From Nautilus pompilius (taxonomy: Eukaryota; Mollusca; Cephalopoda; Nautilida; Nautilidae), in the NCBI GenBank assembly GCA_018389105.1, contig JACATO010001697.1, forward strand, positions 1-64,000: a stretch of DNA of 64,000 bases, read 5' to 3'. Under the pieces are notes generated by a model that did no database searches, was not told where the DNA came from, and worked only from the letters and a program-made list of their open reading frames with translations. Each line of letters opens with the position of its first letter. Within the stretch, counting starts at the first letter, position 1. The translations under genes were made by a program, and so were the position numbers. Below, piece after piece: positions 1-64,000 of the stretch.

Positions 1-13034: not shown

Positions 13035-13295
13035 TAAATAAACAAAGCGTATATATTTATGCGTATACAGTGTCGCCTGTGTATCGCTGCCCTAAGTAAG
13101 AAGAGCCGTATCGTTATATGCGTAAGTACTGTTAGCTCCTTGATGCGCGCCATCTTGATTTTTATCTGCACGATATCGCGCTATGCGCAGACTCAAACCA
13201 GTCGTGGCGCTTCGTCTGCAAACATCAGCACCCACCCACCGCGCAGTAACCTCGCCCCGCAGGTCGCCCGGTCGGCCGCTGCGGTTCATGCCGGT

Positions 13296-13330
13296 TATAA
13301 AACCTAGCGGTTTGTGGTTTGCGCTCATAG
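13296..13330 (+). promoter_or_regulatory. core promoter: TATA box and initiator
   Basis: TATAAAA is at 13296-13302, flanked by GC-rich sequence. The A of a TCATAG initiator-like motif at 13327 lies 31 bases downstream of the first T of the TATA box, the canonical distance to a start site. The predicted 5' UTR to the ATG at 13550 would be about 220 bases and CpG-rich. This supports transcription toward the TEAD-partner gene. The start site is inferred. Confidence 0.55.
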
Positions 13331-13549
13331 TTTTTTATCGATCTCTGGCGGAGTTAGAACTCGTCGGAGCTGCTGTCGACATCTTGAAGGGGGTCTCTGC
13401 TCACTGACTCAGCCAGCACGGCGCAGTTGTCGCGGAGCGCGCGTGCCGTATCGATTCACCACCCACCGAACAGTCCGCGTGTGCGAGTCGATTTCTGCGG
13501 ATCCGCTGCGAACAGCCCCGGCCAACCTCTTCCCCAGCTCGCCTGTGAC

Positions 13550-14176
13550 ATGGATCTCTACGCTTCTCTCCTCGCCAAACAGCCAGGCAAGGCCTTCGAG
13601 AGCGGGCCGCTGTTCGGCGCCAAGACCCTCCGCCCCGCCGTCTCCGAAAGTAAGGACATGAACGTACCCCTCCGGCACCGGCAGCTACCCGCCTCGTTTT
13701 GGCAGGAGCCGAACACACGATCCAGGTACCCGTTTGACTACTTCAGCGTGCCTTTGACCAACATGGACCCCAAGCTGTACTTCCAGACCTACAAGGACAT
13801 GATGCAGAGGCTGTATGGACAAGTACCCGGGGTAGGTTCACGGTATCCCATCACTGAGTACCTGTACTATAACTACGGATCTAAATACCAGGCGGCTGTG
13901 CCACCGCACTTGGAGCAATCTTGGAACACTAAATTATACCAGACAGATAAGAAATCACACACGATACCTCCGGGTTATCCACTCCAGTCTCACCCGTGTC
14001 CGTGTTCGGGGTATTTCTGTGGAGCTACCCACACCAGTAACCTGGATCTCAGCGCTCTTGGACAGTACCCGTCAGACGGCGCTTCGTTATGCCCGTACCC
14101 AACATGGAGGCCGGTTCCATCAAAGACCACGTCTTCATACCCGTCTCGTTTTCACCCTTTTGGAGACGTTCAATGA
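13550..14176 (+). CDS. TEAD-binding omega-loop protein, FAM181/YAP-type
   Basis: A single uninterrupted frame encodes 208 residues. The ATG at 13550 is preferred over the longer upstream frame because it has a strong context (G at -3, G at +4) and the residues before it look like translated 5' UTR. Residues 38-55 (NVPLRHRQLPASFWQEPN) match the omega-loop used by YAP, TAZ and FAM181A/B to dock on TEAD transcription factors: a basic strand, the LPxSF[F/W] core at 46-51 and a following P. No WW domain, PDZ ligand or coiled coil is seen, so it is not YAP itself. Residues 75-90 (KLYFQTYKDMMQRLYG) could form an amphipathic helix; the C-terminal half is rich in Tyr, Pro and Ser and has a Cys patch (CPCSGYFC, 150-157). 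The likely role is a nuclear TEAD cofactor or competitor. FAM181 orthology rests on the loop alone, since other conserved FAM181 segments are not evident. Confidence 0.85.
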   Translation: MDLYASLLAKQPGKAFESGPLFGAKTLRPAVSESKDMNVPLRHRQLPASFWQEPNTRSRYPFDYFSVPLTNMDPKLYFQTYKDMMQRLYGQVPGVGSRYPITEYLYYNYGSKYQAAVPPHLEQSWNTKLYQTDKKSHTIPPGYPLQSHPCPCSGYFCGATHTSNLDLSALGQYPSDGASLCPYPTWRPVPSKTTSSYPSRFHPFGDVQ

Positions 14177-14390
14177 CTGTTCACCTAACAGCAGAAAAGA
14201 ATAATCGTATATTATAAATTATATTTATGTTAAGTGATGAACGGCAGCACGACTGCCGTGGATATTGTCGGATAACCCACGGGAGAACACATCATTTTAG
14301 AATTCCGCACGTATTTTTGTTTTTCGATTTTTATATCCTAACTATTAACATTTTGTTCTGTTTGTTTCTTCTCTCTTTTTTTTGTTTGTT

Positions 14391-14425
<35 letters not shown>

Positions 14426-15305
14426 ATGTATATATATATATGTATATATATATATTGTTTATTTATTATTTCCATACGCGGTGGAAGCAGACAGGGACGG
14501 ACGTATCTCGGAATTTCGTTATCGCCAACACGCGAGACGGGGAGGGGCCACCAGGACTCTATCGCCGGCCGGGCCCTCCGGCGCGGCTGCCCCGCGGTGA
14601 ACTGTGTGCAGAAATGGTTCCCTTTTGCTACGTTACGTTAGAGAGATTAGTACATTTAATCACGAAGCGATGGAGAACGTATCGATCGCAAACACGAGTA
14701 CGTCTCCGGAGAATAGAGCCGAGTTCGCGGCCATTCACGAAACTCACTTCGTTTTCCCCTTTTACACATGCTGTCTGTCCCTCCCATTCCCGCAGCATCT
14801 GACCCCGTGGGTGCTGTATTTCAGACCAGAGACAGTAATTAACAACATGTGCTTTGAAGTGTATTCGTCCGCGTGGTTGACTGATGCCGATTTCAAGACA
14901 TTTTTCTCCACTTTATATTTATGTGTACATACGCGTTGACAGTAAAGTTGACACGACAGCAAAGCTGGCGACAAACTGAAATGTGCTGTCATTTTTCACT
15001 GTTACTATTAGTTCATCATGTTCATGCACAGCATCACAGTACTATATTATATAGAGGAATTTTTTTTTTTTTTTCGTCACGTGTAATTATTAAAACAAAT
15101 GTCATTATTGCAATATCACGGCTCTGTTTTCATTCCTTCCTGTTGTTGTGGAAATGTATTAAGTGGAATAATGTGTTATAAAGCCCCAGAATTCGGCAAA
15201 AAAATGCGGCGAGTTTCCTGCAGCCGGCTTCTGTCCCTGGGTAATGCAGCGAGCCCGTGTCCGGAGGTTGGCTTGCCTGCCTTCCAGCAAAGGGGAATGA
15301 ATAAA
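14177..15305 (+). other. probable 3' UTR of the omega-loop gene
   Basis: No separate gene is recognised here. The stretch contains a TA/TATG microsatellite (14391-14455), a CpG-rich segment near 14560-14600 and a Pumilio-type TGTACATA at 14924-14931. The first good AATAAA in the sense direction is at 15300-15305. Treating all of this as one 3' UTR is an inference; an earlier weak signal (AATAAT near 14200) could also be used. Confidence 0.35.
14391..14455. repeat. TA/TATG microsatellite
   Basis: About 65 bases of TA repeats interrupted by TATG units, about 215 bases after the stop codon of the omega-loop gene. Confidence 0.95.
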
Positions 15306-15452
15306 GCGGATAGTTCTGGGAGCCGTAGGTGGCGTGAGAACTTGGGCAATCAGTTAGAGTGAGGAGTGTGCAGCCTTAGAAGAGGGTAGGGGGGGTAAAA
15401 GAGGAGGATCGGATGATGGTAGGAAAAAATCCATAAAGTCTAGGAAGAAGGA

Positions 15453-15532
15453 ATGAGAGATGGAGAGATGGAGAGAGAGAGAGAGAGGAGAGATGGAGAG
15501 AGAGAGAGAGAGGAGATGGAGAGAGAGAGAGG
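15453..15532. repeat. short GA tract
   Basis: GA dinucleotide blocks alternate with GATGGA spacers on the + strand. The sequence at its end reads TGAGGTAGT (see rejected items). Confidence 0.9.
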
Positions 15533-16499
15533 CTTGAGGTAGTTTTATGTGGTATACACGAAGTCCTTGGTGACTTACCCGTCCAGCTGACCCTTTAAAG
15601 AAGGAAATTAACAACACGCAAAAAAACAACAACAACAAAAACGTAATAGGTCAGGTAATAAACATATTCTATCTCTAAGGTATGTTTTTTTTCTAGCACA
15701 CGTCGTGCATTAATTATTATTGTATACGACAAAAATGATTTTGAAAAAAAATTAATATTTCAAACGATGTTGAACAGTTGGGAAAAACAAAAGAAGTATG
15801 TATGATCGGGACTCGTCACCTGTGAGGACTGCTGAGTTTGAAATTATCTGATGGAGTTCACCTGAGTCCTGCCGTCGTAGCCAAATCTTTTTTTCCCCCT
15901 TTTTCTTAAATGAAAGAACAATGATAAGGAACGACAACTTTTTTTTTTTTTTTTGGCTGTTTTTTAAAATTTCCGCACCGGTCTGACTGTTTTTATCACA
16001 AATTCTGTTAGTACATCTGCAAAATGCATTATTAGTCATGAACCCTCTGTACACTCACATCAGTGTTCACTTCGCTTGTGTTATCTTCTGGCTGTGTGTT
16101 TAGTCGTCCCACCCGTGATCCGAAACTCGATACAGATTTATCGTTACAAACAGTTACGTTAGTAAGGCAGGTACTTACCAGGTGTCGCAGCCCCCTACTG
16201 GTCGACTTGTGAGAAGATAGTAAAGCTTTGAGGGGGTGATGTGGACCGAGAATCAAGTCTTAGACTCACGGTTTCGCACTTTTCCCTCTTCTAACTGCAA
16301 ACAAATCAATTTTTGTGTTGGATCTTTTTCGCTCTGTATCATTATTAGGATCTAAGCGACAGTGGTATCTTTATTAAAATTGTTTATAGAAAGTCCGTTC
16401 GAAACGTTTAAATGCTAACGGGTCTCCTTGACTAGTGTAGGAGCATTCACCAAGACTAGTGTTAACCCTCCGCATACCACGTCTTCAGTTTTTACTTCC

Positions 16500-16500
<1 letters not shown>
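15533..16500. other. AT-rich spacer, no gene
   Basis: No coding or RNA gene is recognised. A CTCF-like site (16187-16201) is the only structured element. Confidence 0.5.
16187..16201 (-). promoter_or_regulatory. CTCF-type motif
   Basis: Read on the minus strand the sequence is CCAGTAGGGGGCTGC, which fits every defined position of the bilaterian CTCF core CCASYAGRKGGC. It lies about 2 kb past the omega-loop gene, where an insulator could sit. Binding is not shown. Confidence 0.4.

Positions 16501-16502
<2 letters not shown>

Positions 16503-16556
<54 letters not shown>
16503..16556. repeat. AAT microsatellite
   Basis: About 18 AAT units on the + strand, about 40 bases upstream of a tRNA-like SINE. 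Confidence 0.97.
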
Positions 16557-16596
16557 GTTTTTCTTTTCACACACAAAAATAAAAATTGCCAATCGC

Positions 16597-16770
16597 AGCT
16601 GGAAGGCTGGCTGACGGTAGGCTAGTCCGACTCCCGTAGTCACTGTTTCGAGTTCGAATCCCGGTCGGCGTACCTCTCGAGCGTGATTTCTTCGCGCTCT
16701 TCTCTACCAGCAGGTGCCCGGGTGGGTTTGTTTCCGGAATCTGAGAATGAAGAGTTCCAGTGGGGGGGGA
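16597..16770 (+). mobile_element. tRNA-derived SINE-like copy
   Basis: An A-box-like TGGCTGACGG (about 16607) is followed about 45 bases later by a good Pol III B box, GTTCGAATCCC (about 16652-16662), then CGGTCGGCG. The same B-box context (ATTCCCGGTCGGCGCG) is seen on the minus strand at about 62605, so both probably belong to one SINE family. The 3' limit is uncertain. Confidence 0.6.
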
Positions 16771-17534
16771 GGGGTCTTTGGTGTCCGCAGGATCGACCAG
16801 CAGTTTGTACCAGGGTGTCTTTTTTTTCTCACGGTGTACAGCACAACAACCTCGGGTTGTATGTGGAAGATACACTCGAAAAACTTAGTCGATGGAGACC
16901 TTTTCCTAGGCCTGGTAGATATGATGGCGCAACACGATTCCGTAGATGTTCTTCGCTTATCGTTTTTTTTTTTAAAACCCAAAAACAGGAGTTCCGTCTC
17001 GTGTGTGTGTGAGGCCTGCTATAGGCTCGGTCCATCAGTGTCAGAGATGGTCGCGATGTGGATTTGTTATCCGAACTGATCTACCGAGACACGATCGCGC
17101 GCCAGCAGGACCGTTAGATACCGGAATCGCTTCTGTGGACTGGTTTCGATTTTTACTCTGCGAAATGCGAGTCAACGAGATGGAAGAGTCCCCGGACAAA
17201 ATCAAACCTGGGATTATTTTTTAAGATAGAATCTGCCATTGTTTCGTCATCTTCAATGTTGTTGTTTTTTTTGGGGGGAAGGGCACCCAGTATAACACCT
17301 GAGTGTTTCCATAAAACGTAAAACAGTTAAACAAAGTGGGGGGGGTTAGGGTCGAACAAAACTCACCTGCGATAAATTACATTTTTTCCGTTTTATCATA
17401 ACAAGTGTTGATGGACGCCGGCCGCCTTGTCAGTGCCCTCTCCAGCTTGGGCCCGACCTGAACCACGGATGCAAATTGGATTAGTTAGATTAAGCACATG
17501 ATGATGTGACAGGTAGCCCCGGAAGCACCGCTAT
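16771..17534. other. spacer before the Tc1 remnant
   Basis: No gene or recognised repeat. The sequence carries several G and T homopolymers. The left end of the Tc1 element may lie here, but no inverted repeat partner was found. Confidence 0.4.
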
Positions 17535-18046
17535 ATGTATGGCTCGTCAGTCCAACAGATTTGGAGAAAGTTCCAAGAATCACTGGACCGCTCAGGCTTA
17601 GTTTGCCGGCGTTACCCTGGGCCCTTGATCTCTCTAGAAGACAGAAGAAATACCAAAACTATTTTAGTATCAATCATGATCAAGTGCATCAAGCGACGCT
17701 TCACGTGTACGTACGTACCCTGATGGGAACGGCTACTTCCAAGACGACAATGCTTCAACCCACCATATCCATATTGTGTGTTCATGCTTCGAGGAACTCG
17801 GAGGGGACTTCATACGTCTCTCAGGACCACGATCTCAATCCATTTGAGCATCTATGGGATGTAGTTAAAGAGGTGTTTGCGACTACAATCGTCCGCTCAC
17901 GTCGATTGTGTACAGTATTAATGACTGAGTGGGGGGAAATATCTGTAAGGAAATCTCCCGCACTTGGTGGATTCTGTCCGCGTCACATCCTGGCTTTTAT
18001 TCAAGTAAATGCTGGTCCAAGCCGTTCTGGGGGGTATAGACAATAA
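17535..18046 (+). pseudogene. Tc1-like transposase remnant
   Basis: The central catalytic block reads GNGYFQDDNASTH in one frame (about 17725-17765), the usual DDN motif of Tc1-type DDE transposases. After a frameshift near 17820 another frame gives SQDHDLNPFEHLWDVVKE, matching the SPDLNPIEHLW block that carries the third acidic residue. A C-terminal RHILAFIQVNAGPSR also fits. Upstream, IWRKFQESLDRSG may be the end of the DNA-binding domain. At least one frameshift and several stops make it dead. Terminal inverted repeats were not found. Confidence 0.75.
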
Positions 18047-19005
18047 AACAACTGCGATATCTGTCAGGGTTTTTCTTCGTTTACTGTTATTTACAGTAAC
18101 GTGAAGCACCACAAACCGCTATAAAGAAGATGACAAAGATTTGAAACAAATAAACACCAAAAACTATGGGGCACGTCTTTTAATACAACCACACGCCATT
18201 TGTGAGAGTGACCAGGATATCACGTGGCACCGACCTAGCGGCGAAGGGGCCAGCTTCCCGATAAATCACGTCACGAGCAAGTGTTCGTGATCTTGCACAT
18301 CAGACGTCGCTAGCCCCTCTCCGTGTGGATAAAGGAGCCATTAGTTTTGTATTCCCATAACAGTTGAATGGCTTCCCTCATTAGCAAGGTCGGTTTTGCG
18401 GGCTATACCCCGGGCGGCTGGCAATTAAGGAGTGAATTAGAAACGGTGTCATTGATTCGGCCATTTCTAAACAGATTTGTCTCTTTGTAGGGAGTCTCGA
18501 GACGAAACCGTGATGTTCTATTGTACATCTGACTGTGCTGTTGTAAGACTACTGTCTTTTATTACTCTATTCAGTAATATAGCCATTTGTGAACATTCTT
18601 TTTCCATTATTTCAGTTTTCTTTACTTCTTTCTTTCTTCCTATTTATTTCTTCTGCGTAATGTTACGCGGTTACAGACAGGAAGTCCGTTTTCAAACACA
18701 TGCGCCGACCGACAGCCCCCCCCGGTTTCCTGTTAGGACAAAATGGGCTGGATATCAAACAAGAGAAACAACTCCGGCGAGGACGTGCAGCGCCGCGGTT
18801 GTCTCTGGATATCCGCTTAAATGACCACAAACATCGACCAAGACGAAAACTCTTCATATTTTCTTTTTAATGTTTATTTATTTCACACTTAAACGATTTT
18901 CATTTAAACTTTGAAATCGGAAAGTAAAAAATTATTTTGATAAACACCCAGTTTGAGCAAACTAACAATTAAAAAAAAAGAAACTTGTAAATTAAAGCTA
19001 TAAAC

Positions 19006-19006
<1 letters not shown>
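18047..19006. other. non-genic spacer
   Basis: No gene is recognised. It becomes AT-rich toward the GA tract at its right end. Confidence 0.5.
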
Positions 19007-19053
<47 letters not shown>

Positions 19054-19127
19054 GAGAGGGAGAGGAGAGATGACGTCAGTAGAGAGAGTGAGAGAGAGAT
19101 GACATTACTACAGAGAGAAAGCGCGGG
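19007..19127. repeat. GA tract with one CRE unit
   Basis: Pure GA is followed by a unit reading GATGACGTCAGTAGAGAG (CRE palindrome near 19070) and a degraded unit GATGACATTACTACAG. It is the reverse orientation of the minisatellite at 40 kb. The change from CG to CA in the second unit fits CpG decay. Confidence 0.9.
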
Positions 19128-20302
19128 GTTGGAATATTTCAATTTATAGTTAATGTTCTCTTCCTGCTTTATTCAAAATAAAACTACCAAAAAGTAACTG
19201 TTTATTTTGTGATTAATCAAAATAATTAATTTAAAAGAATAAATTAAATAGAATGTTTAGAGATCGGTTAGGATCGTCATCCGAACCAGGTGGTCGAAGT
19301 CTGTCGCCAGCAGATGTCGCTGTTTTCCACTGACAGCCGGTGTTAAGCACAAGTTTCTCCGAGCTTCTCGTTTATCTGGAAAGCAGACTGCGCTGCCAAT
19401 GAAAGCTGAATAAACAATTTACGATTTACATATTTCTTAGTGTTTACTTTAATTCATTCTAAACTCGTTAAAACAGCTGCGTGGTCAACCATTTTTAAAA
19501 CAAGGGAGACAAATATATCTATCCTCTTACTAGGAAAAAGAAAACAAATCCTATAAAACTACAAAACAAAGCAAACAAAGAAACAAATTTGGGTTGCTAT
19601 GGTAACCACATATAGACATCCATAAATGTTTGTAATCTGAGACTGATCTCTGTCTACTGATCTGACTGAGGTCCTTTAAAAATCCTATTTCATTATATAT
19701 TTAGGAATCTGATGCAGTGCTTTGGTTAGATTTATTATTGTTCATTATTTGGAGAAATCTAAAATAATAATTAAAGAAAACATTATGTTTAATTTATTCC
19801 ACATTAGATTAGGCTGAACGGGTTTTAAATTCTAAAAATGTTTTGCACCAAATTATCACCGTGTGCTATATATATGTGTGTCTGCACATCCTTAATGGAC
19901 CAGCTCGACTTGGCGTCGCACACCACCAACCTCTCCCAAAATCCACGGCATGTTTCTTCTCTCTCTTCTTTGCCGCCTGGGTTTTTTTTAGCTCTCCGGT
20001 TTCCTCCCACATCTAAAAATAGGGCCTTTCGTCGCGCGTCGAAGGCAAAAGAAAACCATCTCAACTGTTCATCTCCCGGTATGGCTCTGACCAACCGACC
20101 TGCCCACGGGCAAAGTACTCCTGATGACACTCTTTGTAATTGCTGCATTCCTAAACTCGGCCGGTATGCATTTACCTTCGTCACGGTGGATTATTTTCAG
20201 ATAAAATAAATTTCTGAAATAATATAATAGTAGATATGATTTTCCTCTGTATCTACCCATAAGAGGCAACGTATCAGAAAAAAGACGAGAATAGCACACC
20301 TT
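19128..20302. other. AT-rich DNA with an X-box; no gene recognised
   Basis: Contains a perfect RFX-type X-box at 19593-19606. A segment near 19996-20013 reads CTCCGGTTTCCTCCCACATC and resembles the body of the SINE at 31141. A 123-codon frame at 19838-20209 has no recognised domain and probably derives from repeat sequence. Confidence 0.45.
19593..19606. promoter_or_regulatory. RFX X-box palindrome
   Basis: GTTGCTATGGTAAC fits all positions of the X-box (GTHNYYATRRNAAC) bound by RFX factors, which in animals control ciliary genes. No ciliary gene is visible beside it, so function is unproven. Confidence 0.4.
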
Positions 20303-20876
20303 TTGTGTGTGTGTGTCTCTCTCTCTCTCTGTGCGTGCGTGTGTCTCTCTCTCTCTATGTGTGTGTGTGTGTCTCTATGTGTGTGTGTGTGCGCGTGTCT
20401 CTCTCTCTATGTGTGTGGTGTGTCTCTCTCTATGTGTGTGTGTGTGTCTCTCTCTATGTGTGTGTGTGTGTGTCTCTCTCTATGTGTGTATGTGTCTCTC
20501 TCTCTATGTGCGTGTGTGCGTGTGTCTCTCTCTCTCTATGTGTGTGTGTGTCTCTCTCTCTATCTGTGTGTGTGGTCTCTCTCTCTATGTGTGTGTGTGT
20601 GTCTCTCTCTCTATGTGTGTGTGTCTCTCTCTATGTGTGTGTGTGTGTGTCTCTCTCTCTCTATGTGTGTGTGTCTCTGTGTGTGGTGTGTTCTCTCTCT
20701 CTATGTGTGTGTGTCTCTCTCTATGTGGTGTGTGCGTGTCTCTCTCTATGTGTGTGTGTGTGTCTCTCTCTCTCTTGTGTGTGGTGTCTCTTTCTCTCTA
20801 AGTGTGTATGTGTGTGTTTGTATCTCTCTCTATGCGTATGTGTTGTGTCTCTATCTATGTGTTTGTGTGTGTGTCT

Positions 20877-20926
<50 letters not shown>
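20303..20926. repeat. TG/TC compound minisatellite
   Basis: About 620 bases built of TCTCTCTCTATG followed by TGTGTG runs, with a period of roughly 25-30 bases and a pure TG tail at the end. Three long open frames through it encode Val/Cys/Ser/Leu repeats, because TGTG and TCTC units lack stops. They are not genes. Confidence 0.97.
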
Positions 20927-23900
20927 TGCTTTTCTTGTTTACTCGCTCAGAGACTCAAATTAATTTTAACGCTTCTAACTTTATCAAATCACCATTCTGA
21001 ACAAAGATTCATATTTTTAACAAAAAAAGAAAACGAATACCTGAACTCATTGTCTGGCCAAATACCCATAAACTATTTTGCTGCTCTACCATTTGCATGT
21101 TATTTTATTATTCATCTAATTAAACAGTTTAACAGTTAAAGCTTAAAGCCATGGCAGAGGCCGTGAAGCCAGCCAGCGGTCGGTTTTGCTCAGCTCCGTT
21201 TTAATGTCCGAAACAATCTTCGTCTTTCTTTCAGTATTAAATTTTAATTTGTCTGATTCATCCCCAATAGAACAGCTTAATGGCTTCAAAGCCGCATGAA
21301 GTGTCCAATGGGTATCCCGAGCGCGGAAGGCTGCGTGGCACCTTCCAGGGTGGTAAGCCCGGCTGGAAACAGCCCGGGTTTGTTTGGCCAACACTCACGA
21401 AAGATTTCTATGATGATGATAATAATAATTCGATCAGTCAATTAATCAATCACTTTTCTTTTTTTTTTTTCAAAAATAAAAGAAAAATAATGTACAGGTT
21501 TCTAGATTTTTAAAATATAATTTAACGTAGATTAAATTCGAAAGAAAACCGAGCGCTGTCCCTCTCTTTCCTTTCTTCACTAAATACGTATTTCGGCGGA
21601 ATTGGAAACAATAGGAGCAGAGTGATGGGGGTGTGTCCGTCACCTAGACAACAGCGTACGGTTTTATTATATATCTTGTGAGGCGCCTAGAACAGTGAAA
21701 GAGAGAGAAATGGTGAGTCATACAAAGCTGGTAATTAATGGAATCTGTTATTAAATTAGGGAGGTATTGTACATCTTAGGACGCTTGGCTGGAGGAAGGC
21801 AGACCATCGCAAGACACGGAAAACGGCGTTTAAAGTACTGATCCAGGATTACGAACGAAGGATTGGATGTATCACGGTGAATTTCCGAAGAAAATTGTTC
21901 AGGTCCGCCAATATTATCTGAGCGCACAGAGCTGAGAATGAAATTACACCTTTTTTTTAAAAAAAAAAATTACAAACCATAGGTTGTTTCCGGGTTTGTA
22001 TTTCTTACTCGTTCGGCTGTAGTCGGAGTATTCCGTGATTTTCCGCTCCGGCTGCCGTTCTGACGCATGATCTCTCTCGGGCCCCCCCAACTCCCTTTTT
22101 AGCCATGACAACGAATTATATTAAACAGCTAATCAAAAAAAAAAAAAAAAGTAATAGTCGATATTAGATGTATAATTCTGATTTGTCATTGTATCATATA
22201 CATTGTTACTCTCGGTCGATATTACGCGCACAATTGTCGCTTGCAGTCATTTTCCGAGCTGTTTTCATTCTCATAATTTTTACTCTTTGTTGAGTCTTCA
22301 AGAATTATAAGGGGTTTTAGAGGCAAAACTGCCGAGAGTAATGTCGGCTATCAGCGCACAACCCGGTGGCGCCACAGAGGTCATGAGAGAGTTACCTTCC
22401 TCCCGTGCTCCGAGTTTCGGCATATCGTACTTGTTTTATGAAAGGGAATCCATAGTATCAACAATCTACGTGAAGATATTTTTTCGGTGTGTGTGTGTGT
22501 GCGAAGGTTATTAGTATCAAACAATAACGGGGGGGGGGGAATTTGGGTTTCCATAATTATTCGTGTGAATAAATCGCGTGACGATTGGATCCGTAAGCTG
22601 TGGTTTTCCCATTGGATATTTTGCTAATACTGACACGGAACGAATAATGTTTGTTGCTAATGTGAGGAAAGAAGATCTCACTACATAACTTAATGACTTC
22701 GTCGAGCACGCCCAGATCTCGCCGTTTTGGTCCGAGTTATCCATGTGAACATCTGATGAAGTCCGCAATAACGACAAAGCCTTTCTCTGGTAACACGATG
22801 GCTTACAGTTTCTAAGAAGAAGCCCTGTTGTTTGGAAGGAGGGACCCCATCAACCGACCTTGATCCCATCTCTGTCCTGGATGAAAAATATGAGGTGACG
22901 CAATAACTTGGCCTGCAGTGTAGATATTGGGTTCATTGCTCTTGTAAGACCTGCACGCGGTGTGAAAAGAGTTAAGCGCAAGCTCTTGTGTCGGAAGCTT
23001 TTCTTTTTTTAAAAAAATTCTTTCTTTCATTCTTCTAGTTTGAAATTTCTGTACAAATCATCAGCCGCCGAACGTTTTAATATGCTTCATTGAGCCACCA
23101 AACTTATGCATGCGATACAAAAAGGATCTAAATCCAAAACATTTGACTCGTCTTCCTCTAGGCTATGCCAAAAAAAAAGAAAAATAAAAAAAGTGAATCG
23201 CCAAGGAAACCGTCGCTTAGCAACACGCTACGCCTGTTGTTTTGTGTTGTTTTTTTTTGCCTAACAACCCGGTACTGTCACTCATTGTTCTAGCAACCTA
23301 CATTTTGCAAATCGTTTCGAAGAGTATAGACATTGTGATGGCTAAATACCCATTCAGCTCGTCTGTAGGATTTTGTTGGAAGAAACTGTCAGACTGGAAA
23401 TTGTGCTTACCAAAAATCAGTTAGGGGAGGGAGGGAAGATAAATCAATAAGGATGTAGCCCAGAGTCTTCCTGTGAAATTGTAAAAATATAGCGGTGAAG
23501 TCAAAGTGAAGAAAGAAGTAGAGCTTGCGAGAGTTGTTGGCTGTGTGGCTTCGTTCAAGCATTTTCAGAGATAAATCAAATAGATGCCAAAAACCAGATT
23601 TACCGAATCTAGAGTTACTTGAAGTCAGGAAACTGTAACGGGTTTTATTCTCTAAAAAGAAAATAAATATAGAATAACGAGCAGAAGCTCCTCGAGTGCC
23701 CCTTATATTTTCTATTTAACTGCCATTCCAACAACAGTACACACGTAACGAGTCTATTACGCTGACTAATCATCAAGCACAATTCGTGTCAATGAATATG
23801 ATTTAAGTAGATCTCGAAGCAAAATTAGTGGCAAAGTAAAATTTATATAACACCTAGTATTAATTAAACAAAGTTTAGAAAGCGAATATTAATTAAAGTA

Positions 23901-24595
23901 ATAACCGAAACTGGTGATGGACAATGTTAGAGGTAAATACAGTTTATAATAGGAAATAGTAGTTAGATGGAACTTTTAACACTAAAAGATAAAATAAATA
24001 CAGCGGTTCTGTGTGGAAGAGACGATGTCGACTAATTTTGCTGTTTACGAATGTCTCCAGTAAGTAAGCTGCATGTTCGCCAAATATACCCAATAATTTT
24101 TCAGAAAAAAAGGTCATCAGTAACGCATATTAAGTGATCAGGAATCAAATGATTACTGCAGCAAAGCAGTTTACATATTTATGACTATATTTTAAAAGAT
24201 TAGAGACTTATTTATCTAGGTGCAGAAAAGTGAAAAAAACAAACCTTTTTTAAGTGTTCACATTGGTGACTTTATTTAGTAAAACAGGTAACAAACAGTC
24301 CTGCGAGAAGCGATATTGAGTATCGCGAGCTATTGCAGAAGCACCCGACATTACCGGCATCATTTAAGTGTAGTGACAAATTTTAGCACACCTGCAAAAG
24401 TAGTCAGCCACGTGATTCTTATTTGAACACAGTTATCCTCGTGGGCAATTGCGAGAGTTGTCGTGATTCTAGTATCCAAGCGGTCAGAACATAGCTGTCA
24501 TTCTTCACAGAAGAGATCGAATGCAGCGAAGCCAAGAATTTCAAATCGCCTGACGAGTCAGAAGTTAATCTGCTGAGAAATTATTCAGATTAATT

Positions 24596-24597
<2 letters not shown>
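20927..24597. other. low-copy DNA, no gene recognised
   Basis: About 3.7 kb without a convincing coding region. An A/T palindrome (21951-21969), a palindromic GGTGGCGCCAC near 22366 and three TAGCAAC/TAACAAC motifs (23218-23297, RFX half-site-like) are the only structured spots. The frames of 60-86 codons have no family resemblance. Confidence 0.5.
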
Positions 24598-24677
<80 letters not shown>

Positions 24678-24770
24678 GAGATGAAGATTGAGATGGGAGA
24701 GATGGAGAGAGATGGAGATGGAGAGAGAGAGAGATGTCGAGAGATGGAGATGTTGAGAGAGAGATGAGAG

Positions 24771-24810
<40 letters not shown>

Positions 24811-24855
24811 CTCGAGAGATGAGAGAGATGGAGCTGTCGAGAGGAGCTGAGAGAT
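24598..24855. repeat. GA microsatellite and GATGGA variants
   Basis: About 75 bases of pure GA followed by GATGGAGA and GATGTCGAGA variants on the + strand. The minus-strand Ser/Leu frames through it are repeat translations. Confidence 0.97.
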
Positions 24856-25684
24856 GTCTATCTTGAGCGAGAGAGAATCGAGTTGTGTTTGTCCCAATTC
24901 TTGCTTGTCTGCGCATGCCTGAATGATAGCAGAAAATTGTGTAACGCGCAGAAGATGCCACTAATATTCAAACAAAATTTTAAAAATACATAAGTAAAAG
25001 TCGATACCTTTAGATAATAAACAACGACAGCATCGAATACAGGTTTACAAGCTGCACATTTCAGTGGGGGGGGGGTGTTTAAAGGTAAAACTAAGATATC
25101 TGCCATTTAATTGTTACTCCAGGCAGGTATACGGCTCAACAACCGGAAAAGTTGATGATTATCTTTGGTATGTTACATCATGGGTAGATTAGGGATGTTT
25201 TGAAAAGATTCAGATGCTGTGATGTTCGAGACCTGTTCAGTTCAGGTAGGATGAAACGGTGGAATTAATAGTTTCTTCAGGGAGCGCCACAATTTCAGGT
25301 CACAGACTGTTCAAAAACATGTGATCATTCAACCGTGACCGCATCTGCTACGACTCCTAGCTCCACCCTCAGCCTAATGGATCAGGTAACAATTCTTCAC
25401 GCTCACCGTGACGCTTCCCAGGAACATCTGGAAACCGAATCTGGTCTTAGCCTTTGGGCAGGACAGGGTTAACCGTAAAAATAGTTTAATGACTTAAAGT
25501 ACTGTTTATTGATGCAATTCTAAACTGTATATTGTTAAAAGCTATCACCGTTTATTCGCAGAGAGTTGAACCAACCGTAAATCGGTTCAAGCCGTTTTGC
25601 TTCCTTTAAACCAGAACTGAACGGGAGTGCAGCTCAATTGAAACCGAACCAATTAAAAATATGGTGTGTGCACTGTTCGGTTGC
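24856..25684. other. spacer, no gene recognised
   Basis: Low-copy sequence leading into the hAT remnant; it may include the decayed left part of that element. Confidence 0.45.
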
Positions 25685-26320
25685 TTCTGTTTGGAAGACC
25701 TTTCAGTTTAATGGAAGACTCCGGGTTCAGAAAGATAAATGATCCAATTCGTGAAGGTTTGTGCTAATGTTGATACTATTAGAAAGAAGGCGTCAAGTGT
25801 CGCCAGTCCATTAAAGATGAAGTCTTTCTCTAAATACTTTCTCTGCAACACGTTCGGATTGCTGTTAGCATCTCAAGAACACGTTCTTGAAGTACTTACA
25901 CAGTATGATATCAGTGTACAGAAAATATACAGAATAGCAGCGGATAACGGTGGAGATATGATAAATGTGTCCAGCACATGAGTGATGGAAATGAACAGAG
26001 AAGTAAAGAAAACTTGTAATCTGGAAAAGACATACTTGATGTTGACGCAGGTGTTGGTCATAAAGAAAACAGATTCAGGTGAGATGCGTGGAATGGAACA
26101 AGCGGGATTGACCGAACTTGGTACTGGCGTTGCAGTAATTAGTGTCCGATGCTCAGCTCATACTCTTCAGCTAGCAGTTGACGATGCATTTTAGGATCTA
26201 AGTACTGCTTTCATATTTGCTGCAGCCGTCTGCAACGAAAAAAAGAGAGCTCAGAACCGCACAATTATCCATTATAAAAACTGAAACTTATCTCAGACGG
26301 CCCCACGAGATGACACTTCA
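25685..26320 (+). pseudogene. hAT transposase remnant
   Basis: Pieces of a hAT-superfamily transposase occur in order. RPFSLMEDSGFRKIND (about 25698-25745) matches the conserved PFS-V-EDxGF block. After a frameshift, VDTIRKKAS and YDISVQKIYRIAADNGGDMI (about 25892-25960) match the TDNGxNM catalytic block. After an in-frame stop at 25979-25981 the same frame continues to VRCSAHTLQLAVDDAF (about 26143-26190), the highly typical RCxAHTLQLAV motif. The following RRPHEMTLHFF may be the worn TRWNS block. Frameshift and stops show it is inactive. Ends and target duplication were not found. Confidence 0.75.
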
Positions 26321-26344
26321 TTTTTTTATACGCTCGAGCTCTTG

Positions 26345-26475
26345 TTCGGGTTGAAGGGAATTTCACCCACCAGGACATGGCAGGTTCAAGTTCCCGGCTT
26401 CGCCACAGATGCCGAATGGAACACTATTAAACAAGCAGCCACTTTCCTCCAAACTGGCAAAAAAAAAAAAAAAAA
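26345..26475 (+). mobile_element. tRNA-derived SINE with poly-A tail
   Basis: A Pol III B box, GGTTCAAGTTCCCGGC (about 26383-26398), is followed by about 65 bases of body and a run of 16 A near 26460-26475. The poly-A tail suggests retroposition. It is inserted just after the hAT remnant. The A box is worn. Confidence 0.6.
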
Positions 26476-26710
26476 TAGCAACAAAAGCATCTCCAGCCGG
26501 AACAGCTAACAACCATCGGGGACTTTTACGGCACATGGCTGAACCATCATCTTGAACTCTCAAAAAGTGTCAACGCTTTTCTCGGGGAGCCTGATGAACT
26601 CCAAAAAAAAGAATAAATGTTACTTTTGCTGCAGTCTATTTTTGGTCTAAGGTGCCAGCTGCTGTTATCAGAGAAATAAAAAAGGGGGCAAGGCCAAAGT
26701 TTATCTTGCT

Positions 26711-26734
26711 AGCAGCAGCAGCAGCAGCAGCAGC
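26711..26734. repeat. AGC microsatellite
   Basis: Eight perfect AGC units, not in a recognised coding frame. Confidence 0.95.
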
Positions 26735-27261
26735 GAGCAGCCCTCGAACAAGAGCAAGTAGGAAGAGTAATGAACGTCAGGCACGAAGATGATGAGCGTG
26801 AAGATTTTCTGCAGAAAAGGAAATATAGTAAATAAGAGAGAATTTATTTTGTCATGAGTCTGTGTCCAAAAATGACATTGGCACAATCCCTTTTTTGTTG
26901 TTGTTGTTGTTGTTGTTTTTGTTTTTTATTCATGAGCATCAACTGAACAAAAACGCCAGCAACACGAGTCACAGCCGAACGACCCCACCCATTCCGGTTT
27001 CAAGTTCTTGCCGTAGAATAAACATGACAGAGGAGATCTTGGAAGGCATTATGGAGATAGGTTGTAGCAATATTTTTCAGAGAACGAGTGATTTACGCCG
27101 TAGAATAAAAATTTGCACTGATTGGCAAACAGTATCGATTAGATTATTTTGTTTCTTGGCATATTGTTTAACAATGGTAAAACGGTCATGGTCACAGATC
27201 GGACTGTGTGGGGAACCAGTTCGAACCAGTTCGGAATTTTATTTATTTATTTTTTCAAACG

Positions 27262-27372
27262 GTGCTAGACCGGGGGAGTGCGCGCAACATAACGGAACCG
27301 GAAATGACGATCTCAGGTTCGACTTCCTGGTTATGCACTCTACTCATCTTCACTTCTGTTTTCAAAATATGC
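27262..27372 (+). mobile_element. possible SINE fragment
   Basis: GGTTCGACTTCCTGG near 27316 resembles a B box preceded by a GGTGCTAGACCGGGG segment. No clear A box or tail is seen, so it is a weak call. Confidence 0.35.
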
Positions 27373-27544
27373 CAGTGTTTCAATAACTTGCAAGCATCAG
27401 TAACCTTCGTCAGAGGGAACACCTAAACCGGACTGGTAAGAACCATTCTATAGACACCAGACTGTTCTACCAGTGGACGGTTTCTGGTCGTAATGTGTTA
27501 TCGCACAAAAAGGTAGAAATAGTTAGCTGTGTCGCTTCCGTTTG

Positions 27545-27660
27545 TACAGTGGCGTCTTAACTCTTTGAAGTGGCGATCCGCGGGGATCGAACCCGTGTCG
27601 CTTGTATGAGACTCTCACAGTTTCTGCTTCGCGAGTAAAAGCTCAGATTTTTAATTATTT
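27545..27660 (-). mobile_element. tRNA-like element (SINE or worn tRNA)
   Basis: On the minus strand CGGGTTCGATCCCCG gives a perfect T-arm stem-loop with a canonical B box (about 27578-27592). The expected matching acceptor strand and D arm are not seen upstream, so an intact tRNA gene is unlikely and a SINE head is preferred. Confidence 0.5.
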
Positions 27661-27850
27661 CAATAGTTAAAACCTTAACCAACCGCTGTACTTATTCAAC
27701 ATAAATTAATTTAATATTTAAAGGCAAAATAATGAAAAAAATTACTTAATTTTATTTAGATATTTAGAAAAGAAATGTCAGCCACCAAACGAGTCAGAGT
27801 GATATATACTATGGCTGCCGCGTCTTGTGTCCGGTAAGAGGAAGGAACAT

Positions 27851-28440
27851 TTTGTCTTCTAGACTAAAATGGACACGAGACCACCCCCCCCCCCACTAAC
27901 CCCAGCCCATTCCATCAGCTCGCGGGAGTGCGGCATCAATTTAATACTTCTCACAACATCAAGAGATGGGAAGAGGCCCCGGCGCAAACAGGACCGTTTA
28001 GCTTGCCTTTCGACGCGGTTCGTCTGAGACGCCATTCGAACGGCCTCGGGGATGTGACGCGCTTTCATCTTCCGAGTCTCTCTCTCTCTCTCTCTCTCGA
28101 AACAGAATCCCTCGCACGATCTCCGCGCACGAAACGTCTGGCGGAGAATGCTCGGCTTGCGTGGCAACCGTCTCCTTTCCGACTCTGGCGAGCGATTTAC
28201 TCGCGCGCCACCTGCGGTACTGCATTCTGGAAAGAATGTTCTATTAGAGACTGGATTTCTGGTCGAGGCCCTGCAGATTGCGCCGTTTGATCTACTGGAT
28301 GTGTAACCCGCCTTCTCGATTATTTTTTTTTTCCCCCTTCCTACCTCCTCCCCCCCCCCCACACACACACACCAACCTCTTCTCTCAGAAACAAACTCTG
28401 AGTTAATTCCAACCAGCTGAGACAGACAGACAGACATCCG
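27851..28440. other. CpG-rich patch, no gene recognised
   Basis: GC- and CpG-rich for about 400 bases (27905-28300), with a CT microsatellite (28077-28099) and a C/CA run near 28345-28372. A 192-codon minus-strand frame spans it but has no domain and includes translated microsatellite. Regulatory DNA is possible. Confidence 0.4.
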
Positions 28441-28852
28441 TTCGGTGGTTAGTCGATGAGACCACGATGTCTCCTCATACGCACCAACTTAATTTATTCC
28501 AGGGTTTGTTCTTTTTTTTGCTTTCTTTTCGTACCGGCGTCTTGTGTAAAGTTACGCACCCGCGTTTACCCGGCCAGAAGATGGAGTACCGGGTTGGAAG
28601 ATTATTCCGCCTCGGTTGAATTCGCCCCGCTCCCACAATCCAAAAAAAAAAAAATCTACTTTCAAACGGAAGCAGAATTTTGGTAAGTTTCTAAGCGGTC
28701 GCCAATAATGGAAAGCCGAGTTCTCGGTCACTGACGTTAACAAATGACCGCCAGGTGACGAAAATACGCAAGAATTTCAATTCCAACAAAACGGGAAATT
28801 TTCTTCAGCTGAAGATTAATCGTTCTTTACGAGGTCCAAATAAGAAAAACAA

Positions 28853-28936
<84 letters not shown>

Positions 28937-29541
28937 GAACAAAAATTAATCTTTCGTTTAATTTTTCATTGGCAAGTTTCCACGAAAAAAAAACACATAA
29001 TAAAATCTTAAAAGCTGTCTTTATATGATATTCCTACCATATTAAACATCAGAGGCAGTAGATGATGCTCAGTGACCGAACAAATCCTTGAATAAATTAT
29101 GGCTTGCAACGATTGCAATTTTCTGTTAGTTCCATGATTTTCGTTCGCCTTATCCTGCAGTCAGATGTCGAACGATTTTCGAAAAAACCTGGAACTAGAC
29201 GCCTGCTGCTCTTTGGTGGGGGGGACACGAAGATAAAATATGATCTCTCGTGCTCTGGTTAAGGAAACAAGTTTTCCTTTTTTGTATATTTTTATGCTGA
29301 GGTGAAAAAGAAATCTTAAGTCACCATCACGGAAGAAATAATACAGCCGGCGGGCGAGTCTGCACATCTATCTTGGCACGCTCTCCTGTACTAACACACT
29401 GATTAATAACAAAACCATGCGCAAATAACTGCACGTGTACACTGTATGCATTGTCTCTTCCACTTTGAATATGGTCTCATGGGTTAAATTAATTAATTTT
29501 TAATATTTTTTGTTTTATTAATTGGTTTTTGCATAAAATTA
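28441..29541. other. AT-rich spacer with an ATT tract
   Basis: No gene. It is dominated by the ATT microsatellite at 28853-28936. Confidence 0.6.
28853..28936. repeat. ATT microsatellite
   Basis: About 28 perfect ATT units on the + strand. Confidence 0.98.
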
Positions 29542-30764
29542 TTAGGCCGTTACAGAAGTTTTGTCACTCTTTATATCATGTTAAATCGGGGTTCATTTTT
29601 TTCATGCTTGTGATGATGTATGCAGATAAGTTACATATTGTTCTGTAGTGTGTGCTTTGGCATACATTATGTAAAACCACCTTTTTAATAATCGTAAAAT
29701 GGATATTTGTTTCAGGGTTCTGAGTGAAGTGTGGATAGAAACATTTTTCGTGCCATTTTGCTTCACTAGTTCAAACTGGGCCACAAGGTGAGCGAGGCAA
29801 CTCGTAACGTTAACCAAGCACGGGGCGAGGACGCAGCGAATGAGCGGACGGTACGACGATGGTTTGCAAGGTTTCGATAGGAGATGTGAGCCTCGAAGAT
29901 AAGGATCGTAGCGGACGTCCTTCCAGCTGTGGTGACGATCGTCTGAAATCCCTGAAAAACGGTGCGAGAAATTGCTGGAGAGCTTGACACAAGCACTGCA
30001 ACTGTTTCCCGGCATCTTGACGCAATCGGCAAGGTGAGAAATTCTCAATTGAACGAACAACAATAAAATCGTCGATTGGGGATCTGCTCTTCGCTTCTCA
30101 TAAGAAACAAAAATGACCCATTTTTTGATCGAAGCATTACATGTGATGAAAAAACGATCAGCACAGCGGCTCGACAGAGACAAGGCGCCTAACCACATTC
30201 TAAAATCCAGCCTCCACCCAAGAAAGGTCATGGTCAATGTCTGGTGGACTGAAACTGGTGTCATCCACTATAACCTTTCGCAACCTGGCGAAACCAGCAC
30301 AGCTGAAGGGCACTGTCGTGAATTAAACATTATTCATCAAAAACTCTCCAAACGACAGCCACATTGGTGAATCGAAGGGGCCCAATCCTGCTCCACGACA
30401 ATGCTCGTCCATGTTGCAAAGGTGACTCATCAGAAACTGAACACGTTGGGGCACGAAATTCCCCTTCAACCAACCTATTCACCAGACCTTTCTCCCACAG
30501 ACCACCTTTTCAAACATCTCGACAGCTTCCTCTGTATGAAACCCTTCTCTAACCAAGCAGCAATTGAAACTGCCTTCCAACAGTTTATCAACTCCAGAAA
30601 TCCAGATTTTATTTTCAAAATGGTATAAATGCGCTTGTAACTCGTTGGCAGAAGTGTACTGATTGTAATGGAACATAGTTTGATTAATAAACTTCACGTT
30701 CAGCCTCGATATGGAGTCTCGTTATTGCGGTAAAAATGCCAACAAAACGTTTGTAACAACCTAA
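29542..30764 (+). mobile_element. mariner transposon with both TIRs
   Basis: A 1223-bp element. The left end begins TTAGGCCGTTACA and the right end, read on the minus strand, begins TTAGGTTGTTACA. Over 23 bases the two ends agree at 19, sharing TTAGG, GTTACA and GTTTTGT blocks. A TA lies directly outside both ends, the standard mariner target duplication. Size and coding content fit a mariner (usually about 1.3 kb). The transposase inside is broken, so the copy is non-autonomous. Confidence 0.88.
29699..30678 (+). pseudogene. mariner transposase, DD34D, decayed
   Basis: Homology runs the full length but in several frames. The helix-turn-helix part gives FKLGHKVSEATRNVNQA and NERTVRRWFARFR with an internal stop just before it (about 29764), then DRSGRPSS after a frameshift. 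The first catalytic Asp is in ITCDEK (30145-30147), then KVMVNVWW, the second in LLHDNARP (30397-30399), and the third in YSPDLSPTD (30500-30502). The spacing between the last two is about 34 residues, so DD34D. The end RWQKCTDCNGT stops at 30678. Span is about 326 codons against about 345 in intact mariners. At least four frameshifts or stops make it dead. Confidence 0.88.
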
Positions 30765-31140
30765 TAGAATACGTCAGCATATTTAGAATTCATGTATAAA
30801 ACGCACGTAGTTTCTTCTGTAATAATCAGTTAAATACACGACCAATGTTCAAACTATGTTAATGGTCCATTATCCATCATTCGATGAAGTTTTTCTTTAA
30901 AGGTCTAAACGCTCACTGATGGATCGTTTTTGTTTAAGTTTAATTTTTATAGTTTTAATGAAGAGTGATGCTGAGTTCTATGGACTTCGTAGCCAGGCGC
31001 AAGTATCATTCCAAAAGTGGAGCGAACGCCAGCCGTCCTGGACGTTTTGAGAGATACAGGTATAATTTAAGTTATTGTATTTTTGGCTACTTCCAACAAC
31101 AACAACAACAACAGTATTACTACTACCGCCATTAAGACAG
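30765..31140. other. spacer, no gene
   Basis: AT-rich, with an AAC run at about 31094-31113 and ATTACTACTACCGCCATTA just after it. The latter resembles the flank of the AAT tract at 12029. Confidence 0.5.
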
Positions 31141-31300
31141 GAGGGCGCGACGGTTCCGTAGCGAGCCCACTGGACTGGGCCAGTTGAGATGCTGGAGTCG
31201 AATCCCCGGTCGCTCCTTCTTTTTTTCACCAAACCGGCTGCGTTGGGCTCTCCAAAGCCTTCCGGCTTCCTCCCACATCTGTCAGCGACGATTTCTTGTA
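31141..31300 (+). mobile_element. tRNA-derived SINE
   Basis: A tRNA-like head of about 75 bases ends in GAGTCGAATCCCCGGTCGC (B box, one mismatch) followed by a T run (31217-31226) that could stop Pol III. The body, GGGCTCTCCAAAGCC and CCGGCTTCCTCCCACATCT, is shared in part with 19990-20015. Confidence 0.6.
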
Positions 31301-32022
31301 GGTAGTTTCGATCGCGGGCCTCCCAAGCTGAGAATCGCTCGCGAAACGGTTCCTAGTCTCGTGACCAAGACAGAGATCATCTGCGGCCGGAGAAGGGATG
31401 GGCGGGGCCATTAGTATTTACTAATACTACCGTTAATGGCGCTACTACTACTACTACTACTACTAATAGTAACAAATCGTTCGCCTGAGCGAGATGCTGA
31501 CAGTTCAGTATGGGGGCGTAACGTCTCTCTCCCGAGAACAGTCAGACACATTTAAATTAAATCTCCAGTTTAAAGCATAAGAAAGCTTCAAACGTCGGTC
31601 TTTAAGACGATTATTGGTTTTTAAAAAAGGGAACACGTTTCGTTATGGACCCTGCTGTATCATCGTGTCCCCCCCCCCTCCGCCCTTTTGTGGACTATTC
31701 GTGCAGGTGAATAAATATCACGAAGCAATCAGTCAAAACGTAGAAGTTTTTCTTAAAGCCAAGAATGATCTGATCCGCTCGCGCTCCCCGGATCACCCGG
31801 TTATTTAAGGAGACGTTAATTTGATCCCGGCATCACCTTTTTCTTCATTAAAGTTTCTTTATTTTGTTAAACGTCTTTTCATATTAATAAACTGAAAAAT
31901 CTCTTCGGTTAGGCATATTCTGATGAGAAAACCTTTCCACTACAGGGTGGGCGGGCACTTCTATCGTTTACTCAGGACCGACAGGTGTACGGTCGGTATT
32001 ATTATTATTATTATTATTAATC
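31301..32022. other. spacer, no gene
   Basis: Includes a CTA run (31441-31465) and a short ATT run (about 31997-32020) directly before the LINE fragment. Confidence 0.5.
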
Positions 32023-33225
32023 AAGGACAAACAATTGGTGACGCTTGACGAAGCACGCGAGTTTCTTGGAGTCACTGAAGCCGAAGGAAAACAATACGAA
32101 GCAAATGTGAAGAAAAGGATGACAAGGGAGTACCGTGGAGGGATGGAAGTGAATTCTCGGACAGAGAATTAAACTTCACAAAGGAGCGGAGTCCATAAGC
32201 AGCCCGTCCATGCGTGACCTGTCGTGGCTTACGGCTCCACTGTCATTAATTAGAAGATGAATGAAATCAAAAGATCGAAGCGAAAAGCAGGGACTAACTG
32301 ACAGCGCACTGACTACACCGTGCCAATGCAGGTGTAGAGAAGATAATATATATACTAAGGAACAAAGAAGGACGGGGTTTTATCCAACTAGAAAGAAGCT
32401 ACAGTTGGACATTATTTATAACAGCAAGAGAAAGGTGATACGACTCGTGAAGCTGGCGAACCGACATGAAAAGAGGAGTATAGGTAATCAAGGGCGCAAC
32501 CAAACTCAAGGCAGAGCTGACAGTGGAGATATAAGAAGAACACAGGGAAGATGGCTAAAAGAATGAAATTTCAAATGAAGAATATTCTGCGGAAAAGAGC
32601 AATATCAGGCGGCGCGAGACCAGGGACCTGGTCACATGACGCTGGCCATAAAGCGTATCCTGAAGCAGAATTTTGAGCTGTTCAGAATGTGCGAAGAACA
32701 TAAGGAAATATTAAAGCCCGTAGTAGCTGGAAGACGCTGGCAAATACCAAATATCATCTCGAGAAAGACAGCAGAGCAGCAGGACACACACACACACACA
32801 CACACTTTCACCTACCAGCAGCAGCAGCAGAGAGGTGGTACACTGCAGTAGATCCTACGGGATCTGCCAGTGGACACAAACAAAGAAATGAAAGGTAACA
32901 ACTCGAACATCATAATATCATAATAATAAAAAAAACCTAAAAAGGGGGCAAATGCCCTACTTATTTTGCATCACTGAACCAACAGAGGGAAATGTATCTA
33001 TCGAGGGAGTTAACGAAATATGTATACTACAATTTGAGCACCTGGACGTGTAGGAAATAAAGGCCATTGTCATTCTTACTGTAATAGACGGATTAGGATT
33101 TGTCAAGAATAGCATTAAGAACAACGTCAGTAATATCCCAGGGCAGCCTTTCAAACACTGGAAGCAGCAATCTCCACTGCAGCTGGCTACCAATCAAAAA
33201 GGGAACTTTCACCTTTAGTCTTGTA
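32023..33225 (+). pseudogene. non-LTR retrotransposon (LINE), 3' part, decayed
   Basis: A chain of protein fragments in the order expected for the C-terminal half of a LINE polyprotein. LVTLDEAREFLGVTEAEGK and VKKRMTREY (about 32035-32130) match the end of the reverse transcriptase region. VVAYGSTVIN then KMNEIKRSKRK matches the VxSYSxxxINWxxxEIKxxDRK block (Trp is now a stop). LVKLANRHEKRS, then CEEHKEILKPVVAG (about 32689-32730) resembles the zinc-knuckle segment. DLPVDTNKEMKGNNSNIII and VILTVIDGLGFVKNSIKN (about 33070-33120) fit the C-terminal domain, which in R2-like elements is a restriction-like endonuclease; its PD pair appears lost here. Many frameshifts and stops. A CA microsatellite sits inside (about 32785-32805). 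Confidence 0.65.
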
Positions 33226-34799
33226 CTGCATCGGCATTTCCCTGAAGGAATACCGTGTAGCGTTTGAGCTGTCTAGGCATCCTTTACAGGCAGTGACAGG
33301 CCAAAAATATTAAATATTTATTAAAATTAGCTGTGCACATCTCCAGGTGATTCACTTCACCCCAATATACAGCCCTTCGTTAACGGGATCTGCACAAAAA
33401 TTATCAACTTTATTATTAATTTTGTAAACTCTTAAATATTAATTAGATCTTACGCTGAGTGATGACACGTTATCGTTGATATTAGGACAAGTCAATTTTC
33501 TCAGAGAATAAAATCTACTTTAATGGTGGACAAGATATTTCGTGACTTCACTCCACAGCACCACCTATGAGCAGCTGCGGATAACTTATTTCTACATACA
33601 TTAATCAATGGATGGGAACTTCGATTAATTCAAATTCTCGATACATTTATTTTTTATAATTGGAAAACACTGTATCTATCCTGCCGAGACGACCGGTATC
33701 AACTTGCATACGTCATAGCTGTGCAAAGCGTTACTGCATGCTGTTCGGTTATGAAAGATGTTACGCTGTGTGGATTCCAATGTCACTACTTGTTCTACAT
33801 TACCTTCAAAAGCACCAAAGACAAAAAAAAATCAGGGTTTATTCGTAAAAAAAGAGCGAATTGATTCCATGAGATCATTGATAACTTGTAATTAGTAAAT
33901 TTAGCATCAAAACGGAATCAAGAAAGTACTGGTATAAGTTTAAATTGTGTTGACTTAAAGCTACTCGAACTGTTGTCTTTCAGTAAAAGTTTGTCTGGTG
34001 TTGAGGACTTGTTGCACAGATCTTTAACAGGATGTTTTTATTAGCATCAGTTCAGTTTTCCGAAAACTACTGTGCTGGTCCAGAGAATGAAAGAAACCAG
34101 GCTAATGATAACAGTTTTTTTTTTAAAAAAAAAAAATTTTTTTTATAGAAAGGAAGATTTAAATAAATGTCTGATTAACCCTGTATCGCGGCGAATGGTA
34201 TATAACTGAGATGGCTGACACCAAGAACCAGATAGATGTGGACTCGGACTTAGGTAAAGAATTCAACGAAGTTCGCCATTATTGCTTAAATTAAAAACAT
34301 GATGATTAAGGTGGGTATTCCAGGGTTTTGTTTTGAGACCCCTCTTCCTTTCTGACGGTCAACAGATAAATAGTAAAAACTTGTACGCGTGAATGTAAGA
34401 AATCCAGACAGTAACTATTTTGGATATATTTTTTTACAAATCAAAACCGAAATGGAACTAAAACCAAAGCCGTAATGTTGTTCTTGTTGTTTGTTTTTTG
34501 GGGGGGCGCGGTTGGAGATTGTTTAAATTGTCTCGTAGAGTTTATCGGTTGGTAAATACACAAATGCTCATTTACATGTTTTATAATTATACAGACGGAG
34601 GGGGGTGGTATCGAAGATATTTGGTGTATCTGTGGTTGAAAACAGCGTTTCGTGTTAAAAATTTATTTTCAAAATAAAAAATTCTTTTTTTTGCCAGATG
34701 CAGCTATTCTTTGGATTACTACTTCATTGACCCTTCATTACTGTCTTTTTAATTCATCGCTAATGCCGGATAATTTATATTACAATTCAGGCGGGCGAT
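33226..34799. other. AT-rich spacer, no gene
   Basis: No gene is recognised. An A/T palindrome (34115-34144: T10, A12, T8) is the only structured element. Confidence 0.5.
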
Positions 34800-35077
34800 T
34801 TATAAGACGTTGGAGTCAATGCGAACCGCCACTCCGCTCTCGCACACGTCACGTGGACGAGTTATAAGACGTTGGAGCCATCCGCTCTCGCACACGTGAC
34901 GTGGACGAGTTATAAGACGTTGGAGCCATCCGCTCTCGCACACGTGACGTGGACGAGTTATAAGACGTTGGAGCCATCCGCTCTCGCACACGTGACGTGG
35001 ACGAGTTATAAGACGTTGGAGCCATCCGCTCTCGCACACGTGACGTGGTCGCTCACTCTCGCACACATCACGTTGGA
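34800..35077. repeat. 48-bp tandem satellite with E-box/UPRE motif
   Basis: Near-identical 48-bp units start at 34862, 34910, 34958 and 35006. A longer first unit (62 bp) starts at 34800 and a partial end unit reaches about 35077. Each unit carries CACACGTGACGTGG, that is an E-box CACGTG overlapping TGACGTGG, the UPR element recognised by XBP1/ATF6-type bZIPs in animals. The unit length is a multiple of three, so it stays open as repeated peptides in several frames on both strands. There is no evidence that it is translated. Confidence 0.95.
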
Positions 35078-38000
35078 AAGATGTAAATAAATTATTGTCT
35101 CTTCGCTATGGCTGGTCCCAACTTTAACTCACCCAAACTGGTACATTTCTAGACGTTTTGTACTTAAACATCTGGCACCTCGCTAGATCCGTTCTATACC
35201 CGTTACGCCTCTTCGTAGACCGACAGATCCACTGACCCGCCAGCTTGGATTGGAGGCGACTTTTGTTTGTTTTCTTGCTTTGATTAAAGAGTCGCAGAAT
35301 TCAGAAAGTACTTTCACCGGCTTTCAGATCGCGTGCACGTCGTTCCTTCCTCGATACATCCAAGGGGGTGGGGAAGGGAAATTATTCTGTCTTCTGCGTT
35401 GACGAGACCCCCGCAGGGAGGTCTTGTTACACGGAACACGGGAGCGCCCCATGTGGAGAACACGTGTCTGGTTTCCAGCGCCCCCTGTTTGTGTACCCTG
35501 ACTGTTGTTTGTCTAGCTCCCGGTGTCACGGACCTCGCTCGCAGGCCTATCGAACTTGGAATTGCTGCCGCCACGCAGCCCGCACATGTGTCAGTCTTCC
35601 CACTTATTTCACGCTAAAAAAAAAACTGGTTATCTTCGTGATTTGTAACAACATTAACTTCCCGAGATAAATATCCGCACCAAAATAATACATTCCTGAA
35701 CTGAAAGCGATGGAAAAGAAGGCACGCCAGTAATCCGACGATAGGTAAACACTGGTTTTAGGACTCTGCACTAGACTTTCTGCCAATTTCGCGATTTACT
35801 TCATCAGACCCCCACCCCCAACAGCTCTTCTGTTAATAAACACACTTAATATACTCCATAACTAAAACTGTTAGTGTTGTCTTTTCCAATAATATGTGTC
35901 GTCAACCTGAAGAGAATTTCAGTAAATCTAAGCCTTTAAGAGACGCCGTGACTCCTACTGCGAAGAAGATGATAAAATAAGAAACTTCGTTCGCCTCAAA
36001 AGTCCTGCATGGTGGAGCCTCGTGACGATCATGTGGCTCTGACGTCACGACTCCTTTGAGAAAAAAAAGATAAAAAAAAACAACAACAAAAACAAAACTG
36101 CGCTATCCAAAGTAGCGATATGAAAATATCTAATTAATTATCAGATAATTTGTGATTAACCATTTTAAAAGCAGCAACTTAGAGAATAGATCAACAGCAG
36201 GCCTTTACTTTTGTCTAATGATATCGAATTATGCCACCAGTGTTGCCGTCTTGGTCCATGCTGGTACGGACAGGGATTCCATGTGGAATATTCACCGCAG
36301 GTTCCTCAAAGCTGAGCCCAATCCGCCTGCAAGTTACTCAGAGGAATTGGGTACGCCCCGTGACCAGCTCAGTAGTTACGCAATGAGTTGCGCTCATTAC
36401 CTGGGATACTTGAAGATTGGCTTAAGTTGGCTGTTTACGTGTTCGAGTCCTTGCCACCCCGAGAAGCAGCAAGAGTTCCCACAAATAGGATTTTATTATA
36501 CCAGAATGTTTTAGACTGATATTTTAAATTCTGTGAAAACCTCTGCTGTAGCCCACAGCTGGGTGTTGTCGCACACCAACATATCAGGTGACCCGCAGCT
36601 GGTATAGGGTGAAAAGAAACATAAATATGAACACCAACTATTGATTCGTCTTTTTTTCTTCCCCCTTCCATCTGTACCTGTATTGTGGTTAACCATTTCC
36701 CGATACAACTGACATCTGTTTTTAAGGGGTTCGTTTTAATATAGCACGACACTTTATCAAACTAATAAGATTCCTGTAATAAAGTAGTGGTGCACAATTT
36801 CTGATTGACTGACCCGTGTATGTTTTGGCTGCCAGGTGCCCGTGTATTGGGTAAAGTTTGCTGTTGTTTTTTTTTTTTTTTAATTTACACTTTAAAAATT
36901 GCTATCATCGAATTTGGAAGTTAAAGTTTAACAAAAAATTCACTATCGAAACAATAAATATGTGAATACCTTTACATTGTTTTTTATATCACTAACAAAA
37001 TTACCCAAATGTGCAAAAATGAATAAATTACGTTTTGGTAATGGAAATTTCAGTACCCCATTTTCCTCTGAATTATAGATGTTCACATATTTACAATTTA
37101 CAAGTACATACATCAGGTGACCTCCCTGGTGTACCCCAGGCGGGCGATGTGAGTGGGTAACACAGAGAGATGTGTTTATCTCTCATTGTTTGTCCGCAGA
37201 CCTATCGCTGTCAGTTGGCACTTTTACACTCATTCGCAGCACAGATGAAGGAAATGGCTGGTGACAGGCGTGTTGAGTTTACAGGTTGCTGATGAAGGAG
37301 TTTCCATCAAACCAGATCGTCTGCAGTTTCCTGCTGCTGTAGTGTGCAAAGTTCTTGAAAGGTCCAAAGTAGCTGGTTGTCATTGGTTGGAAAGACCGTC
37401 GGAGATTTTAGCAAAAGCGATAGAAAGTATTTAAGGAAGTAATTGTTAGGAAAAAGCTGAAATGAAAAATTTTATTTTGGTCTTTATCTAAAATAATAAC
37501 TCGCTTATGAAGTACATCATCTGGCTGGAGTCGGGGGTCGTTGCCAGGCCAGTTTGTAAGCCTCGCCAAAAAATGGATTTCCTGTTGTTACATACGAAAT
37601 AAAAGAAACTGAAGGATTTAATTGCGCTAAGACAGAAAAAATGTAAACAAACGTTGGTAAAAAAAAAAAAAAATAATAATAATACAAAAATTAAATATTT
37701 GCACACCATTTGTAGGAGAGTATCGAGAAGAGAAGACAAACAAAGTGGTGAATTGGTGATCGATCTCAAAGAAAGGGCCTGATCACTTCGATTAAGGTGA
37801 GAAGCAACCCGACAGATGAAAAACGTAATCGGTGATGGATACTCATATATAATTAATTAAGCACAATACGTGATGGTGGTCCAAACATTGCTGAAGCGAT
37901 AATGGGTTTGGTTACTGGTTTATGTATCCTGGAAATTAACGAGTCCACGTGTAAGCTGAAATTCTTTTAAGGAATTCTAATTTACATCAGCTGCGTCGAA

Positions 38001-38543
38001 GGGACGACGACCTCAGATTTCGTGACTAGAGTGTACAGAAAAGCCCCGACAAAATTTCGCCCATTGGTGCTCCACCGCTTCCTTATGTCTCGATCCAGCA
38101 CGAATGCACGTTTCCCGAACGCTTAGAATGCGACGCGAAGTCTATCGATTCCAATCACGGATGAGACGACAAAAGAAAGTCGGGCAGATAATTAACGAAA
38201 GCCATAGGTGAAATAAGAACGTCGGGCGAGTGACGTAACAGCTTCGTTTGACGGGCCAAGTGGAATAACCGCGTTACTCGTGGATTTGTCGGTTCAGCGA
38301 TTCCAGAGAAGAGTAGCTATTGTTTGAAGGTGAGCGAGTAACGGCAAATAGCTCTTCTGCTCGGTGTGACCCGCCGGGAGACGTTGACCTGCTTCAGATC
38401 TTCACAATGCACGAGCTTAGTTAATTTTCTTCTTTTTTTCAATTTTAGAATTTCTAAATAAAGAAAGCGTTTGCACTCCCCAACAGTTTCAGAATTACAA
38501 TTTTTAAAAAAAAAATTTTTTAGCCTCCGCAGTTAATTTTTAA
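35078..38543. other. low-copy DNA, no gene recognised
   Basis: About 3.5 kb. It includes a GC-rich patch (35330-35590) with a CTCF-like site, a lone CRE (36040-36047) and a tRNA-like GTGTTCGAGTCC near 36438. Open frames up to 120 codons show no domains. Confidence 0.5.
35475..35490 (-). promoter_or_regulatory. CTCF-like motif
   Basis: On the minus strand AAACAGGGGGCGCTGG contains the CTCF core CAGGGGGCGC, although the 5' CCA is replaced. It is weaker than the site at 16187 and has the same orientation. Confidence 0.3.
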
Positions 38544-38734
38544 TAAAGAATCTCGTTGTAATCTCGGTAGTTCGTTATTTTCATAAAGAATCTCGTTGTA
38601 ATCTCGGTAGTTCGTTATTTTCATAAAGAATCTCGTTGTAATCTCGGTAGTTCGTTATTTTCATAAAGAATCTCGTTGTAATCTCGGTAGTTCGTTATTT
38701 TCATAAAAAGATCTCGTTGTAATCTCGGTAGTTG
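38544..38734. repeat. 40-bp tandem repeat, about 5 copies
   Basis: Units start at 38544, 38584, 38624, 38664 and 38704 and share AATCTCGTTGTAATCTCGG and TAGTTCGTTATTTT. The middle copies are identical, so the array is young or homogenised. No known motif is seen in the unit. An A/T palindrome (38501-38521) precedes it. Confidence 0.97.
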
Positions 38735-40049
38735 GTCACCGGTTTACATACACCATTCCTATTAGACCAGACTATTTTTCGAAGCGGAATTTGATCAGTG
38801 GTAAAAGGGTTGGATCTTGAAGAAAGATTTAAGTGTATAAATATTTATATATTGAATAAGAACACGAAGGTCTTTTAGCAATAAACAAGTCGTTTATATA
38901 CAGTAGAATAGTTTCCTATGCAGGACCCTATCATTGTTACCATACAACTTTTACGACTATTTAATATCGAATCCTAAAAAACTATCAACAATTTCTTTAA
39001 AAAAAAGAACCCGGATGCGATGTTCCTTTAAAACTTTAAATTTAAGTGTTTTTTTTAAAAAAAAAAACATCTATCCAGTTTCCGGAACCTACGCTATTTT
39101 GGAAGCACTTTATTTGTCTGTAAAGTCAGGTAGAGATGGACAGGAGTGGAAGAGTCGCCGGGCACAGGGGAAATCTACAGGCGAACAGCTACCCAGGGCC
39201 GACTCGGCGTTAAACCTCGGGGCTCCGGGTTGAAAGAAAGAAGAAAGGAAAATGCCAGAACCAATGCCACAGTAAGCCGCCCGCGCGTTTTCCTGACTGC
39301 TTGAAGACCAGAATTAGATGCGCTGACGACGGACATCGCACTGGCATCGTTTTCGAGAAAACTTTCGTCGGAGTCTGATTTTTCTTTCCATTTAGGAAAA
39401 ACTCTCAGAATTCAGAACGAAAGTAGAAAGCGCCATTTCCGAGGACTAATTAAACCTCGCAATATCTTTACATTTCAGCAACCGGGTTAATGCATGTCTC
39501 TGAATATATGTATATATATATATATATATAGCCACCAGGGGCTGTTATATAAAACGCGATCAGATCTAATCGCGATAGCAACTTTAATTTCCGATGAGTG
39601 CAAAGCGACGGTTGACTTGTCCTGGAGAACGAAGACCATCTTGACAGCGCGGATGGCAACGTCTGCCACGCGACTGGCTCATTAGGCTTTATCTGAGTTG
39701 CTTCCCTTGGTGCACCATTCGGCCCAGCTGCGCCACGAGCGGGTCGCGTGGTCCGCTCACGTGGCTAGCAAAGATGACGTGGGGGTTATCTGCTCGATCA
39801 CCGTGAAGCGCTCGTAACAGATAATTGAGTGTTAATGATTCGAAACAGTTCGTGCGTCTGTCCATCGGTGCGAGCCGCCACCGCCGCTCTGGTGGCGGGC
39901 GGGATGTGTGTCCGTCCTTGAGCTTTCTGATAACTCGCAGCCCGCAAGCCAGGGTCTTCTCTGAACCTTTGTTCGCTCAACTCCGCGAAGACACCATGAT
40001 CCGAATAATAGAGTTTAAATAACACTTTTCCAAGATTCCCCCCACCTCT
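38735..40049. other. spacer, no gene recognised
   Basis: Includes an A/T homopolymer pair (39049-39067), a TA run (about 39509-39531) and a CpG-rich patch near 39720-39960. No coding region was recognised. Confidence 0.5.
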
Positions 40050-40470
40050 CTCTCTCCCTCCACTCTGTCATATCTCCCCCTTCTGTACTGACGTCATATA
40101 TCTCTCTCTCTCTGTACTGACGTCATATCTCTCTCTGTACTGACGTCATATCTCCCCCTCTGTACTGACGTCATATATCTCTCTCTGTACTGACGTCATA
40201 TCTCTCTGTACTGACGTCATATCTCTCTCTCTCCCTCCACTCTGTACTGACGTCATATCTCCCCCTCTGTACTGACGTCATATATCTCTCTCTGTACTGA
40301 CGTCATATCTCTCTCTCTCTCCTCCACTCTGTACTGACATAATATCTCTCTCTTTCTCTCTCTCCCGCCCTCCTCCACTCTGTACTGACGTCATATCTCT
40401 CTCTTTCTCTCTCTCCCGCCCTCTCACTCTGTACTGACGTCATATCTCTCTCTCTCCTCTCTCTCTCGCT
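40050..40470. repeat. CT minisatellite with 11 CRE palindromes
   Basis: Units of about 21-50 bases follow the plan TCTGTACTGACGTCATAT plus a CT spacer of variable length. TGACGTCA is intact at 40089, 40118, 40141, 40166, 40191, 40212, 40248, 40273, 40298, 40386 and 40436 (starts approximate to a base). One copy near 40335 is degraded to TGACATAAT. The full CREB/ATF palindrome is the most conserved part of each unit. Confidence 0.95.
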
Positions 40471-42381
40471 CGCTTCAAAACGTTTTTATCCAAAATCATT
40501 AATTATTCGCTTAGAGTAAATTTCAATTACGCTCTGTCAAGAATAATTAAAAATTTGCGATGGATCCCCGACTTTGTTAATGAGCATATGTATGCAAAAA
40601 AAAATTCCCAAAAGATTACGCGTGTGGATTGTTCGCAGTATCTCTTTAAATTTGGAAGCAGTTCTTCCCTCCCCTCCCCTCGCTGCGCATCTTTGACACA
40701 AAGGAAACGGCTCTCGGTGGGTGTAGCAGTGCGCTGATTTCTTGACGTTACCCTTTAATGTGCTGCATCTGCTGCCTTTATGTCGTCTTGTAGTCTGCAT
40801 TTTCATTTTTTTTACAAACTGTATTAATGAATGCAGATGTTAATTGATTGACAAAATCCAAAAGTCTCCGCACGCGTTACTCTTCTTTTTCTTTTTTTTT
40901 TTTTCTAGAATCTTTTCTGTCGTCTTTTACTGGATTCCAAAGTATCGCAACACATTTGGGCTCCTTTTCCTATAAATCAGTGGAACTGCGGTCACGTTTT
41001 CTTGGCTATTACGCGCATCTTTGAATTCGTGTGGCCACCGACTCTCGCGATTGTTCGAGAACATTACCCTGGTGATACAGAGAATCGCACGATCCGGCCA
41101 TCTCCGCGCAGCCGCATCAACGGAGTAATGGACGTCTTTGTGATGCTGCTCGATTTCGCCTTCATTTCGCTTCAGAAACCGCTATTCTTCATAATCATTG
41201 GAGGTTAATTAAAAAAGTATACTGATCTACGGGTTTGTATGTTCTTATTCGTTTATTTATTTGTTTATTTGCGTGTAAATTTACTATCCTCGGGTCCTCC
41301 ATCACTCCCAGAACAAAACATAACTCTGGCTACACATTTTCCGTCCTCACACTCCTCCTCCTCCTCCTCCTCCTCCTCCCCCAACGACACAGATCCTTGA
41401 TTGTAGATTCTATAAAACGCTCCGGGCGGATACGGAACAAATCCGGTCTGAACACTGAATGTTAAAACGGACGATTTACAAACAATTTCAAGATGATAAA
41501 GGAAACCGCAAAAGGATATTTATCTTGGAACGCCAGTACAATTTGTACTGCCGCCTAGAACTCGTATGTGAATTAGTTTTGGCAGTAGGAAATAATAAGG
41601 ACTGATGGAGAGAGCATTATCCTTACGACAGGACGTGGCAACAAGGCAAAGGAGTCAGCAGTGACAGTATTTAAATCTCTGCGCGAGAGACAGCGGCACG
41701 GGAAGGGATTATAAAGAGGTTTTCTCCCGTCTCTCTCCCTAATCCCGGTACAATTACCGCTGTCACACAACCCGTGCCGTTGTAGGTCTGTTTCTCCTGA
41801 TCGATTCCGAGTTTTACGAGGCCAGTCGGAAAAATCTAACGTTTTTTTCTTCCCTCCTCCTTCTTTCTTTCTTTCTGATATTAATTCTAAATCAAAAACA
41901 CATTTAAATTCGGGGGCTGCGAGAGAAAAGATCAGATAAGACACATCCATCACGCCGCCGTTAGCGAGCGGACGAGATCTCGCCTGATTCACCGTGAAGA
42001 TACCCACCAGGCGGACAGACTTTCGGCGAGTCTAAGATTTCCGTGTCGGCCTGGCGACGGTGGCCCCTCTCCAGCCGGGTGGTGTTTCCGGCCTGGTGGT
42101 ACCACACGCTCAGTAATGTATCGCCGGAAATCTCTGTACCGTCCGTCACCCCACCCCACCCGGAACGTTTAACCGGTAAAGAAGCCTGCCTGCGCAGTGG
42201 AAGCGAAAGGCGTTTCCCGCTGACGTGAGGAAAGCGAGAAGCGGATGATGTTGGTGTGTTCGGCCGCCGCGGTCTGTTCTGTCACCCTGAAAGGAATCTA
42301 TAGTCTCTCGTGAATGGGTATGTTAGTTAATCGGGGTCTCTGAAGCGTCGATCTCTGTCATCTCTCACTCTCACTCTCTCA

Positions 42382-42432
<51 letters not shown>

Positions 42433-45227
42433 TTAAAATAATTAATTAATTCAAAGGTTTTCACCGAAGCTGCGTCCGAAATTCAAATATTTCAGCTAGA
42501 TTCATTTTCCGCTTTAATCAATTCGTATTTCAAAAGCCGGATCGTAGAACATCGAGACAGCTATCTGCATCCGTTTTGACTCGGGCTGCTGCTGAGGGCT
42601 GGCAACTTGTGTATGGTAGCAATAGCGATAGTGATCTCGTCTTTAGGGTTGTCGTCACCGCTGGAAAATGCCCCAGCCTATGTATATCTGTTTAAGAAAA
42701 TGGTCTATTATTATTATTGCAGAAGCAGTATTGACTTCTGGCTGTGCATGATAAATAATCAATTATTAGTTTTGTCTACGGCTGTTACCGTTATAACTCT
42801 CTCTATTTAAAAAAAAAAAAATTACTATTGTAAGTTGGTGTATCTGTGTAAAAATTAACCCGTGAAAGCTGAAATCTGGGAAGTATTTAAAAGATAACCG
42901 TATATGGAAAACTCGCAGAAGCCGGAGCGACAGAAGAAGACATCGTCTAAGTACACGTTGGGTGAAGAATCCTCCTTTTTATTTTTGCATCTATGCAACA
43001 ACGAAAGCGAAACTGAACTCGTCGCTAGAGGTCGCGAGAAGCTGAACGTGAAACCGAGACATTTTTTGTCATCTATCTGAGACCATCGGAGGTAAGCAAT
43101 TGCTCTAGAGGTCCGAGAGTTTTCAATGAAACTTAGTTTCTCCTGGGCTGGCGAACTTCGGTAATTATGGTCGCGTTTAGCAGGCAGGATGGGAAACAGT
43201 TTCTTTGAAAGTATGGCGTCTGCCCATATTTGGGCATCTCTTGCTATGACGCTTCCATGGTAATCATCTTTGCATACTGGATCCTATATAGTGACGGTTA
43301 AGGTTATTGCAAAATCAGATGTATTTCGTTCATGCATTAAATGTACCCACAACGTACAGCCAGGGCCGAATGTTCGGCTTCACTCCAGGAATGAGAATCA
43401 CAAAACCTCTCTTCAGATTATGACGCGGTTCTGCACCCGTGACCCCTTCCGATCGAGTATCTCGAAGCAAAGCCCTTGGTTACTCAATCTTTCTCTAAGG
43501 CATCCATAAAGTGGCTTAGGACCGCTCAAGCTTCTAATTGGCTCGATTAGCGCACTCTATAATATTACCCAGGAAATTTATCCTGACCTCCTTCATTGTT
43601 CCACCGTTTTCTTTTACCAAGTTGTACAAACTGTGATCGCTTTTAAAAGTCTCAGGCAGCGACGCAAGACTTCCGTTCCGTCTGTCTCGTGGACTGCTGA
43701 AGACGTCTCGATCGTCGGTCAGGGTTCCGCGATGCAATTCGATGTGGAAGCGTTGGAACGAAGCCAGATTAGGCTTCATGGTTTCCCCACCGTTCGTCCG
43801 AGACAAAGCGACACACAAATCCTGTTCGTACTCTACCTTTGGCTGGAATCGGCGTTTACCGTTCACTGATCGGTAACTGGATGTTTTCTACTGGTATCTA
43901 CCCAGATATTTGCCAAAAACATTGCCATCATCTTGCATAAATAATCTGAAGACTAGAATTTTTAAAATTATTTTATTGAATCTTAAAAAAAAAAAAAATT
44001 TTTTTTTTTTTTTATTCAGGTAAACGAGCAGAATTTCAGGTACGTTTAACGATTACAGTCCGTAGAAGAAGCCTATTTATTCGATCTGATCACGATTACG
44101 TCACTTACTGACCGCCAGCGCGAACAGCAGGTGGGTGCAGCACCTGAGCTCACCTGTTGACCTGGGACCTGAAATTCTATTGCGTTTAGACAGACAAATG
44201 GTCAAAAATGGTTGTTGGCAATTAAGTGGCATGCAAAACGTCGATTTATGCTTCTGGCTGTCTTTCTCTAAAGCAGACCTTTACAAAGGATTTGGGTAAA
44301 AACAATCTACAAGAGAAACGTTGGCTCAGAGACCCGGCGGCTGAATAAAGTTCGTGATCCAATGGTATCCACCGTCTATCTACCTGCTTTAATTTTACCT
44401 TGTTCACTTTCATACTTCAGTAGTAAACCGATTTATCAGGGTGGACTTTCTCGTTGCTGGCATTAACAATACCGATGTCTCTCTTCTAATACATACTTCC
44501 CGTGTATACGAGTAAATATACAAGTATACGTCATTTTCATTCTTTCTTTAAGACAGCCAACGTTCTTCTCTGTCCTGTACGCACGCAGTATATCTGACTG
44601 CGTCCCCGGGCCGAGAGCGACGTGAGCCGACGGCACCCCCTCCCCTCGTCGATTCCTGTCGCCTTCGGCTACATTCTACCTGGAATTAGAAGATGTAGAC
44701 TTCTTCCAGCGCCTGACTTCGGCCGAAGTACCCGGCGACTTTGCGTCTCTACGCAGTTAAGGCGTCATTTTGTGCGTTCAACTTTAAAAAAAAAAATAAT
44801 AATTCCTGCGCAAGTTTTCTTTTCAAAGTTCTTAGGTGGGGGGGGATATTTCTTGTTGCTGATGGTGTTACACTTATTGCGTTATTCTGATAATGACAGC
44901 CGAGGCGGCAGGTTATCATTTATAGCGGTCGGGGTATCACCGTACTTGATAATAAACGTCGAGAAGGGAAGGGCCAACTATCTCGCTAGGCGTTCAAAAG
45001 AACCTCGGGCTCTCCATTACACAACAGATATTAATTAACCTTCCTCGGCTCGACAACTATTAATTTCCAATGCCTCGCTGCTTCAGTTTCTCATAAATGA
45101 TTTAAAGTAAAGGCTCCAGTTCTTCCGCAATCCAATAAAAAGAGTTTTTCTCTTTTTAAGAATTTCTTTGATGAAACGTTAAGAAATATTTCGTTTACTG
45201 AAATATTATTTCCTGTAGAAATCATTT
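40471..45227. other. low-copy DNA, no gene recognised
   Basis: About 4.8 kb with CTC (41352-41379) and CT (42361-42430) microsatellites and an A/T palindrome (43985-44013: A14, T15). Open frames up to 144 codons occur on both strands without domain resemblance. The GC-rich patch at 41940-42290 could be regulatory. Confidence 0.5.
42361..42430. repeat. CT microsatellite
   Basis: About 70 bases of CT repeat on the + strand. Confidence 0.97.
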
Positions 45228-46115
45228 TCACACAACACACACACAGGACACACACACAACACACAGACACACACATACACACACATACACACATACACAT
45301 ACACACAGACCACACACATACACCCAGACACAGACACCACACACACACATACACACACATACACACATACATACACACAGACACACACACATACACACAC
45401 ATACACACATACACCCAGACACAGACACACACACGTACACACACACAGACACAGACACACACCATACACACACATACACCCAGACACAGACACACACACA
45501 CATACACCCAGACCAGACACACACACACACATACACACACATACACACATACATACACACACACACGCACATACACACACATACACACATACACCCAGAC
45601 ACAGACACACACACGTACACACACACAGACACACACCACATACACACACATAGACACAGACACACACACACACATACAACACACATACACCCAGACACAG
45701 ACACACACACGTACACACACATACACACATACACCCAGACACAGACACACACAGTACACACACACACAGACACACACCACACCTACACACACATACCAGA
45801 CACACACACATACACAAACACATACACCCCAGACACAGACACACACACAACACACACATACACATACAACACACACAGACACACACATACACACACACCA
45901 ACACACACACACACACATACACACATACACCCAGACACAAACACACACACACCACACACACATACACACATACACACACAGACAGACACACATACACACA
46001 TACACCCAGACACAGACACACACCACACATACACACACATACACACATACAGACACACACAACATACACAAACTACACACACACTACACAAACACACACA
46101 CACACACACACACAT
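45228..46115. repeat. CA minisatellite, left arm of an inverted pair
   Basis: About 890 bases of CA dinucleotide interrupted roughly ten times by ACACCCAGACACAGACAC and by CATACACA units. Minus-strand frames of up to 329 codons (Val/Cys/Met) exist only because TGTG units lack stops. The right arm at 46720-47332 is the same repeat in reverse complement. Confidence 0.97.
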
Positions 46116-46719
46116 CTATATACACTGGTCAAAATCGGTTACTACTTTATCACTTCTAAAAATGACAGCATTAATTGAGGCTGAGGTCGCCTAACAGTAT
46201 GGAAACTGGGTCGAAATGGGTTAATGCTGGAGATGCAGCTTATCGTTGTAACCAATCAACGCTCATCATCTTGATGGAGGGGTCAAGGGAGTGCAGTAGT
46301 TTTGGCAAACACAACGTAATTGCTACGGCAGAGAAATGTCCTCCCCCTGTGCAATATTGATGGCTGAAGACGTCAAAATCAAACAAAAGAAAAGAGTGCA
46401 CAGATCAAATAGGAAAAAGGGAACTGTAGAGGATCCGTCCTCCCATCGTCACGAACCGCTACCGTCTTACTGGTGACTTTGGCGATACCCTGTCCCACCC
46501 GCCAGCAGGAAGATAGATACACACTTACTCTGCTGCTGTCACCTTTAGACTGTGGTCCGCCTTTCACGTCTCTGTTAATAACCAGAATCGCTAATGTTCT
46601 TCCAGATAGACGGGATTCTTTTTTTTCTCCTCCTTTTCACATCCGTCAAAAGACAGACAGCATCATTTCTGATGCTTTTCTTGTCTTCATGTTCTTTTCT
46701 TCTCTCATCCTTTCATTAT
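46116..46719. other. spacer between CA and TG arms
   Basis: About 600 bases of unique-looking sequence with no recognised gene. It would be the loop of the inverted structure. Confidence 0.6.
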
Positions 46720-47332
46720 CTCTCTCTGTGTATGTGTGTGCATGTGTGTGTATGTGTGTGTGTGTGTCTCTCTCTGTGTGTGTGTGTGTGTGTGTCTGTG
46801 TCTGGGTGTCTGTGTGTATGTGTGTGTGTGTGTCTGTGTCTGGGTGTCTGTGTGTATGTGTGTGTCTCTCTCTCTCTGTGTATGTGTGCTGTGTGTGTAT
46901 GTGTGTGTGTGTGTCCATGTCTCTCTGTGTCTGTGTCTGGTGTCGTGTGTATGTGTGTGGTGTGTCTGTGTCTGGGTGTCTGTGTGTATGTGTGTGTGTG
47001 TCTGTGTCTGTGTGGTGTGTGTGTCTGTGTCTGGGTGTCTGTGTGTATGTGTGTGTATCTCTCTCTCTCTCTGTGTGGTTGTGTGTGTGTGTCTGTGGGT
47101 GTCTGTGTTTATGTGTCTCGCTCTCCTCTCTCTCTGTGTGTATGTGTCTGTGTGTGTCTCTCTCTCTGTGTCTGTGTCTCTGTGTGTATGTGTGTATGTG
47201 TGTGTCTGTGTGTGTGTGTGTGTGTGTCTGGTCTGGGTGTATGTGTGTATGTGTGTGTCTCTCTCTCTCTCGCTGTGTGACTGTGTCTGGGTGTCTGTGT
47301 GTATGGTATGTGTCTCTCTCTCTCGCTATCTC
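46720..47332. repeat. TG minisatellite, right arm of an inverted pair
   Basis: About 610 bases of TG with recurring GTCTGTGTCTGGGTGT units, the complement of the CA-arm unit. It also contains TCTCTC blocks absent from the left arm. A rare variant, GTCTGGTCTGGGTGTATG (about 47222), is the exact complement of a variant at about 45500 in the left arm, which supports shared origin. Confidence 0.97.
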
Positions 47333-50300
47333 TTGAATCTCAGCAGTGCTGCAATCGAATTTTATTTTAATCAACGGGATGATATCTTATTAGGATCGGA
47401 ATGCGACCACAAACATTTATAAAATAAGCTTTTACTTTTGTTAGATCTCTTATTACGTAAAGTGGTCAAATCGAAATTTTTTACTGTTCTTTTTTAAACC
47501 CTGTCTAACAGCAGTCGTCCTTCACAAATCTGCAAAGTGACATAGTCCACAGTAGGTAGCTACCTCGCCGCTGGCCTTCGGCCTCTGTGATCTGACGGCT
47601 AATAACATCTTTGTTTCTCCTCCAAAACAATCTACACTTCGTCTTCTTTCTTGATTTTGTTGTTGCATAAAACGTACTAAAGGCGGACTCTACTGCACTA
47701 TTTTCCGAAATCGTTCGAAATTTGATTTTTTTTTAAAAAAATTGCTAAAATTTATCCCTCTGTATGCAACATCATTGTTTGCCTTACTTATTGCACCTGG
47801 GGTACATTTCCACCCGGGTCTCAGCCTATAAACACCGGCTAGTGCATTTACCCGACACACTACTCGTAATGCAAAACACCTGAGGCTGGAGCGATGGACG
47901 TGTTTGTCGCTAGAAAGAGATACATTAACTCAACCTGCGCTGAGTAATACGGGTGTGAGGGTTAGTAGGGTGCAAATGCCGCTCAGATGGTATGTGGAGG
48001 GTTAAAGGTATCTGCAGGTATGATCACAAACAAAAAAAACAGGACTTTCTCCATTGATAAGAACTTAACATCTTTAAGAAAACTCCTCCGCCTTAACGAC
48101 GTCGTTTCTCTAAATTCTTTTAGTTCCTGGAATTTCTAGTAGAAATGTATTTTTTCGGGTTATTATTTCTTTTCTTGGTAGTTGTTTCCGTCGTTTTATT
48201 AATCCCCCCCATTTGTCTTATCGCTAAAAAAATCTCCAAACCGACCCCTCCTCTCAAGATCACCCAGAAGGTCCATGCTGCTTCCGTCCGTTTGTCCGCA
48301 GCCGCCATCGAGACGCAAATCTTCTCTGTTACTAGAAAAACCATTGTTTCCAGTCTCTCTTTTCTATACTGCAGGATAAATCGGTGTGCCTTTATTGAGA
48401 TACGTACATATATTCCGGATGTACTCCGGCCTTCAAAGGCCGCTGATGTGAGAGTCCACCGGGGTCCAGACGGGTCCGATGAGTGACGATCTGCAGGCGG
48501 TATCACATGAATCCACTATTATTGATACCGGTTGCTACTACTACAGTTAAATCAGACGCGTGCAGCAGCAATTTACCCTGGCAATAATTTACATCATAAA
48601 TATTTGAATAGTTTATATATATATATATTATTTTTTTACAAAAGATAATTAAGCGTTCATCAGGAAAAAAAATCCGTCTAGTTTATATCTTACCTGAGCA
48701 GTTGCGACGAACTTGGCGAAGTAAGGTACATGGCGGTTTCACTCGCCCCCCCCCCTCTCACAGCTTTGCGACCATTGCGAACTTCAAAGCCGATCTCACC
48801 CGCTCGGAAGAGACAAAAAAACGAGAATAGAGCGGCTTAATATAATAAATGGCATGTTAACCCCCTTCCAGTCGATTGCCATTTATCGTGTCATGCAATC
48901 TAGCTGAGGTAAATGTGTGACGTCATCCACGGTTGCCCGCTCACGAGCGGTTTGTCATTTCATTGTCATTTTCTCTGAAGAGTTCGCGAGGTAGGAGATT
49001 ATTTAAGTTCTACAGTTATGAAAAAGATTTTAAAACGTAAGTAAATTTGATATTTAATACGTTTTCTTTATCTTAATACTAGAAGTACCCTTGGGAAAGG
49101 CAGCTAATCTTATCGCCCAACTATATTTAGCGTATAAAGCAAGGGAGGCTATTCGGAAATGCTTATAGAGTTTGTTCCCTTTAATTGAAAAATTATAATA
49201 CAACACAATCCTATAAATATTTCTCAAAAAAATCGAAGTAGTCGATATTTTCTAAACGAAGCGTGCGAAGGTGAGTTGTAATGATTCATTTGATTGAAAA
49301 GCGTCATAATAATGGTAATATTAAAGTAGTGGAAATTTTTTTTTTAAATTGAAGAATCTTTATTCATATATTATTATCAGCTTTCTTTTTGAATTAAATT
49401 ATTTTATCTTTTTTGTTATAGTCAGATGTAATTATACGCAAACAGGTCTCCGGCTCAGTGTGGCTGCCGTGCCCCTATCAGACAGTTTATTCTCTCTTCT
49501 TCTCCTCCTCCTCCCTGTGTTTAGGGAGCTGATGCCGGCACCAGGCGAGTTCGGAGGAGGGAATGAAATCAAAAGTAAATCCTGCAAAATTGTTTCTCTT
49601 TCTATACGTTTGTAACTCATTTTTCATGCCCAAGTTCTCGTTGTATCGCTCTTTTAAGCCTCTTAATTCCTAGTTACTTCTGTGGTTCAAATTTCGTCAC
49701 TTCAATAAAAACGTCGTCTTAAAAATGAAAATCGAACGAAGTCAATTTCCTATTAGATAAATAGTCGGGGGGGAATTAGATATATATATCAGCAATCATT
49801 GAACATAAAAAAGAAATTCAGTCAAATGATAATTTATAATTCTGAAAATCAATTTTCAATAAATTAAAACAAATTTAAATGACATACGACAATATGCGCT
49901 AGTTACTTCCCTTGTAGCATAAACACTAATATAAGCAGGTTATTTCCCTTTTAATATTTTTTTTTTTTAAATTAATTATTTTATAGTTTGTATTTACGCC
50001 ACATGAAATGGATTCTAATTACTAACAGAACATTTCAGGTGTGAACAACGAAGATTTTAAAATTTTAGTACGTAATATTTTGACTTTCAAATTAACGGTA
50101 GTTATAGAAACTAGTTGTGGCGTATTAAATGAATGTTCTTGATGCTGTCTTTTAATTGCAAGTAGCGGCAAAGTGTTTGCATTTTCAGTAAAATCGAATA
50201 TTATGTTGCCCCGATGAAGGAGATTACGAAGTTCTGGACAAGCGCCATGATCCTCCGCCCTGCTAGTCCGGAAGTTTTTATTTTTGTAATTACCAGCTTC

Positions 50301-50691
50301 CTATGTAAATTGGGATGTTCCAAGTAGAACATTTCTCTGGAGCTCTGCAATGTCAATTTCGCCAGACCATTTTCCTGACGTTCTTTGTCATCCTCTTGCT
50401 AACTGGTCCAAGTGCTTCGTTATATCGCAGCTGGCTCCATCGATACTTCCTTAACAGATAGATTTCTTTCCGACGGCATTATCACACCTACTAACAGACG
50501 TATCTCCTGTCTCCTCCTCGATTGCGATCATGATGAGGACGTCTGGTCTACTCGCTTCGAGTTCTTTGTACTCACGTGTTCCATAGGAAGCTGAATTATT
50601 CGGGTTCCTGCTCTGTTTGTGGTGTATGCTTTCTCTCGGACTAATAGACGCAGCCCTGACAGACCTTCCAGTGGATATTGGATATGCTCTG
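47333..50691. other. low-copy AT-rich DNA, no gene recognised
   Basis: No coding region was recognised. It includes a CpG-bearing segment around 48220-48490 with open frames on both strands and no domains, and a lone CRE (48918-48925). Confidence 0.5.
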
Positions 50692-50761
50692 CTACCTTGT
50701 AGTGTCTATGTACACGTTCATTCTCATCCAGACATTGGGCATCCTATTATTATTATTATTA

Positions 50762-50809
<48 letters not shown>

Positions 50810-50810
50810 C
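50692..50810 (+). mobile_element. 3' tail of an interspersed repeat with ATT tract, copy 1
   Basis: About 55 bases beginning CTACCTTGTAGT and ending GGGCATCCTA run straight into an ATT microsatellite. The same 55 bases, in reverse complement and about 93% identical, flank the AAT tract at 54268-54440. Differences include two C-to-T changes. This pattern fits a non-LTR element or SINE whose 3' end is an ATT repeat. Confidence 0.65.
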
Positions 50811-51249
50811 GCAAAAAAAGGAGAAGTGGTGGCTTAAAAGACAAAAAAAACAACTGGAAATGGAAGTTTGTAGGGTTTTTGAAAGCGTGACAATGCACCT
50901 GATACAAAACGAGTGGCGTGGATAAAAAGACGAAGAGATTAGAAGAAACTTGAAGGAAAACAACTGGAAGTTAAAACTGTATCCCTTTCTTCATACAGAT
51001 AGTAAGCGTCAATCTTTTAGTCGCATTGCCATTTTATATTTTACGACTAATTAACTAATGAACCGTATTCTTTTTAAAGTCTTTCTGATCCCATATCTGT
51101 AGAGTCAATTACAATTTATTAATTAAAAATATATAACTACAAATAAAAAAAAACAACAAATATGATAATGTCATCGACTACGGGCGACATGATTTAAGAA
51201 GGTGATTGGTTAGGTCGGACCTTTTTCTTTTTGTACGCACATACGAATC
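50811..51249. other. AT-rich spacer, no gene
   Basis: Nothing recognised. Confidence 0.5.
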
Positions 51250-51296
<47 letters not shown>

Positions 51297-51385
51297 GTAC
51301 TGGGAGACGTCATCTCTCTCTCTCTCTCGCTCTGTACTGACGTCATCCCTCTCTCTGTACTGACGTCATCTCCTCTCCCTCGCTC

Positions 51386-51424
<39 letters not shown>

Positions 51425-51432
51425 CTCTCTCT
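51250..51432. repeat. CT tract with CRE minisatellite units
   Basis: CT microsatellite with three minisatellite units: two intact TGACGTCA (near 51338 and 51360), each preceded by TGTAC, and one worn copy (GGGAGACGTCAT). Same orientation as 40 kb. Confidence 0.93.
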
Positions 51433-52752
51433 TATGGTACCTTTCGTAGAGAAAATGTTTTTGTCCACCTTAATTATTCTTTTTTCGAAAATCTTTTCTT
51501 TTTTTTACTATTTAAGTTTATTGATGAATAGAGTTTGGAAGTAAGTAATAGATACGGTAAACAAAAAGACGAGTCTAATATTTTCTTGAAGGAAACAGTT
51601 TAAAAACCAAACACCGAATAACACATATTTTCTTTCATTTGGCATTGTATACGAAAGAGAGAAAGAAACTATTTCCTCGTCTAATACCTGGATTAGACGT
51701 AATTTAATGACACATTGATATTGTTTAGATGATTACAAAGAATTTTTCTTTTCTCTTCATCGTAAATGTTCTTAAAGTTATTTTACGCTGCATCTCGTTT
51801 AGCAAAGACCCAGGTAAACCAGACGGTAATCTACTCCTCTGATCGTTAAAGACCAGATCAAATCTTCTGTAGGCAAGCAGCTGTAAAGGGAGTAATATTT
51901 TCAAACAAAGATAGAGACCTTTTTTAGTAGGTTAGAATAAAAGGAAAACATCCGAAAATATCCTTCAATGAGCAAAAACGATCTGTGATGTGGAGAAAGG
52001 GAAGAACATTTAGATGTCAGAGGTCGTTTTATTGTCCAGAGTTGACTCAGAGTTTTGCTTGTTTCCGCTGTCAACCGGATCTCTCTCCCTTCTTCTCACT
52101 TTGCTGAGTTCGAGTGAGCGAAACCAAGAGAGTCTAACAAAAATAAATAATTAACAACCAGAGGCCGAACTGATCTGAAGTGGCGCAGACAGTTTTCCTT
52201 TTTATCCCAATATCCCCCTGGACACCGGAGATGAGCCGAAATTAAGGGCCAGCCGGTAGAAACCACTAGTGGTCCTTTGTGGGCAAGAAAATAACATCTG
52301 ACAACAGAATGGACTTACAGTGAGAAAAGGAAACCCATTATTTACGTTATGTACTTCCTGTCGCTTATGAACTACACGCGGACGTAAACGATGGCCCCTT
52401 TTCTGAAAATGACGGACAAGCCCCTGATGACAGAAACACAAAGACGGGCGCGGGGCTGGGCATTATGGGGCTGTGTGGAGCTAATCTCTCTTTCGGCGCG
52501 CTTTTTGTTGTCGCTCACACCACAGAGCCGATAGACCATTATCATCCCTAATCCGCTATAGAAAAAGAGTTTCCGTGTTCCGGGCCCAGCTCTCTGCGAG
52601 GGGCTGCGGCTTCGTCGGGTGGGTTTAATGTTAAGTTTTATGAGAAAAAACGGCTCGGTGAATACTAATTAATTAATCATACATCGACCAGCCCACGATA
52701 CCAGGTTGTGAAGGGGTCAGGTTTGTAATTGTGACTTGGCAGGGAAAAGGGT

Positions 52753-52753
<1 letters not shown>
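51433..52753. other. AT-rich spacer, no gene recognised
   Basis: No coding region was recognised; a palindromic CCACTAGTGG lies near 52262. Confidence 0.5.
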
Positions 52754-52794
<41 letters not shown>

Positions 52795-52980
52795 GAGAGA
52801 GAGAGAGAGAGAGATAGAGAGATGGAGAGGGGAGAGAGAGATGTGGAGAGAAGAGAGGAAAGAGAGACTAGAGATGATCAAGAGAGAGAGAAAGAGATGA
52901 TCAGAGAGAGAGAGAGGACGTCAGTACAGAGAGAGAGAGAGAGAGAGAGAAGAGAGAGATGACGTCAGTACAGAGAGAGA

Positions 52981-53016
<36 letters not shown>

Positions 53017-53062
53017 TGACGTCAGTACAGAGAGAAGAGATAGATGACGTCAGGAGAGAGAG
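52754..53062. repeat. GA tract with CRE units, reverse orientation
   Basis: GA microsatellite with units GATGACGTCAGTACAGAG, the reverse complement of the 40 kb unit. Intact palindromes occur near 52969, 53016 and 53045; one unit (GAGGACGTCAGTACAG, near 52917) has lost the T. Confidence 0.93.
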
Positions 53063-54017
53063 CTTTTTTTGTTAGCTGGCTATTTCCGATTCTCTGACAT
53101 TTTGCCCCATGTTAGTTAATTCATTTTGTCAGTGTTGAGAACCCGCCTCTAAGGGAGACAATCCAGATGAGTCCTCGCTGCGTACACCAAAGGTTTGTTG
53201 TGGAGTTGGAGTTGATTTTCTTTTTCTTCTCAAACTGTCGCTAATTTTGACATCATTTCTTGGTAAGCAGAGACTTCAGAGAATAACCGACGTCTCAAAT
53301 AAGCGCGAGCCACAAGGAAGAAGACCTTTAAAAGAGCCGGCTTAACATACATTACCTTTATCCGCTTTAAAACGTCACGTGATCTTTCTTTTACGTCGGT
53401 TTTTTTTTTTTTTTTGCATTCACTGGTTTTCGAATTTTATCGTGCAAACTCGGAGGAGTTCCCTCCCCCCTGTTTCCGACCTCTCGCGGTACTGAATCAC
53501 GAAAAACCGGCGGATAATTACACTACATGCACAACATCCGGGTAACCCACTGCAAACACAAAAATGTGTTCTGACATCCATATCGTACTTCCTTGTATGA
53601 GAGAATTCATCAGATGATTTTTGCCCAATCTGTACAATTTACACGGACTTTTAAAGCTACTAGATCACAAGGGATGGTGCTTCCAGCTATTTTATGAATA
53701 ATTACTGGTTTCTGGATGAAGAAAAATTCAGTTATCTTTCTTCATTCATTAGGGTTGTCGTCAATTTTCATTGTCTCGTGTTTACTGCGATCCTTAATGG
53801 TTCGATTTACTCCAGTTTCCGTCATAATTAGAGATAATTCGACGCGGTAGAGAAAACTATGGTAGTTGCTATTCGCTCAGTCTGTCGTAGGGAGATTTTT
53901 GTTTTCTGGGCCAGCCACAAATGTCACGTCTCTATCGGCTGTGCGACTACGTGCGTTGTGTGGTATGTTGTCTTATAATATTGGCTGACTGTCAATATAA
54001 TATGTTACGGCCGAACT
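53063..54017. other. spacer, no gene recognised
   Basis: Low-copy sequence without recognised features. Confidence 0.5.
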
Positions 54018-54110
54018 TTTAGGGGGGTGTGGTGCAATTGTTAGGGCATGTGTGTAAAGTTGCAAGTGTGTGGTGGGAGCTGGGTCGGTTCCACGACCGG
54101 CCGCCTCAGC
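54018..54110 (+). mobile_element. tRNA-derived SINE head
   Basis: TGGTGCAATTG (about 54029) fits the Pol III A box at every defined position. About 50 bases on, GGGTCGGTTCCACGACC is a B-box-like hairpin. The AAT tract at 54268 may be its tail or that of the neighbouring element. Confidence 0.5.
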
Positions 54111-54266
54111 TGTTTATAAGTGAGGTCATATTTCGACCTGTATTATTTTTTGCTGAAATGAAAGAGTTAAATCAAAAATTTGAACTAAAGCTAGCATTTC
54201 AGCAGCGAAACGAAAATGAAGATCGATTATTAAGACATGGCAATTTTATTTTTAGTTACCATTTTA

Positions 54267-54267
<1 letters not shown>

Positions 54268-54300
<33 letters not shown>

Positions 54301-54323
54301 TAATAATAATAATAATAATAATA

Positions 54324-54354
<31 letters not shown>

Positions 54355-54398
54355 CAATAATACAATATAATAATAATAATAATAATAATAAAATAATA

Positions 54399-54441
<43 letters not shown>

Positions 54442-54494
54442 GGATGCCCAATATCTGGATAAGAATGAACGTGTACATATAAACTACAAGGTAG
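54268..54494 (-). mobile_element. AAT tract plus repeat tail, copy 2
   Basis: About 170 bases of AAT with small interruptions (54268-54440) join the 55-base tail described at 50692, on the opposite strand. The Asn-run and Ile-run frames across it are repeat translations. Confidence 0.7.
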
Positions 54495-56686
54495 AAATTT
54501 ACCCATGTGCAGAGACATTAAAGATGTAAAACCGTAGCGAGTAATGAGTATGAAGCGTTCGTTGGATGATACACCTGAAGATAAACTTCGGCCTCGTTAG
54601 CAATTTTTGTTCCAGTGGCTGAAATTGAAACAGAAATTTTTCAGAATCACGTGACAACTTTTAGAAAAGATATCTGTCCCTTGAACAAAGCTTTATTCTT
54701 ATTATGAGGTGTGTAGTTTGACAAACAAACAAAGGAATTTGTTGTGTGAACTATATATTTGATTGAGAGTGCATCCATCCGGCCGGAACGATAAGGCAGT
54801 CAGCGGACCCTGAGAGAAAATCACGTTTGTGTGGGTGTGGAACATTTCACAGAGATGAGCCTCGGTTTATACGTAAAATTACAGAACTTCGACAGGAGAT
54901 TCCAGGCGCCCAGATTTTTAAATGACAATTAAAAGTAAAGAACAAATGATGTCTTTTATTTCGACCGAGATAAGGTTTAATTTAAAATTACACGTAGCTC
55001 GTAACGGATATTTACTCAGTTATTAACAGTGAACGTCTCGGTTAATTGTGGGTAGCGATGGTTATTAATAACAGGTTTTCAGCCTGCTGAACATAACGTG
55101 TTTGCGTTGGTGGTGTTGCAGAAGCCGAAAAGACTAACTGCTTCCATCAAGATAAACTAAGCTAAGGTGGGATATATCTGACGATCGGTGAGAACGACAC
55201 CCACTTACAAACCCCCACACACAGGTGGCGCCACCGCGAGAGGTTCTTCGTTTAGAGCTCAGCGTTTTCCGGGCGGACGCGATAGCTACGCGGGATCGCG
55301 TGAAGGAGATGGGAGGGCTCTCGAAGGAACGCCAGGTATTGATCCTCACGCGTCGGAGCGGGGCGCCATCTGCAGAACTGAAATTTTCGCGGGTGGGAGA
55401 GGAGACGGGAGGTGTGACGCACGCAATAGGATTTATAAATACTGCGAGGGCTTCGCGAGGGAGTGTCAGGGTAGAGATGTTTTTCGAGAGACGCGTTGGT
55501 GAGCCGGGAAATCCGAGACAGACTCAACCACAGGCCGGAATGAGATGATGCAAGTCGCATAACCGTCTCGGGCAGACGGAGATCTGTTCAAGACGTTGGG
55601 AGGGAGGGAGGGAGGGTTAATGAGCTGTTTAAAAAGTGAGTTACGTCTCCTGTAACGGAATGCCAGGAAAAACCAAAGGCCGGTGCCATACTGTTTCTTT
55701 AAACTTAACATTGTGTTGATAAATGCTTTTTATTAGTTAGTTTATACCTGAAGATTATAACACTCCCGGATACTTACCGTACCTATACACCTTCTAATGT
55801 AATAATTCATTCGAAATATGGCAGCTAATTAATTAGATTTATTTGATCGGATTGTGGTGAGCACCAAAGAAATAGAAGAGTGAAGATGATATTCAACTGT
55901 ATATTATGAATGCAAAGTTAGATCAAAAGGTGAACGAGAAAAAAATCCCTTTTTATTGAAAGGAGAATTCCAAATTTTTTTACTGCTTAAATATCTCAGG
56001 CAAAGTTACGCGAACCAATAAATTCCCTTTTTCTGAGAGCTTTGTGGTACCAGGATTTTTCATTCGGTATATAATAATTCCCTCGAGTATTTAGGTGCGT
56101 TTTGCGTATAGATGAATTATTCTCATTTTGTTAGGAAGGTAAGAGAAATGGGAAACAAAGAGAAGCAATTAACTCCACCCACGTGATTCCGACGATCCGC
56201 TTGAAGGGAGCCATCATTAACTGATTGGGGATGGGGGGTAATCATTTCGAATTCTTTAATAAGTAACACGAAGAGCCAAGAATAGTGTCTCACCTGGTAG
56301 CTATAAACAGTAAAATGATACGTAAAGATCGTGTTCTGAGTCAGCCATTAAAGTAAAAAAGGGGATGACATTTCCATTTATAGAAGCACTCCTTACTTTT
56401 GTTTTTTATGCTCGTGCCGTACATTTTGGAGAACTGCTAAGATCCACAGAATCTCATTCTGTTTATTTTGGTTCCATTAAATCTAAATAAATTAATTAAA
56501 CTTTTCCTAATTTAATCAGTGTGTGCACAGAAAGAAAAGTAGGTCGTGTATTGATAAACACCTATACATACTTTATTGTAATTTTCACCGGCTTTGGCGA
56601 AACCGAAATGATTTCAGGGAGGAAAACCATTTCAATCTTGTTAAAGTGACTTTAACTGCCGCCACTGTTACTACAGTTCCATGTAG
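54495..56686. other. low-copy DNA with a GC-rich patch, no gene recognised
   Basis: The segment 55190-55560 is GC- and CpG-rich and open on both strands (104, 107 and 102 codons), but no frame resembles a known protein. It contains the palindrome GGTGGCGCCACC near 55225, also seen in shorter form near 22366. Confidence 0.45.
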
Positions 56687-57310
56687 TGACGTCACATCTC
56701 TCTGTCTGTACTGACGTCATGCCTCTCCCTCTGTCTGTAGTGACGTCATGCCTCTCCCTCTGTCTGTAGTGACGTCATCTCTCTCCCTCCCTGCGCTGAC
56801 GTCATGTCTCTCTCTCTATCTGTACTGACGTCACATCTCTCTGTCTCTCTCTGTCTGTAGTGACGTCATGCCTCTCCCTCTGTGTCTGTACTGACGTCAT
56901 GCCTCTCCCTCTGTGTCTGTAGTGACGTCATCTCTCTCCCTCTCTGCGCTGACGTCATGTCTCTCTCTCTATCTGTACTGACGTCACATCTCTCTGTCTC
57001 TCTCTGTCTGTAGTGACGTCATGCCTCTCCCTCTGTTTCTGTAGTGACGTCATCTCTATCTGTACTGACGTCATGTCTCTCCCTCTGTGTCTGTAGTGAC
57101 GTCATCTCTCTCCCTCCCTGCGCTGACGTCATGTCTCTCTCTCTATCTGTACTGACGTCATGTCTCCCCCTCTGTGTCTGTAGTGACGTCATGGCTCTCC
57201 CTCTCTGTCTGTAGTGACGTCATCTCTCTGTACTGACGTCATATATCCCCCTCTCCCACCCTGTGTAGGAACGTCATCTCTCTCCCGCTCTGCGCTAACG
57301 TCATGTCTCT
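56687..57310. repeat. CRE minisatellite, 20 palindromes, higher-order repeat
   Basis: Twenty intact TGACGTCA sites lie in about 550 bases, spaced about 20-35 bases apart by CT-rich linkers, plus two worn copies (GGAACGTCAT, CTAACGTCAT). Flank types (TAGTGACG, TACTGACG, GCGCTGACG) recur in fixed order: the sites near 56770, 56798, 56826 and 56861 reappear near 56923, 56950, 56979 and 57014, giving a higher-order unit of about 153 bases made of five sub-units. It passes into plain CT repeat at about 57310. Confidence 0.95.
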
Positions 57311-57314
57311 TCTC

Positions 57315-57345
<31 letters not shown>

Positions 57346-57409
57346 TCTCCATCCTCTCGTCTCTTCTCCTTTCTCTCTCTCTCTCTCCCAATCTCTTCTC
57401 TCATCTCAT

Positions 57410-57455
<46 letters not shown>

Positions 57456-57480
57456 TCCATCTCTCTCTCTCTCTCCCCAC
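57311..57480. repeat. CT microsatellite following the CRE array
   Basis: CT-rich tail of the preceding array, with CCATCTCC interruptions and no CRE copies. Confidence 0.96.
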
Positions 57481-60400
57481 GAACCTATCAAGACAAGTTG
57501 AAACAAAAAAATAGGGTGGTGGGTGGTGTTGAAATGTGGAGAAGTAATGATTATCTTTAAAGGTCCACTGTGAATCAACCAATTTTAACATTTTACTACA
57601 ATTTAGAATTCAGTTTAGACAAATAAGTAATTGCTAATTATCAAACGCATGTAGGAAGTAATTAATTTAATATTTCCGTATCAGTATTTTTTGGAGACCG
57701 CCATCTTGTGTGTCTGAGCTTTTTTTAAAGGTAATATATTAATGACAAAAGCTACACGAATGCCACGCGTCGCACCATCTTGTACAAATGTGACGTACAC
57801 AATCGCTCTTCTTAACAGGAGAGCTACAACATCTGTCGAAATTTACGGAAATCTCTTTGAAATTAAGATAGGTAGGGTTAGTTAAAACTAGCTTATTTAA
57901 GAAATATTTTAGTTATGGAATAATGAAGAAAATGACGATTGTCTGCTTATGAAATTCAGTCAGTCAGTTATAAAAGAAAACTTGCATAGAAGACATTTTA
58001 AATTTGCTATTAGCAGTTGGTTCTTGACATCTTCTCACAGTATGCAGTGACAAGTGGGAAAGACCCCGCTTGCGTTATCCAAGAGTTTTTTTTTTAAAAT
58101 CCTGCCCCTTTAATTAAGAAAATGGATTAACGTCTTCCAAATTCCGCTATTATCTTCACACCTCTCCCGACCCCTCTTCGTTAAAGTTCACTTTGCGGTT
58201 TTGTGAAGTTCTCCAAGATCTGCATTTCAGGGCTGAGACTGGTTCGAAATGTTAAAGTAACAACGCAGGCCCCTTTTCTTTTAGCGGAGTTTCGTCGTCT
58301 TCCCTAAGAAGCCCAGTTGCTGTTAACACGCTACCATCGCAGACCGAGGGAAGGTCGGGGTTCATCTGGAGTTCCTTCTTTTCAGACCCGGCACATCGCC
58401 CCCCTGAGGCTTTTTTTTATTTTTTTAAAAAAATAAATAAATAAATATTTTAAGGCGGAACGTTAGGAACACGGATTCGTGACACCCAGCATCTAATAGG
58501 GGAGGAGGGGAGCGGAAGAAAACTGAGATATTCTCTCCCTTACGTTAATTAGTATCTTTGCCACGGCTTGCCGCTTATTTCAAAACCGAATCTCCTTGAC
58601 GATAGGTTAACATTTATCCCAATCGCGTTTACCGGCTGACTGGCTGTCGAAGAGACAGTTTACCGTGGTCCATCTTCGAGGATCGCTTGGATTCTCCTCG
58701 AGCACATAACACGTATTAGAGTATATTGATTTTAAAAAAAAAAAGAACACTCTCCTTTGCCGGCCAGAAATATCCTTTCGACTTTTAAGGAATACTTGTA
58801 GTTTTCTATTAACTCAAGGTTTTCGTCGTATCACGTCCTCGGAAGAGTAAGTGGATATTCCCCGCCACAGAGACGTTTGTTGTGGGTTACGAAACCTTGC
58901 GGACCGTCGTAAATCCACGTAAGATCCTTAATTAATTCGTGCTTTGTCTCTGCGATGTCTTTCTGCCACTATTACTTCAATTAAAGACGTACCCTTTTTT
59001 ACCTACTGGCTTATCTGTGCATCTACTTACACTTTTCATTTCTTCCTCTTGTGTTAAAAAAAGAAGGAAGAGAAAACCTGTTTGTGAAGTAATTTTTCTG
59101 TGTGATGTTGTAGTAATGAATGCTGAAGTACGTCTGCAGACGCGTCCATCATGGCTGACAGCAGCTCCCCCAGCGAGTAAAACTGCCTACCGGAAATCAT
59201 CTGCTGGTATTTCATTACTTTTCACTTAACAGTTCTTTTGTTGTAAAATATCTAAAGGACCAAACTAGGTAAATTTAATATCTTTAATCGTTTCGTTTAT
59301 TCAAGCATTTCAGTGAATCTTCGCCGATATCTGCCTAATAGTTCAAATGCCGACTCCATGTTCGCGCCACACGTGCCGGATGTGAACGAGCCAAAGATTT
59401 GCTACTAAGCAGTCGAAACGTTCACAAAACAAGCAAATGTGATAAACTTTGGATAAAATTCGCTGCTTTGACAAATTGCGTTCAATATGTTTTATCAAAA
59501 CTTCATTAGGCATAAATACAGTAAACGTTATGGCTCCACATTTATCTGTATTGTAATAATAATTATCATTATAATGGTCGCCCCTGGTAACCAAAGATGG
59601 CCGTTCACAAATTTTATGTGAGCACCTGGATGCGTGAATTGGTTTATAGCGGAGGTAGGAGGAGCTGCTGGCTACATACCAACCTCCACTCTCAGGAAGA
59701 GGTGTATTTAGAGATAACACTGTTATGTATGAACACCACAAACCGAATTAAAAGTCGATATCAAATTAACCCTTCCCTGCTAATTGCGCATAAAGTTAAC
59801 GGCGTAAACAAAGTTATTAATTTTCAAATAAACTGCAATCAAAGAAGCAAACATTAGAGTCTTTACTTATCAGCCCGATCTTCTTGCATCCTTTCCTTAT
59901 TTAATTTCTTTCTTTTTTAAAATTTTTCTTTACATCCATTTATCATTTATTTTTTTTTTTAAATCATGTTTATGCAGATTGTTTCCGTTGTTTTGGCCAT
60001 TAGTGATGTCGCCGGGGTGTTTATCCCGTTGAGGAGCCTGTCTCGTAGTTCTCTTGTTTTCACCATCAGGTTTCTGTAGGAGTGGCGCCATATTGAGAGG
60101 TAGGGCAGGTTCAGCTCACATGACTCACGGGTCGGTCTCAGCAATACCAGCATTAGCAATATCGTGAAGTAAATAAACGAAATACAATACAAAAGCGACA
60201 GACCAAAAATTCTTATTTACATTTTTTTAAAAAAAAAAAAAAATTTTTTATGGAAAATAAGTCTATTTCTATCTCATGAAAATACAGACTTTGTTGTGAT
60301 CCTGCGATGTTTGGGTTTTATTAACTTACTTTATTTATTTATTTAATTTTATAAAATGAATTCTTCAATTGTGTCGTTGTTGCTATTCGATTCATCACAG

Positions 60401-61284
60401 TTAATTACGATCTGCTAAAGAAAAATTTACAAAATCATAATGTTTATGGAAAACAAAAATGAGTGGTCGAGTGCGTTACGTCATTGATTACTCGCACGTG
60501 TTTTCTTTAACTTCCGGAAATATTTTGTACTCCTTTTGTGTATTGATAACTCTCGAAACCAACTAAACCATCGCGCCCTCTTCTCTAGGGGCCATCACTC
60601 TGCAGCTCTCTCTCTCTCTCTCTTTCTCGTTTTGTCCTGCTTACACACGTGATTGCGCACCTGTTTCCGGCCGGCGCCTAGTGAAAGATCGCCTCAACAT
60701 TGGGCCGGTGGTGTAACCCTGAAAAGAGAACTCGAAGACCAAAGTTGAAAAGAAGAAAAACTAATAAAACCCGTCTCGAGCACGAAAAGGTTTGCCCAAA
60801 ATAAAGAGTGGGGGCGGCCCAAAAGTAGGATACGATGCCCTCCAGCTGCCGTATTGGCCACAAACGCCGTCTGGCGACTGGTTTAGACTCGAATCATTTT
60901 AAGTATACCGCAGCCACGACGACGGGCTTTATTCCTCGATGGCTTATTTCAGCGCAGGGGCGACAACTCCGTGAACAGAGTGTAATCCGAAACTCGCCAC
61001 CTCCTTCTCTAGCTACGGGCACTTTTAACCATTTTGGGCTACAGTGGCGCATACGCTAGAACTGAATTTTATTTGCCAGCGTAAATTCCCCAGTGCCAAA
61101 GTAAAGTAATTTTAAAATAATTATCTAATGCTTTATCGGACTAACACACAGGTATTCTTTAGAATTCCGACTCGGTTCTGCTAGGCAAAACGTAGTAACA
61201 TCTTTACGCATTTCTCTTCATCGTTTCTTTTGTTTGTTTCTTTTAAATTTAATCATTTGTTATAATGGAAAAAAAATTATATTT
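57481..61284. other. low-copy AT-rich DNA, no gene recognised
   Basis: About 3.8 kb without a convincing gene. A/T palindromes occur near 58424 and at 60222-60249 (T7, A15, T6); a short CT run lies near 60604-60626. Frames up to 132 codons have no domain resemblance. Confidence 0.5.
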
Positions 61285-61286
61285 AG

Positions 61287-61319
<33 letters not shown>

Positions 61320-61340
61320 GGGACAGATGGAGAGAGAGAG

Positions 61341-61377
<37 letters not shown>

Positions 61378-61452
61378 TGGACAGATGGAGAGAGAGAGAG
61401 AGAGAGAGGATGGACAGATGGAGAGAGAGAGAGGGAAGAGAGAGAGAGAGAA
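61285..61452. repeat. GA microsatellite with GGACAGATGGA units
   Basis: GA dinucleotide blocks separated by three GGACAGATGGAGAG units on the + strand. Frames through it on both strands are repeat translations. Confidence 0.96.
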
Positions 61453-62567
61453 ATTCCGGTGCGAACCTTTCGGCGTTGTTTTTTTGTTTGTTTTTTTTGC
61501 GTTACCTGAAAAAGAATCAATTACAAGTCTTTTCTCTGTTCCATAATTAACAGAAGCATTAGCTTTTCCTTCAAGAGGCAAGTTGAAAGGAAATGCGAAG
61601 AAAGACGCTTTCAAAACCACTATAAGGTGTCGGCTATCATTGGGAACAGGAAAGCAGAGAAAACAACAACAAGGCGACGACAACAGCAGACCGCTTTGGC
61701 CAAGGGAGGTGGTATCTAGGCCGACCAACAGGTTACGGCTTACCTACCCTGACAAAGCCTGACTCTATCGTGGTGAGACAGAAAATCGACGTTCAGAGCG
61801 TGAATTTGAAGATATCAAATTTGAAGTTTGCTCGCCCCCCTCCACCCGCTTTTTGTTGGAGAGAGAGAGAGAGAGGAAGGTTTTGTTAAGAAGTAACTAA
61901 AAAAAAAAGAAAAAGAAACAGTACAATAGTGAGCAATATAGATACGCTTGAATAATAATTACCTGTTTTCACCCATTTACCTGCGAAACCAGAACAATCA
62001 TCGGTAGGCTATACAAATAACTTTCGCTGCATTGTTCTGGGCTCTAAATAAACGTCAGTTAAAGTTTACATTTTCGTCTTAATTCGAACAATCTTTTAAA
62101 TTGAAGGTGAGATCCGGTATTTTAACCCTCCTCCAGCTGATGTCGGTGTGCAAAGTCCACGGTTATCGCATCTTCGATGATTTTTTTTTTTTTTTTCAAG
62201 AAAAATGACTGACACGGACAAAATAATCCTTCACTAGAGTCTCAAAACTAATTTTCCCGCAGCAGGTACCGATGGTTGGTGTTACGGGTTACCTGCTACA
62301 TTTACCACACCTGTACACTTACTTCGGTGAAGTTTTAGAAATAGTGCTGCACTGTACGTATACATTCGAGAACCTCGAAGGTGGCATTACCGTTATATTG
62401 GAGGATACGGTAAAATCCATTATAGCCCTCACACCGTAGATTTTTTTAACTTAATTACTGTTGCTTTTCTGGCCGCCGTAGAGTTATTCGTTTTCAGATT
62501 TGTAAGGAAACCGCAGAGCCCGGAGAAAGTTCACGTGACCATCCGGTAAGAAGAGCAAACAGAAACA
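61453..62567. other. spacer, no gene recognised
   Basis: Low-copy sequence with a short GA run at 61860-61876. Confidence 0.5.
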
Positions 62568-62690
62568 GAAAAAAAAAAAAAATATCGTCCAGGTCCACCA
62601 AAACGCGCCGACCGGGAATCGAACTCAGGCCCGCGGATCATAGCCATACCACCCAAATGTCTGTGTTCTTTTGCAAGATGAAGAGTAGGT
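62568..62690 (-). mobile_element. tRNA-derived SINE-like copy
   Basis: On the minus strand GTGGTATGGCTATGATC is followed by the B box GAGTTCGATTCCCGG and CGGCGCG, then, after about 25 bases, a T run (62568-62582 as A on +) able to end Pol III transcription. The B-box context matches the SINE at 16597. Confidence 0.6.
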
Positions 62691-64000
62691 CCTCTAGTGA
62701 TGCTAATACTACTGACAATAATCGTACTAATTTTTAAAATGCTCATGCAATTAGCGGTTGTTGTTTTTTTTTTTTCCAGAAATACATCAAATAATAATTT
62801 TGTTTTTAACTCTCGCCTAAAGTATCAGCCATTAGACAAACGTGCTGTTACAAAGAGGCGGTCGCCGATCTTTCGGTTCCCCATCCCTCCCGCCGGAGTC
62901 TATGGACGGTTCACAGCGCACGCAAAGTAACCGCGAAATCACCCACGTATTGCCACCGTCTGTGGATCCGGTTAATAGGAGGTCATCCACCGTCGCTTCG
63001 GGTGGCTTTATCCTTTGGGGTCCATCCCCGGGCGAAGCTAATTACCTGCTTCTACACTCTATTTTATTTAACAACACGCAACAAAATCTGACAGCTCTTA
63101 AAAACGATCGCAGTTCAGCCCATCAGACAGCGGCCTCGCTTTCAGGGAAAGGGGGTCTGCCCAGACGTCCAGGGGAGGGTTGGCTCATTCCTCACTGGTC
63201 CCGACAGAGCGGACAGTAGATCCTGAACCCCTATTTGCCCAATAATTCTGCTATGAATGTACATGTGCTGTAGTCTATCCGGATATTCGGATAATCCTGA
63301 TTTTTTTGCATCCCTAAAACAAACGACAAAAACAAATATGGTTGACTGATATGTTCCTGTCCAGCAGATGGAAAGGAAGTCTCATTCGAAACGAGGCTGT
63401 CGTCCGCCATTGGCTTTTATCGGCCTCGCTTTCATTCTCCCCGGAAAAAGAGAAAAAAAAAATAACTCACGGAACAGGAAGATGGGTTGCTGATTCAAAG
63501 ATCTGCAGCGAATCCTTCCTTGACAGGCAGACGATTATTTGCCCCTGATCACAATTCCTTTGCAACACTCAGCATCTCAGAATATATCATAAGGGGGACG
63601 ATTAAGGGAAGTTGGAAGATTTCTTGGCTGAGTAGCGGTTAGAAAGCTCTTCCCCTCCTTTTTTTAGATGTGGTAACAAGAAGAAAAAAAAGGGGGGACT
63701 TGACTGAACTAAACAATGCCAGAACTATACCTCACCTTGAAGCGATGATGTGACGTACTGTAGTGGGATGGATGGAGAGCGGATTCGAAATATCTGCATC
63801 AGCGACGAGGCCCCTTGTGGACTGGCGACTCTGTTGGTAATCAACGGGGTTCTCACGAAGGAGAGGCACAGCGATGTTGGTCAGCTGTCGAATTATTTGT
63901 AAGGGGAAGAGCGGAGTCTACTTACAAGCCGATATTTCGAAATGTTGCTGAGAATGGTGTCCAAAAATTACCGAGTTGATAGCGACATCACAGCTAATGA
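62691..64000. other. low-copy DNA to the right edge, no gene recognised
   Basis: No convincing coding region. A 125-codon frame at 62842-63219 lies in a moderately GC-rich patch and shows no known domain. Confidence 0.5.

Follow-up and report, generated by a model that had tools for sequence, protein, structure and literature searches.

In this study, an open frame at 13550 to 14176 of the plus strand was found in the window, namely the whole 64-kb stretch of DNA that was analysed, and its predicted product of 208 residues carries an omega loop of the kind by which several cofactors dock on TEAD. The reading that we prefer, with a probability of roughly 0.55, is that this product is a small, mostly disordered FAM181-like cofactor or competitor of TEAD that would dock mainly through interface 3. 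The frame and its 208 residues had been proposed previously from the letters of the window alone (the sequence-only reading), and translation bore them out. The features of the locus are as follows.

13296 to 13301, plus strand: TATA box TATAAA, a possible core promoter from a scan for TATA-like sites, 254 bases 5' of the ATG
13526 to 13537, plus strand: candidate 3' splice site CCTCTTCCCCAG, pyrimidine-rich, phase 0, read by eye
13550 to 14176, plus strand: predicted coding sequence, 208 aa, start context GACATGG, stop TGA
13559 to 13573, plus strand: YASLL, residues 4-8, a weak interface-2-like candidate that is not a strict LxxLF (motif scan, low specificity)
13664 to 13711, plus strand: predicted TEAD-binding omega loop (interface 3), VPLRHRQLPASFWQEP, residues 39-54, Pfam PF15238
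13769 to 13819, plus strand: sole predicted helix of at least 4 residues, residues 74-90 (AlphaFold, pLDDT of the block 56-57, low)
13820 to 14173, plus strand: unrecognised tail, residues 91-208, rich in tyrosine and proline (pLDDT below 50 throughout)

The sequence-only reading had placed a TEAD-docking-type loop in this part of the protein, and the loop was confirmed there. The profile PF15238 (TEADIR3, that is, TEAD interacting region 3, the omega loop; curated cut-off 26 bits) aligned from end to end (16 positions) with residues 39-54 in the Pfam scan, with 33 bits and an E value of 6.4e-8, and the protein scored 36.2 bits in the genome search; residues 41-54 read LRHRQLPASFWQEP. When the whole protein was searched against PDB chains of at least 20 residues, the top match was the FAM181A peptide of 6l9f (E 0.0017), and a 24-residue segment retrieved the same FAM181A loop at E 8.6e-6, followed by six distinct YAP sequences at E 0.2-0.93. 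Moreover, the loop was identical to that of FAM181A (6l9f chain) at 13 of 17 positions, to those of the PERCC1 orthologue and of an unnamed gene on contig C331 of the same genome at 10 of 17 each, and to those of the host's own YAP and human YAP at 9 of 17 each. The assignment of the loop to the FAM181 type, with FAM181A as the closest among the five loops compared, is thus well supported by sequence comparison.

In 100 dinucleotide-shuffled versions of the whole window, the strict hot-spot pattern was absent, against a single occurrence in the window itself; a less stringent pattern of the contact residues, likewise single in the window, appeared 8 times among the shuffled versions. The bare core LPxSF is present in 7 places when all six frames of the window are read; the core being this common, it is the full motif that carries the weight. 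The interface-3 contact residues of YAP are given as V84, M86, R89, L91, S94, F95 and F96 in the available text of PMC10146773, and these positions were kept in kind in the 208-aa protein as V39, L41, R44, L46, S49, F50 and W51.

A partner for the loop was present in the same genome. Matches to the TEA domain (two pieces) and to the YAP-binding domain (four pieces) were confined to contig C52 in the genome search, so there seems to be a single TEAD gene. One piece of 36 residues matched 43 distinct TEAD/Scalloped sequences, and the two alignments shown for it, to TEF-5 chains, were gap-free. The numbering of the pocket was placed by counting on a TEAD4 sequence. The stretch before this piece ends in DPMLE and is followed by a donor-like site, with Glu263 kept, and the last TEAD exon on C52 keeps the C-terminal HHIY, whose tyrosine we take to be Tyr429. 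This tyrosine is printed as Tyr409 in the available part of PMC7566471. The interface-3 pocket of TEAD includes Val265, Asp272 and Trp299, as listed in the accessible text of PMC10146773, and all three were kept in the C52 piece. Conservation of the pocket residues was the check made on the host TEAD, and these residues were found conserved, so that loop and pocket are both present.

The WW domains of YAP and TAZ, which the sequence-only reading had reported as absent, were likewise not found in the Pfam scan of the 208 residues, where nothing but PF15238 exceeded its cut-off. An ELM2 match was rejected (Pfam E 0.13, below cut-off), and residues 61-208, compared with the PDB, gave one match at E 1.3; the remainder of the protein therefore stays unrecognised, as had been stated. 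No strict LxxLF of interface 2 was found in the 208-aa protein; two strings, YASLL (residues 4-8) and, beyond the loop, MQRLY, resemble it vaguely. The composition included 12% proline and 8.7% tyrosine. The AlphaFold model, built from the single sequence with no alignment, had a mean pLDDT of 40, showed the loop without structure and formed no helix at YASLL. This low-pLDDT model is in keeping with a mostly disordered protein and is silent on binding.

When all six frames of the 728-Mb assembly were searched with PF15238, 13 places were listed at E <= 10, four of which passed the cut-off: YAP (C1026), a PERCC1 orthologue (C591), the unnamed multi-exon gene (C331) and the 208-aa ORF. In 14 control genomes none passed the cut-off and seven matched below it; the control genomes that are named are prokaryotes, which makes this a weak control. 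The loci outside the window that bear on the comparison are as follows.

L001 (C591), 1300 to 2157, minus strand: single open frame of 285 residues with VPMKQRKLPGSFWKEP, carrying a PERCC1 N-terminal region, an LNELF interface 2 and an omega loop
L003 (C331), 1363 to 1563, minus strand (loop also given as L009, G000:C331:2095829-2095876): short exon with the omega loop LPMRQRALPPSFWQQP, passing PF15238
L004 (C1026): YAP, with DLEALF, RNLPASFF and the start of a WW domain, a PF15238 match of the genome search
L005 (C939), 1456 to 1965, plus strand: Vg-like loop exon with RKFPPSFWDS and then a tyrosine/serine-rich stretch, below the PF15238 cut-off

L001 aligned with a segment of human PERCC1 (29 of 53 residues identical, E 7e-16), and for this reason it was taken as the PERCC1 orthologue. 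Its omega loop reads SFW.EP and it has no WW domain, in which it resembles the 208-aa protein; however, only the loop region is common to the two, and the N-terminal region LLxFxELI...RELYYADL and the LNELF of L001 are both missing from the 208 residues. At C331, the loop exon appears by eye to be bounded by acceptor and donor sites, and the next exon begins EVRPVTPPDEKKRLRL; the gene was not recognised and could encode a further TEAD-binding protein. The loop of the host YAP scored 29.8 bits in the genome search versus 25 bits in hmmscan, just under the cut-off, and its WW match was partial and below cut-off, probably truncated by the exon end. The 208-aa protein shares with YAP/TAZ (Yorkie) the interface-3 loop and its contact positions, but it lacks their LxxLF interface 2 and WW domain. 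The loop exon at C939, presumably of the Vestigial/VGLL2 type as judged from its sequence, represents a family that resembles the 208-aa protein in its omega loop and in the many tyrosines of the stretch after the loop, whereas TONDU (VxxHF) was not found in the 208 residues nor in the motif scan of the whole 13388-14173 frame. The identity of the 208-aa protein with the host's YAP, PERCC1 or Vg was rejected because YAP, PERCC1 and the Vg-like exon are separate loci.

The sequence-only reading had offered two identities, an invertebrate FAM181 ortholog or an independent effector, and each drew some support: the loop is that of FAM181A, and the FAM181 N-terminal region was not found. Two parts of FAM181 are described as conserved in PMC9710580, one at the N terminus and one with interfaces 2 and 3; this conflicts with PMC10146773, whose available text describes FAM181A and FAM181B without an interface-2 helix and has FAM181A bind TEAD at interface 3 only. 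A Capitella FAM181 is named in PMC9710580, so an invertebrate FAM181 is already known, and an annelid FAM181B is named in the portion available of PMC10380512. In the text at hand from PMC8526868, the TEAD-binding region of YAP itself is called a FAM181 domain, so that a protein may be named FAM181 for its loop only. Among the matches listed, FAM181 was not found in the literature on molluscs, annelids and similar, and no paper was found under the name TEADIR.

The FAM181 N-terminal region was sought with a 39-residue segment and with a motif of its core. The segment gave no alignment at E <= 100 when compared with the open frame of 262 residues, and the core motif was not found in the window, where one loose, out-of-context match lies at 40562 (minus strand). 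In the genome, the exact degenerate pattern had 0 matches, and the 39-aa query also had 0, an emptiness that shows nothing, as there was no known positive for calibration. With up to two mismatches, the pattern matched 77 places versus 38 for the reversed control; 12 of the 77 were translated, including all nine with one mismatch, and none resembled the FAM181 N-terminal region. Since this search had no positive control, it does not prove absence from the genome. Membership thus fails in one tested feature, for which the control was incomplete, and the protein is called FAM181-like and not FAM181. Most likely, to judge from its sequence, it is a divergent FAM181-like protein that has lost the N-terminal region or never had it. 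Its omega loop is nearly identical to that of FAM181A, with SFW and EP, and FAM181 is not known to have a WW domain either; unlike FAM181A/B, it has no detected N-terminal region, its loop starts already at residue 39 of 208, and the rest is unrecognised.

It is possible, though the odds are clearly against it, that the protein instead belongs to an independent family of omega-loop TEAD cofactors outside FAM181, whose loop evolved or was acquired on its own and whose tyrosine- and proline-rich body is unrelated to named families. The lack of recognised sequence outside the loop and of a FAM181 N-terminal region would agree with such an origin, and Vg/VGLL2 shows that omega loops do occur in a different cofactor family (available text of PMC7566471); in PMC9710580, the similarity of Vg and YAP is read as a family relationship. 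The loop itself argues the other way, being closer to FAM181A than to any of the other four. Equally tentative is the idea that lineage-specific TEAD cofactors consisting of the omega loop only have arisen separately from FAM181, YAP, PERCC1 and Vg. Were a separate family true, at least five omega-loop proteins (YAP, PERCC1, the Vg-like protein, the C331 protein and the 208-aa protein) would compete for the pocket of the single TEAD. It also counts against the preferred FAM181-like reading that the relationship is carried by only 16-17 residues; the animal sequences compared by genome search were those of the host genome.

The start of the gene bears on two further explanations. The sequence-only reading had called the protein intronless, and this stood for the coding frame, which is unbroken, but less so for the gene, because a plausible 3' splice site, CCTCTTCCCCAG, lies 12 bases 5' of the ATG at 13550. 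This putative acceptor would preserve the phase of the ORF, and there may thus be a 5' intron. In that case the ORF could be the final exon of a larger FAM181 gene, with an N-terminal part that is encoded farther 5', lies outside the contig or has diverged past recognition. We consider this unlikely. It would fit the acceptor, the frame being open upstream to 13388 (262 residues, 13388-14173) and the contig beginning at window position 1, so that any exons farther upstream would be missing. Against this, the ATG at 13550 is the first downstream of the TATA box at 13296, the sole ATG in 13200-13549 being upstream of the box, and the two together fit a short 5' leader and suggest a local gene start; furthermore, the FAM181 N-terminal core motif is missing from the window and no clear one was found in the genome. 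Least probable of all, and in our view very improbable, is a chance or decayed, unexpressed open frame with an omega-loop-like string. The length of the ORF by itself is weak evidence for a gene: an ATG frame of at least 208 codons arose in 5 of 1000 local shuffles (three forward frames), which leaves some room for chance, and other stop-free frames in the window reach up to 221 codons in ordinary composition and up to 309 in simple repeats. A chance origin is opposed by the absence of the strict loop pattern from the window shuffles, by the promoter-like upstream sequence and by the other three over-cut-off places, which sit in gene-like sequence, two of them recognised (YAP and PERCC1). It is also opposed by the high codon-position asymmetry of the ORF, which was reached by 14 of 634 same-size windows, three of them overlapping the ORF and most of the remainder lying in repeats or unexamined.

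The protein had no further match in the 728-Mb genome at E <= 1; the small gene is single-copy, with no paralogue at this threshold, and a retrocopy or repeat origin of the ORF was rejected for that reason. Repeated and mobile sequences were observed elsewhere in the window. A mariner-type transposase remnant lies at 30104-30625 (plus strand; PF01359, E 1.7e-19, with DDE_3 below cut-off), and frames at 25739-26506 (plus strand) resemble by eye a decayed hAT-type transposase (HTLQLAVDDAF), with no Pfam match over cut-off. Two tandem arrays, at 40067-40469 and 56697-57314, 16 kb apart, have units with CTGTACTGACGTCAT common to both, and the core TGACGTCA of these units presumably resembles a CRE site; simple repeats were seen elsewhere. 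Of 20 other chosen open frames in the Pfam scan, 19 had no match over cut-off, the exception being part of the mariner transposase, and no tRNA or Rfam match was obtained in the window. In IMG/VR, one stretch matched a peptide pattern, and none was confirmed as a relative.

If the protein is the FAM181-like cofactor that we prefer, the omega loop at residues 39-54 would dock in the interface-3 pocket of the host's single TEAD, much as FAM181A does. By analogy with YAP, L41, L46 and F50 would fill the pocket, R44 would pair with an aspartate, S49 would hydrogen-bond a glutamate and W51 would cap the loop. Docking would proceed largely without the interface-2 helix used by YAP and PERCC1, and the TEAD-bound protein would compete with YAP and Vg. 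The tyrosine- and proline-rich tail would be brought to TEAD target genes and may act as a weak activator or a brake; our guess is that it recruits other factors. We infer this binding, competition and role of the tail, as well as the descent from FAM181. In BioID, FAM181A was one of the TEAD4 neighbours with the strongest enrichment, according to the available text of PMC11574045, and in that of PMC10620186 a chimeric peptide with the FAM181A loop at its end is used as a positive control for TEAD4 binding. Isolated omega-loop peptides bind weakly, with IC50 values of 98 micromolar for YAP, 133 for VGLL2 and 157 for Vg in the part available of PMC7566471; in view of these values the loop alone may not suffice, and binding may require avidity or an additional contact.

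In conclusion, the Hippo growth-control pathway has TEAD as its output, and we regard the proteins competing for TEAD outside vertebrates and flies as poorly charted. What FAM181A does biologically is stated to be not yet clear in the text available from PMC10146773, and the 208-aa protein would bear on the roles of FAM181 genes. Were it to compete for TEAD with hardly more than an omega loop, the protein would illustrate how few features such competition requires.
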